Part shown: one piece after another, positions 1-48,674 of the stretch | Position numbering within the stretch: position 1 is the stretch's first letter | Layout of the letters: each line of letters begins with the position of its first letter | From: a virus | Virus record (IMG/VR): IMGVR_UViG_3300045996_001342 | Span: 1-48,674 of that record | DNA length: 48,674 nucleotides | Direction: 5' to 3' (one strand) | Notes under the pieces: model-generated | The model's input: only the letters and a program-made list of their open reading frames with translations | What the model was told of the DNA's origin: nothing | Databases searched by the model: none | Made by a program: the position numbers and the translations under genes

Positions 1-359
1 CTCTTTTCTTTATCTAGCCCTAGCTTGCGCTGCGCCCGCTTTACGTCCGGCGCTTGCTCGACTGTGTCATCAAAGCCCTCCGGCTGCGCTTCTAGTCGTT
101 GCCGGTTCAAATGATCCCGAATGGCATTCGACGCCCGACGGTCTACCTGGGCCGTGATCCAGGTATTAAGCTGCGTCTGGCTTGGATCGTATCGCTCTAA
201 GGCGGCATAGCAGTCTGCCAGGGCTTGCTGGACTACGTCTTCAGGATCGCCGCAGTCCCGCACCATGCCCGCAGCCCTCCGGACCAGGAGGGGGCGAAGC
301 TCGGACACGACGGTAGTAAATTCAGCATCCGAGACCTGGCTAGAAACTAGACTTGTCAT
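1..359 (-). CDS. sigma-70-like factor, copy 1 (3' end cut by window)
   Basis: The frame is open from an ATG at 359 to the window edge, so about 119 residues are present. They match the first part of the complete copy at 47878-48456: the N-terminus, the sigma region 2-like segment (DPEDVVQQALADCY, then LNTWIT and a Q-V-D-R-R-A-S-N helix) and the start of the linker. The missing part would hold region 4. AAGGAGG lies just upstream of the ATG, inside the preceding gene, which it overlaps by 20 nt, so translation is probably coupled. Most differences from the other copy are silent or conservative, so both copies look functional. As with the complete copy, a role in phage transcription is inferred from fold-level resemblance to ECF-type sigma factors. 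Confidence 0.7.
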   Translation of the reverse strand, partial: MTSLVSSQVSDAEFTTVVSELRPLLVRRAAGMVRDCGDPEDVVQQALADCYAALERYDPSQTQLNTWITAQVDRRASNAIRDHLNRQRLEAQPEGFDDTVEQAPDVKRAQRKLGLDKEK

Positions 360-577
360 ACGCAGCCTCCTTTTCCGGGGTGGAGCACAGCTTAATTACG
401 ATGGCTCCGCGGTTTACCCCCCAGTCAATTCTAGAGAACTCGTTGCAGATCCGCGCCATTTCGTCCTTGTCTACCGTAAGCTGGCCCCCAAGCTTGTTAA
501 GCAGGTAGACATTCAAAACAGTGGCCCCCTCTAGCGCTTCCACTAACTGCTCATTCTGCAAAGCAAGCCTAAACTCT
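1..577. repeat. left copy of imperfect terminal repeat
   Basis: This matches 48101-48674 in the same orientation from the first base of the window to the last. Identity is nearly complete over 10-109, 241-300 and 450-577. A divergent block lies at about 301-450, and the net length difference is 3 nt. By eye there are about 55-60 differences. It covers the partial sigma-like gene and the small gene upstream of it. Confidence 0.9.
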
Positions 578-585
578 GGCGTCAT
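340..585 (-). CDS. small hypothetical protein, copy 1
   Basis: This is an 81-residue protein that I do not recognise. It is duplicated at the right end of the window (48437-48674). The two copies are identical over about 45 N-terminal residues (QNEQLVEALEGATVLNVYLL segment onward) and diverge in the C-terminal half before re-converging on the last 18 or so residues. The ATG overlaps the stop of the HTH gene upstream (ATGA), and its own 3' end carries the ribosome site and start of the sigma-like gene. Three overlapping frames thus form one operon. Position suggests a regulator or anti-sigma-type partner, but nothing in the sequence proves it. Confidence 0.7.
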   Translation of the reverse strand: MTPEFRLALQNEQLVEALEGATVLNVYLLNKLGGQLTVDKDEMARICNEFSRIDWGVNRGAIVIKLCSTPEKEAAYDKSSF

Positions 586-770
586 ACATGCACCCCTTGT
601 TTAAATTTTTGAATCCATCGCTCGACTTCTTCGGCATTAAATAACACCAGCCCGCCGCGCCTTCCTTTTGACATTCTGATGCAAGGCATGTCTAGTTTCT
701 TCCTCCATGCATTTACTGTGCCCTTCGTAACGCCGTATTTCTCTGCAATATCGTCGCCTGTTACATACAT
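582..770 (-). CDS. excisionase-like HTH DNA-binding protein
   Basis: This 62-residue protein has a MerR/excisionase-type winged HTH. TGDDIAEKYGVTKGTVNAW is the helix-turn-helix, and it is followed by a basic wing (SKGRRGG) and the closing EEVERWIQKF helix. The start at 770 is preferred to the in-frame ATG at 809 because AAAGGGGGG sits just before it and the extra 13 residues look unlike the family. It is the first gene of a three-gene overlapping operon with the small protein and the sigma-like gene. It faces the integrase across a divergent control region, which fits a recombination directionality factor or an early regulator. Length and fold are typical of phage Xis-like proteins. DNA binding is well supported; the exact role is inferred. 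Confidence 0.75.
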   Translation of the reverse strand: MYVTGDDIAEKYGVTKGTVNAWRKKLDMPCIRMSKGRRGGLVLFNAEEVERWIQKFKQGVHV

Positions 771-830
771 GTTCCCCCCTTTCTTGTCAGTATTGACGCA
801 TACCGCCATGCCACGCTACGTTATACATGC

Positions 831-860
831 ATATTATCGTATGTCGTTGTATTCTGTCAA
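831..860 (-). promoter_or_regulatory. sigma70-type promoter for HTH operon
   Basis: On the minus strand TTGACA (860-855) is followed after 16-17 nt by GATAAT/ATAATA (838-832). This gives a start about 55 nt before the HTH start codon. The interval carries GTATGTCGTT-type sequence, repeated in inverted form at about 965-980 (AACGACATAC), which suggests an operator. Confidence 0.65.
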
Positions 861-1033
861 GGGGCTTTACCAGTCCCCGTTCGTAGGGGTTCACATGGGG
901 GGTGTCGTATATGCTCGACAGAAGAACTAGGGTTATTTCCAGTGCCATACGATATAGCAACAGTATATAACGACATACAACGGCCTGAAATAAAATAAAC
1001 GAAAATATTTTACATTAAAACGGCCCTAGGGAC

Positions 1034-1062
1034 TTGACGAGATAGCCTGACCGCTCTATACT
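1034..1062 (+). promoter_or_regulatory. sigma70-type promoter for integrase operon
   Basis: TTGACG (1034-1039), 17 nt, then TATACT (1057-1062): a near-consensus promoter facing the small gene and integrase. A perfect 12-bp palindrome, CGTTATATAACG (1079-1090), lies just downstream of the predicted start and resembles the operators at about 38,945 and 44,047. Confidence 0.75.
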
Positions 1063-1078
1063 CCGCACATGGCATTAT

Positions 1079-1092
1079 CGTTATATAACGTC
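1079..1092. promoter_or_regulatory. operator palindrome at integrase promoter
   Basis: CGTTATATAACG is self-complementary and extends on the right to TATAACGTC, the half-site of the 21-bp palindrome at 44047-44067. Its position just after the -10 box fits repression by blocking initiation or early elongation. Confidence 0.5.
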
Positions 1093-1156
1093 ATGTGGGA
1101 GGCCGGACCCAATGGAGCCAGGAGGAAAACCAAAAAAACAAACAGGGAGGAAACCA

Positions 1157-1402
1157 ATGGCATCACGAGTCAAGGAAGGCAAAGACAAGCATGTTATCGC
1201 ATTGCAGAACGTGGACGAAGCGACCTGGGAAAAGGTCCAAGCGTTCCTCGATATGCATAAAAAGATACCGTCGATTAGCCAGCTCGGGAAGGCTGCGCTG
1301 GAGAACTATTTGACGTTGGCAAGCACCTACGGAATAGATCACGACTGGAAAATTAAGCTTCCAGGGACGGAAAGCCGGAGGGGGGAACATGACGCCCATT
1401 AA
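1157..1402 (+). CDS. small basic protein upstream of integrase
   Basis: This 81-residue protein has no family I can name. The start at 1157 is chosen because GGGAGG lies at ideal distance; an in-frame ATG at 1112 lacks a good ribosome site. The middle (KHVIALQNVDEATWEKVQAF and the following helix ending ALENYL) reads like a short beta strand followed by two helices, as in ribbon-helix-helix regulators, but this is only a resemblance. The end overlaps the integrase start by 14 nt, so the two are co-translated. Being downstream of an operator-controlled promoter, it may help control integration. Confidence 0.6.
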   Translation: MASRVKEGKDKHVIALQNVDEATWEKVQAFLDMHKKIPSISQLGKAALENYLTLASTYGIDHDWKIKLPGTESRRGEHDAH

Positions 1403-2483
1403 GATTAATGGCGTATATTACGCCTTCTGGACATGTACCGCGGGGTACTGCGGCAAGCACTCTAAGCCGTCACGGCATAAAGCGAGCCTCCGTGCTGGCG
1501 ATAAACGCGAAGCCTTAGCCAGGTGTGCGGAACTTGAGAAACGCCTGGAAAGCGAGCGAGCAAGGATCGCCTTAGACTTGCCAGCGCCAAAGCAGTCCAG
1601 AAATGTAAAGCTATCCGCGTTCCTAGAGGACTACCGGCTGCACGGACAGCCCGATAAGGCGGAACTCACCAGGTGTAACGAGGAAAGCAAGTTGCGTTGC
1701 TTCCTTGCCTATGTGGCCCGCGAAAAGGACCCTGACCTAAAGGACGTAGACCAGGCGTTGCTGGACGCCTATAAGCAACATCGGCTGAAGTCGATAGCCC
1801 CCCGGAGTTGGAATAGCGAGCTAGCTACGCTCAAGGCTATCTTTGGATGGGGCTTGACCCGTCGTCCTGCGTACTTCGACGTAAACCCCTGGACCGGGGT
1901 GCGCCGTGTCGATAAAGGCATGCCAACAATCAAAAAGTACGTTGCTCCTGACGAGATCGAAGCCGCCGCGTGTAAGGGGCATCCGTTCTGGCTAAACGTC
2001 CTAGATTTCTTGCGGGTGTCCTGGTGCAGGGCATCCGAATTAGCTAACCTCAGGTGGCAAGATGTGAAATGGGGGGCAGGCTACCTAGAGTTTGCAAATC
2101 CAAAGGAACGGAAGACGAAGCATTTGCCGCTAACGGGCGAGGTTTTGCAGATCCTAAAAAAGGCTAAAGAGTTTTCTAGCGGGGACTATGTGTTTATGCA
2201 CAAAGGCAACCGCGTATCCCGCTACTCGGTCTACCAGCGTGTACGGTCTCTAGGTAAGCGGGCTGGAGTCAAACTAAGCCCTCATATGCTCCGGCATAGC
2301 GGCGTCACCAACGCCTTGGCGCACGGCGCTCCGCTGTTTGCTGTTCAGGCTGTCGTGGGGCATAGCTCCGTCGAAACGACGAGGAACTACGACCATACTC
2401 CGTTAGGAACAAAGCAGGCCGCGATGGAAATAGCCCGAGTCACAACCCCTGCTACTAAACTGCTACCACCTAGCGATAACTAG
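1389..2483 (+). CDS. int: tyrosine recombinase / phage integrase
   Basis: This 364-residue site-specific recombinase would insert the phage DNA into the host chromosome and excise it. The N-terminal 60 residues form an arm-type DNA-binding domain, including a small Cys/His patch (CTAGYCGKH, residues 16-24). A SAM-like core-binding domain covers about 72-165 and the catalytic domain about 185-345. The catalytic set is complete: Arg214 (CRASEL), His299 and Arg302 (HMLRH), His325 (GHSS) and Tyr334 (RNYDH), with a beta-hairpin lysine around 242-244. Length is typical. A GGGGGG ribosome site precedes the ATG inside the upstream gene. The intergenic stretch after it (2484-2718) is a candidate attP. 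Confidence 0.93.
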   Translation: MTPIKINGVYYAFWTCTAGYCGKHSKPSRHKASLRAGDKREALARCAELEKRLESERARIALDLPAPKQSRNVKLSAFLEDYRLHGQPDKAELTRCNEESKLRCFLAYVAREKDPDLKDVDQALLDAYKQHRLKSIAPRSWNSELATLKAIFGWGLTRRPAYFDVNPWTGVRRVDKGMPTIKKYVAPDEIEAAACKGHPFWLNVLDFLRVSWCRASELANLRWQDVKWGAGYLEFANPKERKTKHLPLTGEVLQILKKAKEFSSGDYVFMHKGNRVSRYSVYQRVRSLGKRAGVKLSPHMLRHSGVTNALAHGAPLFAVQAVVGHSSVETTRNYDHTPLGTKQAAMEIARVTTPATKLLPPSDN

Positions 2484-2718
2484 TTGATTTATATAGCTAG
2501 GTATCAAGACTCACAATCTTAGAGTAGTATTATATAACATTTTATGGATGCATATGCAAAACCCGCGCCAGTACTAGACTTTCCTAGTAATGACGCGGGC
2601 TAAGCTGTACCGAGCTATATCCAGATACTTGTGCTAATTACATGGCATAATGCTTGCAGCACGTCGGTTTGTCGCCATATTTCAGCACTGAGTGCTACTA
2701 AAAATGCTACTCCGTAGT
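2484..2718. other. non-coding region after integrase, candidate attP
   Basis: No gene is visible here. It holds a 13-bp inverted repeat with one mismatch (ATATAGCTAGGTA at 2491-2503 against the complement of 2608-2620), a strong hairpin between the two arms, and a perfect palindrome AGCACTGAGTGCT near 2685. Placement directly behind int and arm-like repeats fit an attachment site, but the core cannot be identified without the host sequence. Confidence 0.4.
2562..2599. terminator. hairpin between converging int and minus operon
   Basis: A 16-bp stem with two mismatches (CCCGCG and TACTAG blocks) and a 6-nt loop. On the minus strand it is followed directly by TTTT, so it could end the long minus-strand operon. 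On the plus strand it follows int but lacks a T-run. Confidence 0.55.
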
Positions 2719-2910
2719 TTACTCCGACTCCGGGGCATAGCCGTCAGGCTCAATCGGCCCTTGCCACTTCCCCTGCAAGTTTTCCATACGGCGCATATCA
2801 ACTGGAAACAGGACTATGCCGTCATGACGCACATAGCCTATTTGCAAGGCTTCGTCAGGTCCCCAGTACCAGTACCAGCCTGGTTCAATGGGTTTCTCGT
2901 ATGTCCACAT
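2719..2910 (-). CDS. small hypothetical phage protein (PGWYWYW type)
   Basis: A 63-residue aromatic-rich protein. The opening EPGWYWYWGPDEA resembles small accessory proteins common in phage early operons, for which no function is established. It is the last gene of the long minus-strand operon; its ATG directly abuts the TAA of the membrane microprotein before it, and the hairpin at 2562-2599 follows it. No cysteines, no signal sequence. It belongs to the CTAG-poor cassette (2719-4740) discussed in the findings. Confidence 0.65.
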   Translation of the reverse strand: MWTYEKPIEPGWYWYWGPDEALQIGYVRHDGIVLFPVDMRRMENLQGKWQGPIEPDGYAPESE

Positions 2911-3021
2911 TTACCACCACCCCAATCTCGGCCCCAGGTGCCACACAATGACCCCGTACAGGCTCAGCACCCACAGCATCAGCACTGCCAGCCCGAGCTT
3001 ATCGCGGCGTGTCCACATCAT
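2911..3021 (-). CDS. 36-aa single-pass membrane microprotein
   Basis: ATG-ATG start at 3021/3018, stop TAA at 2911. The protein has a basic N-terminus (WTRRDK) and then one hydrophobic helix (LGLAVLMLWVLSLYGVIVWH). The start overlaps the stop of the upstream gene as ATGA, and the stop is followed at once by the next ATG, which supports real translation. Function unknown; it would sit in the inner membrane with its N-terminus inside by the positive-inside rule. Confidence 0.6.
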   Translation of the reverse strand: MMWTRRDKLGLAVLMLWVLSLYGVIVWHLGPRLGWW

Positions 3022-3266
3022 TTGCCCTCGCGGGCCAGCCGGTCGAGTTCGGTGTACATCGTTTGTCGCCACTCGCCAATCTCGCGTCCACTAGAAATCA
3101 ATAGGGCTGCGCTAATGCCCTCTGCTTTGCCTTGCGCCAGCCCGGCGCGGTAGGCGGCATTGAGGGCACGCAACGCAATGTCAACATCGTCCTTATTCCT
3201 ATACACAACCACCAAATCTGATACGAGCCGCTCTGCCGCCGCTCGCTGGGCCGTCTCGTCGGTCAT
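3018..3266 (-). CDS. hypothetical protein
   Basis: An 82-residue, mostly helical protein with alternating charged and alanine-rich stretches (ERLVSDLVVVY, then ALRALNAAYRAGLAQGKAEG). It overlaps both neighbours by 4 nt (ATGA junctions). I recognise no family. Confidence 0.6.
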   Translation of the reverse strand: MTDETAQRAAAERLVSDLVVVYRNKDDVDIALRALNAAYRAGLAQGKAEGISAALLISSGREIGEWRQTMYTELDRLAREGK

Positions 3267-3550
3267 GGGTTCACCTGTAAAATGGTGTTACGTATCTGTT
3301 CTTTAGCAGTCTCTAACCATTGATCCCATGTCCACCCGTGGCGGGGATCTGGCTGAATCAGACCACTCCGGTGGCATTCTCCGCACGGAGCTGTCTTGTG
3401 ATGCCAGCGATAAAAAGCGTCCATCTCGGTCGCGGCCTGTAATCGCTCACAGAGTTCCCGCAGCCGCTGATTCTCGGCCTGCAACTCAGCGTACTCCTTG
3501 CGCACTTTGTCACTAGCTGCTTGAACTTTGAACAGCTCATCTCGTGTCAT
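3263..3550 (-). CDS. coiled-coil protein with CxxC
   Basis: A 95-residue protein. The N-terminal 45 residues form a heptad-rich helix (AELQAENQRLRELCERLQAA), so a dimer is likely. The C-terminal half has CGECHRSG and a Trp-rich segment (HGWTWDQWLE). The single CxxC plus nearby His residues could bind a metal. It overlaps the next gene by 4 nt. Function unknown. Confidence 0.6.
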   Translation of the reverse strand: MTRDELFKVQAASDKVRKEYAELQAENQRLRELCERLQAATEMDAFYRWHHKTAPCGECHRSGLIQPDPRHGWTWDQWLETAKEQIRNTILQVNP

Positions 3551-3554
3551 CCCC

Positions 3555-3674
3555 TCACCCCCTCATCCAGCCATACAGCACATAGCCCACGAGCAGGACC
3601 GCGCTCACAATCATCCCGTAGCTCGTGCCCCACAAGGCCGCTTCCAGTACCATGTCCCAGTCAGGGCGGGTCAT
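3555..3674 (-). CDS. 39-aa membrane microprotein
   Basis: ATG at 3674, TGA at 3555. A polar N-terminus (MTRPDWDMVLEAALW) is followed by one transmembrane helix (GMIVSAVLLVGYVLYGW). The start overlaps the previous stop as ATGA. No family recognised. Confidence 0.55.
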   Translation of the reverse strand: MTRPDWDMVLEAALWGTSYGMIVSAVLLVGYVLYGWMRG

Positions 3675-3844
3675 GGCTTTTTCTTGCCTGTCTTCTTAGC
3701 CGGTCGATCATCCACAATCTCAATCTGATCGGCAATCAGCACGACATTGACCGTAAAGTGATCGCCACTCATAATCTGCACATACTCATCTTCGCCGTTT
3801 GCTGTCTTGGTAACGGTAATTCGTAGCTTCTGTATTGGACTCAT
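3671..3844 (-). CDS. 57-aa hypothetical protein
   Basis: ATG at 3844 preceded by GGAGGAGGG, stop at 3671. It reads as a small beta-rich body (QKLRITVTKT, then DHFTVNVVLIADQIEIVDD) with a lysine-rich tail (AKKTGKKKP) that might bind nucleic acid. It overlaps both neighbours by 4 nt. Confidence 0.6.
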   Translation of the reverse strand: MSPIQKLRITVTKTANGEDEYVQIMSGDHFTVNVVLIADQIEIVDDRPAKKTGKKKP

Positions 3845-4062
3845 CCCTCCTCCTCCCCTCCCCCCAGCCGCTCCGAGCCCGCTTCCTGCAGCCGCATCAG
3901 GGCTTGGTCGCTCAGGGTGTCCTGTGGTTTCTTGCGCGACTTACGCGGCTTGGTTGATGCGCTCACCGCAATCATGGGACTTCCACAGAAGGGACAAAAC
4001 GGCTGCATGTGACTGTCTGTTTCTTCGCGATGCCCACAACCTACACATTTAATCTGAATCAT
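3841..4062 (-). CDS. zinc-ribbon protein
   Basis: A 73-residue protein starting at 4062, next to the GGAGGGGG ribosome site. CVGCGH and CPFCGS form a four-cysteine zinc ribbon (about residues 6-27), followed by a basic linker (KPRKSRKK) and an acidic C-terminus. Small zinc ribbons of this kind are common in phage operons and usually bind nucleic acid or proteins; no partner is evident. It overlaps the coiled-coil gene upstream by 4 nt. Confidence 0.6.
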   Translation of the reverse strand: MIQIKCVGCGHREETDSHMQPFCPFCGSPMIAVSASTKPRKSRKKPQDTLSDQALMRLQEAGSERLGGGEEEG

Positions 4063-4733
4063 GCCCCCTCCTCCGGCGTGACCTGCCGCGTGGCGAGCGC
4101 ATGTTGAGCGACCAGCGCCGCTTCTTGGCATGGTCCGCAACATGTATTCTTTGCGATACTTTCCAGCGCGGCCCGCAGCGTTTGAAGTTCGGCCAATGCA
4201 GCTTTGAGCTGGAGGGTATGCGTCGGTTGCTTGAACCCAGCTTCCTCTAGCGACACCATCATCGTCTCTAGGATCGTCTGGCTATCGTCCCGCTCCTGCC
4301 GCAGCGTGGTCAGCTCGGCCCGCATATCGGCTACATCTTCAACGACCCCACGCCTTGGGCCTTCGCCGACTATGCCAGTGGCCGCTGCGTGCATACTTGC
4401 CACGGTCATACAGGCTCGATCATAATTGCCCTGTGCCTCTTTTAGCTCCTGCCGCAGCGTGGTCAGCTCGGCCTGTAACACCGTAATGTGATCGAAACGC
4501 TGATTCGCCACAGTAGACAGTTCGTTTAATTGCCTGTTCAAGTTATCGACTTCTGCTCGATGCTTCTGCACCCACCACGCTTGATTATCCGCTACTTCCT
4601 TCTGCATCTGTTCCATCTTTTTCGCGTGATCCCGCTCCCCCCGCGCCGCCTCCAGCTGCGCCGTCAGGTCGGCCACTTGTTTGCGTAGGTCTCCAATCAC
4701 TTCGAGCAAGCCGTCAGAATCATACCGTTCCAT
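4059..4733 (-). CDS. coiled-coil protein
   Basis: A 224-residue, almost wholly helical protein. Long heptad stretches cover about residues 8-105 and 135-205, with two near-copies of the segment AELTTLRQE, suggesting an internal duplication. A CCGPC motif lies near the C-terminus. There are no enzyme motifs. It is the largest gene of the CTAG-poor cassette. A scaffold or adaptor role is possible but not shown. Confidence 0.6.
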   Translation of the reverse strand: MERYDSDGLLEVIGDLRKQVADLTAQLEAARGERDHAKKMEQMQKEVADNQAWWVQKHRAEVDNLNRQLNELSTVANQRFDHITVLQAELTTLRQELKEAQGNYDRACMTVASMHAAATGIVGEGPRRGVVEDVADMRAELTTLRQERDDSQTILETMMVSLEEAGFKQPTHTLQLKAALAELQTLRAALESIAKNTCCGPCQEAALVAQHALATRQVTPEEGA

Positions 4734-4744
4734 GGTCAGCCTTT

Positions 4745-5047
4745 CTATTCCGGCTTGGCATGCTGCAATGCCTGTTCAATAAGCTTTATTAGCGCCTCTG
4801 GCACTAGGTCTTGTACCCTAGGATTGTAGTATACAAAAAGCAGTGTACGCTTCAAAGCTTTGTGCATTCTAGGGGCTGCTTTAATAAGATGTGCGTTAGC
4901 TTTATGCACGTCGTTATGGTGCCGATCTGCCCCGCCAACGACGGCTATGACCTGGCCCCCGGCACTGACGGAGAACGTCTGTATATCTATGCCGTCATGG
5001 ACATGCGTAAGTTCTTTCACTTCCCACGGCTCTGGTGTGTGTTTCAT
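4745..5047 (-). CDS. hypothetical phage protein (PEPWEV...ANAHLIKAAP type)
   Basis: A 100-residue protein. The opening HTPEPWEV and the motif ANAHLIKAAPRMHKAL are hallmarks of a very common small phage and prophage family without an assigned function; these proteins usually lie in early regions, as here. CTAG-rich composition resumes from this gene leftwards in the operon order. Confidence 0.65.
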   Translation of the reverse strand: MKHTPEPWEVKELTHVHDGIDIQTFSVSAGGQVIAVVGGADRHHNDVHKANAHLIKAAPRMHKALKRTLLFVYYNPRVQDLVPEALIKLIEQALQHAKPE

Positions 5048-5056
5048 CCTTGCCCC

Positions 5057-5383
5057 CTAGTTATACATGGCCGACTTAGCTTGCTGCGCCATTGCCCGGT
5101 ATAGGCTAGAGTCTTTATGCACGTCGTGAAACGCCTTTATAATCGAGCCTATCAACAAGCCTACTTCGTTACTCCCAGCCGCTACCGCACTAGCCCCTAC
5201 CATATTGATTATGGGGTTAGGCGTGGGCAAGTTGTCCTCGTCAAACATCGTTGAAGCGGCTGCAAGCAACAGACCTGAGCATACGTCCGCGGTCGTTGCC
5301 CCTGGGGCGATCTTTTCGACAATGGACTCCAGGGCTTGCATAACTTCAACCGCAATCGCTTTTGATTTTTCGTCGTGGTTCAT
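5057..5383 (-). CDS. hypothetical helical protein
   Basis: A 108-residue protein starting at 5383, where GGAGG lies 6 nt upstream; an ATG four codons earlier has no ribosome site. Helical with small hydrophobic patches (VGASAVAAG, VGLLIGSIIKAF). Similar proteins are seen in phage early regions; no function known. Confidence 0.55.
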   Translation of the reverse strand: MNHDEKSKAIAVEVMQALESIVEKIAPGATTADVCSGLLLAAASTMFDEDNLPTPNPIINMVGASAVAAGSNEVGLLIGSIIKAFHDVHKDSSLYRAMAQQAKSAMYN

Positions 5384-5402
5384 AGTGTCCTCCATTGGTT
5401 AG

Positions 5403-5474
5403 TTATTCACTTAAAAATAGCTCTGAAACTAGGTAGACGGCAAAAGCTGTAACGAGCAATATGAGGGCTATCAC
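5403..5474 (-). CDS. possible 23-aa membrane peptide
   Basis: A GTG start overlapping the stop of the gene upstream (GTGA) opens a 23-residue frame that is almost entirely hydrophobic (ALILLVTAFAVYLV) with a short acidic end. GGAGG is too close to the GTG to be ideal, so this is tentative. It fits the pattern of overlapping membrane microproteins in the operon. Confidence 0.35.
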   Translation of the reverse strand: MIALILLVTAFAVYLVSELFLSE

Positions 5475-5680
5475 ACCTCCACCAGTTCAGGGGTCAGCTC
5501 CATGTCTAGCAGGACAGAGCCAACGACGGGGGGCTTTGCTAGGTTCTTGCGAATCAGTCTAGAGCTAATCCGGCCGCAGTTCAGGCAACGCTCCTGAATC
5601 GGATCATAGCTTGTGTCCTCGTCCCTGGTATGCGGAGTCCGTTCGATCACCACTAGCCCGTTGCATTTTTGACAAAGCAT
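5471..5680 (-). CDS. zinc-ribbon-like protein
   Basis: A 69-residue protein starting at 5680, nine nt after GGAGG. CQKCNG and CLNCGR, about 30 residues apart, make a treble-clef or ribbon zinc site, followed by an amphipathic C-terminal part. Function unknown. Confidence 0.6.
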   Translation of the reverse strand: MLCQKCNGLVVIERTPHTRDEDTSYDPIQERCLNCGRISSRLIRKNLAKPPVVGSVLLDMELTPELVEV

Positions 5681-5747
5681 TCTATGTACCTCCATTTCAA
5701 AGGCTGTACTGGTTAGTATAAGCCCGGCTGCTCTAGGCTGATGGCCG

Positions 5748-5954
5748 CTAGGCCAAGTACTCTTCTGCCATCGTCCGGAGTCGTTGCCAGATTTCCCGCT
5801 CTAACGTGTCCCTATCGACCTCTGGAAAGCCCTGGCTATGCTTGGCAATGTAGAGCTTCAGATTGACAGCTTCGACTATCAGGTTAGCCCTGCTTTGGAT
5901 CATAGAATAGTTCTCTACTATACGATTCGCTGTTTCTAGCGCTGCGCTTGTCAT
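5748..5954 (-). CDS. small helical hypothetical protein
   Basis: A 68-residue, three-helix protein with no recognised family. It is preceded by a run of nine G residues acting as the ribosome site and, before that, by the hairpin CGGCC-TATC-GGCCG (5981-5968) that recurs at two other intergenic sites on this strand. Confidence 0.55.
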   Translation of the reverse strand: MTSAALETANRIVENYSMIQSRANLIVEAVNLKLYIAKHSQGFPEVDRDTLEREIWQRLRTMAEEYLA

Positions 5955-5967
5955 ATGCCCCCCCCCT

Positions 5968-5981
5968 TCGGCCGATAGGCC
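5968..5981 (-). repeat. intergenic hairpin CGGCC-loop-GGCCG, copy 1
   Basis: A 5-bp perfect GC stem with a 4-nt loop directly upstream of a ribosome site. The same stem occurs at 36265-36277 and 37812-37824. Confidence 0.6.
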
Positions 5982-5985
5982 GTCG

Positions 5986-6837
5986 TTAGTTAGCTAAGAC
6001 TCCAGCCGCTTTTAATTGCGAGATCACCCATTGCTCGCAACGCTCCGGAGTACCAAAATCTGTTATTTGCCTGTAGTCCATATTGGCTATGTGTACGTCC
6101 CCTTGGTCTTCTTCAGGCACAGTGGTTCCTGTGCCATACCAGTTATAGACTCCGAAATGTTCCCTTGCTTTTTTGTTCTTGATTCCCTCCATTACAGCGA
6201 AGCCTAGGCAACGGAATACGCTAGGGTGGGCAACGGCATAGACAAGCCTGTCCGAGTCTAGCGTGGTGTCATAGTCTTTAATCGGCACTTCTAAGCACAT
6301 TAGACCCTTAGTCCCCTTGCCTGACATCACGTAAGCCCCTGTTACCTTAACCCGATAGCCCCCTAGCTCTAGCAGCCTGATATAAGCCGTGAGAGTAGCC
6401 CCACGTCTAATCATCAATTCGGCTTCGACTCCGGAGCTAACGAACAAGTTTATAGTCAGATGTAAAAACTTTACGCCCGGACCATCTACTAGCGTTTCTT
6501 GCCACACGCCCCAGTGTTCAGGCTCGCCTGTGCAGTACCTGCCTACGTCAAGGATTTCGCCCGTTATATCGTAGTGAATATCCGCCCGTTGCATCTGTCC
6601 AGTTATCTTATGCTCAATAGAATCGGTTATCGGGTTTGCTTGCTTCGTTCCCTCTGCCCATCCAGCCCGAGCCAAGCCTAGGGCTTCGTCAAAGCTTTCT
6701 ACGCCTTTCCAGCTAGGATCATTGCGTTTACTTGCTTCAAAATGCTCAGGCTCCGCGGGGGTTCTATGCTCCGCATGGTCTACAAAGGCTTCCCAACTAG
6801 ACCACGATTCGTAGTATTCGTAGTTTTTCGGATTCAT
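5986..6837 (-). CDS. CobS-partner-like protein (function unknown)
   Basis: A 283-residue protein that overlaps nothing but is spaced only 9 nt from the AAA+ ATPase gene, so the two are co-expressed. It begins with WSSWEAFVDHAEH. A central region alternates strands and helices (HLTINLFVSSGVEAELMIRRGATLTAYIRLLELGGYRVKV, which I read as a von Willebrand-A-like or MIDAS-free alpha/beta core). A C-terminal segment, GTPERCEQWVISQLKAAG, closes it. In several phage and plasmid systems a CobS/MoxR ATPase is paired with a VWA-type CobT-like protein. This could be such a partner, but the DxSxS metal motif is not evident. Confidence 0.55.
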   Translation of the reverse strand: MNPKNYEYYESWSSWEAFVDHAEHRTPAEPEHFEASKRNDPSWKGVESFDEALGLARAGWAEGTKQANPITDSIEHKITGQMQRADIHYDITGEILDVGRYCTGEPEHWGVWQETLVDGPGVKFLHLTINLFVSSGVEAELMIRRGATLTAYIRLLELGGYRVKVTGAYVMSGKGTKGLMCLEVPIKDYDTTLDSDRLVYAVAHPSVFRCLGFAVMEGIKNKKAREHFGVYNWYGTGTTVPEEDQGDVHIANMDYRQITDFGTPERCEQWVISQLKAAGVLAN

Positions 6838-6846
6838 CGTGACCCC

Positions 6847-8058
6847 CTACACAGGCAACGGACAGTTAGCTAAGACTTTCGATTTCGCCTCAGTATCACC
6901 TTGCCAAAGGATTTCTTCTAGGACTTCATGCTTATCCTGTCCGTCGCCTAGAAACTCCGCAAGCCGATAGGTAACTCTAGGGCTAGGCACGAGCTTGGTA
7001 TAGTTCTTTTCGGACCACTTCCGAACGTCCTTTACCCAATCTACCCACGGCTCAGCGTCCGGCCAGAGGGACAAAGCAATCGCTTTTTCAAGCTTCGCGT
7101 CATGGTCCCACTTGATATACACAAACCTATCCCTAAAGGCCTTGTCGAATGGCCTACGCTCTGGATACGCAGGGTTAGCGCCACTGCCGCTAGTATTGCC
7201 AGTCCCCACCATAACGAAGTCCTTGTGTCGTTCGACTAGGCCATCAGGAAAAGCCATATGACCGTTTTCTAGTGCTCCATTCCAGGTAGTGGCAAGGGCT
7301 TGCGACATATTGTCCAGTTCATCGACACAAAAGACTCCGCCATGCTCATAGCATTCGCGGAATGGGGTACGCATATACGCACCAGTAGCGGTACAGTAAC
7401 CTAAGATTCGACTCTCCGGAGTTTGCGGAGTCAGACTAATAAACCCGTACCTAAGCCCCAGGGCTTCAGCTACTTGTTTCGCTCCGGTCGATTTACCTGT
7501 GCCGTGCGGACCAAATAGGTAACTATGCTTTCTACGCTGTGTGTAGTAGAGCAATCTGGCGAACTGCTTATGCTTGCCCTTGAGGTCTACTGGGGGGCCG
7601 TTCTCAGGTACGAATCGGACAATTGTAGGGAAATCGTTTAGCATGACTTCGCGGACTAGTGCCTTTGCTTGTTCGGCTGTCAATCCACCTGACTCCTGCT
7701 TAGGTAGCTTTCCGAGAATATCGGCCATAACCGCTTGTGAGATCATCCCTAAGAAACTGTCCTGCATGTTGCCCCCCTTAGTTTTCATTTCGATGGGCTG
7801 TGGTTCAATCTCCATCGTAGGTACATGGTCCTGATTCAGAGTAACCGTGTATTGCCTTTCCATCTCTACTGGTTTGTCCTTGTAGTCCTCTTCTGCCGCT
7901 TTCTCTGTGGTTTGTATTCCAATTCCAAGGACATTAGAACAATCGACATGGTAAACACCCTTTTGTCCCTTAGTCCTAGACCATGTGATATAGTGTCCTA
8001 CCTCAACCTGTAATCCGCATTTCAGGCATGATCCTTTATATCTAGCTGGAAAACCCAT
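6847..8058 (-). CDS. CobS/MoxR-family AAA+ ATPase
   Basis: A 403-residue protein. Residues 1-50 carry a Cys/His metal-binding head (CLKCGL, then HVDC). The AAA+ core has Walker A GPHGTGKST (about 183-191), Walker B GGVFCVDELDN (240-250), sensor 1 VGTGNT (about 282) and an arginine-finger motif FRDRF. Relatives are the cobaltochelatase subunit CobS and MoxR ATPases, which remodel protein complexes. An in-frame ATG at 7767 with a strong AAGGGGGG site could make a shorter form without the metal head. The next gene downstream is its likely partner. Phage CobS-like ATPases have no settled function; cobalamin synthesis is unlikely here. Confidence 0.85.
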   Translation of the reverse strand: MGFPARYKGSCLKCGLQVEVGHYITWSRTKGQKGVYHVDCSNVLGIGIQTTEKAAEEDYKDKPVEMERQYTVTLNQDHVPTMEIEPQPIEMKTKGGNMQDSFLGMISQAVMADILGKLPKQESGGLTAEQAKALVREVMLNDFPTIVRFVPENGPPVDLKGKHKQFARLLYYTQRRKHSYLFGPHGTGKSTGAKQVAEALGLRYGFISLTPQTPESRILGYCTATGAYMRTPFRECYEHGGVFCVDELDNMSQALATTWNGALENGHMAFPDGLVERHKDFVMVGTGNTSGSGANPAYPERRPFDKAFRDRFVYIKWDHDAKLEKAIALSLWPDAEPWVDWVKDVRKWSEKNYTKLVPSPRVTYRLAEFLGDGQDKHEVLEEILWQGDTEAKSKVLANCPLPV

Positions 8059-8060
8059 CG

Positions 8061-8231
8061 TTAGCCTCTCTCGGAGTCTGAAGGTTCATAGCCGTGTAAA
8101 TGTATCGTATTCCGTGAAACGGTAGACCCTATGGGATGCATGCCCATCGGCTCTAGCAGGTTATGCAGAGCAAACCGCCCCCGTCGCCATACTTGGTAGC
8201 CTATAAACTTCGTTTTAATAGTTGGTTTCAT
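8061..8231 (-). CDS. 56-aa hypothetical protein
   Basis: ATG at 8231, TAA at 8061. Basic N-terminal half (KTKFIGYQVWRRGRF), no cysteines and no hydrophobic helix. It lies two nucleotides before the ATPase gene in a row of closely packed genes, which supports it. Not recognised. Confidence 0.5.
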   Translation of the reverse strand: MKPTIKTKFIGYQVWRRGRFALHNLLEPMGMHPIGSTVSRNTIHLHGYEPSDSERG

Positions 8232-8235
8232 CGGT

Positions 8236-8463
8236 CTACCTCAACCTTCCGGGGTGTATTGCTTCTCGTTTCTCAAAACGGACATGCTTAGCGTCCCCAG
8301 TCTTTTGAATCGTTGTACAAATAGGGACTAACAAGCCTGCGTAGGTTTCGAGGTCAACTACCTTGACTACCCTGCCCCCCGCATTGCCATGTGCGACCTT
8401 GAAACAGCGCCCCAGGTACTTCCGGGTTCCGTCTTCAATTGTTCCCTCTTCAATCCACCGCAT
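8236..8463 (-). CDS. hypothetical protein
   Basis: A 75-residue beta-rich protein (TRKYLGRCFKVAHGNAGGRV, then VVDLETYAGLLVPIC). The fold could be a small SH3- or OB-like barrel, but this is guesswork. Two nt separate it from the gene before it. Confidence 0.55.
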   Translation of the reverse strand: MRWIEEGTIEDGTRKYLGRCFKVAHGNAGGRVVKVVDLETYAGLLVPICTTIQKTGDAKHVRFEKREAIHPGRLR

Positions 8464-8465
8464 AG

Positions 8466-8891
8466 CTACACCTTTCCTTTCGCAATGCTTAGAAACTCTG
8501 ATTTACGCATTGGCCTGCTAGCGTGTAAGTACTGCCCGTTGCGCTTAATAAAGGCTTCATAACGCGGTTGCCCTGTCGTAGCGTGGTGGTCGTAGGGCTC
8601 TCCTACTAAAAATCCTTCCACGATATAGGCCGCAGGGGGCAAGCATTCGAGCATTTCCCAGTAACGTTCTTCCGTGGTAGGTTCCCAGGTAATAGGCGTG
8701 TCCTGCGCGGCTGCTTTGCTTTCGCAGTACTCGTCAATAGTCATGCGCTCAGCATTCGAGTACTTAGGCTCAGCACGTACAGCCTCTAGAGTCTTGCAGT
8801 AGATATTCGTAAGTCCTGTTTCTGAATCAATTGTGTCAATCATTGTCTTGCCACGAACTGCAAAACATTCTGTTATTTCTTTGTTAGACAT
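8466..8891 (-). CDS. hypothetical protein (DUF1419-like?)
   Basis: A 141-residue protein. The segment ERYWEMLECLPPAAYIVEGF followed by LVGEPYDH resembles a widespread phage and plasmid family of unknown function often labelled DUF1419. The N-terminal 60 residues are unrelated to that core. Assignment is from memory of the motif only. Confidence 0.55.
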   Translation of the reverse strand: MSNKEITECFAVRGKTMIDTIDSETGLTNIYCKTLEAVRAEPKYSNAERMTIDEYCESKAAAQDTPITWEPTTEERYWEMLECLPPAAYIVEGFLVGEPYDHHATTGQPRYEAFIKRNGQYLHASRPMRKSEFLSIAKGKV

Positions 8892-8935
8892 AAGCCCCCC
8901 GTTTAGTTAGCTACCAGTTGTGAATAGTGACTAGC

Positions 8936-9031
8936 TCACCAGTTATGTACTACCCATGCTGTCAATGCTGCACAGACTAACCAACATATGCCGTCAACTA
9001 TGTCCCATGTAGAGACTCGTTTAATCTTCAT
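8936..9031 (-). CDS. 31-aa membrane microprotein
   Basis: ATG at 9031 with GGGGGCG upstream, TGA at 8936; the start overlaps the preceding stop (ATGA). Short basic head (MKIKR) and one hydrophobic helix (ICWLVCAALTAWVV). Unknown function. Confidence 0.55.
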   Translation of the reverse strand: MKIKRVSTWDIVDGICWLVCAALTAWVVHNW

Positions 9032-9219
9032 ATTCGCCCCCTTACTTTGCGTAAGACTTCGCATGCTTCATTGAATGCTTGCGATGCTGGATCACAGACC
9101 CATTGACCGTCGCTTGTTTGTCTGTAGCCCGCTACCCCTGCCCTGGTAAGCAATAGATTTCTATGACTACAAAGCTTTTCTAGTACCGCCAAGGCTTCTT
9201 TTGCTTGTTCGTCCGTCAT
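9028..9219 (-). CDS. hypothetical protein
   Basis: A 63-residue protein starting at 9219, after AAGGGGGAAGG. Helical N-terminus (TDEQAKEALAVLEKL), then a CSH...CDP pair. The longer in-frame extension upstream overlaps two other small frames and is rejected. Not recognised. Confidence 0.55.
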   Translation of the reverse strand: MTDEQAKEALAVLEKLCSHRNLLLTRAGVAGYRQTSDGQWVCDPASQAFNEACEVLRKVRGRI

Positions 9220-9272
9220 ACCTTCCCCCTTACGAGCCACGCGATTAGATAAACAAGGATGTAATGGATCAC
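9216..9272 (-). CDS. possible 18-aa hydrophobic peptide
   Basis: A GTG start at 9272, with GGGGG 9 nt upstream, opens an 18-codon frame ending in ATGA overlap with the next gene. The peptide is hydrophobic (IHYILVYLIAWLV) with a basic end (RGK). Tentative; it continues the pattern of overlapping membrane peptides. Confidence 0.35.
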   Translation of the reverse strand: MIHYILVYLIAWLVRGKV

Positions 9273-9281
9273 CTTGACCCC

Positions 9282-9380
9282 CTAGTTCAGTAAGAACGTG
9301 AAACAAGCTCCGACACCCGATAGGCTAAGGACGATTCCGAGTACTTCTATTGCTATGTCGCCCCAGGTTGTAAAAGTCAT
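9282..9380 (-). CDS. 32-aa membrane microprotein, first gene of operon
   Basis: ATG at 9380 with AAGGGGG upstream, TAG at 9282. One hydrophobic helix (IEVLGIVLSLSGVGACFTFLL) and no basic head. It is the promoter-proximal gene of the long minus-strand operon. Confidence 0.5.
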   Translation of the reverse strand: MTFTTWGDIAIEVLGIVLSLSGVGACFTFLLN

Positions 9381-9390
9381 GTTATCCCCC

Positions 9391-9608
9391 TTGGTTTGTG
9401 TTCTATCGTTCCATCGTCGCATGCCATGACATAATGCACGTAGAATGCCACATTATGCAGCGTTATAAGCTATTGATTTATAAGGCTAGGAAATAATCGT
9501 GCCCGGCAGGTTGTGCTTATAATGCCGCATACGCTGTGTCAAATATGCCAGAATGTGACATTATTGCTACAGAATGCTATAGAACGGTATGCTGATGGGG
9601 GCTTGTGG
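9391..9608. promoter_or_regulatory. control region of the long minus operon
   Basis: There is no gene in this stretch. It holds a minus-strand TTGACA (9542-9537) with TATAAG 15 nt on, a somewhat short spacing. Related sites AGAATGCCACATTAT (9442-9456) and AGAATGTGACATTAT (9550-9564) lie 108 bp apart, with an inverted relative (CATGACATAATGC) at about 9425. These look like repressor binding sites. Confidence 0.5.
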
Positions 9609-9779
9609 CTATTTGGAGTTGGAAAGTAGGGCTAGGAGTCGTGCGGCTGTGGGGTCAATGGGGTGTATACTCTGTTCCCACTTAGCTACCGTGCTAGGAA
9701 CTACGCCTAGGACCTTAGCAAGCTCGGCCTGCGTCAATCCTAGGCGCTTCCTGATGTCTTTTAATTCAGATGGAGACAC
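9609..9779 (-). CDS. XRE-type HTH regulator, 56 aa
   Basis: A GTG start at 9779 that overlaps the TAG of the upstream gene by one base (TAGTG). The whole protein is a helix-turn-helix: IRKRLGLTQAELAKVLGVV then PSTVAKWEQ, followed by one more helix ARLLALL. This is the Cro/CI or HigA-antitoxin class of DNA-binding domain. It lacks any dimerisation or cleavage domain, so it resembles Cro more than CI. The two-gene unit is driven by a promoter that contains a perfect 17-bp palindrome (10087-10103), a likely target. Its partner gene upstream has no toxin motif that I can see. Confidence 0.75.
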   Translation of the reverse strand: MSPSELKDIRKRLGLTQAELAKVLGVVPSTVAKWEQSIHPIDPTAARLLALLSNSK

Positions 9780-10045
9780 TACGTGGCCGCAGCCTCTGAA
9801 GCCAGCGCTTCTAGGTAGTCGAGGTCTTCAAGGTCCGCTAAGATTTGTTCCACGTACGAAAGGAACCCATCTGGCGATAGACGCAGGTAATAGTGAAAGT
9901 ATGCATAGACTGTTAAGGCAGGTACGCCTGCATCCAACAGGTCGCGCTTCGCGCGTAGGAGGTCCTCGGTATAGACTGGGGCATAGTTCTTCCAAAACTC
10001 ACCAAAGTCAACTCTTGTGACATGGCCTAATGCGGATGCGTTCAT
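9779..10045 (-). CDS. hypothetical protein co-transcribed with XRE regulator
   Basis: An 88-residue acidic helical protein (FGEFWKNYAPVYTEDLLRAK, later VEQILADLEDLDYLEALASE). It starts at an ATG with AAGGGGGG upstream and is translationally coupled to the XRE gene. Not recognised; a toxin or co-regulator role is possible from position alone. Confidence 0.6.
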   Translation of the reverse strand: MNASALGHVTRVDFGEFWKNYAPVYTEDLLRAKRDLLDAGVPALTVYAYFHYYLRLSPDGFLSYVEQILADLEDLDYLEALASEAAAT

Positions 10046-10080
10046 AAGCCCCCCTTGGTTAGTCAGTCGCCAATGGTTAG

Positions 10081-10110
10081 ACTATACTATGCGTGACGCA
10101 TAGCTGTCAA
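10081..10110 (-). promoter_or_regulatory. promoter with 17-bp operator for XRE unit
   Basis: Minus-strand TTGACA (10110-10105), 18 nt, TATAGT (10086-10081). The spacer is filled by the perfect palindrome CTATGCGTGACGCATAG (10087-10103, 8-1-8), so a bound regulator would shut the promoter. Confidence 0.75.
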
Positions 10111-10112
10111 TA

Positions 10113-10217
10113 GAAAAATAGGCTATAAAAAAATATATTTTCAAAACAGCGACCTAAAACCCGAGCTGGCGTGTATAATAGATGTAGGCGGGGGTACTCT
10201 TATTAGCTATGCATATA
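10113..10217 (+). promoter_or_regulatory. late promoter region, copy 1 of repeated control element
   Basis: Blocks shared with 47739-47862 in the same order: AAAAATAGGCT, ATATATTTT, CGACCTAAA (10150-10158), GTGTATAATA (10171-10180), then GCGGGGG and an exact 23-nt block (10195-10217). CGACCTAAA and TATAAT start 24 nt apart in both copies, which places CGACCTAAA at the -35 position. It faces the packaging and structural operon. It does not match the TTGACA seen at the early promoters. Confidence 0.75.
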
Positions 10218-10346
10218 CTAGGGTGTCTACTTTTCACAGCCTAGCATAGTCCCCTCCGAATCCCCTCCCTCCCTCTTAATCCATCTTAATCCAGTTAGCC
10301 ATTGTAGCCCCTAGCTAGCCTAGCTCAACCTAGCCTAGCCCTTACT

Positions 10347-10907
10347 ATGAAACCAAGTAAGCTATCTAAAGCTTTGTCCATTGCAGGCCAAGACCTAACC
10401 ACTAGCAAGCCTAGTAGCCTAATTGAGCGCATCCCGACAGCTAAGCGCATCCGGACGGCTAAGCTACCTGACCGGGCTGAGCATAGTAAGCAAAGCCTTG
10501 ATAAACATGGTGGATCTCTTCGCTATAAGGCTGCGTATGCCGCTGACTTGCTAGCTGAAGACATAATCAGCGTCTTTCGACGGTCAGGCAAAAAGGACAA
10601 AGAGTACTTGAAGGGCCTAGTGTGGTCTTTCGGCGTACTATTCGACAAAGCCACTGGGGGGCAAAGTACTGATGCTGTTACAGTGCGTATCCCCGCGAAA
10701 CTGCTAGAGAATGTCAGTGCTGTCATAGCGATACAGGTAGGTAAGCACGCCGCGAAGCCCCAGGCAGAACAGGTACCTCAAGACGCAGTGTCTTGTGCAG
10801 GCGTAATAGAATCAACAGGTTATACTGAGGTAGTAGCACCTGAAGTAGCACCTACTGCGACTCAGGCCCCATCCGAGCTAGACCTAGACACTACAGCTAG
10901 CAGCTAG
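10347..10907 (+). CDS. hypothetical, possible small terminase or DNA-binding protein
   Basis: A 186-residue protein, first gene after the late promoter. The N-terminus is lysine-rich (residues 1-50), the middle helical (KAAYAADLLAEDIISVFRRS, then LKGLVWSFGVLFDKATGG), and the C-terminal 45 residues look disordered and acidic. Position before the large terminase suggests a small terminase, but tRNA-like genes lie between and no HTH is clear. There is no Shine-Dalgarno sequence before the ATG, only repeated CCTAG units, so translation may start unusually or need activation. Confidence 0.55.
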   Translation: MKPSKLSKALSIAGQDLTTSKPSSLIERIPTAKRIRTAKLPDRAEHSKQSLDKHGGSLRYKAAYAADLLAEDIISVFRRSGKKDKEYLKGLVWSFGVLFDKATGGQSTDAVTVRIPAKLLENVSAVIAIQVGKHAAKPQAEQVPQDAVSCAGVIESTGYTEVVAPEVAPTATQAPSELDLDTTASS

Positions 10908-10961
10908 GCCGCTTCGATCCCCTACCCCTAGCGCATCGACCCGGGGGCCACCCTTGGGACG

Positions 10962-11020
10962 AGACCGGGGGGCGTGGCCTGTGCGGGTACCGGTACCGTG
11001 AAGTCCGGTCTATTTTTTCT
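10962..11020 (+). terminator. hairpin plus T-run after first late gene
   Basis: AGACCGG (10962-10968) pairs with CCGGTCT (11005-11011) and is followed by ATTTTTTCT. The long loop contains a GGTACCGGTACC palindrome. It could be an attenuator or terminator before the tRNA-like genes. Confidence 0.45.
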
Positions 11021-11030
11021 CAGAACTTAT

Positions 11031-11099
11031 CAGGGGGCGCATGGCTGGCCGTTCGGCCCAGTGCCGACGTGTTCGGGTTCGATTCCCGACCCCTTGCCA
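11031..11099 (+). tRNA. tRNA-like gene, abbreviated D-arm
   Basis: The T-arm is canonical (TCGGG-TTCGATT-CCCGA) and is followed by CCCCTTG and an encoded CCA. The acceptor 5' strand CAGGGGG (11031-11037) can pair with it. An anticodon-type stem TCGG/CCGA follows after only 15 nt of D region, against the usual 19 or so, and the total length is 69 nt. With a 7-nt loop the anticodon would be CAG, but position 33 is C instead of T. It may be degenerate or non-standard. Confidence 0.4.
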
Positions 11100-11157
11100 A
11101 ACTTAGGGGGGGCATAGCCTAGCTTCCTATCTACGCAGACTCATTCGCTTTTTTCAT

Positions 11158-11232
11158 AGCGGGAGTAGCAACGGTGAGCTGCCCAGTCTCATAAGCTGGC
11201 GCGAGAGGGTTCAATTCCCTCACCCGCTACCA
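11158..11232 (+). tRNA. tRNA with anticodon CAT (Met)
   Basis: 75 nt including an encoded CCA. Acceptor AGCGGG/CCCGCT (A7-A66 unpaired), D-arm AGC...GCT with GG in the loop, anticodon stem CCAGT/GCTGG with loop CTCATAA, T-arm GAGGG-TTCAATT-CCCTC. CAT reads AUG, or AUA if the C is modified to lysidine as in Ile2 tRNAs; the sequence alone does not decide. It lies between two less regular tRNA-like sequences upstream of the terminase. Confidence 0.8.
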
Positions 11233-11235
11233 ACA

Positions 11236-11303
11236 TTGCCGTAGCTAACCAGATGCACCTGCCCTGTAAGCGGATAGCGGGGGACTAGTGCCCCTTGCGG
11301 CAA
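11236..11303 (+). tRNA. tRNA-like gene, atypical T-loop
   Basis: An 8-bp acceptor (TTGCCGTA against TGCGGCAA), anticodon arm CCTGC/GCGGA with loop CCTGTAA (anticodon TGT, Thr, but C at position 33) and a T-arm of GGGGG/CCCCT whose loop is ACTAGTG, not TTCRANN. The D region is only about 14 nt and no CCA is encoded. It has the geometry of a tRNA but lacks conserved bases, so it may be a relic or a tRNA mimic. Confidence 0.3.
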
Positions 11304-11344
11304 TCATATTCTATTTCGTTTTATTCTATTGGAGCCCACTGAGA

Positions 11345-11572
11345 ATGCCACTAGAACGAGCGCATTTGCCCCAGGAGCCACGATCTCCCGTTTCGCAAGC
11401 AAGGACAAGGGGGGGCTATGTCAGCCGTAAACCCAGTCTTCCGCCGAAAGGCTGGTGCTGGCATAGGGGGGCTAAGCTTCGCCCATTCCCCACAGGGGGG
11501 CAACCTTCCGCCGAGTGGGCTTGTTCTACCTGTGGCAACGTAACGAGCCTTAGACATGACGGAACCGACTAG
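11345..11572 (+). CDS. small Cys-rich hypothetical protein
   Basis: A 75-residue frame starting at 11345 (GGAG upstream); its end overlaps the terminase start by 17 nt. It has a WCWHRG segment and a CSTCGN knuckle about 35 residues apart that could bind zinc. Proline- and arginine-rich between them. Support is modest. Confidence 0.4.
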   Translation: MPLERAHLPQEPRSPVSQARTRGGYVSRKPSLPPKGWCWHRGAKLRPFPTGGQPSAEWACSTCGNVTSLRHDGTD

Positions 11573-13070
11573 CAGGCTGTTCGCCCCCACAGAGTGGGAG
11601 CCCATGAATGCCTCGGGCGAACCCATACAGTTCGACAAGCTCCCGATACAAGCTAACTTCCTGTTCGACATGGAACACAGGTTCCAGGCTTACGGCGGCG
11701 GCCTCGGTAATGGCAAGTCTACCGCCGGGTGCCTCAAAGCCTGGTTCCTCAGCTACTTGTTCCCAGGGAACATGGGGTTCATGGGCCGCCTTGACGGCAA
11801 AGAGTTTCGTACTACAACCCTCGCAGAGTTCCGCCGACTGATTCCCGACTCGTTCATTGCAAAGAAGAACGACCAGCTAGGCTATTTACGCTTCAAACCG
11901 CAATACGGCGGGTCGGAAATCATCTACGGCGACATGAAAGAGGAACGCTTTAATAACATAAACCTAGGCTGGTTCTACATTGACCAGGCCGAGGAAATCG
12001 ACGACGCCAGGTTTCAGCTTTTAGTCTCTAGGCTTCGTCGCAAAACCGCAATGATCGGTAGCGACGACAAGCCGCTAACGGTCAATGGGGAAACGATCAT
12101 TGTTCCGACATACGGCTTCTGTACGTTCAACCCTGAAGGCACGAGCAGCTACCTCTGGCGGCACTTCCACCCGGACAGCCCGGAGCGCAAAGCCGGATAC
12201 CAGCTCTATCAGGCGAGTACCTACGACGGCTTAGCCGCGGGGTTCATTCCGCAAGACTATGTCGATGACATGGTTAAGCTGTTTCCGCCGGACGCACGGA
12301 AGCGGTACCTAGACGGAAGCTGGGACGTATTCAGCGGCCGTATATTTCCGCAGTTCCACCAGGGCACACATGTCCTCGATTACATCCGGCCGCAGAGTCA
12401 CTGGAAAATCTACGAGTCGATTGACCACGGACTGATGAACCCGACGGCGGTTCAGTGGTGGGGGGTAGACGAGCGCGGTATTCGGTACTTGCTAGACGAG
12501 CACTACGAAGGAGATGGAAAGCCGGTCAAGCATCACTGCGAAGTCATCCTGTCCAAGCGCAAGCAGTTCAAGCAGGGCATAACCTACACGTACCTCGACT
12601 CTGCCTGCTGGGCAGCCAACCAATCTAGGGGCGGCTCAGTCTATGCGATTGTAGACGAGTACAACGCTAACGGCGTCTTTCCGATCAAAGGCGAGAAAGA
12701 CTGGGACAGCGGTTATACGCGGATTACCCAAGGCTTGACGGTAGACCCTGAGCTAGAGCATCCCGACGACGGCCTAGGTTCTCCTAGGATTTTCATATCT
12801 AGCCACTGTACCCACTTCATCAAGGAAGCCCTTGGGTATCGGTGGAAGAAGAATCGGATTACAAGCCAGCTACGAAACAGTCCAGACGAACCAATGGACT
12901 ACAACGATCACCACATGGACGCCTGGTTCTACTTCGAGGCATCCCGGCCTAACGCTCCGATCCTGACGGTTGAGCGCAAGCGTAATGTCCTGGAAGAAAT
13001 CAGAGCAGCCCGGCAGCGGTACAACCCGTTTACCGAAGAGTCTACGGGCAAAGGTTGGATGAGTTACTAG
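11556..13070 (+). CDS. terL: terminase large subunit
   Basis: A 504-residue packaging motor that cuts concatemers and pumps DNA into the prohead through the portal. The ATPase domain has a Walker A variant GGGLGNGKST (residues 47-56) and Walker B WFYIDQAEEID (139-149). The RNase H-fold nuclease follows, with acidic residues in YESIDHG (about 287), TYLDSA (about 342) and DYNDHHMDAW (about 455). Length and order are typical. It sits directly upstream of the portal gene with no gap. The start at 11556 overlaps the small gene before it; an in-frame ATG at 11604 is the alternative. Confidence 0.93.
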   Translation: MTEPTSRLFAPTEWEPMNASGEPIQFDKLPIQANFLFDMEHRFQAYGGGLGNGKSTAGCLKAWFLSYLFPGNMGFMGRLDGKEFRTTTLAEFRRLIPDSFIAKKNDQLGYLRFKPQYGGSEIIYGDMKEERFNNINLGWFYIDQAEEIDDARFQLLVSRLRRKTAMIGSDDKPLTVNGETIIVPTYGFCTFNPEGTSSYLWRHFHPDSPERKAGYQLYQASTYDGLAAGFIPQDYVDDMVKLFPPDARKRYLDGSWDVFSGRIFPQFHQGTHVLDYIRPQSHWKIYESIDHGLMNPTAVQWWGVDERGIRYLLDEHYEGDGKPVKHHCEVILSKRKQFKQGITYTYLDSACWAANQSRGGSVYAIVDEYNANGVFPIKGEKDWDSGYTRITQGLTVDPELEHPDDGLGSPRIFISSHCTHFIKEALGYRWKKNRITSQLRNSPDEPMDYNDHHMDAWFYFEASRPNAPILTVERKRNVLEEIRAARQRYNPFTEESTGKGWMSY

Positions 13071-15083
13071 ATGGCTAAGAAGAAAACGTACCCTACCAGG
13101 ACGGCGGCCGAGCAGGACGACGCAAAGAAACTTCTAAAGCGCGTCATAAGTTCCGTCGATACCTACCACCACCAGACCAGGGACGCTCGGAACAGGTCGC
13201 TCGAAGACTTCAACTATAACGAAGGCGGCGACAAGCAATGGGATCCAGCGGATCTTCAGAAGCTTCGTAAAGAGAAGCGGACGATTGCGACGTTTAATCT
13301 GATTAAGCCGGTCGTCGATTTTATCGCGGGCTATCAGAAAGAGCGCGAGCAAGATTACCGGGCGTTTCCGCGGGGGTCCGAAGACGAGCAGCTAGGCCGG
13401 TTAATGACGGCCAATATGCGCTACGCAATGGACTGTACCCGCGGGGCACATGTATTTCATCAGGGCTTTCGGAAGGGTCTGATCGGGGGGCAGGCTGTCT
13501 TTGAAGTCGGCCACAGCTTCGACCTGACGGACGACTACCTAGAAGGCGATATTAAGCTAGACATCCTAGAAGCCAACACCTGGGGCCATGAGCCAGGGGC
13601 TAGGTTGTATACGAAGAACGACGCCGAATGGCAGTACAAGCTCATATGGACGACGCCCGAAGCAGCCGCCCGACGATGGCCGCAGCATCAAGCTGTGCTC
13701 CAGCGGGGGGCTCATGTGAACTGGCTCAAAGAAGACCCAGCTTCTACGGGCGTCCCCCAGCATCTTCTACAGGAACTTGTAGACGATGACACTGGGCGGA
13801 TTCGCATTCTCCAGTACTGGTACCGGGTCCCGGTTGAAGTCGCATTACTTGTCGATTCTAGGACCGGCGATGTACGCCGATTCCAGAGCGAAGACGAAGC
13901 GGATAAGGAAATCGAACGGATCCATAACACCGCCGGAGAAACAGCCGCTAGCCAATTTTCTATCGAGAAAGCTAAGAGCCAGTCCGCTTTGATTAACGGA
14001 CTGACCGGACAGGTCCATACGTTCCGGAAGCCCGAGCATGCCGAGGAAGCCCTAGATCGGGTCCGGAAGCAAGCCGGGTCTGAAGCGACCGAGCACTTCG
14101 AGCTAGTCGTGCGTCCGACCACCGCTTTGCGCGTTGCTAACGTGTGCGGGTGGGAGCTGCTAGACGATGGACCGAGCCCACACGGATCCGATTGGCGTTA
14201 TCCGTTTGTTCCATTTACTTGCTACCAGGACACCGACGATCTGAATTCGATCAAAGGTGTCGTCCGCGACATTAAGGACCCGCAGCGCGAAGTCAACTGG
14301 CACCATGCCACCATGCTAGACACTGTCGTCCGGGGACCTAAAGGCGGCGTCTGGCTCTCGAAGCAGGACCAAGTAGACGTTGAAAAGCTCCGGGCGCAGT
14401 ACGCTCGGCCGGGCTTTATTGGCGAGTATGCCGGGTCTCCCCCTATCCCAGTCGCCCCCCAGGTTCTAAGCCCTGGGGACATGGAACTTCTGCAATTCGG
14501 CATTGATTCGATTATGCGAATCGCCGGAGTCAACGCGGAAATGATGGGTCAAACGACCCAAAAGACCGTGTCCGGCCGGGCTATTCAAAGCCGCCAAGCC
14601 GGGGGGCTAGTCGGTATCGGTAGTTTGCTACTGAACTGGACCGAGACGAAGCAGCTAGTCGGTGAGCTTCTGCTGCGCCGGATCCAACAGTACTACAGCC
14701 CCGAGAAAATGGACCGGATTATCGGTCAGCAACAGAGGATTCTGCAACAGGCAGGCATTCTCGGTCCTGAGTCGATCCCCGACGAGCAAATGTACGAGTA
14801 CTTCAAGCAATTGCAGTACATCGACATGGACATCGTAGTGGACTTCCAGGAAGTCAGCCCGACAGCTAGGGCAGCCGTTGCTACGCAAATGATGCAGTTC
14901 AAAGCGGCAGGTGCGCCGATCCCGCTAGAAATGATCGTTGAAGCAAGCGACATGCCGTACTCAAGAGAAATCATTTCGGCAATCAGAAAACAGGGAGAAC
15001 AAATGCCCGACCCGAACCTAGCAAAGGCCGTCGCTGCTGGGCAAGGCCAATCCGGACCATCCGGAGTAAACGCGACGGCATAG
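13071..15083 (+). CDS. portal protein (P22-type)
   Basis: A 670-residue protein that would form the 12-fold ring at the capsid vertex used for packaging and ejection. Early segment FNLIKPVVDFIAGYQKEREQ and the later block with IKDPQREVNWHHATMLD are typical of P22-like portals, as is the glutamine-rich C-terminal helical region (QQRILQQ). Residues around 235-345 contain two related repeats with VDSRTGDVRRF and INGLTGQVHTF, an insertion or wing duplication. The start codon follows the terminase stop immediately, indicating coupled expression. Confidence 0.88.
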   Translation: MAKKKTYPTRTAAEQDDAKKLLKRVISSVDTYHHQTRDARNRSLEDFNYNEGGDKQWDPADLQKLRKEKRTIATFNLIKPVVDFIAGYQKEREQDYRAFPRGSEDEQLGRLMTANMRYAMDCTRGAHVFHQGFRKGLIGGQAVFEVGHSFDLTDDYLEGDIKLDILEANTWGHEPGARLYTKNDAEWQYKLIWTTPEAAARRWPQHQAVLQRGAHVNWLKEDPASTGVPQHLLQELVDDDTGRIRILQYWYRVPVEVALLVDSRTGDVRRFQSEDEADKEIERIHNTAGETAASQFSIEKAKSQSALINGLTGQVHTFRKPEHAEEALDRVRKQAGSEATEHFELVVRPTTALRVANVCGWELLDDGPSPHGSDWRYPFVPFTCYQDTDDLNSIKGVVRDIKDPQREVNWHHATMLDTVVRGPKGGVWLSKQDQVDVEKLRAQYARPGFIGEYAGSPPIPVAPQVLSPGDMELLQFGIDSIMRIAGVNAEMMGQTTQKTVSGRAIQSRQAGGLVGIGSLLLNWTETKQLVGELLLRRIQQYYSPEKMDRIIGQQQRILQQAGILGPESIPDEQMYEYFKQLQYIDMDIVVDFQEVSPTARAAVATQMMQFKAAGAPIPLEMIVEASDMPYSREIISAIRKQGEQMPDPNLAKAVAAGQGQSGPSGVNATA

Positions 15084-15095
15084 CTAGGAGGATAC

Positions 15096-15977
15096 ATGCC
15101 TGAAGAAATCGCAACCCTGGAAGAAACGGCCTCAACGGAAGTTGAGCAACCCGTAGAAAGCCAGGCCGATGAACAGGTGACGGAAGACGTTAGCCAAGAA
15201 ACCCCCGACGAGTCGGAAACGGTTTCAGAGGAAACGCCTCAACCGCGTGTTTTTGCAGGTAAGTACAAATCTGCCGAGGACCTAGAGAAAGCGTACCAAG
15301 AGGTTCAGTCAGAAGCGAGCCGCATGGCGCAACGCCTAGCGGACATGGAGCGCAGCGCGACCCCGCTTCCTAAAGCGGACGCTCCGAAATACTCGTCCGA
15401 TCAGCTAGAGAACTGGAAAGAGGGGCGTATCCGAGAGGTCGCCCACTTTGAAAACCAGGCTCTGCGGCTGCAATCGGAAGGCCAGTATGACGCTGCCAAC
15501 CAGGCGTCCCAAAAGGCGCAGGAAGCAGCTAGGCAGGTCCGTTTGATCGACGCTGAGCTGCGGAAAATGGACATTCAGTCGTCCATGCGCCAGACGACGG
15601 TGCAAGCCGCCGAGCGTAAGCTTGTCGGTGACGCGGCCGGGATCCTCAAGCAGTACGAATCAGACCTAGTACCAGGAACCGACTTGTTTTCCAAAGCGTC
15701 GGATTTCCTCTCGGGCTACGAAGCGATGGGCTTAGATCCTAAGAACGTCCTTGTCCAAGCCCAAGCGGTTGCAATGGCCGCGCAAAGTCTAGGTCTGAGC
15801 GCGAAAAAAGTTGAGCAGACCACACGTAAAGAATTGACGAAGACGATTAACCAAGCTCTGAAGCAAGGGGTTCAAGCCGGGGCAGGTAAAGCCGCAAAGG
15901 CTGCATCACAGCCTGATTGGGCGAACATGTCCGACGATGAATTTATTGCGACTAAGAAAAAGATGGGCTTGGGCTAA
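15096..15977 (+). CDS. capsid scaffolding protein
   Basis: A 293-residue protein with a very acidic, Glu/Thr-rich disordered N-terminus (about 1-50), long helices with coiled-coil character (about 60-170) and a basic C-terminal helix region (KKVEQTTRKELTKTINQALK). This charge pattern and its place between portal and major capsid genes are those of P22/N4-type scaffolds, which guide prohead assembly and then leave. AGGAGG precedes the ATG. Sequence identity to known scaffolds is not obvious, so the call is mainly by context. Confidence 0.75.
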   Translation: MPEEIATLEETASTEVEQPVESQADEQVTEDVSQETPDESETVSEETPQPRVFAGKYKSAEDLEKAYQEVQSEASRMAQRLADMERSATPLPKADAPKYSSDQLENWKEGRIREVAHFENQALRLQSEGQYDAANQASQKAQEAARQVRLIDAELRKMDIQSSMRQTTVQAAERKLVGDAAGILKQYESDLVPGTDLFSKASDFLSGYEAMGLDPKNVLVQAQAVAMAAQSLGLSAKKVEQTTRKELTKTINQALKQGVQAGAGKAAKAASQPDWANMSDDEFIATKKKMGLG

Positions 15978-15995
15978 ATCTAGGAGTTTCCTTAA

Positions 15996-17015
15996 ATGGC
16001 AGCGACCGTTAAGTCCACGAATCTATTAACCAACATTAGCCCTTCTCCGGCGTTTGATAATACCTTCTATTCGCGTGAGCTTCTTTTGAACGCGAAGTAC
16101 AAGGATATTCATGGCCGGTGGGCCGATTCGGTCAATCTTCCGGCGAAGAAGGGTAAAACTATCCTCTTCCGCCGGTACGCGCATCTAGCTATGCCTCTAT
16201 CTCCGCTAGCTGAAGGCATCCCCCCGAGTGGGAAGGTCCCGACCCTCGCGGATTATACCGCAACGCTAAACCAGTTTGGCGATTTCATCGCTTTGACTGA
16301 CCTAGCGGACATGGTCGGTATCGACGAGTATCAACGGCACTGGGCGGCCCTTCTAGGCGAACAGGCCGGGTACACGATGGACGCGATTGACCGCGACGTA
16401 GCGGCTGCTGGTACCAACGCCATTTTGTCGAACGGTTCTAGCCGTACTGACATTGTGAGCTTGCCGGACGCGGCCGATTTCGACCGAGCCATCCGCGCAT
16501 TGTCCAACGAAGGGGCCGAAAAGCTCTTGTCTGGCAACGCGGGTTCGCAAAACGTCGGATCCAGCCCCATTATGCCCGCCTACCCGGCTATCACGATGCC
16601 GGATGTGATGTTCGATGTTCAAAATATCGACGGCTACAAGTGGGCCAGCGACTACAAAGGCGCGGCCGAAGGCGAAGTGGGCCGTTATAAGCAAATTGCG
16701 TTCTTCGAGGCTCCGGATCCTAGCTCCCTAGGTGCCGGTGGTAAGAAGTTCGCGGGTGGTGGCGGATCCAGCACGGCCGTGAAGAACACTGCCGGAGCTG
16801 TGGACGTTTATACCATTCTGATTTTTGCGAAGCACGGCTTTACGCGGGTCCCGGTTAGCGGTGGATCGACCAAGACCTTCCGCAAGGGCCTCGGGTCCGC
16901 GGGTACGAGCGACCCGATTGACCAGCTTCAAACGATGGGCTGGAAGAATACGAGCGCCCGGTTGATTACCAACCAGGATTGGATTCTTCGCATCGAGTGT
17001 GCAGCCTCGAACTAA
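15996..17015 (+). CDS. major capsid protein, N4-gp56 family
   Basis: A 339-residue coat subunit of HK97 fold. Recognised by the family block that runs through ALTDLADMVGIDEYQRHW, then a helix with YTMDAIDRDVAAAGTNAI, and the N-terminal FRRYAHLAMPLSPLAEGI. It is somewhat shorter than phage N4 gp56. AGGAG lies before the ATG. It would be the most abundant virion protein. Confidence 0.9.
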   Translation: MAATVKSTNLLTNISPSPAFDNTFYSRELLLNAKYKDIHGRWADSVNLPAKKGKTILFRRYAHLAMPLSPLAEGIPPSGKVPTLADYTATLNQFGDFIALTDLADMVGIDEYQRHWAALLGEQAGYTMDAIDRDVAAAGTNAILSNGSSRTDIVSLPDAADFDRAIRALSNEGAEKLLSGNAGSQNVGSSPIMPAYPAITMPDVMFDVQNIDGYKWASDYKGAAEGEVGRYKQIAFFEAPDPSSLGAGGKKFAGGGGSSTAVKNTAGAVDVYTILIFAKHGFTRVPVSGGSTKTFRKGLGSAGTSDPIDQLQTMGWKNTSARLITNQDWILRIECAASN

Positions 17016-17033
17016 GTAGCCTAGGAGGGATAG

Positions 17034-17243
17034 GTGAATCTGTATATGGTGACACAGGACGGACGGCCCCTTAAGCGGGGGCTGTCCAAGTCCGAAGCGG
17101 AGCGGCATGCAGCTTATTTAGCTACAGGCTACGAATCGCACCGGGCCAGCGACCGCCGGAGGGTTGCGGAGTTCGACGTAAAGCTAGACACCGAGCTAGT
17201 CGCTCAGCATGACGAAAACTGGAAACGACGAAAGGATAGCTAG
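17034..17243 (+). CDS. small hypothetical protein
   Basis: A GTG start with AGGAGGG upstream; 69 residues, basic, with a helical middle (SKSEAERHAAYLATG). Its stop overlaps the next GTG. Placed among capsid genes; might be a minor head protein. Not recognised. Confidence 0.55.
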   Translation: MNLYMVTQDGRPLKRGLSKSEAERHAAYLATGYESHRASDRRRVAEFDVKLDTELVAQHDENWKRRKDS

Positions 17244-17575
17244 TGGCAAATATGCAAAAGCACCCCAAAGCCGGGGGGCCAAAGGTTGAGTTCTACTTAG
17301 CGGCGAACAGCCAATATAAGAAGGGCGAACCGATCCCTATTAAGGTCAATGGGCATAAAGAGTGGGTCGTCGTGGGCCAGCGGAATACGCTACCTAAAGA
17401 CGCACTCGAACAGCTACAGAACGCGAAGTCTAAGACTATCGTTCCTGACCTGAAAGAGTACGACCCCGCGCAGCGTGGCATGCCCCGCAAACAGGAAGAT
17501 TTCTACAATCCTAAACAGGATTATGTTTACCAGTCGGACTTCGATATTGAAATTATCAAGGTTCACGACAAGTAG
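17243..17575 (+). CDS. hypothetical head-region protein
   Basis: A GTG start overlapping the previous stop; 110 residues, beta-rich start (VEFYLAANSQYKKGEPIPIK, then EWVVVGQRNTL), and a YDPAQRGMPRK segment. Similar small proteins follow N4-gp56-type capsid genes in many phages, and a decoration or stabilisation role is plausible. No motif proves it. Confidence 0.55.
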   Translation: MANMQKHPKAGGPKVEFYLAANSQYKKGEPIPIKVNGHKEWVVVGQRNTLPKDALEQLQNAKSKTIVPDLKEYDPAQRGMPRKQEDFYNPKQDYVYQSDFDIEIIKVHDK

Positions 17576-17593
17576 ACCTAAAGGAGTTTCTAG

Positions 17594-17938
17594 ATGGCAG
17601 TAGCTACAGTGACGATTCGGCCGAGCCTCCCCTTTGCCGCGTTTGTCGAAGGTAAGTACGTGTGCGACGCTTCTCCGTCCGCAACTTATGTGAATGTCGG
17701 TTTCGTTCCGAGCCGCGTTGAGCTAATTAACGCGACGGACAAGGACGTTCTGACGATCTGGACGAGCGACATGACGGACGCGCATGCAATGGTGATTACG
17801 ACCGCCGCGGCCGCGATCACCTCCGGCGGGATTACTCCCGTTGCCGGGACCGATGGCACGAACCACGGTTTCCTAGTGGGAACCGATGCAGGCTGCCAGG
17901 AAGCTAGCAAAACGTTCACGTTCCGAGCATTCCGCTAA
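17594..17938 (+). CDS. hypothetical structural protein
   Basis: A 114-residue beta-sandwich-like protein (AVATVTIRPSLPFAAFVEGK, then VPSRVELIN, then SKTFTFRAFR) without charged helices. AGGAG precedes the ATG. Its position and composition suggest a virion decoration protein; the family is not identified. Confidence 0.55.
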   Translation: MAVATVTIRPSLPFAAFVEGKYVCDASPSATYVNVGFVPSRVELINATDKDVLTIWTSDMTDAHAMVITTAAAAITSGGITPVAGTDGTNHGFLVGTDAGCQEASKTFTFRAFR

Positions 17939-17971
17939 AAGCGGATCTCGTTAATCTAAAACAGGCCAGAA

Positions 17972-17995
17972 CCCCTAGGACGGCTAACCTAGGGG
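17972..17995 (+). terminator. perfect CCCCTAGG hairpin
   Basis: An 8-bp perfect stem (CCCCTAGG/CCTAGGGG) around an 8-nt loop in the 78-nt gap between two structural genes. No T-run follows, so it may be a processing or stabilising hairpin and not a terminator. Confidence 0.4.
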
Positions 17996-18016
17996 GGAGC
18001 CTAGAAAGTGTAGCCG

Positions 18017-18661
18017 ATGTTCCCTAACGGTTCGCATCATTCTCGCGTCTACTCCGATAAAGGGTTTGAGTGGCGTCCGGGCCGGATCTACATTCCGGGC
18101 GGCAGCTTTAGTGGTCTCATTGGGACCGCGGGCGTCGATACCGGATCTAGCACCGGAGCCCTTGTCACCAAGGAAATCTCGACGTTTGGCCTAGTGGCCC
18201 CGTTGTTCGAGGCAGACGGCGACGTGCTCGACCACGTCATGCAGTTGCCCTACGACATGGACCTGAACAAGGACATTCGTTTCCGGATCCATTGGACTTC
18301 TGGCAGCGCGACGACTGCTGACACGATGAACTGGAAGGTGTTTTATCTTCCGTTGGTTCCGAACAGCACCACGATTGCCGCAGCTACGTCGGCCCTGACG
18401 ACTGCGCTTGCGCAAGATACCGTGGTCGGCGCGTACACCTACCAGACGACCGAATACGGCTTGCTCGCAGGCGGGACGATCTCTGCCCTCGCAGAAGCGG
18501 TTACGTTGCAAGTTGAGCTAGATACGTTTGCAGTGGGCTTGACTGAGGACAAGTTCTTGCTTGGCCTTGAGATTGTCTACAGCCCCAAGCGTCTACGTGG
18601 GCCGGATGGAATGGCGCGAAACGCCGAACTTCCTTTGAGCCTTCTAGATAGCCGGTACTAG
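18017..18661 (+). CDS. hypothetical virion protein
   Basis: A 214-residue, beta-rich protein. Sections such as DIRFRIHWTSGSATTADTMN and the ending VTLQVELDTFAVGLTEDKF, LLGLEIVYSP resemble head-fibre or minor structural proteins reported beside N4-gp56 capsid genes. It is bracketed by strong intergenic hairpins on both sides, unlike the surrounding genes, so its message may be processed or controlled separately. Function unproven. Confidence 0.6.
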   Translation: MFPNGSHHSRVYSDKGFEWRPGRIYIPGGSFSGLIGTAGVDTGSSTGALVTKEISTFGLVAPLFEADGDVLDHVMQLPYDMDLNKDIRFRIHWTSGSATTADTMNWKVFYLPLVPNSTTIAAATSALTTALAQDTVVGAYTYQTTEYGLLAGGTISALAEAVTLQVELDTFAVGLTEDKFLLGLEIVYSPKRLRGPDGMARNAELPLSLLDSRY

Positions 18662-18672
18662 TTCCCCCTAAA

Positions 18673-18738
18673 GCTAGGGCATGCTTCTGGTACGGCTGGT
18701 CCCTCCCCAGCCGGGCCTATAACGGCCTCTGCCCTAGC
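18673..18738 (+). other. structured intergenic RNA element
   Basis: Two nested perfect stems: an outer 9-bp GCTAGGGCA/TGCCCTAGC (18673-18681 with 18730-18738) and an inner 7-bp CGGCTGG/CCAGCCG (18693-18699 with 18707-18713). It fills the gap before the adaptor gene. No T-run, so probably not a simple terminator. Confidence 0.5.
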
Positions 18739-18759
18739 CCTAAAAGGTAAATATCCACG

Positions 18760-19620
18760 ATGGCCGTTGTTACGAACCCGACTGTTGCAGAAATTATCAT
18801 ACAGGGTATGAGCGAAGCCGGGCAGTACTCGGTCACGACTGCTCAGTCTGCCTATCTCAGTTTCAAAGCGAACCAGTGGGAAACGATCAAAGCCGAAATC
18901 TGGAACGCTTGTAGAACCGACCGGATGTTAGAGGGCCTAGCTTGCCGCGTCGTACCCGCTGGACTTTCAGACATTACCGAGCCCGACGATTTTGACTCAG
19001 AAATTAAGGTAGAGCTGTTCTGGTGCGCGGACGAGTACCGCGGCACAGCCCAAGCTGGTACGAGCACGACGATTACCTTAGCCTCGGATTTCTCGACCGA
19101 GGAAGACGATATTAAAGGCCGCAGAATCTTTATTACCGACGGAGCAGGCGAAAACGCGCAACGCCTTATTTCGGCCTACAACAATACGACTAAAGTTCTG
19201 ACCGTTAGTGAGGCTTGGCCGACCAGTACGGGCAACCCTAACTCGACTTCAGAATACGTCATTGGCATGCAGAGCGAAGTCCTGCCGCGCCGAGACTACG
19301 ACTACGTCAGCAAGCCCCTAGGGCGGCCGCGTCAATACAGCCGCCGAAACTGGCAAATCGAGCTAGCCCCGGCGGCCGACGAAAACTACCCGATTCTCCT
19401 GCCCTACCGGCAAAATTTGACGCTAATGGACGAGGCCGACAGCGTCTTTATCGCGCACTTGCGCAGGCGCAGGCATTTGTGGATCCAGGGCGTCAAAGTC
19501 AAAACAATGGCGAAGTTTGACGACGACCGGCGAGCCGCAGAAGAACAGATTTGGGAACGCATGCTAGCCCAGTACGGCGCGCAGAGCGTCGTGTATACGC
19601 AGATGGAAGGCTACCGCTAG
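18760..19620 (+). CDS. head-tail adaptor / tail accessory protein
   Basis: A 286-residue protein. The helical N-terminus (TVAEIIIQGMSEAG, then YLSFKANQWETIKAEIWNA) is typical of gp4-like adaptors that dock under the portal. Residues about 75-150 form an inserted beta domain (TTITLASDF, GRRIFITD). The C-terminus returns to helices (DRRAAEEQIWERMLAQY). It lies immediately before the nozzle-like gene, as in P22-like and related podophages. Confidence is in the class more than in the exact homologue. Confidence 0.7.
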   Translation: MAVVTNPTVAEIIIQGMSEAGQYSVTTAQSAYLSFKANQWETIKAEIWNACRTDRMLEGLACRVVPAGLSDITEPDDFDSEIKVELFWCADEYRGTAQAGTSTTITLASDFSTEEDDIKGRRIFITDGAGENAQRLISAYNNTTKVLTVSEAWPTSTGNPNSTSEYVIGMQSEVLPRRDYDYVSKPLGRPRQYSRRNWQIELAPAADENYPILLPYRQNLTLMDEADSVFIAHLRRRRHLWIQGVKVKTMAKFDDDRRAAEEQIWERMLAQYGAQSVVYTQMEGYR

Positions 19621-21048
19621 ATGTTACGGAACCAGCTAGCCGATAAGCCCGCGAACTTCCCGGATCCTATTTTAGGGATCAATCTACGGGCGGCCGACGA
19701 AGACCTACGGCCCGGCGAAGCGCGGTTTATGCGGAACATGGAGTTTATCGACGGGCTCCGGACCCGGCTAGGCTCAGTTCCCCTGACTCCGTCGTCGCTA
19801 GGTTCGTACCGGATCTCCGGGGGGCATAAGTTCTATTACGGCACCGGACAGAGCGCCAGACTCGTAGCCTACGGACCTAAGATCGTACTACTTTCCGACC
19901 TAGGGGCCGAGACCGAACTGTCCGCGGCCATGACCGAAAATACGGACGTGCATTTCGAGACCTGGAAAACAACCGACAAAGTCTATGTCGCTAACGGCGT
20001 CGATAAGCTCTACGAGTACGACGGCTTAGCGTGGCAATCTGTCGATAGCCTCGTTGGGGCACAGAACGTACCGAACGGCTGTAAGATGGTCAAGCCGGTC
20101 CTAGACCGACTGATGGCCCTGACGCTAGACGGCTTTATCGAACGGTCGAACCCGAGAGTTGCCCATAAGTGGTCGGCCGATTCGAGCTGGGCCACATTCC
20201 GGCCCATGATGGGGGGGCCGTTTACTGCGATTCATCCCCATACGCTCCGATCTACCCAGGGCGACGTATACCCCGGCCTGATAGCGACCCAGGCGAACGC
20301 CCTGTACATGATTACCGGAACGAATTTCGGAGCCGACGTAACAGCCGGAACTGCGAGTACCGGCGAAGATGGCGCTATTAAGCTTATAGACCCCAGGATC
20401 GGCACTAGTTCTCCGTACTCAATCTGTACCGTTCCCGGAGTTGGCGTCTTTGGCGTCAGTTCCGATCTCAACGTCTGGTGGCTCCCCTTCGGGGAAGCGA
20501 GCCCTAGAATTATTGGCGACAAGATCCGGGCTAACCCTACGACTGGCGGCGGCTCAACCCCCGGCCTAGAGACCGGGAACATTGCCCAGCTTAGCCAAAT
20601 CTGGATGGTCTACTTTGACCGGCGTTTGATCCTAGGGTTTCCGACTGGATCGGATACGCATTGCTCGACGTACTTCTATCTAGACATGAAGTCGTTTATG
20701 GAGCATCCCGACCGCGGCCCGGTCTGGAGTGGCCCGCATACCGGATTTACCGTTAATCGTTGCTGGGTCGAGTCTCAGTTTTCGGAGAACGCCCTAATAG
20801 GCGGCGAAGGCAACCCGGCGACCGGGGCCTATGTCTACCGCATGGCGCAGGACGTAGCCTATGACATGGTCGGAGCTGAACAAATTGAGCTTAGCGGCGA
20901 CTACAAGACGTTCTGGCACCACTTCAACGCGCCAACCCGCGAAAAGTACATGCCGGGCGTGGAGTTCTACGGACAGTACGACAGCCCCCCGACGATTTCC
21001 CTGCACGATCTAGATTCTACCATCGCTACCGGGCTAGAGCCCGTTTAA
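19621..21048 (+). CDS. tail nozzle / tubular protein
   Basis: A 475-residue beta-propeller-like protein with repeated W-rich blades (KVYVANGVDKLYEYDGLAW, then LYMITGTNF, then NVWWLPFG, then YFYLDMKS). Opening FPDPILGINLRAADEDLRPG resembles P22 gp10-like nozzles and the tail tubular proteins of podophages, which extend the channel below the adaptor. It starts directly after the stop of the adaptor gene. The central location in the tail module fits. Confidence 0.75.
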   Translation: MLRNQLADKPANFPDPILGINLRAADEDLRPGEARFMRNMEFIDGLRTRLGSVPLTPSSLGSYRISGGHKFYYGTGQSARLVAYGPKIVLLSDLGAETELSAAMTENTDVHFETWKTTDKVYVANGVDKLYEYDGLAWQSVDSLVGAQNVPNGCKMVKPVLDRLMALTLDGFIERSNPRVAHKWSADSSWATFRPMMGGPFTAIHPHTLRSTQGDVYPGLIATQANALYMITGTNFGADVTAGTASTGEDGAIKLIDPRIGTSSPYSICTVPGVGVFGVSSDLNVWWLPFGEASPRIIGDKIRANPTTGGGSTPGLETGNIAQLSQIWMVYFDRRLILGFPTGSDTHCSTYFYLDMKSFMEHPDRGPVWSGPHTGFTVNRCWVESQFSENALIGGEGNPATGAYVYRMAQDVAYDMVGAEQIELSGDYKTFWHHFNAPTREKYMPGVEFYGQYDSPPTISLHDLDSTIATGLEPV

Positions 21049-21061
21049 CCAGTAGGAGCAT

Positions 21062-21319
21062 ATGGCCGTCCTTAGTGCGCCCAAGCGGGCTAGCATTCTC
21101 AAAGAGCTTGCCCAGTACATGTCGGACAACCGGCTACCGTTTAATGTTTCCAAGCCTGACCTGATTGCCGCCGTGAACGCAATCGACGACTGGGCCGATG
21201 CGAACGCCCTGGAGTTCAATGCGGCAATTCCCCAACCAGCTAGGGGCCTGTTGACCGCGAAAGAAAAAGCCCAGCTTCTAAAGATGGTTCTAGATTACAG
21301 GTTTAAGGAGACGGCGTAA
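21062..21319 (+). CDS. small hypothetical tail-region protein
   Basis: An 85-residue helical protein (LKELAQYMSDNRLPFNVSKP, then DLIAAVNAIDDWADANALEF). Proteins of this size and pattern often lie next to fibre genes in podophages and in prophages; role unknown. Its stop overlaps the next start. Confidence 0.6.
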   Translation: MAVLSAPKRASILKELAQYMSDNRLPFNVSKPDLIAAVNAIDDWADANALEFNAAIPQPARGLLTAKEKAQLLKMVLDYRFKETA

Positions 21320-21819
21320 TGGCGAGCGGCGACTTTCTTTGCACATTCCTACCTAGGGCAGCGTCGTTCCCTAGCTCTGCTTATGCGAGCCTCGATCTCC
21401 GGAACCAGAAGCCGGTCCTAGATTTCGACGGGTCGTCTGACGAAGAAGTTCTGTTTCAAGGCGTCTTGCCGTCGAACTACGCAGGCGGCGGAATTACGAT
21501 TGACGCCTACGTGACGTTCACTAGCGCAACCTCTGGCTCCGCTAGGCTACAGAGCGACTTCGAGCGCGGCCAGGCCGGAGGCCATGACTTCGACGCCGAT
21601 AGCTTCTCTGGAACGTTCCAAAGCGCAGGCGGCACGGCAAACGGAACCAGCGGTATCAAAACAAAGATTTCTATAGCCCACACGAACGCGCAGCTAGACA
21701 GCTTGGCGGCAGGCGAGCCCTTTAGGCTGAAGATCCGGCGCGATGCGGACGGAACGAGCGGCACTGACGACATTGCCACAGACCTAGAGCTACACGAAGT
21801 TGTCCTGAAGGAAACCTAG
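21319..21819 (+). CDS. beta-sandwich virion protein
   Basis: A 166-residue protein with strands such as VLDFDGSSDEEVLFQGVLP and ITIDAYVTFTSATSG and the closing DDIATDLELHEVVLKE. This pattern is typical of small phage beta-jelly proteins thought to decorate tails. No charged helix, no enzyme motif. It overlaps the gene before it by one base. Confidence 0.6.
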   Translation: MASGDFLCTFLPRAASFPSSAYASLDLRNQKPVLDFDGSSDEEVLFQGVLPSNYAGGGITIDAYVTFTSATSGSARLQSDFERGQAGGHDFDADSFSGTFQSAGGTANGTSGIKTKISIAHTNAQLDSLAAGEPFRLKIRRDADGTSGTDDIATDLELHEVVLKET

Positions 21820-21821
21820 AC

Positions 21822-22622
21822 ATGGCGCGGACGTTTGACGGGTCGAATGACCAAATTGTATACGGCTCCGAAACGGCCATAGACGACCTGTCCGCTTATA
21901 CGGCGTTTGCCTTGGTTCGCGTTACAGGGAACGTCGTCAACGAGCGCACCATACTAGCGAAATTCAAAAGCGATTACTCTGCCGGACGCCTGTTTATATC
22001 GGCCATTGGGGACGGCAGCAGCAATAACAAAATCTTTACGGCGATTTTGACAAATGGGTCGAACGCCGAGGCTACGTCTGTTGCTGACGTACTAGTTGTC
22101 AACACTTGGCGGGTGATTGTGACGACCTGGCCCGGCGTAGGGGTTGTGGCTCCTAAAATCTATGCCGGAAACCTGGGCGGGTCCATAGCCGAAGTCTCCT
22201 ATGTCGATCAGGACGCCGGAAGTGGCACAGTCCAGACAGACGCGACCGCGTCGTTGCGGGTAGGCACCAGAGACCCCTTAGATACGTTCTACGCCGGGGG
22301 CCTTGCGGAGCCCGCTATCTGGAACCGCGTACTGAGTACGGACGAGATTAAAGCACTTGCCCTAGGATTCTCGCCCCTATTCTTTCCTAGCGGCTTAGTG
22401 TTCCATAGTCCATTAGATGGCCGGTCGAGTCCAGAGAAGAACTACGCCCCGACAGGTGTAGCTGGAACCGTGACCGAAGCCGCATACCTAGAACACCCTA
22501 GCATCATCTATCCTCACTACTTCGATAACTCGTATCTAGTTTCAGCACCCCCCGCTAGCCCTACCGTCGTAAGCCGTGCAGCTATGCGGGCACTAGGGCG
22601 CGCTTTAGGACGCAGCTTTTAA
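21822..22622 (+). CDS. LamG/concanavalin-like tail protein
   Basis: A 266-residue protein. The fold signature of laminin-G/concanavalin lectins is visible: RTFDGSNDQIVYGS at the start, AFALVRV, LRVGTRDPLDTFYAGGLAEP and the canonical ending AIWNRVLSTDEIKALALG. Such domains bind glycans on host cells. The C-terminal 55 residues are a separate tail (RAAMRALGRALGRSF), possibly for attachment to the virion. Probably part of the host-recognition apparatus. Confidence 0.75.
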   Translation: MARTFDGSNDQIVYGSETAIDDLSAYTAFALVRVTGNVVNERTILAKFKSDYSAGRLFISAIGDGSSNNKIFTAILTNGSNAEATSVADVLVVNTWRVIVTTWPGVGVVAPKIYAGNLGGSIAEVSYVDQDAGSGTVQTDATASLRVGTRDPLDTFYAGGLAEPAIWNRVLSTDEIKALALGFSPLFFPSGLVFHSPLDGRSSPEKNYAPTGVAGTVTEAAYLEHPSIIYPHYFDNSYLVSAPPASPTVVSRAAMRALGRALGRSF

Positions 22623-22629
22623 GGAACAC

Positions 22630-24567
22630 ATGCCCCAATACATTAACTGTACCGTGAACTGGGCCGATAACAGCACCGGCTCCGCGCAGGATACCGGCCA
22701 GGAAGTTCAGATTTACACTGATAGCCCTAGCTTTGTCGCCAACGTACCTGTGGACTACTCAGCGGCGACTCACCCTTGGATGCGGCTTAGCCCTGTCGCA
22801 GCCGATGCTACGTCTACCTCATTCAGGCTAGAAGCTCCGGCGTCCGTCCTCAAGGTCCGGGTGCGGCAGTTCAATGACAACGGCTTTGGGCCTTGGTCTA
22901 ACCCGGCCGGAGAGTCCTTTAACCTTAGCTCAGCCGGGGGGGCCAACGTCCCGCTAGCGCCGTCCGCGGTAGGGTTTTCGATTAGCGGTGCCCCAGTCGA
23001 TCCCGCGCCGATCCCTGAAGACCCCGAACCTACGCCCCCGGTGACGGCGACGACCTACAGCTATGCGTCTCAGTACTCCGGATCGCAAGGTCAAAGCCAG
23101 TGGTCATACCGCGACACCAACGGCAATTTACTGACCTACTCGGCGGCAGAGAACAAGTGGAACGGCAACGAGCAGTACCTGTCTATTTGGAATAGCGGCT
23201 TCCATCACGGCTTTAACGGTACCCACGCCGGGCCTGTGCTTCGCTGGACGGCCCCCGCGGGCGGAACGGCTGTCATTACCGGCTACTTCAGAATGTATGC
23301 TTCCGGTGGGGGCGCGACGGCGATCATTAAACATAACGCCTCGACCATCTTTAGCCAGGCGATGAACAACAATACGACCGACTACCCGTACTCCGAAACG
23401 GAGGTCATGCTAGCCGGTGAGTACATCGACTTCATCCTAGACGAAGACTCCGTAGGGGTCAACAACAATACAATCCTGAACCCGTCGATTGCCTTTACGA
23501 CCGACGGAACTACCCCGGCTAACCCGGTCCTCGCTTCGTTGACTTCTACAGCTAGTCTAGATGTTGGTACGGTCACAAACCTAACACTGAACTTATCTAG
23601 CCAAGCCATCGGGGCGGCGTCAGTGTCCCTAGAAAGCAGCGATGCTACTAAGGCCACTGTGCCCGCGACGGTGACGGTTCCCTCGGGGGGCACGTCAGTT
23701 CTAGTGCCGGTCACGGCAATAGCGGCCGGATCTACGACGATTACAGCTAGCTACAATGACTCTGAGAAGACATCGGCTATCACAGTCACGACCCCGGTCA
23801 GTGGCGGTGTGTGGACGAATCTACCGAGCGGCATGACGCTTGTTACCGACTGCCCGTTTAGCGGCGGCTTCCCATCAGGGCAAGGATGGTACAACGTCTA
23901 TAATACGTTCCCCTTTGCGGCTCCGTCGATTTCAGGTACGCCTTTCAGCAGCCCGCACGTCCTAGACGTGGAAATGGCGGCAGGCTCCGGGTACGGAAAC
24001 GGCGAGTGGGGCGTGAACTTCACGTCTAGCCGCGAAGTCTATATGGGAATGTACTGGGCCACAAACTCCGGCTTCCAGGGCTATATAAACAACAATAATA
24101 AGACGGTATTCATCAGAAACCACGCCGGGGGATGTAACAGCTTCCTCGTCTGGCAAGGCGGCCAAGATCAGCCTAAGACGCTCAAATGGTACCAGCAGGA
24201 CATTGTTAATAATACCCACATTCCTACGGTGTTCAATACGAACTACCCGACGGATGGAACTGGGTGGTTTGAGCCCAATATTAATAGCACGGCATGCCGA
24301 GTGTCCGCGGGCTCCGGGTGGCACTTTGTTGAAGTCTACCTGAAAGCGAGCACGACAGCCTCGTCTCAAGACGGCATCGTGAAGTGGTGGGTCGATAGGA
24401 CGCTGTGCGGTAGCTATAACAACGTAAACGCAAGTCCTTCCGGGTATAACGAGTTTGTGATTACTCCTACCTGGGACAATCAACCAAACGCAAATGCCCC
24501 CTACAGGGACATGTCTAGAGCGTGGCACCACTACTACGACCATGTCTATATCGCACGAAGGGCCTAA
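22630..24567 (+). CDS. multidomain tail fibre / receptor-binding protein
   Basis: A 645-residue protein with a modular layout. Residues about 1-100 form a fibronectin-III-like domain (FRLEAPASVLKVRVRQFND). A proline-rich linker follows at about 118-138 (DPAPIPEDPEPTPPV), then a carbohydrate-binding-like beta domain (about 140-295). A bacterial Ig-like (Big) domain covers about 297-390 (ATVPATVTVPSGGTSVLVPV, then STTITASYND). The C-terminal ConA/lyase-like domain of about 250 residues is rich in aromatics (EWGVNFTSSREVYMGMYWA, then WHHYYDHVYIARR). It is the leading candidate for receptor binding or polysaccharide degradation. Confidence 0.7.
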   Translation: MPQYINCTVNWADNSTGSAQDTGQEVQIYTDSPSFVANVPVDYSAATHPWMRLSPVAADATSTSFRLEAPASVLKVRVRQFNDNGFGPWSNPAGESFNLSSAGGANVPLAPSAVGFSISGAPVDPAPIPEDPEPTPPVTATTYSYASQYSGSQGQSQWSYRDTNGNLLTYSAAENKWNGNEQYLSIWNSGFHHGFNGTHAGPVLRWTAPAGGTAVITGYFRMYASGGGATAIIKHNASTIFSQAMNNNTTDYPYSETEVMLAGEYIDFILDEDSVGVNNNTILNPSIAFTTDGTTPANPVLASLTSTASLDVGTVTNLTLNLSSQAIGAASVSLESSDATKATVPATVTVPSGGTSVLVPVTAIAAGSTTITASYNDSEKTSAITVTTPVSGGVWTNLPSGMTLVTDCPFSGGFPSGQGWYNVYNTFPFAAPSISGTPFSSPHVLDVEMAAGSGYGNGEWGVNFTSSREVYMGMYWATNSGFQGYINNNNKTVFIRNHAGGCNSFLVWQGGQDQPKTLKWYQQDIVNNTHIPTVFNTNYPTDGTGWFEPNINSTACRVSAGSGWHFVEVYLKASTTASSQDGIVKWWVDRTLCGSYNNVNASPSGYNEFVITPTWDNQPNANAPYRDMSRAWHHYYDHVYIARRA

Positions 24568-24570
24568 CCG

Positions 24571-25371
24571 ATGATCTACTTTGCCCAATACGGAACGGCC
24601 TGGACGCTCCGAGGGTACAAGCTGGTGTCTCAGTCTACCGGCCAGTACCAGGCGACGCCGACGCTGGCTTCGGGTGACTTCAAAATCGAAAAGGACGGAG
24701 GGGCCGCCGCTAACCTAGCGGCCCTTCCGACCGTCGAGCCTAGCGGTGGGACATCTATTTCCATCGCACTTAGCGCCTCGGAAATGCAATGCAGGCAAGC
24801 CGTAATTACGATGATCGACGCGGCAGGAGCGCAATGGTCCGATGATGCTATCCACATTTTTACTGTTGGTGACATCGCAGCTTACATGCCGTTCAATCTG
24901 TTCACTGGCGCTGTGGCACTGTCTGCGGCTAGTCAGAGCGGTGTAGTTGCCGCGATATGGGACGCCCCAAGGGCGCTGCATTCGACGGCGGGAACCTTTG
25001 GCGAAGGCGCAGCCTCGGTCATAGGCGAAGTCGGTTCTATTGCCGAAGACGGCATTACCGCAGCGTCATTTGCCGACGATGCGATCACAGCCGATGCACT
25101 GGCGACTGACGCTTTTACATCAGACGCTTTAGCGGCTTCAGCCGTGAACGAGCTAGCAGATGGATTGCTAGACCGGGCTGACGCTATCGAAACCGGCCTG
25201 ACCGTGCGGCAGGCGATGCGCTTAGGCGCAGCGGCCGACGCCGGAGCTTTGGAAGGCGCGGACTCAGGCGAGATCATCATAAAGAACGCCGTTGTTGGAG
25301 ACAAAGACCGGATTACGTCTTCGACCGACGAGCACGGAAACAGGCTAGCCGTTACTCTAGACCTAACCTAG
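24571..25371 (+). CDS. tail fibre-associated protein
   Basis: A 266-residue protein. The N-terminal domain (about 1-100) is a beta structure found in phage tail proteins (RGYKLVSQSTGQYQATPTLA and ISIALSASEM). The middle has a short-period repeat (DGITAASFADDAITADALAT, then DAFTSDALAASAV) that probably forms a fibrous helical bundle. The end (VVGDKDRITSSTDEHGNR) is typical of such proteins. Likely a fibre shaft or connector. Confidence 0.65.
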   Translation: MIYFAQYGTAWTLRGYKLVSQSTGQYQATPTLASGDFKIEKDGGAAANLAALPTVEPSGGTSISIALSASEMQCRQAVITMIDAAGAQWSDDAIHIFTVGDIAAYMPFNLFTGAVALSAASQSGVVAAIWDAPRALHSTAGTFGEGAASVIGEVGSIAEDGITAASFADDAITADALATDAFTSDALAASAVNELADGLLDRADAIETGLTVRQAMRLGAAADAGALEGADSGEIIIKNAVVGDKDRITSSTDEHGNRLAVTLDLT

Positions 25372-25380
25372 GAGGCCCCA

Positions 25381-25647
25381 GTGTGGTCACAGCATTGGGC
25401 TTCTAGGTACTGGACAACGCGCTACTGGGCCAAACCTAGTACATCTTCTGTCGCCGGGGCTTGCGGGCCTTACGGCGACGGAACGTTGTACGGCGACGGC
25501 AGACTCTACTGCTCTACGTCTTCACGACGGGGGGCCTTTGCAATTCGATACGACGCGGTATTCCATTATGTCAGTATCCGGATTCAGTCAACCGGCCGGT
25601 TTGTCCTCGACTCCATACTCCCTCTAGTTCGCATCAAAAAAGTCTAG
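25381..25647 (+). CDS. small hypothetical tail-region protein
   Basis: A GTG start with AGGAGG upstream; 88 residues, aromatic-rich head (SQHWASRYWTTRYWAK), two related GPYGDGTLYGDG units and a beta-rich end. Glycine-aspartate repeats of this kind occur in small tail proteins. Not recognised. Confidence 0.5.
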   Translation: MWSQHWASRYWTTRYWAKPSTSSVAGACGPYGDGTLYGDGRLYCSTSSRRGAFAIRYDAVFHYVSIRIQSTGRFVLDSILPLVRIKKV

Positions 25648-25659
25648 ATAAGGTATCTG

Positions 25660-26388
25660 ATGGCAGATTTAATGAACGGCACCAGCACCTGGGCGGCTGG
25701 TACCGTGGACTCCGCAACGACTCTGCATAACGGAGTCGATGAAAAGCGGGCCGAGCATATCAATGGCCCGGCTGCGGCCGTCGTAGCTATCGAAGGCAAG
25801 CTAGGCTCAGCGGCTAGCTTGATTGGCACGAAAGCAGACCTAGCCACTAGGCTAGCCGTAGGTATCGCAGCCAGCGGACGGCTTACGTCTGCGGAAGCAG
25901 GCGATATTTGCATATCCGCCCGGTCGTCGAAGTCCGGCTGGGTCATTTGCGACGGAGCAGCCCATAGCCGATCTACGCTATCGGAACTGTTCGCGGCTAT
26001 TGGAACGGCTTACGGAGTCGGTGACGGAAGTACTACCTTCAACGTCCCGAACTTCCAGGGCCGTAGCCCGATGGGCGCGGGAACTGGCGCAGGCGGCGGA
26101 ACAAGTGGCACCGGGGCTATTACTGGCTCTGATGCTCTAACGGTTTTAGCCGTCGGCGGATTCAGAGGCGCGGAAACCCATCTACTCACGGCGGCCGAAA
26201 GTGGATTGCCCGCACATACGCACACGATTGCGACCGGGGCGAGCGGTGGAACCGGCGTCATACCAGCCAACACGGCTAACGCCGTAGGCGAGAGTGCGGC
26301 CACTCAGCTAAACAGTGCCGCTGCTGCATCTAGTGCGCACAACACGGTACACCCGGTTCTAGGCGTGAATTTCTTTATTAAGATTTAA
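25660..26388 (+). CDS. tail-collar domain fibre tip protein
   Basis: A 242-residue protein. Residues about 80-130 are a phage tail-collar domain (ARSSKSGWVICDGAAHSRS, then TTFNVPNFQGRSPMGAG). The C-terminal part has the matching HTH repeat of such tips (GLPAHTHTIATG, then SAHNTVHPVLGVNFFIKI), which in T4-like tips coordinates iron through HxH motifs. N-terminus LHNGVDEKRAEHINGPAAAV may anchor it. Probably the distal host-contact protein. Confidence 0.8.
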   Translation: MADLMNGTSTWAAGTVDSATTLHNGVDEKRAEHINGPAAAVVAIEGKLGSAASLIGTKADLATRLAVGIAASGRLTSAEAGDICISARSSKSGWVICDGAAHSRSTLSELFAAIGTAYGVGDGSTTFNVPNFQGRSPMGAGTGAGGGTSGTGAITGSDALTVLAVGGFRGAETHLLTAAESGLPAHTHTIATGASGGTGVIPANTANAVGESAATQLNSAAAASSAHNTVHPVLGVNFFIKI

Positions 26389-26405
26389 CCGAGTCGAGGC
26401 AAACG

Positions 26406-27257
26406 ATGGGCTTCTTCAGTGGCGGTAAGTCAGAGCAGCGGACAGACGCATTTAGCGGACTCCGAGGCAATGACATGTCCGGCTATAACGCCTTGCTGGC
26501 TAGAACGCCGGGCGACGTAAACTTTTTAACGAATAGCCTCCAAGACCGTACTAGGAACACGAACCCGTTTAACCTGAATAGCCAAGGTTTTATGGCTAGC
26601 CAGATGGAGGGCGTGAACCAGCTCGGTAAGAATATGTTTGCCGACGTATCTAGCAACTATGCGATGCGCGGCTTGAGCAACCCTCAGAACGTCAGTGGCG
26701 TCGTTGGATCCGCATTGACACAAGCGAGTCCTGCTCTGATGGGCATGATTCAGCAAAACGAGGTTGCTAACCAGAACGAAGTATCTAACAGGTTTGCCGC
26801 ATTGAATCAGGCCATGCAGCTCTATCCAGGCTTGCTAGGGCAAGAGAGCCATTCGGTGCAAAAGACAACGTCCCCCCAGCTGGGTTACACGCTGGGTAGC
26901 AGCTTCTTTAATACCCTCGGATCGAAGGCCGCAGAATCGCTATTTAACGCGGGCAGCGCAGGGGCTGGCGGAGCCGGAGCCGGTGGCGCAAGCGCAGCCG
27001 GTGGTGGCGCGGCCTTATTCTGTTGGATTGCGGAAGCGGTATACGGACCCCAGGCGCTAGAGACACATCTAGCTAGGTGGTACGTCAATAACGTTTTACC
27101 GTTGTCCGTGGCAGGCCGGGCGTTTAGAGCCTGGTACGCAAAGCATGGAAAGCACGTTGCCGACATGGTCACGAAGTCTCCGAGTCTCAAGGCTAAGGTT
27201 AAGCCGGTCTTCGACAACATGGTTCACAAGGCGACCGTCCTTCTACGGGGGTTCTAA
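26406..27257 (+). CDS. putative internal virion / ejection protein (CFI-box-like end)
   Basis: A 283-residue protein. The first half is polar and Asn/Gln-rich with predicted helices. A Gly/Ala-rich flexible hinge follows (GAGGAGAGGASAAGGGA). The C-terminal part begins FCWIAEAVYGPQALETHLAR and resembles the CFI-box C-terminal domain seen in many phage virion proteins. It precedes two long proteins of ejection type. Probably carried inside the capsid or neck; no enzyme motif. Confidence 0.6.
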   Translation: MGFFSGGKSEQRTDAFSGLRGNDMSGYNALLARTPGDVNFLTNSLQDRTRNTNPFNLNSQGFMASQMEGVNQLGKNMFADVSSNYAMRGLSNPQNVSGVVGSALTQASPALMGMIQQNEVANQNEVSNRFAALNQAMQLYPGLLGQESHSVQKTTSPQLGYTLGSSFFNTLGSKAAESLFNAGSAGAGGAGAGGASAAGGGAALFCWIAEAVYGPQALETHLARWYVNNVLPLSVAGRAFRAWYAKHGKHVADMVTKSPSLKAKVKPVFDNMVHKATVLLRGF

Positions 27258-29309
27258 GTGGCTCTATTCTCACCTTTAGACCTGATTAACGGCAACATTG
27301 AGCCGGGGTCTATGCAGTTCGACCCGGCGGGCTACTTCAAAGTTCTTGGCAAAAGTCTAGGGCTAGGCGGAGCTACGCCAGACGGCATTGTGCCGCCAGA
27401 CGCAACGACTATGCCCCCGGCCGGAATTACGAACCTAGGCATTATGCAAGAGAAGCCGGGGACTCAGTTTATGCAAAACCCCGGCGGGTGGCTCGCTGAA
27501 AAGCTGGGCCAATCGACGACCAGCCAGGCCGAACACGAAATGCGAATGCAGAACGGGCAGCCGACGGACGGCTTGCCGTCTTTGTCGCATAACGCCCCTC
27601 TCAGAGATCCTAGCCTAGGCAAATGGGACAACCTGAGCCTAGACGAAGCCCTTGGGGGGCATATAGTAGACCCGGTGAAGCAGAAGGCGCAAGAGTTCGA
27701 TACCGAGGAAAAGTCAAAGGCCGAGGAAGAAAAGAATAATAAGATCGTACCGCCTGAGCTAAAGGAAGTCGCTAAGGAAGGCAAGGTCAAAGACCTGGAT
27801 ATGAGCACGATGCTCAAGCTCATTCCCCAGGGTATTAACCCTCTGACCGACCCTAAGAAGTTCCTCTCCTATTTCGACGCGACGGCTGAGCAGAACAATA
27901 TCGCTCGGTCGTGGGGTCCTCTAGAGGGAATCAGAAACCTTATTTCTGACGACGCCCACGCGTTGCGGGCACGCCAGCAAGGCTTGCTCCAGGTTGGAAC
28001 GTTTCTTACTCAGAAGATCCTCGAAAACGACGCATCTAGACTAGGTGCCCCCAAAACAGCGGGCGACGTATCCAGCCTAGGCGGGATGGTGCCCCTGACC
28101 CCCGGCCAGCAGCAACAGAAGATCGAAGCGCCTACGGCCCCCGGTATGGTTGGCCCAGGCCAAGGGATTCAGGACCCGAACGTCCAGCTTCAGCCGTGGC
28201 AGCAAGACCAGGCTATGAACGTACTGAAGTCTCTGGCAGGCGGCCATGTGATGCAGGACCAAGGGCAGATCGTGCCTACCAGCCTGGTTGCTCAGCAAGG
28301 CCGGGCAATTCAGCCGCAGATGGCCGTAGAGCTAGACCGAGCGGCTAGAGCGCCATACGACCAGGACATTCAGCCGTTTAGTAGCCCTGTGCCGGTTGCG
28401 GCCCTAGACAAGGTAATCGGTGAACGTGCCTCGATGGCGCGGGACGCGGCGAAGGACAAGCGAGCCTCAGAGAAAGGCCCCGAGGTCGAGAAACGCCTAG
28501 AAGCATTGGCCTTGGTAGAGAGCCAGAAGAAGTACGGCAAGTCTATGTCGTACACACAGCTAGCCGCGCAAGACCCGGATCTAGCAGGCCGACTCTATAA
28601 GCAAGCGCACGTAGACGAGCCTAAAGAAGTCTATGCAGCCGAAGAACTAATGCGTAGGCAAGGCCAGGTTGCCGTTGCTGGGCCTGTTGTCACAGCCCAG
28701 GAAGAAGCGAAGCGCGACCAGCCGATAGCCGAGCCGCAGCTATGGCGCGACCCGTATACCGGGAAAGCCGCCAGCGCGACTATGACGACCCGGCAAGCCC
28801 AAGAGCAAAAGCTTGTGAAGCTACGGCCGGATCAAGTCGAAACGGTGAACCAGCTAGCGACGATTGACGAAGGGCTAGAGAGGGTCAAGGAAATCTCTAA
28901 GAGGATCCTCCGTCCTGAAAAGGGCAGTTTAGCGGCGAATACGCTATCCGCATTAGGGCAAACGGCCTATCTGGCAATGCTTAGAATGTCCGGCAACAAG
29001 GACATTGTAGAGCTAGACCAGCGCATTACCATGCTGACAGCGCCGTTGGTCAAGGCTCAAGGTGACACAGCTAACATTGCGGTGGCTGAGCGCGAAATGA
29101 TTAAGCAGGCGCTAGTCAATAACCAAGCGAGCGCCGAGGCGGTCGTAAGTAACCTCGAAGGACTGCAAGAGTCGATTAAGAAAGCTCGCGGCATGATGGG
29201 CTTTGGTGACGTTCGGGAACTGGTCGAGCGCATGCTAGACGCAGGGATGAACGAAGCCGAGATCCGTAAAGCCTTGGATAAAAAGGGTTTACTGAAAAAG
29301 AAGAAATAA
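27258..29309 (+). CDS. large internal virion (ejection) protein
   Basis: A GTG start directly after the previous stop; 683 residues, hydrophilic and mostly helical, Gln/Pro-rich in the middle (DPNVQLQPWQQDQAMNVLKS). There is a coiled-coil stretch near 150-175 (EFDTEEKSKAEEEKNNK) and a helical C-terminus with a lysine-rich end (KKGLLKKKK). No lysozyme or transglycosylase motif is visible. Size, position between fibre and lysis genes, and its partner downstream suggest a DNA-ejection protein like those of P22/T7-type phages. Confidence 0.6.
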   Translation: MALFSPLDLINGNIEPGSMQFDPAGYFKVLGKSLGLGGATPDGIVPPDATTMPPAGITNLGIMQEKPGTQFMQNPGGWLAEKLGQSTTSQAEHEMRMQNGQPTDGLPSLSHNAPLRDPSLGKWDNLSLDEALGGHIVDPVKQKAQEFDTEEKSKAEEEKNNKIVPPELKEVAKEGKVKDLDMSTMLKLIPQGINPLTDPKKFLSYFDATAEQNNIARSWGPLEGIRNLISDDAHALRARQQGLLQVGTFLTQKILENDASRLGAPKTAGDVSSLGGMVPLTPGQQQQKIEAPTAPGMVGPGQGIQDPNVQLQPWQQDQAMNVLKSLAGGHVMQDQGQIVPTSLVAQQGRAIQPQMAVELDRAARAPYDQDIQPFSSPVPVAALDKVIGERASMARDAAKDKRASEKGPEVEKRLEALALVESQKKYGKSMSYTQLAAQDPDLAGRLYKQAHVDEPKEVYAAEELMRRQGQVAVAGPVVTAQEEAKRDQPIAEPQLWRDPYTGKAASATMTTRQAQEQKLVKLRPDQVETVNQLATIDEGLERVKEISKRILRPEKGSLAANTLSALGQTAYLAMLRMSGNKDIVELDQRITMLTAPLVKAQGDTANIAVAEREMIKQALVNNQASAEAVVSNLEGLQESIKKARGMMGFGDVRELVERMLDAGMNEAEIRKALDKKGLLKKKK

Positions 29310-30823
29310 TGAGCAATCGCAAGAAGGCAGACGCAATCCTAGCCGAGCTAGGGCTAGGTGAAGCGGAAGACGAGCCGACACCGAAGAACCCGCGGCCGAA
29401 GCAAATGCCGACGGGCGAAGCTCCGGTAGACGAGGGAGCCAACGCGCAGAGAGCCCAAAAGCTTCTAGATGACCTAGAGCTAGAGGGTGCGCCGAAGACC
29501 GGATTTGAAGAGACCGAAGCGAGCAAAAATGCCCGGCAGAACGCAGTAGGTTGGAAGGGCGCTGCCCTACCGGCCGCTGGCGCTGCCGCTGGCATGTTTG
29601 CCGGGCCTGCTTTACTTGGCGGGGCTATGGGCGCGTCTGGCGCGGCTCTGCTGGGAGAAATGGCCGGGGGCGGTCTAGGAGAGTTAGCGAACCAGTCGCT
29701 AGGGATTACCGAGCCGAGCAATACCGCCTTAGCTCTCAATACCCTGTCGCCAGTAGTCGGCCGTGCGGCCGCAGGGGCGATCCAGCATGCCCCCCGACTC
29801 TTGCCTAACTCGGTCTATGCGATCCGTGCTGGGCTGGTCGATAGGGCTATGGAGGCCCCAGGGAAGCATATCGTGGCTCCGGACTCTGCGTCTCTGTACG
29901 CCGGGATTCCTAAAGCCGGTCAGCCGGGCTCATTTAGCATTACGTCCATGCCAGAGACCGAGCAGACAATAAAAGGTCTACGGAGCGAGATTCAGAACCC
30001 TACGAGCCCCCTTTCCACAGTGACGCATGGGCCGACGATTCAGCCCATGATGGATTCAATAGAGCAGAACTTGCACGGCTCACCGGCACAGTTCGGCAAC
30101 GTCCCAGCGGGGCACCCTCAGACTGGGAAGTTCTCATTGCCTACCGGGCTGCCACAGTCGCAGCAAATGACGCAGGCGATGAAAGCCCCAGGCTATGAGT
30201 TTGAAGACGCGATTAAGCTCAGCCAGGGCCTAGGGAAGCTTATTGCAGATACACCCGATGGGGCGAAACGGGGGGCATATAGGCAGCTCTATAGGTCCGT
30301 GATGACTGACCTAGAGAACCTGCCGAGACCAGCCGGATCTAGCGTCGATCAGTGGAACCAAGCTAGGTCGGCCTATAAGAAGGAAATTGCTAAGAGCGAC
30401 CTTACCGAGGCGATTGAGAAGGCTACTGCCCCCAAAGAAGGCGTCAATCAGCTCAACGCCGACCAAGTCCTAAAGTTCATTCAACAGAACAAAGAGTTCC
30501 GGAAGCGCATCGACCCGAAGGAACTAGCCGCCCTAGAAAAAGACTTTCAGAACATGGCGAGCTTTACCGGCAAGCGGTCCAACAAGCTGCTTACCATCAT
30601 GGCCGGTGCGTTTCTAGGCGGTGGCGGAGTCGGTGGCGCGGCCGCCGGGTACGTGGCTGCCGATGTTCTGGCGGCGGCTCTGATGAAGCCAGGCGTTAGA
30701 AAAGCTCTAACGAAGTTCGTAACCGCCAAAGGCGGCAAAGCAGGCCAAGACGCCGGGGCAATTCTAGCGGCCGCAGCCTCCGGAGCCCTAGGCAACGACC
30801 CCAACTACGACGAGGAACACTAA
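29309..30823 (+). CDS. putative DNA-ejection protein with membrane-active segments
   Basis: A 504-residue protein. An acidic N-terminus is followed at about 85-135 by a Gly/Ala-rich hydrophobic stretch (ALPAAGAAAGMFAGPALLGG) and another at about 428-455 (GAFLGGGGVGGAAAGYVAAD). These resemble amphipathic or membrane-inserting segments of ejection proteins. The middle is soluble and helical. It overlaps the gene before it by one base (TAATG). No enzymatic motif. Function is inferred from composition and order. Confidence 0.6.
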   Translation: MSNRKKADAILAELGLGEAEDEPTPKNPRPKQMPTGEAPVDEGANAQRAQKLLDDLELEGAPKTGFEETEASKNARQNAVGWKGAALPAAGAAAGMFAGPALLGGAMGASGAALLGEMAGGGLGELANQSLGITEPSNTALALNTLSPVVGRAAAGAIQHAPRLLPNSVYAIRAGLVDRAMEAPGKHIVAPDSASLYAGIPKAGQPGSFSITSMPETEQTIKGLRSEIQNPTSPLSTVTHGPTIQPMMDSIEQNLHGSPAQFGNVPAGHPQTGKFSLPTGLPQSQQMTQAMKAPGYEFEDAIKLSQGLGKLIADTPDGAKRGAYRQLYRSVMTDLENLPRPAGSSVDQWNQARSAYKKEIAKSDLTEAIEKATAPKEGVNQLNADQVLKFIQQNKEFRKRIDPKELAALEKDFQNMASFTGKRSNKLLTIMAGAFLGGGGVGGAAAGYVAADVLAAALMKPGVRKALTKFVTAKGGKAGQDAGAILAAAASGALGNDPNYDEEH

Positions 30824-31156
30824 ATGAACCGTAGCCCTAGAGTGCGAACCCTTCCGGTAGCCTCGAATATTACAACGAACACGACGACCGATGCTGTTGA
30901 ATGTGAAAGCCCGGAACCCAGGACAGCCTTTGCCAGGATCCAAGGAACCGGCGCGATTGCACAGACACTAAAGCTGTATGGCAATCTGACCGAATCGACC
31001 GACGACGGAGTCCTGCTAGCGACCTTTACCTTGTCCGGAACTACTAAAGTCTCTGAAGCCGTAGGATCTCTTTCAGCGCCCTATAAATACTACTACGTCG
31101 AAACGACAGCGACAAGTGGCACAGGCTGCCGCGGCAACGTTTATCTAATTTACTAA
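30824..31156 (+). CDS. hypothetical beta-rich virion protein
   Basis: A 110-residue protein built of short strands (FARIQGTGAIAQTLKLYGNL, then LLATFTLSGTTKVSEAVGSL, then YKYYYVETTATSGT). This is the pattern of small phage proteins that often accompany glycan-binding virion proteins. It directly follows the ejection gene. Confidence 0.6.
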   Translation: MNRSPRVRTLPVASNITTNTTTDAVECESPEPRTAFARIQGTGAIAQTLKLYGNLTESTDDGVLLATFTLSGTTKVSEAVGSLSAPYKYYYVETTATSGTGCRGNVYLIY

Positions 31157-31162
31157 GGAGCC

Positions 31163-31843
31163 ATGATGCCAGTAGTAGCGACAGCCGCAGCGGGCCTTCT
31201 GCCCGGCAGAAATAAGCTTTACGACTACAGAACGTGTGTCCAGCTACAAGACGACTTTCTTTCTGGCGGTAACACTACCGCAGTTGTCGGTGCCCTCGGG
31301 TGGCATTTCGTGGGCGGGGTCTATGCCGTACAAGCCAGCGAAGCGGGGCATCCTGGCATTGGTCGCCGCAATACCACGGCTGCCAGCGGTACGGTCTCGT
31401 ACACGATCCTGAACAACACAAAACAGGACATACTCACAGCGGGGCCACTCGATCTGCTATGGGTTGCCCGCCTGAACGATATTGACGCCAACACTACAGC
31501 AAGGGTTGGAGCGGGGTATCTAGTCAATCTTGCTCAACCTACTAATGGGCAGTACTTTGAAAAGCTAGACGCAGATACGAACTGGTTTTGCGTTACTAGG
31601 GCGGCCGGTGTACAGACCAGAACAGACACAGGCGTCGCTGTAAATACCGCGTTTCACACATTCAGTATTATCAGAACGGGCTCGTCCGTCCGGTTCGAGC
31701 TGGACGGCGTCGTGGTAGCCACGCACACGACCCACATTCCAAGCCAAGCTCTGACGCCTGCTATACAGATTATCAATAGCGCAGCGGCCGATAAGACAAT
31801 TGACCTAGATTACTTCGAGCTTGAGTATGAAGTGAGCCGTTAA
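31163..31843 (+). CDS. concanavalin-like virion protein
   Basis: A 226-residue protein with the ConA-like/lectin pattern: CVQLQDDFLSGG at the start, WVARLND, then FHTFSIIRTGSSVRFELDGV and the closing LTPAIQIINSAA, DLDYFELEYEVSR. Such domains in phages bind or cut surface polysaccharides. AAGGAG precedes the ATG. With the following gene it may form a glycan-degrading unit. Confidence 0.65.
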   Translation: MMPVVATAAAGLLPGRNKLYDYRTCVQLQDDFLSGGNTTAVVGALGWHFVGGVYAVQASEAGHPGIGRRNTTAASGTVSYTILNNTKQDILTAGPLDLLWVARLNDIDANTTARVGAGYLVNLAQPTNGQYFEKLDADTNWFCVTRAAGVQTRTDTGVAVNTAFHTFSIIRTGSSVRFELDGVVVATHTTHIPSQALTPAIQIINSAAADKTIDLDYFELEYEVSR

Positions 31844-32641
31844 ATGAGAAGGTACTGGCAGCAATTAATCCACACGGATAGACCCTCGGATGCTGAGCTA
31901 GCGAAGCTTAGCCTTCTGCCGTTGCCGTTCATTCGTCAGGACACGTATGCCGGATGGACGGACGCTATGCAACCGCCGCCGAACGAGTGGCTAGATAACC
32001 TAGCCGAAACCCTTGTAGCCCCCCAGGGCTGGGCGGCAATAGATCACGAAGACTGGCCCCAGGACACGCAAGCGAACCGGCTCTTAGCCGCGGATAAGTT
32101 CGTAACCTTCTATGAAGGCATGAAGTCTAGACGGCCAGAAGTCAAGTTTGCGTTCTACGGCTATGCCCCGAAACGAGATTTCTTTCGGGCGCGTTCCTAT
32201 CCTGGACCTGCGGACTACCTCGCCTGGCAAGCCGAGAACGACGATATGGCGGCCATGGCAGCCGTGGTGGACGGCTTTCTGCCGACGATTTACCACTTCT
32301 ATAACGTGGCAAATTCGGGGGCTCAAGCGAACGATGGCGTAGCTGTGTACTACACGGAGAACATCCGCGAGGCGAAGCGGCTCCGTGATACCTACGGAGA
32401 CCCTAGCAGGCCCGTGTACCCATATATTTGGTGGGGCGCACACTCTGACCCAGGCTGGCTCGATACCGAGGCGTGGCATCCGATGATCGAAATAGCGATG
32501 GCCGAGGCCGACGGGTGCATTCTGTGGGGGGGCTTTCAAGAAACCTTCGCAGACGCTACCTGGTGGCCTGCATTTAAGGATCGTTTACCAAAGAAGCGTA
32601 GACAAGGCGCATTTGCAAGCAGGACCTTAGCCGGGGGTTAG
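31844..32641 (+). CDS. putative glycoside hydrolase-like TIM-barrel protein
   Basis: A 265-residue protein starting one base after the previous stop. Features of a TIM-barrel hydrolase are visible: AAIDHEDWPQD (acidic cluster at a barrel-strand end, reminiscent of the D-x-E of GH56-type hyaluronidases), FAFYGYAPKRD, then RPVYPYIWWGAHS and DGCILWGGF near the end. I infer a virion-associated or lysis-related glycosidase. The exact family is uncertain, and a transglycosylase-free adhesin is the alternative. Confidence 0.55.
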   Translation: MRRYWQQLIHTDRPSDAELAKLSLLPLPFIRQDTYAGWTDAMQPPPNEWLDNLAETLVAPQGWAAIDHEDWPQDTQANRLLAADKFVTFYEGMKSRRPEVKFAFYGYAPKRDFFRARSYPGPADYLAWQAENDDMAAMAAVVDGFLPTIYHFYNVANSGAQANDGVAVYYTENIREAKRLRDTYGDPSRPVYPYIWWGAHSDPGWLDTEAWHPMIEIAMAEADGCILWGGFQETFADATWWPAFKDRLPKKRRQGAFASRTLAGG

Positions 32642-32643
32642 TG

Positions 32644-32973
32644 ATGCTACAGCTCAAGTACGGCGCTATCGTTGCCGGGAACCAGTATACCAACGCGATC
32701 ATGCTGGCTGTCCAGCTCGCCTATAAGAAGTACGGAGTTGGCGAAGTCGTCCTGACGGCAGGGCGCGACGGGGTCCACGGACCTAAGAGCTATCATTACC
32801 AGGACCGGGCGCTAGACGTGCGGTTCTGGAGTATCCCCGAGAAAGACCGAGGCTTGGTAGCCGCCTACATTAAGGCCGAATTGCCCCCCTATTATGACGT
32901 AGTCGTAGAAGACGACCACTACCACATAGAGGCAGACGCGGAGAAAGAAAAAGCGGGGCGGCCCAATGCTTAG
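32644..32973 (+). CDS. endolysin, M15-type peptidase
   Basis: A 109-residue enzyme. The zinc site of the M15/VanY class is present: SYHYQDRALDV (His and Asp at about 51 and 58, matching SxHxxGxAxD) and EDDHYHIE (Glu and His at about 89-96). It would cut peptide cross-links in peptidoglycan. It directly precedes the spanins, giving a standard lysis cassette. A GTG one codon earlier is an alternative start. It lacks a signal peptide, so release would need a holin. Confidence 0.7.
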   Translation: MLQLKYGAIVAGNQYTNAIMLAVQLAYKKYGVGEVVLTAGRDGVHGPKSYHYQDRALDVRFWSIPEKDRGLVAAYIKAELPPYYDVVVEDDHYHIEADAEKEKAGRPNA

Positions 32974-33325
32974 CAAAATCTTCCCCCAAGTCTACCTAGT
33001 CTACATGCTGCTAGCTGTCCTAGGTTTAGGTGGCGTCTATCTCAAGGGCAGGATTGACGGCCGTTCGGTCTGCGACGACCGGATAGCCGTCATACAAGCC
33101 GAGTCGGTCGAGCGTGAACGTGCGGCCCAAAGCCGGGCTATTGAGGCGAGTAAAGAACTGGAGGCAGCGCGTGGCCGTACTGAGGTTAAGTATCGGACGA
33201 TTACGAAAGAAGTTGAACGGGTTGTGGAACGGCCTAGCTACTCTAGTGTGTGCCTTGACGCTGACGGCCTGCGCCTCGCCAATCAAGCCCTACGACCGGC
33301 AGCTCCCGGCGAGCCTGCTTTCTGA
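32966..33325 (+). CDS. i-spanin (Rz-like)
   Basis: A 119-residue protein with an N-terminal transmembrane helix (VYLVYMLLAVLGLGGVYL) and a periplasmic coiled coil (ERAAQSRAIEASKELEAARG, then EVERVVE). This is the layout of inner-membrane spanins that join an outer-membrane lipoprotein to disrupt the outer membrane at lysis. It overlaps the endolysin gene by 8 nt, and the o-spanin is embedded in its 3' end in another frame. Confidence 0.75.
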   Translation: MLSKIFPQVYLVYMLLAVLGLGGVYLKGRIDGRSVCDDRIAVIQAESVERERAAQSRAIEASKELEAARGRTEVKYRTITKEVERVVERPSYSSVCLDADGLRLANQALRPAAPGEPAF

Positions 33326-33467
33326 GTGCCCTGCGCTGCATCCCCTAGAAGACGGCCGGGCAGACTCGGTCCTCTCTAGCCTCGTTGAGATTAGTTCTAT
33401 GTACTACGATTGCCAAGCCAAGCACTCTGCCCTGGTTGAAGCCGTCCGGACGGAGCCGGTCAAATAA
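33222..33467 (+). CDS. o-spanin lipoprotein (Rz1-like), nested
   Basis: An 81-residue protein read in a different frame within and past the i-spanin gene. The TTG at 33222 with AAGAAG upstream gives MWNGLATLVCALTLTAC, a lipoprotein signal peptide whose lipobox (LTAC) ends at Cys17. The frame also stays open further upstream, without a better start. The mature part is short, as usual for o-spanins. The stop overlaps the next ATG (TAATG). Confidence 0.65.
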   Translation: MWNGLATLVCALTLTACASPIKPYDRQLPASLLSECPALHPLEDGRADSVLSSLVEISSMYYDCQAKHSALVEAVRTEPVK

Positions 33468-33721
33468 TGCAGATACCTTTCCCAAACTTTAGCGACATGA
33501 CTTCCGATAAGTTCATTATGTGGATCGCCGCCGGTCTACTGATCTTCGTTCTGTGGTCAACCGGTGACAAGCTAGACGCGATGCAGGATGAGCACAAGCA
33601 GCTCCTTAAAATCGACCAGGTAATCTGCTACAACCACGCTGAGAACAACCCTAAGCCGGACTTACGCTCAAAACAGCAACAACGCTGCCTAGACATGACG
33701 CTAGACCTAGATAAGAAGTAG
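33467..33721 (+). CDS. small membrane protein, possible holin
   Basis: An 84-residue protein: 14 polar residues, one transmembrane helix (FIMWIAAGLLIFVLWST), then a charged, coiled tail with two cysteines. Adjacent to endolysin and spanins, so it could be a class III-type holin or an antiholin. One helix and a long cytoplasmic or periplasmic tail make this uncertain. Confidence 0.5.
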   Translation: MQIPFPNFSDMTSDKFIMWIAAGLLIFVLWSTGDKLDAMQDEHKQLLKIDQVICYNHAENNPKPDLRSKQQQRCLDMTLDLDKK

Positions 33722-33734
33722 GAGGACCGGGAGG

Positions 33735-34001
33735 GTGAGGAAGAGGATTCCTAAATACGTTGATTTTCCATTCGGTTATGAAGTCGAGATTAAGCAGCTC
33801 TCTAGAGCCCAGTTCGTTGAAGAGTGCGGCTCGGACTGCTACGCTTGCTGGGAGTCCGGCGACTCGGGGGGTGTGATCTTCTTAGACAGGTCGAGACCAA
33901 TAAAAAAGCGACGTGCGGATCTCGCCCACGAAATCCTACACGCCGCCGCTGACTTTGAAGCTAGACTGTTAGGTACGGCGCTCGCGGATGCCAAAGGGTA
34001 A
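33735..34001 (+). CDS. HExxH-type putative metalloprotein
   Basis: An 88-residue protein from a GTG at 33735, after a GGAGG site. ADLAHEILHAAADFE carries an HEILH zinc motif with the preceding helix; a third ligand could be the Asp or Glu further on. Small HEILH phage proteins are common, with no firm function. Its last codons (TALADAKG) are repeated just after the stop, at 34022-34045. It is the last plus-strand gene and runs into an opposing gene. Confidence 0.55.
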   Translation: MRKRIPKYVDFPFGYEVEIKQLSRAQFVEECGSDCYACWESGDSGGVIFLDRSRPIKKRRADLAHEILHAAADFEARLLGTALADAKG

Positions 34002-34201
34002 CAAGCGCCTATTTCACTGCACTTGCGGACGCCAAGGGCTAAGCCGCTATCGCTTGTAGCTAAATGCTGAATTCGCATAAATTCAGCTCCGCCGTGAGAC
34101 GCACAGTAGTAGCGCACAGGGCCGTTGCCCCACTCTTGCCCTTGGGCGGGCAAAGCGCACCCGGCATATTGGCACTGCTTATCCATCCAATCAATTAGCA
34201 T
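33839..34201 (-). CDS. zinc-binding hypothetical protein, converging
   Basis: A 120-residue frame whose N-terminal third looks real: QCQYAGCALPAQG and RYYCASHGG give Cys/His zinc ligands, and GGAAAGGAAA precedes the ATG inside the upstream gene. The last half is antisense to the HEILH gene and has low-complexity alanine content, so the natural end may have been lost in a rearrangement. Confidence 0.45.
   Translation of the reverse strand: MLIDWMDKQCQYAGCALPAQGQEWGNGPVRYYCASHGGAEFMRIQHLATSDSGLALGVRKCSEIGACYPLASASAVPNSLASKSAAACRISWARSARRFFIGLDLSKKITPPESPDSQQA
33981..34048 (+). repeat. imperfect direct duplication of a gene end
   Basis: GCGGATGCCAAAGGGTAA (33984-34001) recurs as GCGGACGCCAAGGGCTAA (34025-34042). 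Both encode ALADAKG plus stop in the same relative frame. Looks like a recombination scar. Confidence 0.55.
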
Positions 34202-34337
34202 GGGTTTCCTTTCCGTAAACCCACTCTTTGCTTACCATACAGACTTCATGCTGGCCGTCGCCTAGTGGTACTCGCTGCCAGTAGTTGCCGTCTTCGTCTA
34301 CAAAGAAATCACGCTTTCCTTCGACTGGCGTTAGCAT
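34191..34337 (-). CDS. small hypothetical protein
   Basis: A 48-residue frame starting at 34337 (AAGGAA upstream); it overlaps the exported protein gene by 7 nt. Compact beta-type sequence (DFFVDEDGNYWQRVP and QHEVCMVSKEWVYG). Not recognised. The longer in-frame extension is antisense-like overlap with the exported gene and is rejected. Confidence 0.5.
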   Translation of the reverse strand: MLTPVEGKRDFFVDEDGNYWQRVPLGDGQHEVCMVSKEWVYGKETHAN

Positions 34338-34525
34338 GGGTTCCTTGGCTGCTGAAAGCTCTTTTGATACCCTATGCCGCCGTCGCGCATAATACTCTGC
34401 TCGTTTAATTGCTGCTCCCACGACTTCTGCTGCTGTTGAAAGGGGTCCGGGAAGACTGACTGTGCGAACGCGCCGACACTAGCCAGAACTAAGCCAGCTA
34501 CAAAGCCCGCTGTAAAGCGCATCAT
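34331..34525 (-). CDS. small exported protein
   Basis: A 64-residue protein with a Sec signal peptide (MRFTAGFVAGLVLASVGAFA, cleavage after AFA-Q) and a Gln-rich mature part (PFQQQQKSWEQQLNEQS). Starts by ATGA overlap with the gene before. Periplasmic in a Gram-negative host; possibly affects superinfection or envelope, but no evidence beyond export. Confidence 0.6.
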   Translation of the reverse strand: MMRFTAGFVAGLVLASVGAFAQSVFPDPFQQQQKSWEQQLNEQSIMRDGGIGYQKSFQQPRNPC

Positions 34526-34725
34526 AGACCCCTTTCTTTGAGAAGTTTGAGTAACAGTTGCCGCTCTGCTATCTCTTCCTGCAATTGCCGGACTAGCCCT
34601 TCAGCTAGCCCGGCTTTTTTATGTTTCCGCTTAGCGACCCACGGCTTCCCGGCCTTCGCTCGTTCGGCATGGGCCTGCTTCATCGCCTCTGAAATCTTCG
34701 CTCGGGCTTCCTTAGTAAGCTTCAT
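34522..34725 (-). CDS. small basic helical protein
   Basis: A 67-residue protein starting at 34725 after AGGAGGACAGG. The first part is a basic motif common in small phage proteins and homing-endonuclease tails (TKEARAKISEAMKQAH, NUMOD3-like), then KRKHKK, then a leucine-rich helix (VRQLQEEIAERQLLLKLLKE). Probably DNA-binding. It has its own promoter at 34766-34771. Confidence 0.55.
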   Translation of the reverse strand: MKLTKEARAKISEAMKQAHAERAKAGKPWVAKRKHKKAGLAEGLVRQLQEEIAERQLLLKLLKERGL

Positions 34726-34752
34726 CCTGTCCTCCTGACTACCCAATAACAC

Positions 34753-34783
34753 GTAGCCAGGAAGTTGTCAAGTTAGCCAGGAA
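34753..34783 (-). promoter_or_regulatory. promoter with direct TTCCTGGCTA repeats
   Basis: Minus-strand TTGACA (34771-34766) is flanked by two copies of TTCCTGGCTA spaced 20 bp. The -10 is weak (TTATTG, about 16 nt on). The repeats are on the same DNA face and may bind an activator or repressor. Confidence 0.45.
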
Positions 34784-35363
34784 ATTTAAGGATGTTGTCG
34801 TACTCGTCCCACGGCCTCGCGTTGCTGAAATCAGCTTGCGCGTCTGCCCCGCTAAAGTCTTCTTCTACATCGCCTAAAGGTGCGGTCTCTATGGCCGGGG
34901 GATGGCTGTTGTCGTGAACCTTAAAGTCCTGCTGGTGGTCCTGGATCGTATAATGCTTCGGGTCCTTGTCTGCGTACTTAGCCTTTAGAGCTGCGACCGC
35001 AGGGGTCCAGGCGTCTACCAGGGCAAGGTACCCGCCCCCCTTGTACTCCCGGTCGTCGGTAATGTTGCCCAGGACTGAGGCATCGGCTAAGACGGCCGCA
35101 CAGCTTAAAATTTTCGCTAGGTGCGGCAAGCCTGACTCGGGGTCAATGTCTTCACCGGCCTTATAGGCGTTAATATGCCGCTCTAGGGCATCGGTATACA
35201 CGGAGACTCGAATGCCTTTCTCCCTGAAGTTCAGTCGGCCATACTTCAGCATACCCTCAAGCATCCCCAAAGCCCCTAGGAACGTCGCCGTCGTAGGCCA
35301 CACATGGAACGGGATCTTATTACCGGCTACTAAGTCTTTAGGATTCGTGTCTTTCTGTTCCAC
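34773..35363 (-). CDS. dATP/dGTP diphosphohydrolase N-terminal-like protein (DUF5664 type)
   Basis: A GTG start at 35363; 196 residues. The conserved block is evident: NPKDLVAGNKIPFHVWP, then GMLKYGRLNFREKG, RHINAYKAGEDIDPESGLPH and HLAKILSCAAVL. This family (often annotated dATP/dGTP diphosphohydrolase N-terminal) occurs in phages that manage dNTP pools. The C-terminal 60 residues are variable and acidic. A purine-pool role is inferred from the family name only. Confidence 0.7.
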   Translation of the reverse strand: MEQKDTNPKDLVAGNKIPFHVWPTTATFLGALGMLEGMLKYGRLNFREKGIRVSVYTDALERHINAYKAGEDIDPESGLPHLAKILSCAAVLADASVLGNITDDREYKGGGYLALVDAWTPAVAALKAKYADKDPKHYTIQDHQQDFKVHDNSHPPAIETAPLGDVEEDFSGADAQADFSNARPWDEYDNILKFPG

Positions 35364-35928
35364 TAATCGCCTCCAAGTACTCGTTTACAGTATATATTCT
35401 TGTGACATCGCTCGCTAGCAGCTCAGTACTGACCCTGTTATACGGCCGGTCCAGGAGATAGCTCTTGGTTTCGCCATCGGTCAGCCACGCGACCATACTA
35501 GCGTTGCTCGGCTTATCCTCGATACACCAGCCCGCGCCCACCGCCTTAGCAAACTCGCCCTTGCGTTTCGTCGTAATGACTGTCGGTCTCATTACACCCT
35601 GCTTCATAAGCCAGCCTTCCGTCTCTATCTTCGCGGAGTCCGGCCTAGCGGTCACAAAGTACACAGGTATGTTAGACGTAAACCCGTAGATACAGCTAAA
35701 CGTGTCCTCGTCCACCAAGGGGGGCAAATCGAACCAGAAGCTACTAAGCCCGTCTATGGTACACCACACTTCATTAACCTGCTTCTTCGTCAAACCTTCC
35801 CAGTGGTACGTCGCCTGATCGACGCTCCGCGACACCGGGAAATCAGGGAACATCAAGCTAGCTAGGGCCGTAAATCCCGCCGTGAAATCCGCTAGGACTC
35901 CATCCACATCAAATATAACCGGCTTCAT
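35338..35928 (-). CDS. HAD-family phosphatase / 5'-nucleotidase-like
   Basis: A 196-residue protein starting at 35928 (GGGAG upstream). HAD motifs in order: VIFDVDGVLADF (catalytic Asp at 7 and 9), VYFVTARPDS (motif II), a lysine in TTKRKGEFA, and WCIEDKPSNA (motif IV). It resembles phage phosphatase domains such as the 3'-phosphatase part of T4 Pnkp and deoxyribonucleotidases. It lies two genes from an RNA ligase, so RNA-end healing is one reading; nucleotide dephosphorylation is the other. The overlapping frame upstream to 35997 is rejected. Confidence 0.75.
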   Translation of the reverse strand: MKPVIFDVDGVLADFTAGFTALASLMFPDFPVSRSVDQATYHWEGLTKKQVNEVWCTIDGLSSFWFDLPPLVDEDTFSCIYGFTSNIPVYFVTARPDSAKIETEGWLMKQGVMRPTVITTKRKGEFAKAVGAGWCIEDKPSNASMVAWLTDGETKSYLLDRPYNRVSTELLASDVTRIYTVNEYLEAISGTERHES

Positions 35929-36038
35929 TCGTCCTGCTCCCTTTCCAGTTCTTCTTCCTCGCAAGCCCGGCACAGGTTGCCCCAGCCGCCTTGGCACTTA
36001 GGGCAGAGGAAGAAAAACACGACTCCTGCGTCAAACAT
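35925..36038 (-). CDS. 37-aa zinc-knuckle peptide
   Basis: ATG at 36038, TGA at 35925, overlapping its neighbours by 8 nt upstream and 4 nt downstream. CPKCQGGWGNLCRACEEEE holds two CxxC knuckles and ends in a run of glutamates. Small but well packed in the operon. Unknown role. Confidence 0.5.
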   Translation of the reverse strand: MFDAGVVFFFLCPKCQGGWGNLCRACEEEELEREQDE

Positions 36039-36246
36039 CTAGTTCCTCCGGCAATTTTAGCTCGTACCAATCAGGAACATGCTCGTCTACTTCAGCAACA
36101 AACACTCTGCCGTATGAGGTTAAAGCGTGTAGCACCGGCTTATCGGCTCTAGTGCCCGGCAGCATGCATAGCTGCACGATCTTTTCTTTCGCTGGCACCC
36201 CAGCCCAAGCGTCCCAAGTGCCCCCCGGATTCGTTGTAGGCGTCAT
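36031..36246 (-). CDS. hypothetical protein
   Basis: A 71-residue protein with beta-type pattern (KEKIVQLCMLPGTRADKPVL, then GRVFVAEVDEHVPDWYELK). Preceded by the intergenic hairpin and GAGGGACGG. Not recognised, though similar short proteins with the ending WYEL are frequent in phages. Confidence 0.55.
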   Translation of the reverse strand: MTPTTNPGGTWDAWAGVPAKEKIVQLCMLPGTRADKPVLHALTSYGRVFVAEVDEHVPDWYELKLPEELDV

Positions 36247-36264
36247 TAGTGGTAATCCGTCCCT

Positions 36265-36277
36265 CGGCCAAAGGCCG
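36265..36277 (-). repeat. intergenic hairpin CGGCC-loop-GGCCG, copy 2
   Basis: CGGCC-TTT-GGCCG followed by AGGGACGG before the downstream gene. About 20 nt are identical to the copy at 37812-37824. Confidence 0.6.
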
Positions 36278-36282
36278 TTTAG

Positions 36283-37371
36283 TTAGTGAAAATCTGTGCC
36301 GTCCTGCTTCACCTGTAGCAGCTCGTAGTCTTCGTTAATTATCTTGACAACCTGGCCCGCCACACTGCCCCGGCAGACGACGCCTTCCCGGACCTTTTGA
36401 CTTGGGCTAAGAACAGATGCACCACGCGCAAGTTGCATAACGGACTCGGGCACGTATGGTCCTTCAAACAGCATTGGCGCTGTAGGGAGACCAAGGCCCT
36501 CCGCTGCTCGTCGGAAATCCGCTTGTGGAAGCTCGACGCCATCGACTTCAATATCGAAAAGGACAAGTTTGTGCTCTCCTGCTTCGCACCCATAGCTATA
36601 TCCTTTCTGGATTCCGTCTCCGTAGACTTCCCCGTAGACCACTGTGCCAAACGGCAATGCGCGAAGCCCGTACTTCTCTACCGTCCGGGCATAGACATTA
36701 GAATCATAGAACCCATCCCAGCTACGTTTGTCCTGTAGCTGCACCCTCCGCGATCCATACACGAACTCGTAGAGTGGCGCATAGCAGAACCACGCTTTGG
36801 CCTTCTGCCATAGCGTCCGAGGGACGTACTCGACCCAGCCCGCCCGAAAGTTCGTGCCGTGTATCTTCTCAGTCACCGTCACTAGATCGCCTTCTTTGAA
36901 CGCATGCGGAATATTCTTTAATCTAGGAATATCCCGGTACTCATGGAAATGCGGGTTCAAGTCGCGCTTTTTCACTTGTCTACCGACAAAGCACACTGCC
37001 TCGGAGGGCTCGTATTTCACGACGCCAAGGGCCTCAGTCAGTACCGCCCCCGGCATACCCGAAATCTCTCTAGGTGCCAGTCCAACGCCATCTAGGCTAG
37101 CTAGCAAGCCCTGGCTCACCACGCCGCGGATCTTGCATGTCCGGATACGGCCGTTCTTCGGCTTAATCTTCGAGTCCGAAAACAACAGCTCTTCCAACGC
37201 AGGCGGCAGAACTGAGTCAATCGGGAAAAAGACAGCCAGGTCGTGCTTCTTAAACTGCCCTTTAGCGACCACAATATTCCAGCCACGTACTCGCGCTAAG
37301 TCGAGCCGGTCAGCCCCAGGATGCGGGGCTACGTCGTCAATCAGAACAACTTCTACTGCAAAGTCGCTCAT
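36283..37371 (-). CDS. RNA ligase, DRB0094/Rnl5-like
   Basis: A 362-residue ligase. The N-terminal 1-150 is the OB/tRNA-binding-like module of the Deinococcus-type ligase. The nucleotidyltransferase domain begins at motif I TEKIHGTNFR, with Lys169 the expected AMP acceptor, close to the position in the Deinococcus enzyme. Motif IIIa-type segment is GTVVYGEVYGDGI; motif IV is REGVVCRGS and motif V is VVKIINEDYEL. It would seal 3'-OH/5'-phosphate RNA breaks, probably nicks in duplexes. A HAD phosphatase lies downstream and a tRNA about 1.5 kb upstream in operon order. Function in RNA repair is inferred. Confidence 0.85.
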   Translation of the reverse strand: MSDFAVEVVLIDDVAPHPGADRLDLARVRGWNIVVAKGQFKKHDLAVFFPIDSVLPPALEELLFSDSKIKPKNGRIRTCKIRGVVSQGLLASLDGVGLAPREISGMPGAVLTEALGVVKYEPSEAVCFVGRQVKKRDLNPHFHEYRDIPRLKNIPHAFKEGDLVTVTEKIHGTNFRAGWVEYVPRTLWQKAKAWFCYAPLYEFVYGSRRVQLQDKRSWDGFYDSNVYARTVEKYGLRALPFGTVVYGEVYGDGIQKGYSYGCEAGEHKLVLFDIEVDGVELPQADFRRAAEGLGLPTAPMLFEGPYVPESVMQLARGASVLSPSQKVREGVVCRGSVAGQVVKIINEDYELLQVKQDGTDFH

Positions 37372-37535
37372 TTTACCCTCGATGCATCGAACACAATGAA
37401 GTAGCTAAACTGCGACGACGCCCCCGGCACGACGACAAGCTGGTCTACCTTGTAGTTCCGCTCCGTATGCCAGTTCACGATTTCTTCGATCCGCTTATGG
37501 TCTTCGGTATTCCCGCTTAGGATAATTTGTCTCAT
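37368..37535 (-). CDS. small hypothetical protein
   Basis: A 55-residue alpha/beta protein starting at 37535 (GGGGGG upstream): MRQIILSGNTED, then KVDQLVVVPGASS and YFIVFDASR. It overlaps the RNA ligase start by 4 nt. The pattern suggests a small ferredoxin-like fold; no family assigned. Confidence 0.55.
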   Translation of the reverse strand: MRQIILSGNTEDHKRIEEIVNWHTERNYKVDQLVVVPGASSQFSYFIVFDASRVK

Positions 37536-37552
37536 TCTTCCCCCCAGCAAGC

Positions 37553-37801
37553 CTACTCAACCTTTGGAGTGACCGAGCCGTCGAGCAGCATGTCGGTTAC
37601 GTTAATCATCGCAGTCGTCATGTCTACGACGCCGCTCTGAACTGTCTTCAGTGTTTCGATAATCGATAGCTTACAGGAGCTTTGAATCTCTTTGGCGACG
37701 TACACGACAGCGTCTTTGTAGCTAGCTTCGCTGTCTGCCATTCCGTCAACCTTGTCCACAATACGCTTGGCAACATCCATCACTGATTCGTCTGCGGTCA
37801 T
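37553..37801 (-). CDS. hypothetical helical protein
   Basis: An 82-residue, helical, acidic protein with no family. AGGAGG lies directly after the hairpin copy at 37812-37824 and before the ATG. Confidence 0.55.
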   Translation of the reverse strand: MTADESVMDVAKRIVDKVDGMADSEASYKDAVVYVAKEIQSSCKLSIIETLKTVQSGVVDMTTAMINVTDMLLDGSVTPKVE

Positions 37802-37811
37802 ACGTCCTCCT

Positions 37812-37824
37812 CGGCCAAAGGCCG
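37812..37824 (-). repeat. intergenic hairpin CGGCC-loop-GGCCG, copy 3
   Basis: CGGCC-TTT-GGCCG directly joined to AGGAGG on the minus strand. It could hold or expose the ribosome site of the following gene. Confidence 0.6.
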
Positions 37825-37825
37825 T

Positions 37826-38053
37826 TTATTGCCAATAGAAATTTTCTAGTTGGGTAAACATGTGCGCGTCTTCCTCGATAAGCACTGGGAGCACAGGCGT
37901 CCTATTCTCCTTAGTGCAATGCAGCCACAGCTTAAACCTGGTTACAAAGTTAGCTCGTAGCGCGTTCCGGTCCCGCTCAGTCTTTCTTAAATCTGCTTCT
38001 AGGCTGGCTACCTGTGCCTTCAACGACCGGACTTGCTTTTGTAGATCCTTCAC
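37826..38053 (-). CDS. coiled-coil protein
   Basis: A GTG start; 75 residues. Heptad-rich first 33 residues (LQKQVRSLKAQVASLEADLR) then a globular end (LWLHCTKENRTPVLPVLIEE). It overlaps the 3' end of the MazG gene by 77 nt, a long overlap for this operon. Confidence 0.5.
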   Translation of the reverse strand: MKDLQKQVRSLKAQVASLEADLRKTERDRNALRANFVTRFKLWLHCTKENRTPVLPVLIEEDAHMFTQLENFYWQ

Positions 38054-38354
38054 TTTGGCTATTACCCCCCATTTCTGCCCGCCGGGCTAGCTTCTGAAGA
38101 TTCATCAAGGCTATCGTTTCTAGGCTCGCTTCGAGGTCGTCAGCCAGGCTTGCGATGTACCAGAGGCAATCGCCTAGCTCTAGCAGCAGTCGGTGCTTGC
38201 GCTCCGGTGTCAGCGTCTGGTTGTCGTCCCTGTGCCACTTCTTAATTTCGTTACATACTTCGCCAACTTCGCCAGCTAAAGCTGTCCCTGTATACAGCAA
38301 GCCAGCCGCTTTCTTCGTGCTTTTCGCTAGGCTCTGGTACTGGTCTAGGTTCAT
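37977..38354 (-). CDS. MazG-like nucleotide pyrophosphohydrolase
   Basis: A 125-residue protein with the helical MazG fold. TALAGEVGEVCNEIKKWHRD carries the E-x2-E magnesium site, and ELGDCLWYIASLADDLEASL gives the second E-x3-D. These enzymes hydrolyse NTPs or dNTPs to monophosphates; phage versions may lower ppGpp or clear unwanted nucleotides. The last 35 residues are unlike the family and overlap the next gene, so a frameshift or late extension is possible. The start overlaps the previous stop (TAATG). Confidence 0.8.
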   Translation of the reverse strand: MNLDQYQSLAKSTKKAAGLLYTGTALAGEVGEVCNEIKKWHRDDNQTLTPERKHRLLLELGDCLWYIASLADDLEASLETIALMNLQKLARRAEMGGNSQSEGSTKASPVVEGTGSQPRSRFKKD

Positions 38355-38506
38355 TACCGTGCCTCGTAAGACAGCTTATGCCCTGCCGTCGTAATCCGCT
38401 CGTTTTCCTGCATCCGGCCTATCAGGATCCCGTCACGCAGGATATTTAGAACCGTCTGTGTCTTCTTTCGCTCTGCCATCCGCCGCAAGATTCGTCCGAA
38501 TCGCAT
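38354..38506 (-). CDS. 50-aa basic hypothetical protein
   Basis: ATG at 38506 after GGGGGG, TAA at 38354 overlapping the MazG start. Strongly basic (RFGRILRRMAERKKTQTVLN), then ILRDGILIGRMQENERITTA. Possibly DNA- or RNA-binding; no family recognised. Confidence 0.5.
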   Translation of the reverse strand: MRFGRILRRMAERKKTQTVLNILRDGILIGRMQENERITTAGHKLSYEAR

Positions 38507-38514
38507 TAGCCCCC

Positions 38515-38844
38515 CTATTCCTTCACGGTTAAATCAAAGCAGTTAGACGACTGGCAATGGATTAGTAGCTCTCCGTTTGCCATGATGTTTAAGCTTCCCT
38601 CTTTGAGCCGGACCCTAATAATGCTCCGGTCCCCCTTGGCGGTCGTAAACGCTACGGTTTCACTGTCCCGTAAGTACCCGTAGGCTTCGTCTTCCGACAT
38701 TCCCCAGCCCCACTTGACTCTGCTAGGCTTGTCTTGCCGCATCGCCCGTATTTCCTGTTGCAAATCTGCCTTGTCACGACGCAGAGCTATGATCTCGTCC
38801 CTCGCGTACTTAGGGAGCTTTTCTAGTTGTTCGTCAGAGACCAT
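38515..38844 (-). CDS. hypothetical protein behind the tRNA
   Basis: A 109-residue protein. Helical start (EIIALRRDKADLQQEIRAMR) and a beta-rich C-terminal half (ETVAFTTAKGDRSIIRVRLK). It is the first protein gene after the tRNA promoter. Not recognised. Confidence 0.55.
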   Translation of the reverse strand: MVSDEQLEKLPKYARDEIIALRRDKADLQQEIRAMRQDKPSRVKWGWGMSEDEAYGYLRDSETVAFTTAKGDRSIIRVRLKEGSLNIMANGELLIHCQSSNCFDLTVKE

Positions 38845-38858
38845 AACCCCCCTTTCGT

Positions 38859-38934
38859 TGGTACCGGCGGTAGGAGTCGAACCTACACTCGCATGGTTCT
38901 AAGCCATGTGCCTCTGCCATTGGGCTACGCCGGT
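38859..38934 (-). tRNA. tRNA with anticodon TAG (Leu, CUA), short variable loop
   Basis: 76 nt with encoded CCA. Acceptor ACCGGCG/CGCCGGT, discriminator A, D-arm GCC...GGC, anticodon arm CATGG-CTTAGAA-CCATG (anticodon at 38901-38899), variable loop CGAGT, T-arm GTAGG-TTCGACT-CCTAC. TAG reads the leucine codon CUA. Bacterial leucine tRNAs normally have a long variable arm; this one has only 5 nt, so its charging is an open question. CTA is a frequent leucine codon in this genome. It sits at the very start of the transcript from the promoter at 38942-38971. Confidence 0.88.
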
Positions 38935-38941
38935 ATATCGT

Positions 38942-38971
38942 ATAATATAACGTTACATGCTATGCTGTCAA
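38942..38971 (-). promoter_or_regulatory. sigma70 promoter for tRNA operon with operator
   Basis: Minus-strand TTGACA (38971-38966), 16-18 nt, TATATTAT (38949-38942). The -10 region lies within ACGTTATATTATA, shared with the palindrome at 44047-44067, so the same regulator may control both. Transcription would begin at about the first base of the tRNA. Confidence 0.75.
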
Positions 38972-38992
38972 GGGGCTAAAATAATTTGTGCG

Positions 38993-39148
38993 TCACGGCG
39001 CTAAAATTATCCCCAGTGTGAGTATCGCCGCCCCTAGGAAATACAAGGCTTTGTGGTACACATGCCCTAGGCAGAACGCCGCAGCCAACGCTAAGTACCA
39101 GGCCAAGTTGACCCATATGAGCCTGTCAGCCGCCGCTGCCCAGGTCAT
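38993..39148 (-). CDS. small membrane protein
   Basis: A 51-residue protein starting at 39148 (AGAGGT upstream, inside the gene before). Two hydrophobic helices (VNLAWYLALAAAFCLGHV and YFLGAAILTLGIILAP) with one short loop. Co-translated with the exported EF-hand-like gene. Could be inner-membrane partner of that protein. Confidence 0.5.
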   Translation of the reverse strand: MTWAAAADRLIWVNLAWYLALAAAFCLGHVYHKALYFLGAAILTLGIILAP

Positions 39149-39521
39149 AGCTAACCTCTTTCTCCGGCTGCTCATGGTCAAGAATACGCAAGTCTTCGCA
39201 CCGTCCGTCACCCTGCATGTCTATAACGACCTTCGACCTTCGGTTGTCGTAGTACTCTGCCAGCTCGAACTTAAACGGAAAGGGCCGTAGCTGCTCTCCA
39301 GCGAACTCATACGTTTCGACAAGGTCTACTTCTCCATCGCCGTTTCGATCAATGCCTACCTCTAGCCGATGCAGCGCATTGGTCCGCGTTCCGATCACGT
39401 CAAACTTCCGGTCGTCGCCAGCTACACAAATCCGTGTAGGGGGGTGATTCTGCAACGGCTTTGCGTAGGCCGCCAAGGGAACGAGAGACAGAGCTAGCGC
39501 CAATGCTAGTACCCGCTTCAT
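39126..39521 (-). CDS. exported protein with EF-hand-like loop
   Basis: A 131-residue protein. Signal peptide MKRVLALALALSLVPLAAYA with cleavage after AYA. The mature part contains VGIDRNGDGEVDLVETYEF: D-x-N-x-D-G-x-V-x-x-x-E matches the 12-residue EF-hand or dockerin calcium loop. A second looser loop (DMQGDGRCED) follows. It would act in the periplasm. Phage-encoded exported proteins often alter the envelope or exclude other phages; no direct evidence for either. The start is preceded by GGAAGGTGAC. Confidence 0.6.
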   Translation of the reverse strand: MKRVLALALALSLVPLAAYAKPLQNHPPTRICVAGDDRKFDVIGTRTNALHRLEVGIDRNGDGEVDLVETYEFAGEQLRPFPFKFELAEYYDNRRSKVVIDMQGDGRCEDLRILDHEQPEKEVSYDLGSGG

Positions 39522-39709
39522 CTGTCACCTTCCAAGCTAGGGTCGTAGTCGCCCATCGGGCCTAGATCGTCTTCTTCCCACGCTTCGTACTCGGCTCCAT
39601 CTTCGTACCAGTCGTCTTCCAGCTCGTCGTCGTAGTCGTCAAACTCTTCTAGGTCTTCAGGTTCCTCTTCCTCTAATTGTCCTGCATCGGGGTCCTGTTG
39701 AGGTATCAC
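39518..39709 (-). CDS. extremely acidic small protein, possible DNA mimic
   Basis: A 63-residue protein with 30 Asp/Glu and a single basic residue, the final Arg. The acidic run spans about residues 13-48 (ELEDDWYEDGAEYEAWEEDD) interspersed with aromatics. Charge and size resemble DNA-mimic proteins such as anti-restriction Ocr, or acidic tails that bind basic partners. It overlaps both neighbours by 4 nt, so it is truly translated in all likelihood. The role is inferred from composition only. Confidence 0.55.
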   Translation of the reverse strand: MIPQQDPDAGQLEEEEPEDLEEFDDYDDELEDDWYEDGAEYEAWEEDDLGPMGDYDPSLEGDR

Positions 39710-40476
39710 GCTGCCCTCCTTTCTGTGAATATCCGGCCGTCAACGCAACATGTATAATCATTCAAAATCGGATGCGGGCTTAGGTACATTGCCCCGGTAG
39801 CCGTGTTATGTATTCCCGTACCGAACCCTAGAGCCCATTCCTTCCGGGCCTTCATTTGGTGCTTGTAATCGACCTTCGACCGATCACCGAGCCAGCCAAA
39901 ACTTGCGCCCACATGCGTCACGCCCTTTGCATTGCCTTCTACGAAGTACTGCAAGTTATGGTTATGGCCGATCACTGAGTTATCGCCATAGTCCAGCATC
40001 GTCTTCCGAGTGCTCGTCATGCCTGATAAGCCTATGTCATGTGTGACATTCAGGGCTCCTATTTGCGTATCCTGCATATACGGAATGACCTTCCAGCCCC
40101 CCGCTTCCAGCCCGAACAAGTCATGCTGCATTGCTTCTTCGTACAGCTCCGGGGCTTTGTCCTGTAGGTACCGCTCTAGCCTCCATTCATGATTACCCTC
40201 CACAAAGATCCGCTCTTTGAACGGATAGGCTTCTAGGGGGGCCAGGACTTTTCTAGCCGCTATAATCTCAGCCCGCAGACTGCGCTCCCTACGCGGGTCC
40301 TTCCGGTAGTCCGAGATCGCGTAGCAATCAAAGAAGTCTCCGAGGATCACGACTCCATAGAACTTAAACGAATGCAGCACTTCCAGAACGACCGACCAAG
40401 CCCGCTTGTCGTGATAAGGCGCATGGGTGTCCGGTAAGAACAACCACCGCTCAAGCTCCTGCTTTTCTTTCTTCAA
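39706..40476 (-). CDS. metallophosphoesterase
   Basis: A 256-residue calcineurin-type phosphoesterase. Motifs in order: LPDTHAPYHD (D-x-H), VVILGDFFD (GDxxD), VEGNHEWR (GNHE), NVTHDIG, VIGHNHNLQ (GHxH); these hold two metal ions. Targets in phages may be nucleic acid or nucleotides. TTG at 40476 is chosen as start because AGGAGCT lies just upstream; longer in-frame starts lack a ribosome site and overlap the previous gene further. Confidence 0.8.
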   Translation of the reverse strand: MKKEKQELERWLFLPDTHAPYHDKRAWSVVLEVLHSFKFYGVVILGDFFDCYAISDYRKDPRRERSLRAEIIAARKVLAPLEAYPFKERIFVEGNHEWRLERYLQDKAPELYEEAMQHDLFGLEAGGWKVIPYMQDTQIGALNVTHDIGLSGMTSTRKTMLDYGDNSVIGHNHNLQYFVEGNAKGVTHVGASFGWLGDRSKVDYKHQMKARKEWALGFGTGIHNTATGAMYLSPHPILNDYTCCVDGRIFTERRAA

Positions 40477-40645
40477 AGTAGCTCCTATTCTTCCTTTCCT
40501 CTGCATCCGAGTACATGCACGTACAGCCCAGAGGAACAAACGCATGGCCCGTACCGCCCCACGTATGCCCCCATCGGGGGTCGCCGCACCAGCACGTTTC
40601 CTGGTCTATATCCCAGCCGCAGCCGGGGCATGTATGCTGGTACAT
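40451..40645 (-). CDS. cysteine-rich zinc-binding protein
   Basis: A 64-residue protein with CPGCGWDID, CWCGDP, a Trp-His segment (RWGHTWGGTGH) and CTC: at least seven cysteines and three histidines in the first 50 residues, probably binding two zinc ions. Such CWCGDP proteins are common in phages and lack a known role. It overlaps the phosphoesterase start by 26 nt. Confidence 0.6.
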   Translation of the reverse strand: MYQHTCPGCGWDIDQETCWCGDPRWGHTWGGTGHAFVPLGCTCMYSDAEERKNRSYFEERKAGA

Positions 40646-40647
40646 GG

Positions 40648-40836
40648 CTAGCCCAAAAGCTGGTACAAAGTCAGGCCACCGCCGAGCTTATGGCAATGGA
40701 TTACATGTCCGCGCTTCCTAGCGTCAGAAATCCGGCTTGTGTACTTCAAGGCAAGCTCAGCTAGCTCGACATTCGTTCTAGCTCCATGCTTCAATGCTTC
40801 GACTATCTTGGTCGTCTGTGCCGTAAACTGTTTCAA
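40648..40836 (-). CDS. winged-helix-like small protein
   Basis: A 62-residue protein. The helices TTKIVEALKHGARTNVELAE and LALKYTSRISDARKRGHVI resemble helix-turn-helix domains of phage regulators (helix-x-helix plus wing GGGLTLYQLL). Likely DNA-binding; overlaps the endonuclease gene by 4 nt. A nuclease accessory or a regulator. Confidence 0.6.
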   Translation of the reverse strand: MKQFTAQTTKIVEALKHGARTNVELAELALKYTSRISDARKRGHVIHCHKLGGGLTLYQLLG

Positions 40837-41150
40837 GCTTCGTCCCTCCAGTCTTTAGGGTTGTCTAAGTAGTCCGCTGTCCGTCGGTACAAGTGGCTGT
40901 GCTCACGCCTCCGCTTTCCCACGAAGAACTTATTGCATTGCCAGTCCAGCAGCCCGCGCACCTGCCCTGTCTTATGGTCATGGTCTACCGCTAGACTCTT
41001 GCCGGGCTTCGGGGGTCGCTGGCAGATCCAGCACTTACCGTTACCTAGGGCTAGCATCTTTTCGTAGACCTTTTGACTAATCCCGTACAGCCTTCTTAAA
41101 TACAGGTCCCTAGCCCTAGCCTTCGCCGGGTCTATCTTTTTTCTCCGCAT
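40833..41150 (-). CDS. recombination endonuclease VII-like
   Basis: A 105-residue protein with the His-Me finger of endonuclease VII: CWICQRPPK then LAVDHDHKTGQVRGLLDWQC and N. The four cysteines and the DHDH/N catalytic set are in place. Such enzymes resolve branched DNA before packaging. It lies beside replication genes, as expected. Slightly shorter than T4 Endo VII, as is common for this family. Confidence 0.8.
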   Translation of the reverse strand: MRRKKIDPAKARARDLYLRRLYGISQKVYEKMLALGNGKCWICQRPPKPGKSLAVDHDHKTGQVRGLLDWQCNKFFVGKRRREHSHLYRRTADYLDNPKDWRDEA

Positions 41151-41154
41151 ATAC

Positions 41155-41349
41155 TTAGTGCGCCTTAGCCTCCGGCGAGTACTCCAAGCGTTTCCAGGCG
41201 GTTTCGTCCAGCGTAATGACCGTCTTAGCCGACAGCTTGTCTAGGACTGTTAAGCGGTTTGAATGCGGGTCTACCGCGGCTTGGTAGCCTTCGCACAGAC
41301 ACAGGACCGAGCCGTCGTACAGCGTTACTCTTGTTCGCAGTCCCATCAT
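41155..41349 (-). CDS. small hypothetical protein
   Basis: A 64-residue beta-rich protein (RVTLYDGSVLCLCEGYQAA, then KTVITLDETAWKRLEY). ATG overlaps the helicase stop (ATGA). No family recognised. Confidence 0.55.
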   Translation of the reverse strand: MMGLRTRVTLYDGSVLCLCEGYQAAVDPHSNRLTVLDKLSAKTVITLDETAWKRLEYSPEAKAH

Positions 41350-42482
41350 AAATCGTCCCCCCCTTGGTTGGGTCCTTCTACGAAGTCGTCAGTCTCGACA
41401 AACGACCAATCGTTAGACCGCTCTAGGTTGCAAATCTCCCCAACGTGCTTCCTGTGCCGATTAGCTACGCAATTGACCGTCACAAAATCGCCGTTTCCAA
41501 TAAGCTGAAGCCCTAGGTCTACCGTGTATTCGACTTCGCCGGTTTCTTTGTAGCCGCCGAACCCGTTTAGCTCACTGACTAGGAGGACCGTATATCCCCG
41601 GCGTTTTAATTGCTCGAACTTCAGAAGCCAAGCATCTATCCCTGTCCTGCGCTGGTCTAGCTTCGTCGGTAGCTTTTGCAGCGAATCCACGACAATCAGC
41701 GCCGGAGCCGGGACCGCGAGTACGTCCTTATCTAGATCCTTCGATGAACTACGGATATACAGTTGCTTCGTCGCTTCCCGGACCTTCTTAATGTCCCCTT
41801 GGAACATGCATCCAACTCGGTACAGAAATACTTGTTCGCCGTTCTCCATGTCGTAATACAGAACCGGCATTGCCTTAGCGACTTCTAGGCTTAGCTGCAC
41901 CGCCAAGGTAGACTTCCCCATCTTCGGTTTGCCGCCAATCGCCCAGACCCCGAAGAGTCCCCCGGTAGCTTCCTGTAACCGTGGAAGCGAAATCGGTACC
42001 CCCGTCGGAATGGGGGGTAACTTGTCGTCCTTCAGTAAGTCGCCTGCGCTTACTAGGCCGGTCGTTTGTCTCGACTCCAGCAACGGCAAGAACGCCCCCG
42101 GATTAAACTCTCTGGTCTCTAGCTGGTTGCTCGCTTCGTTTACTATCGCCCGTAGGCTTTCCTGCTCGTCTAGCGCCAGAAGTAAGTCGTCTATTTCCCT
42201 ACCGACGCCGACCTTCAGAACCGCAGCTAGGTACGGCCGCAGCTCGGACGCGTCAGCGCCGAAGAAATCGACGGCGGCCGACAAGACCGAGTTTCGAGTA
42301 AACGGGGCCTTGTGGCCCTTCGACGCAAGCCAGCTAGCGGCCTCGAACGACTCCTTAGCCAGCTTGCTCAAGGCGTCTTCCGGCACCGTCCCGAGTGGCA
42401 GCAGCCCGGCCAAGAACGCAGCCACCAGGCTTTGCTCTAGGTCTGGGCTAAGCTGTTTAACCTGATACGCCTTCGGCTTCAT
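41346..42482 (-). CDS. replicative helicase-like RecA/DnaB-fold ATPase
   Basis: A 378-residue protein starting at 42482 (TAATG overlap). The C-terminal RecA-type domain has Walker A GGKPKMGKST (about 183-192), YYDMENGE (a DnaB/KaiC-like H1a acidic site) and Walker B ALIVVDSLQK (about 261-270). The N-terminal 160 residues are helical (LEQSLVAAFLAGLLPLGTVP) and could be the DnaB-type N-domain. It probably unwinds DNA at the fork with the TOPRIM protein. It might instead be a recombinase-type AAA ATPase. Confidence 0.75.
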   Translation of the reverse strand: MKPKAYQVKQLSPDLEQSLVAAFLAGLLPLGTVPEDALSKLAKESFEAASWLASKGHKAPFTRNSVLSAAVDFFGADASELRPYLAAVLKVGVGREIDDLLLALDEQESLRAIVNEASNQLETREFNPGAFLPLLESRQTTGLVSAGDLLKDDKLPPIPTGVPISLPRLQEATGGLFGVWAIGGKPKMGKSTLAVQLSLEVAKAMPVLYYDMENGEQVFLYRVGCMFQGDIKKVREATKQLYIRSSSKDLDKDVLAVPAPALIVVDSLQKLPTKLDQRRTGIDAWLLKFEQLKRRGYTVLLVSELNGFGGYKETGEVEYTVDLGLQLIGNGDFVTVNCVANRHRKHVGEICNLERSNDWSFVETDDFVEGPNQGGDDL

Positions 42483-42772
42483 TAAAAGTTGCCTTCTGGC
42501 CCCAGTGCGCCTTTCAGCGTTTTGTAAATTTCGTAAGCCCACTCAAAATGCTTCTTATTCAGGTCTGCCAGATAGTCCGCTTCCCGGTGGTTGTCGTCGC
42601 CTCTAAGAAACTCTTGCATTGCGTTATGGCTAATGGGTCCAAGGATAGCCAGCAGCCCTTTCGCGTAGCTCATAGGCATCTTGATAGTCGCCACTTGCTC
42701 TAAGAGCGGGGGCGGTTCAGGAACGTAGACTGTAATGCTTACCTTGCCGCTGCCGTTAGACACGTTTCCCAT
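42482..42772 (-). CDS. hypothetical protein in replication operon
   Basis: A 96-residue protein starting at 42772 (GGGGGG upstream, TAATG overlap). N-terminal strand pair (GKVSITVYVPEPPPLLEQV), then helices including YEIYKTLKGALG. Located between the nuclease and helicase genes. No family recognised. Confidence 0.5.
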   Translation of the reverse strand: MGNVSNGSGKVSITVYVPEPPPLLEQVATIKMPMSYAKGLLAILGPISHNAMQEFLRGDDNHREADYLADLNKKHFEWAYEIYKTLKGALGPEGNF

Positions 42773-43503
42773 TAGTCCCCCCATTTTGACTTGGCGATAC
42801 CGTACCGGCCTTCCGGTTGGCAGTCGTCCCAGTATTCGCAGTTGTCCTTGCCACATTTGAACTTCCGACAAAGCGGCAGTCCGCTAAAGTCGTAGCTCTC
42901 TAGAGCCTTAACGAGTTTCTTACGAGTCTCGATTAACTGAGCCTTGTACTTCGCTAGGTCTTCCTCGCTGACTCTGACCGTAAATGCCCTCCACTGGGGG
43001 GCCGTCTTGCCGCTTGAATCCTTCAGATTCAGGTACAGAATCCAGAGCTGGCCGACGGTCGAATTTCTAGCGACCATATAAATTCCTAGCTGCTCCGTAT
43101 ACAAAGACAGCTCTTTGTCCGTCTTCGCCTCGAAGAACGACCGCGTTGTCTTTAATTCCCGCGGTATGCCGTCTAGAGTTTTGTCCGCTGAGAACCAAAT
43201 GCCTAGTTCCTCTGACCACTCCGAGCCCTCGTCACTCGTCAGGTTCAAGCCCTTCGACTTGTCCACCGTGCTCAGTACGATTACATGCCCAATCTTGCCG
43301 ACTAGAAAAATGTTTACTAGCCGGTCCTGGATCGGTAGCGGGTTCGTGTGCTTAAAGAACGCTTGCCTAGGGTCCATCAGGTCCGAGGCATGCAAGCCCT
43401 CTTTCCGCTCGTCCTGGGCAAGCCACTTTTTGCCTAGGTCAAGCAAGGCTTTCTCGGCCTTCAGGCTTCTGGTAATCTCTAGGCTTTCTGGTAATTCGAG
43501 CAT
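42772..43503 (-). CDS. PD-(D/E)XK nuclease, Cas4/RecB-like
   Basis: A 243-residue protein starting at 43503 after GGGGGG. DKTLDGIPRELKTTRSFFE gives D-x...-E-x-K, and TEQLGIYMVARN is the following Q-x-x-x-Y helix of RecB-like nucleases. Four C-terminal cysteines (CRKFKCGKDNCEYWDDC) fit an iron-sulphur site as in Cas4. Probably a 5'-3' exonuclease or replication-linked nuclease. The longer frame upstream overlaps another gene and is rejected. Confidence 0.75.
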   Translation of the reverse strand: MLELPESLEITRSLKAEKALLDLGKKWLAQDERKEGLHASDLMDPRQAFFKHTNPLPIQDRLVNIFLVGKIGHVIVLSTVDKSKGLNLTSDEGSEWSEELGIWFSADKTLDGIPRELKTTRSFFEAKTDKELSLYTEQLGIYMVARNSTVGQLWILYLNLKDSSGKTAPQWRAFTVRVSEEDLAKYKAQLIETRKKLVKALESYDFSGLPLCRKFKCGKDNCEYWDDCQPEGRYGIAKSKWGD

Positions 43504-43670
43504 CAGCCCCCCGTCTGTTCTTTGAGCCAAGCTAGGATCGCCGGGCTCGCTGTATTTGTCACCGTCAAGCGGCAACCGCTGTAAACCTGCCGGTGGCCTG
43601 GGTCCTTCGAGTAGACCGCCTTGACTGGCACCGACAACGCTACCTTCGACTGTCGTTCTGGTCCTTGCAT
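43503..43670 (-). CDS. small beta-rich protein
   Basis: ATG at 43670 with AGGAGG upstream, TGA overlapping the nuclease start (TGATG); 55 residues. Strands KVALSVPVKAVYSK and RQVYSGCRLTVTN, then a helix. Possibly an OB- or SH3-like small domain. Not recognised. Confidence 0.5.
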   Translation of the reverse strand: MQGPERQSKVALSVPVKAVYSKDPGHRQVYSGCRLTVTNTASPAILAWLKEQTGG

Positions 43671-43689
43671 CTAGCCTCCTAGGTAAGTG

Positions 43690-44025
43690 TTACAGCCCGG
43701 CGTCTTCGCCGCCGCCGAAGTCGTCCTCTGCTCCGCCTTCTTCTTTCTTGATCTTCTTTCCTGGCTTCGCTTGCGCTGGCGCAATCGACAAAACCGGGTG
43801 TTCCTGGTCCTGCCATTTCGTCAGGGAGAACCGGACGGCTCCACCAGACTCAGCAGCCTTAGCAATCATTTCCGCGACCGGGTCTAGGTACTCGCCGGAC
43901 ACGGTCGTACCGTAAGTGAACGCCGCGCCCTTAGGCGCTTGCTCGCCCTTGAACATATTGCCGACCCGGACAAACTGACTCTTACCGAACGACTTCTTCG
44001 CACCAAACCGCTTCGTAAATGCCAT
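43690..44025 (-). CDS. putative ssDNA-binding protein
   Basis: A 111-residue protein. It has a basic N-terminus (FTKRFGAKKSFGK), a beta-rich core (AFTYGTTVSGEYLDPVAEM, then AVRFSLTKW), a lysine hinge (KPGKKIKK) and an acidic C-terminal tail (EEGGAEDDFGGGEDAGL). An OB-type core plus acidic tail is the layout of phage SSBs such as T7 gp2.5. It sits in the replication operon and has a strong AGGAGG. The SSB function is inferred. Confidence 0.6.
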   Translation of the reverse strand: MAFTKRFGAKKSFGKSQFVRVGNMFKGEQAPKGAAFTYGTTVSGEYLDPVAEMIAKAAESGGAVRFSLTKWQDQEHPVLSIAPAQAKPGKKIKKEEGGAEDDFGGGEDAGL

Positions 44026-44046
44026 CTATAGCCTCCTACAGCATAT

Positions 44047-44067
44047 GACGTTATATAATATAACGTC
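44047..44067. promoter_or_regulatory. 21-bp palindromic operator
   Basis: GACGTTATA-TAA-TATAACGTC, a perfect 9-3-9 palindrome upstream of the SSB-like gene. A weak minus-strand promoter (TTAACC, 16 nt, TATAAC) overlaps it. Related half-sites occur at 1079-1092 and 38942-38955. Confidence 0.65.
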
Positions 44068-44085
44068 GCTAGGTTAAAAAAAGGG

Positions 44086-44262
44086 TTAGTACACAAGCTT
44101 CTCAAGGGACTCGATTTGCTGCTCAAGCTTGGAAATCCGTTTTTCCTTCGTGTTGATCGCGTTGCCTATATCTTTCATCAAAGCTAGCCGGTCCTGTGTA
44201 ATTGCCGCCGCCCGAGCTTCGTAGCTCACTAACCGCCGAAGTAACGCAATGATCCACTCCAT
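44086..44262 (-). CDS. 58-aa helical, coiled-coil protein
   Basis: ATG at 44262 with AGGAGG upstream, TAA at 44086. Short hydrophobic head (MEWIIALLRRLV) and a coiled-coil tail (RISKLEQQIESLEKL). May be a membrane-associated or small dimer protein. No family. Confidence 0.55.
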   Translation of the reverse strand: MEWIIALLRRLVSYEARAAAITQDRLALMKDIGNAINTKEKRISKLEQQIESLEKLVY

Positions 44263-44272
44263 CGTTGTCCTC

Positions 44273-44485
44273 CTAGTTAATCGTCCTGTAACTTTCGGCT
44301 GGAATCCAGCCTAGCTCTGCCTTGACCTGGCACCCTGATACTACGCCGTAGCGAACAGGCAGCCCACTGCTACCCCACTTAGAGTGACACTGCCAAGACT
44401 CCATTACTGCGCACACACCAACCAGTACCGCGATAACCGCGGTAAACAACGTCGCTAGAACAACCCTAGCTGCCCAGTCGCCCAT
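44273..44485 (-). CDS. small membrane protein
   Basis: A 70-residue protein with one N-terminal transmembrane helix (VVLATLFTAVIAVLVGVCAV) and a Cys-containing polar tail. Follows the polymerase gene with 1 nt between. Function unknown. Confidence 0.55.
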   Translation of the reverse strand: MGDWAARVVLATLFTAVIAVLVGVCAVMESWQCHSKWGSSGLPVRYGVVSGCQVKAELGWIPAESYRTIN

Positions 44486-44486
44486 A

Positions 44487-46922
44487 TTAGCCCTCCATAC
44501 CCCAGTGTGGGCCTAGCTTCGTGTCTACCTTGAGGGGGGCAGAAAACCCAGGTAGCAGCCCTTTCAATGTCTTCGCGCTTTCCATGCACTCTTTAATCAA
44601 ACGCACTGCAAAGTCACGCCTACGATCCGGCATGTCGAACACTAGGTTATCGTGTACCTCGTTCGTAATTAGTGGCATCAGGGGCCAATCCTTACGCATT
44701 AGCCGGTCATGGTACTCGACTAGGCTTATATCGTACTCCGCACAAAAAGCCGCCTCGCAATCTAGCAACGCAGATCCGGTCACAGCCGCCGCAAGGCTCT
44801 GAATCGGAAAGTTAATCGCTTGGTTCACAAGCCGCCCAAAGCCTGGCGTATCTGGTCCGTCGTGTGGCAAATGCCGAACTTGTCCGATCTTACTAACGAC
44901 GTAGCCATGATCCAGCAGGTACTGTTTTTGCCGGGCCATGTACCGAGGTATCCCAGGAAACATCCGCAGATAGCCCCGCCGTAATTCGTCGGTTTTCTCT
45001 ACGTGGTCTTCATAGTTATGGCTAAACCGGACGCCTACCTTGTTCCAAAGAGTCTCGGCCATCAATTTAGTCTGCATATTGTAATTCGTGCCCAAAACTA
45101 CGCTTTTAGTAGCTACGTATTCTCTCGTACCCTTTGTGACCTCCATTTTCCATAGCTCTTTCGCTATGGCAATGTACCCCCCACGATTCAGGAAGTAGTC
45201 TATGAGCTTATCGTCCTTGGCCTCGTAGCCCAGGATAAATATTTCCAGGCTTTTGTAGTCGTTCTCTAGAATCAGGCCGTTAGGGAACCTAGATACGACG
45301 AGCTGCCGCATCTTCCCAGGCCAGTTCTGCATATTCGGCTCGGAACTCGACCGCCTGCCTGTCCTAGCCCCCAGGGGGTTAATATTGACCGGCAACCACA
45401 GCCTGCCGTCTGGCTGCGCTTGTACGAGGTCTTTGACCCCCAGGATATTCGTCGTATAGGCTTTGTCGGCCTTATTGAACTCTAAAAGCGTCTTAACTTC
45501 CGGACGCTCTGCGAACTGCTTCAAGGTAATCTGGTCAACCGCCGGGAGCTTGCTAGTCTTCGTCTTCTTCGTAACCGGCAGCTTCAGCCGCTTAAATAGA
45601 AGGTCTCTGATATGCCCGTCGTTCGTCGGTATAAACTCCGTCATGCCTTGGCTAAAGGCTAGCTTTGTAAGCTTGTCTCGCGCCCGCTCTCTGTCGAACA
45701 AAAGAACCAGCTCCATGTCGCTCAGCTTCTTTCGGTCGATATACACCCCGGCATGTCTCACACGATGCAACGACATTGCGATCCGGTGAACGAAATTCCA
45801 CGGCATCTTCTGGACTTCATCGTCAATAACTAGCTCTGTCGCAAGCCTCGCACTAGCCCAGGCGTCTAGGCGACAGCGTTCTTTCCTGAGATCACGGCCC
45901 CACAGCGTTGCGTCTTCCTTGCTTATGGCTACCGTGTCCTGCTTCCAGGGTTCGACGTTGCGATCACTGACTAGGAGCCCTTCGAGATCGTAGCCCCCCT
46001 TGCCGCGGTTCTCGTCTTTCATTCGAGCCAGCAACAGGCTATCTAACGTCATGTACCCGGAGACCCAGTCTATCCTTGCCGCACCTAGCTCTACTAGCTT
46101 GTCTATGTCGCCGCTTATAGAATGCCCTATGAGCTTCGTCTTGTTGTCAGCCTGCTCGACCTGAGACAGCACAGCATAAAAGCTATCTTCGTCTGGCTCC
46201 GCGCTAGTCGCTGACTGCCTGTCTGCTATACCCACCGTCAGTAGCGTCTTATCGGGGGCATACTCTGTGTCTATGGCGATAAACCCGGCGTCAGGGTAGC
46301 CATTGACTGGCCTAGGCAGTAACGGCTTACTCGCTCGCTCGAAGTCTTCTTTGATCCTCGGAAGATAGCTAGACCCCCCTAGCAGGACCGCCCTAGGGGC
46401 ATATGTGGCCCAGGCTTGTTTCTCCGTTCCCGCGATCCGTAGAGGCCGACCGCGCATCTTCGTTATATTCGTAGCCTTGCCATCGTTCGATAATGACCGG
46501 GCCGCGCTCGGCCCCATAGCGATGATCTGTTGCGGGTTCAAGCCAGTGACCGTTCTAGCTACGAACGGACGGCAGCAACGAATCTGGTTCATACTTGGTT
46601 CGTCTTCGACCGGACACCGAACGGCATACGTCAGAGCTACGTCCTGAACCGAATACCCCGCTTCCCTCGTGACCTGCCTCAAAAGTTGCCGCTCGTCGCT
46701 ATTAGGGGCCGAACCTAGAACAACTAGCAGCTTCCCGGTATACCCGCCAGGGACGTAAGGCCGCTGAATCGTCGGAGAAAACAAGCCGCACTTTTTGCAG
46801 AGGTCCCGCTGTTCTCCAGCCTCGGACATCGTCTCCGGCGTCAGAGCTTGGACAGCCAAGCTAGGGGCCTTGGGCTTTTTAGGCTTCTTTGCCTTTGGCT
46901 CGGCTGTGGCTTCAACTTCCAA
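44487..46922 (-). CDS. DNA polymerase I with N-terminal UDG-like domain
   Basis: An 811-residue replicative polymerase from a TTG start (AGGAGG upstream, inside the TOPRIM gene's 3' end). Residues about 36-200 resemble an Fe-S uracil-DNA glycosylase: CKKC (42-45) and Cys103, Cys117. The catalytic GEAPG motif is changed to LGSAPNSDE, so activity is doubtful. The 3'-5' exonuclease covers about 210-400 (AIDTEY at 217-221, IGHSISGDID). Polymerase covers about 430-811: motif A NDYKSLE (Asp555), motif B KSVVLGTNYN, QAINFPIQS, and motif C EVHDNL (His757, Asp758), where Asn replaces the usual Glu. It would copy the phage genome. Confidence 0.88.
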   Translation of the reverse strand: MEVEATAEPKAKKPKKPKAPSLAVQALTPETMSEAGEQRDLCKKCGLFSPTIQRPYVPGGYTGKLLVVLGSAPNSDERQLLRQVTREAGYSVQDVALTYAVRCPVEDEPSMNQIRCCRPFVARTVTGLNPQQIIAMGPSAARSLSNDGKATNITKMRGRPLRIAGTEKQAWATYAPRAVLLGGSSYLPRIKEDFERASKPLLPRPVNGYPDAGFIAIDTEYAPDKTLLTVGIADRQSATSAEPDEDSFYAVLSQVEQADNKTKLIGHSISGDIDKLVELGAARIDWVSGYMTLDSLLLARMKDENRGKGGYDLEGLLVSDRNVEPWKQDTVAISKEDATLWGRDLRKERCRLDAWASARLATELVIDDEVQKMPWNFVHRIAMSLHRVRHAGVYIDRKKLSDMELVLLFDRERARDKLTKLAFSQGMTEFIPTNDGHIRDLLFKRLKLPVTKKTKTSKLPAVDQITLKQFAERPEVKTLLEFNKADKAYTTNILGVKDLVQAQPDGRLWLPVNINPLGARTGRRSSSEPNMQNWPGKMRQLVVSRFPNGLILENDYKSLEIFILGYEAKDDKLIDYFLNRGGYIAIAKELWKMEVTKGTREYVATKSVVLGTNYNMQTKLMAETLWNKVGVRFSHNYEDHVEKTDELRRGYLRMFPGIPRYMARQKQYLLDHGYVVSKIGQVRHLPHDGPDTPGFGRLVNQAINFPIQSLAAAVTGSALLDCEAAFCAEYDISLVEYHDRLMRKDWPLMPLITNEVHDNLVFDMPDRRRDFAVRLIKECMESAKTLKGLLPGFSAPLKVDTKLGPHWGMEG

Positions 46923-47535
46923 GTAACTGCCTCCTAGCTAGCTCTGGCATCCTGCTAAGGTCTTTGGCCCCGACTGGGAATACGAGCCGCGCTCTGGCAC
47001 CTAGCAGGGCTAACCGCCCGACCGTTACGGCTCCGGCTCTGATAGCGTCTGTGTCAGGGACTACGGTAATCGGCTGCCCCGGAAACTGGTTCAAGACGTT
47101 CTGCAACAGATTCGCTCCGGGCCTGTTGCCCATCGCTGCGACTCCAGCGTAGCCGCACTCTGCCGCTGCCAGTGCGTCCATCGGGCCTTCTACTAAGACG
47201 ACCCCCCTAGGCGCGGCTTCAGGCCACACAAGGACAAATGCGCCTTCGGCCGAATACGGGGGGCTTTGGTACCGCTTCTCTACCTTCGGGTCCACGGCCC
47301 TAGCTTGCCAATAGACCCGCCCGTTGCTATGGCTGCACGGAATCACAATCCGCACATGGTCGTCCTCCGCCGATTTCGACTGGTACCAGCCGTTAGCTAT
47401 GGCTAACTCTGCGCTAAGCCCCCTGTCGCCAAGGTATTGCATCAGAAGGTACAGAGAGTCCCACCGCTCCGGCATCGGCTGGCTAGGCGCGTACTTCCTG
47501 CGGGGCTTCGATCCTTCGTGTTCGTAATTTTTCAA
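46912..47535 (-). CDS. TOPRIM primase-like protein
   Basis: A 207-residue protein from a TTG start with GGAGGC upstream. TOPRIM motifs: VLVEGPMDAL (Glu116, Gly117, Asp120) and VVPDTDAIRAG (Asp161, Asp163), the metal site of primases. Before them (about 45-100) is a beta-rich part (HVRIVIPCSHSNGRVYWQAR) like the RNA-polymerase domain of phage primases. No zinc-binding domain and no helicase domain are fused, unlike T7 gp4. Zinc recognition or helicase may be supplied by neighbours. Confidence 0.8.
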   Translation of the reverse strand: MKNYEHEGSKPRRKYAPSQPMPERWDSLYLLMQYLGDRGLSAELAIANGWYQSKSAEDDHVRIVIPCSHSNGRVYWQARAVDPKVEKRYQSPPYSAEGAFVLVWPEAAPRGVVLVEGPMDALAAAECGYAGVAAMGNRPGANLLQNVLNQFPGQPITVVPDTDAIRAGAVTVGRLALLGARARLVFPVGAKDLSRMPELARRQLLGS

Positions 47536-47677
47536 GCTCAGCCTCCGTCTTCTTTAACTTCTCAGTCAGCTCGGTCACTTCCGCATCGAGCCGCAGGACT
47601 TCGTCTGTGGCCCACTCCATTGCTTCCTGCATTGTCTTCGTCTGCCACTCCAGGGGGAGGACGTATAACCCTCGCAT
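47483..47677 (-). CDS. small coiled-coil protein, first of replication operon
   Basis: A 64-residue protein, ATG at 47677 with GAGGTC upstream. Almost all of it is coiled coil (EVTELTEKLKKTEAELEKLR). It overlaps the TOPRIM gene by 53 nt in another frame. Function unknown. Confidence 0.55.
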   Translation of the reverse strand: MRGLYVLPLEWQTKTMQEAMEWATDEVLRLDAEVTELTEKLKKTEAELEKLRTRRIEAPQEVRA

Positions 47678-47720
47678 TCTTTGACCTCACGTTATATTGT
47701 ATTCTATCGCGTTACATAAT

Positions 47721-47750
47721 ATTATACACGCCAGGCAAAAAAATAGGCTG
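47721..47750 (-). promoter_or_regulatory. replication-operon promoter of the same class
   Basis: Minus-strand CAGCCTATTT at the -35 position and GTGTATAATA at -10: CCTA and TATAAT are 21 nt apart, exactly as in the two plus-strand copies (10153/10174 and 47797/47818). It faces the coiled-coil, TOPRIM and polymerase genes. Confidence 0.5.
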
Positions 47751-47862
47751 GGTATTCTCAGATATATTTTTTTCACTTGAGTCCATGTTTGCCCGACCTA
47801 AATTCCCTTCTGACGTGTATAATAAGCGTAAGCGGGGGGTACTCTTATTAGCTATGCATATA
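47739..47862 (+). promoter_or_regulatory. copy 2 of the late-type control element
   Basis: Shares the same ordered blocks as 10113-10217: AAAAATAGGCT, ATATATTTT, CGACCTAAA (47794-47802), GTGTATAATA (47815-47824), and the exact 23-nt block 47840-47862. It points towards the 3' end of the sigma-like gene, which is on the other strand. A GGGGGT/ACCCCC stem and TTTTT follow at 47835-47879, so a short RNA could be made and ended there. Confidence 0.75.
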
Positions 47863-47877
47863 ACCCCCTCCCTGTTT

Positions 47878-48456
47878 TTATCCGTCTTCCCTCTCTAGAT
47901 AGTCACGCATAGATTCTAGCCCGGTTGCTAAAGCTCTCTTCACCTTGCCTCTGTCAACCCCTAGCTTATCGGCGTACTCATAGGTGCTATAGCCTTCGAC
48001 ATGCACTGCTAGGACGACTTCGCGTTGAAACGCTGGCAGAGCCAGCAACGCCGACTTGAGATCAATACCCGAGTCTAGATCCGGCATGTATGCAGCTTCG
48101 CTCTTTTCCTTATCTAGCCCTAGCTTGCGCTGCGCCCGCTTTACGTCCGGCGCTTGCTCGACTGTGTCATCAAAGCCCTCCGGCTGCGCTTCTAGTCGTT
48201 GCCGGTTCAGGTAGTCACGAATGGCATTCGACGCCCGGCGGTCTACCTGCTCTGTGATCCACGTATTAAGCTGCGCCTGGCTAGGGTCGTACCGCTCTAA
48301 TGCGGCATAGCAGTCTGCCAGGGCTTGCTGGACTACGTCTTCAGGATCGCCGCAGTCCCGCACCATGCCCGCAGCCCTCCGGACCAGGAGGGGGCGAAGC
48401 TCGGATACGACGGTCGCAAATTCCACATCAGACGGACTAGAAACTAGACTTGTCAT
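47878..48456 (-). CDS. sigma-70-family (ECF-like) factor, copy 2
   Basis: A 192-residue protein with a sigma region 2 (about 18-88: DPEDVVQQALADCYAALERY, then LNTWITEQVDRRASNAIRDY) and a region 4 HTH (about 132-190: LLALPAFQREVVLAVHVEGY, then STYEYADKLGVDRGKVKRAL). This is the two-domain plan of ECF sigma factors, which would redirect host RNA polymerase to phage promoters. Start at 48456 with AAGGAGGT at ideal spacing; the extension to 48507 is rejected. It overlaps the small gene before it by 20 nt. An identical arrangement begins the window. Confidence 0.75.
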   Translation of the reverse strand: MTSLVSSPSDVEFATVVSELRPLLVRRAAGMVRDCGDPEDVVQQALADCYAALERYDPSQAQLNTWITEQVDRRASNAIRDYLNRQRLEAQPEGFDDTVEQAPDVKRAQRKLGLDKEKSEAAYMPDLDSGIDLKSALLALPAFQREVVLAVHVEGYSTYEYADKLGVDRGKVKRALATGLESMRDYLEREDG

Positions 48457-48674
48457 AGGCAACCTCCTTTTCCGGAGTCGAGCATAGCTTAATAATAATA
48501 GACCCATCAGAGACTCCGTAGGCGATTCGTGAGAACTCTTTGCAGACCCGCGCCATTTCGTCCTTGTCTACCGTAAGCTGGCCCCCAAGCTTGTTAAGCA
48601 GGTAGACATTCAAAACAGTGGCCCCCTCTAGCGCTTCCACTAACTGCTCATTCTGCAAAGCAAGCCTAAACTCT
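48101..48674. repeat. right copy of imperfect terminal repeat
   Basis: The partner of 1-577. The last base of the window pairs with base 577 of the left copy. Details and differences are given there. Confidence 0.9.
48437..48674 (-). CDS. small hypothetical protein, copy 2 (5' end cut by window)
   Basis: About 79 residues are visible; by comparison with the left copy only the first three residues are missing. The N-terminal 45 residues are identical to copy 1. The stretch ARVCKEFSRIAYGVSDGSII differs from copy 1, and the end TPEKEVAYDKSSF is nearly the same. It precedes and overlaps the sigma-like gene. Confidence 0.7.
   Translation of the reverse strand, partial: EFRLALQNEQLVEALEGATVLNVYLLNKLGGQLTVDKDEMARVCKEFSRIAYGVSDGSIIIKLCSTPEKEVAYDKSSF

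Follow-up and report, generated by a model that had tools for sequence, protein, structure and literature searches.

Gene Layout of the Phage Record

The stretch of DNA analyzed here (the window) is the whole of a 48,674-base virus record that carries an integrase gene and comes from a phage seen solely as environmental DNA. The structural cluster lies on the plus strand, from position 10347, and the replication cluster lies on the minus strand. The following genes are central to the analysis:

10347-10907, plus strand: first open reading frame behind the putative late promoter, 186 aa, without a family match, upstream of the terminase, portal and capsid genes
44487-46922, minus strand: DNA polymerase of the A family, in the operon behind the third putative promoter
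46912-47535, minus strand: primase-like TOPRIM protein, in the same operon
47878-48507, minus strand: ECF-type sigma factor with profile matches to regions 2 and 4; translation probably begins at 48456, which gives 192 aa

The open reading frame at 10347, the first of the late operon, has no visible Shine-Dalgarno sequence, unlike several other genes checked. Elsewhere in the record, 35338-37371 encodes an RNA ligase (phrog_968) together with a protein whose match to polynucleotide kinase is weak. A repeat of about 20 nt with the hairpin CGGCC-AAA-GGCCG occupies two gaps between minus-strand genes (36262-36281 and 37809-37828), and an exact 29-nt direct repeat (4292-4320 and 4445-4473) lies within the open reading frame 4059-4733. 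The record also has a tRNA-Leu at 38859 and, with a low score, a tRNA-Met at 11158.

The contig ends (1-577 and 48101-48674) were shown by self-BLAST to overlap over 577 nt. With an identity of 90.6%, this overlap suggests that the record is either a near-complete circular map whose join shows strain variation or a sequence with tandem sigma genes. Identical stretches alternate with diverged ones along the overlap, and the sigma gene region is present at both ends. Between its two versions, the sigma gene shows 14 synonymous and 6 non-synonymous codon differences and one indel.

The minus strand has TTGACA-type (host-type) sites at 860, 10110 and 38971, which precede genes of that strand. Promoter scans of the record found about as many promoter-like sites as in shuffled sequence, and single TTGACA-type sites are thus weak evidence. 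Two of them are relevant here:

831-860, minus strand: predicted host-type TTGACA promoter, upstream of small genes; on a circular contig these would lead up to the sigma gene
10081-10110, minus strand: predicted leftward promoter, TTGACA-N18-TATAGT, with the inverted repeat CTATGCG-N3-CGCATAG between the hexamers

The inverted repeat of the leftward promoter spans 10087-10103 (CTATGCG-TCA-CGCATAG). An XRE-like HTH protein, read by eye, is apparently encoded nearby on the minus strand (about 9612-9779).

A Repeated Promoter-Like Motif with Fixed Spacing

Apart from the contig-end overlap, the strongest self-match of the record in self-BLAST pairs 10150-10217 with 47794-47862 (84% identity over 69 nt, E 6.5e-13). 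The pair contains two copies of a promoter-like motif, and a third site lies close to the second copy on the opposite strand:

10150-10158, plus strand: putative -35-like element CGACCTAAA of the late promoter, with an exact copy at 47794-47802 at identical spacing to TATAAT
10166-10180, plus strand: putative -10 region CTGGCGTGTATAATA of the late promoter, with TATAAT at 10174-10179; CTGRCGTGTATAATA occurs in three copies in the record
47794-47802, plus strand: putative -35-like element CGACCTAAA of copy 2, an exact match to the late-promoter element
47810-47824, plus strand: putative -10 region CTGACGTGTATAATA of copy 2, with TATAAT at 47818-47823, oriented so as to enter the sigma gene from its 3' end
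47720-47750, minus strand: third putative promoter, CAGCCTATT-N15-TATAAT inside CTGGCGTGTATAATA, facing the primase and DNA polymerase genes and without the downstream block described below

An earlier sequence-only reading of this DNA had described two control regions sharing several blocks, with CGACCTAAA and TATAAT equally spaced in both, and a minus-strand relative with CCTA and TATAAT 21 nt apart. These descriptions hold. The distance from CGACCTAAA to TATAAT is 24 nt, start to start, in both plus-strand copies. At the third site, CCTA occupies 47747-47744 and TATAAT 47726-47721; CCTA is all that its -35 has in common with the other two copies. From CCTA to TATAAT, the distance is 21 nt, start to start, at all three sites. 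The wider control-region alignment scores 87, compared with 30.5 for the best of 1000 shuffles, and the region upstream of CGACCTAAA alone outscores 1000 of 1000 shuffles. The sequence CGTGTATAAT occurs exactly three times in the record, each time with CCTA 21 nt upstream; in 60 dinucleotide shuffles, its mean count was 0.02 and its maximum 1.

None of these sites has a TTGACA-like -35 at a spacing of 16-18 nt. Instead, GACCTA is found at 17-nt spacing from a -10 that is a perfect TATAAT, and host-type promoter scans of the record did not report the three sites. The motif is present in few, strongly conserved copies: the spacing is fixed at all three sites, one at the head of the structural cluster, one at the head of the replication cluster and one antisense into the sigma gene.

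Relatives of these control regions were sought in other phages. The sequence-only reading had proposed CGACCTAAA-N15-TATAAT as a search pattern; it returned 31 matches in IMG/VR, none with CGTG before TATAAT. A stricter motif pattern found no match in IMG/VR. Searches by sigma factor, polymerase, portal and terminase found no relative with these control regions; the relatives retrieved do not extend over them. The structural genes have relatives in L034, L039 and L040 and weaker ones in L035-L037, and a 7 kb fragment (L033) carries an identical portal gene. L039, whose terminase is 79% identical, starts too far downstream, by about 400 nt, to include the position of the late promoter. Only distant polymerase relatives were found; for the polymerase scan, an invented second row holding motif blocks only was added to the alignment to steer the choice of peptide patterns.

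Apparent Duplication of a Divergent Control Region

The similarity between the two plus-strand copies extends upstream of the promoter-like motif:

10114-10141, plus strand: AT-rich upstream blocks AAAAATAGGC and ATATATTTT, also in copy 2
47739-47770, plus strand: AT-rich upstream blocks of copy 2, from the alignment with copy 1

In both copies, AAAAATAGGC is extended by T and reads AGCCTATTTTT on the minus strand. In copy 2, the leftward promoter has AGCCTATTTTT as its -35 region; in copy 1, AGCCTATTTTT lies upstream of the leftward TTGACA promoter. Since AAAAATAGGC/AGCCTATTTTT is shared on the leftward arm, the two copies seem to stem from duplication of an entire divergent control region, and copy 1 seems to have lost its leftward -10 or had it replaced, as judged from the two sequences. 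Could the likeness reflect only a recent neutral duplication without conserved shared function? Both regions are divergent and have blocks common to both arms, as such an event would produce. However, motifs and downstream block are the same in both copies, the differences falling mainly in the -35/-10 spacer and in the gap between the -10 and the block, and the third site retains the -10 motif without the remainder. A neutral duplication is therefore considered very improbable.

An Identical Block Downstream of the Motif

The longest identical stretch of the repeat follows TATAAT and is presumed to lie within the first transcribed bases:

10190-10217, plus strand: 28-nt block GGGGGTACTCTTATTAGCTATGCATATA, identical to 47835-47862
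47835-47862, plus strand: 28-nt block GGGGGTACTCTTATTAGCTATGCATATA of copy 2, identical to 10190-10217

The block had been recognized as identical in the sequence-only reading but was given as 23 nt. It begins 10 or 11 nt past TATAAT, depending on the copy, and the exact 28-nt sequence has no match in IMG/VR. An ATG within the block opens short frames at 10208-10240 (11 codons, MHILGCLLFTA) and 47853-47897 (14 codons, MHITPSLFLSVFPL), which by eye have no good ribosome site. A small RNA ending at the C-tract behind copy 2 was considered and rejected, as its fold was no better than that of shuffles.

The duplicated unit could be mainly regulatory, with the block acting as an operator or as an RNA leader (antitermination, stability) behind ordinary promoters. 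This would account for the block being the longest identical part of the repeat and for the palindrome TATGCATA inside it, and CTATGC is common to the block and the inverted repeat of the leftward promoter. Against this, CTATGC is frequent (44 copies in the record), neither leader has a significant fold relative to shuffles (z -0.49 and -1.65), and the minus-strand promoter keeps the motif without the block. We regard such a mainly regulatory role as improbable.

The Phage Sigma Factor

The gene next to copy 2 had been called sigma-like, and profile searches bear this out. The protein scores above the cut-offs for sigma region 2 (Pfam PF04542, 37.7 bits, cut-off 24), region 4_2 (PF08281, 32.5 bits, cut-off 25.7) and the NCBIfam ECF superfamily (TIGR02937, 68.1 bits, cut-off 42.9), and its PDB matches are ECF sigma factors. 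The likely start is an ATG at 48456 behind GGAGG. The protein matches phrog_1740 (E 7e-21), which is also the best PHROG match for gp36 of phiEco32 and gp47 of phage 7-11. Pfam finds region 4 in the protein of this record (P0002) and in 7-11 gp47, and not in phiEco32 gp36. Pairwise alignment of the sigma to gp36 and gp47 showed negligible similarity; the proteins are too distant for sequence alignment, and promoter specificity is thus not transferable.

The orientation of the gene bears on what copy 2 can do. The copies had been placed at the late operon and beside the sigma gene, and these positions are correct, but the plus-strand promoter of copy 2 faces the 3' end of the sigma gene and thus does not drive it. 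The operon near the sigma gene that is headed by such a site is the primase/polymerase operon, behind the minus-strand third copy and not the plus-strand one. Between copy 2 and the contig end, the plus strand yielded no candidate gene other than a 17-codon frame, whose ribosome site is weak.

A Candidate Phage-Specific Promoter Class

The sequence shows a repeated motif at fixed spacing, the location of each copy and the family of the sigma factor, and from these we infer the promoter identity of the three sites, their reader, their timing and an antisense role. The three sites probably form a phage-specific promoter class read by host core RNA polymerase with the phage ECF-type sigma. In the best reading, they would be the middle and late promoters of this sigma. 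The host sigma would read the minus-strand TTGACA-type promoters, including one ahead of a small operon whose last gene is that of the sigma. If the record ends join, this operon would begin from the 860 site. The phage sigma would then read the minus-strand site 47750-47720 into the replication genes and the site 10150-10180 into the late structural operon. Recognition may be bipartite, with region 4 contacting the CCTA -35 and region 2 contacting the CGTGTATAATA -10; the presence of both regions in the sigma is consistent with a bipartite motif. At the plus-strand site 47794-47824, the phage sigma would produce RNA antisense to its own gene, possibly a feedback brake. Antisense control by this promoter is the simplest guess. 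A fuller version, in which the sigma reads a host-type TATAAT with a private -35, the 28-nt block is a functional initial transcribed sequence (RNA or operator) and antisense RNA from one plus-strand copy shuts off the sigma gene late, is speculative and unlikely as a whole.

A dedicated class read by the phage factor was also the proposal of the sequence-only reading. The sequence, the positions and an ECF sigma of the gp36/gp47 PHROG fit it, but the perfect TATAAT leaves room for a host sigma with an activator. A perfect host-type -10 is not known to be typical of ECF sigma factors and counts against the phage sigma as reader. The absence of a relative with these control regions from the search results and the third -35, which has only CCTA in common with the others, also count against it. 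Instead, the host housekeeping sigma could read TATAAT while a phage activator binds CGACCTAAA in place of a -35, as MotA does on T4 middle promoters. These promoters resemble the sites here in combining a consensus TATAAT with a private -35 region. TATAAT is perfect at three of three sites, the -35 is unlike TTGACA and the upstream regions are AT-rich, all of which speak for this reading. T4 uses the host sigma with MotA/AsiA, however, and no such activator gene was identified in the record. A phage sigma is present, and sigmas of the same PHROG have been reported on dedicated promoters. An activator acting with the host sigma is unlikely, and reading by the phage sigma is preferred.

Comparison with Known Phage Sigma Factors

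Promoters of phage-encoded sigma factors have been described as occurring in few, strongly conserved copies (PMC4331800). In phage 7-11, gp47 has C-terminal homology to region 4 and recognizes a bipartite element, GTAAtg-(16)-aCTA, upstream of late genes, whereas phiEco32 gp36, without region 4 homology, recognizes the single element tAATGTAtA; the difference has been attributed to region 4 (PMC8948821). For 7-11, a prediction from motifs only (TGATGT...TATA; PMC4331800) disagrees with the consensus later obtained by primer extension (PMC8948821), and a repeated motif is thus no proof of a promoter.

The present phage resembles 7-11 in the phrog_1740 match, in similarity to sigma regions 2 and 4, in bipartite promoters, putative here, before late genes and in host-type early promoters, here predicted. 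It differs in the consensus (CCTA-N17-TATAAT here), in the number of promoters (eight in 7-11 and three putative ones here) and in sigma proteins without detectable pairwise similarity. With phiEco32, it has in common the phrog_1740 match and promoters, putative in the present phage, at middle and late genes. The predicted layout is also like that of phiEco32-like phages, with host-sigma promoters on the functional strand and phage-sigma promoters at middle and late genes. The sites here have neither the phiEco32 nor the 7-11 consensus (per PMC8948821); TGTATA is shared by CGTGTATAATA and the phiEco32 element only, which may be chance. In phiEco32, promoters have a single element and region 4 homology is lacking (PMC8948821).

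Two peculiarities of the present system lend themselves to direct tests: the invariant block past the putative start and the putative antisense promoter directed at the sigma gene. If the preferred reading is true, this phage redirects host RNA polymerase to its own genes, as a few known phages do. The experimentally studied sigma relatives cited here come from phiEco32-like phages, and phiEco32 is a lytic podophage, whereas the record described here carries an integrase gene and would provide a candidate sigma/promoter pair from an uncultured phage group.
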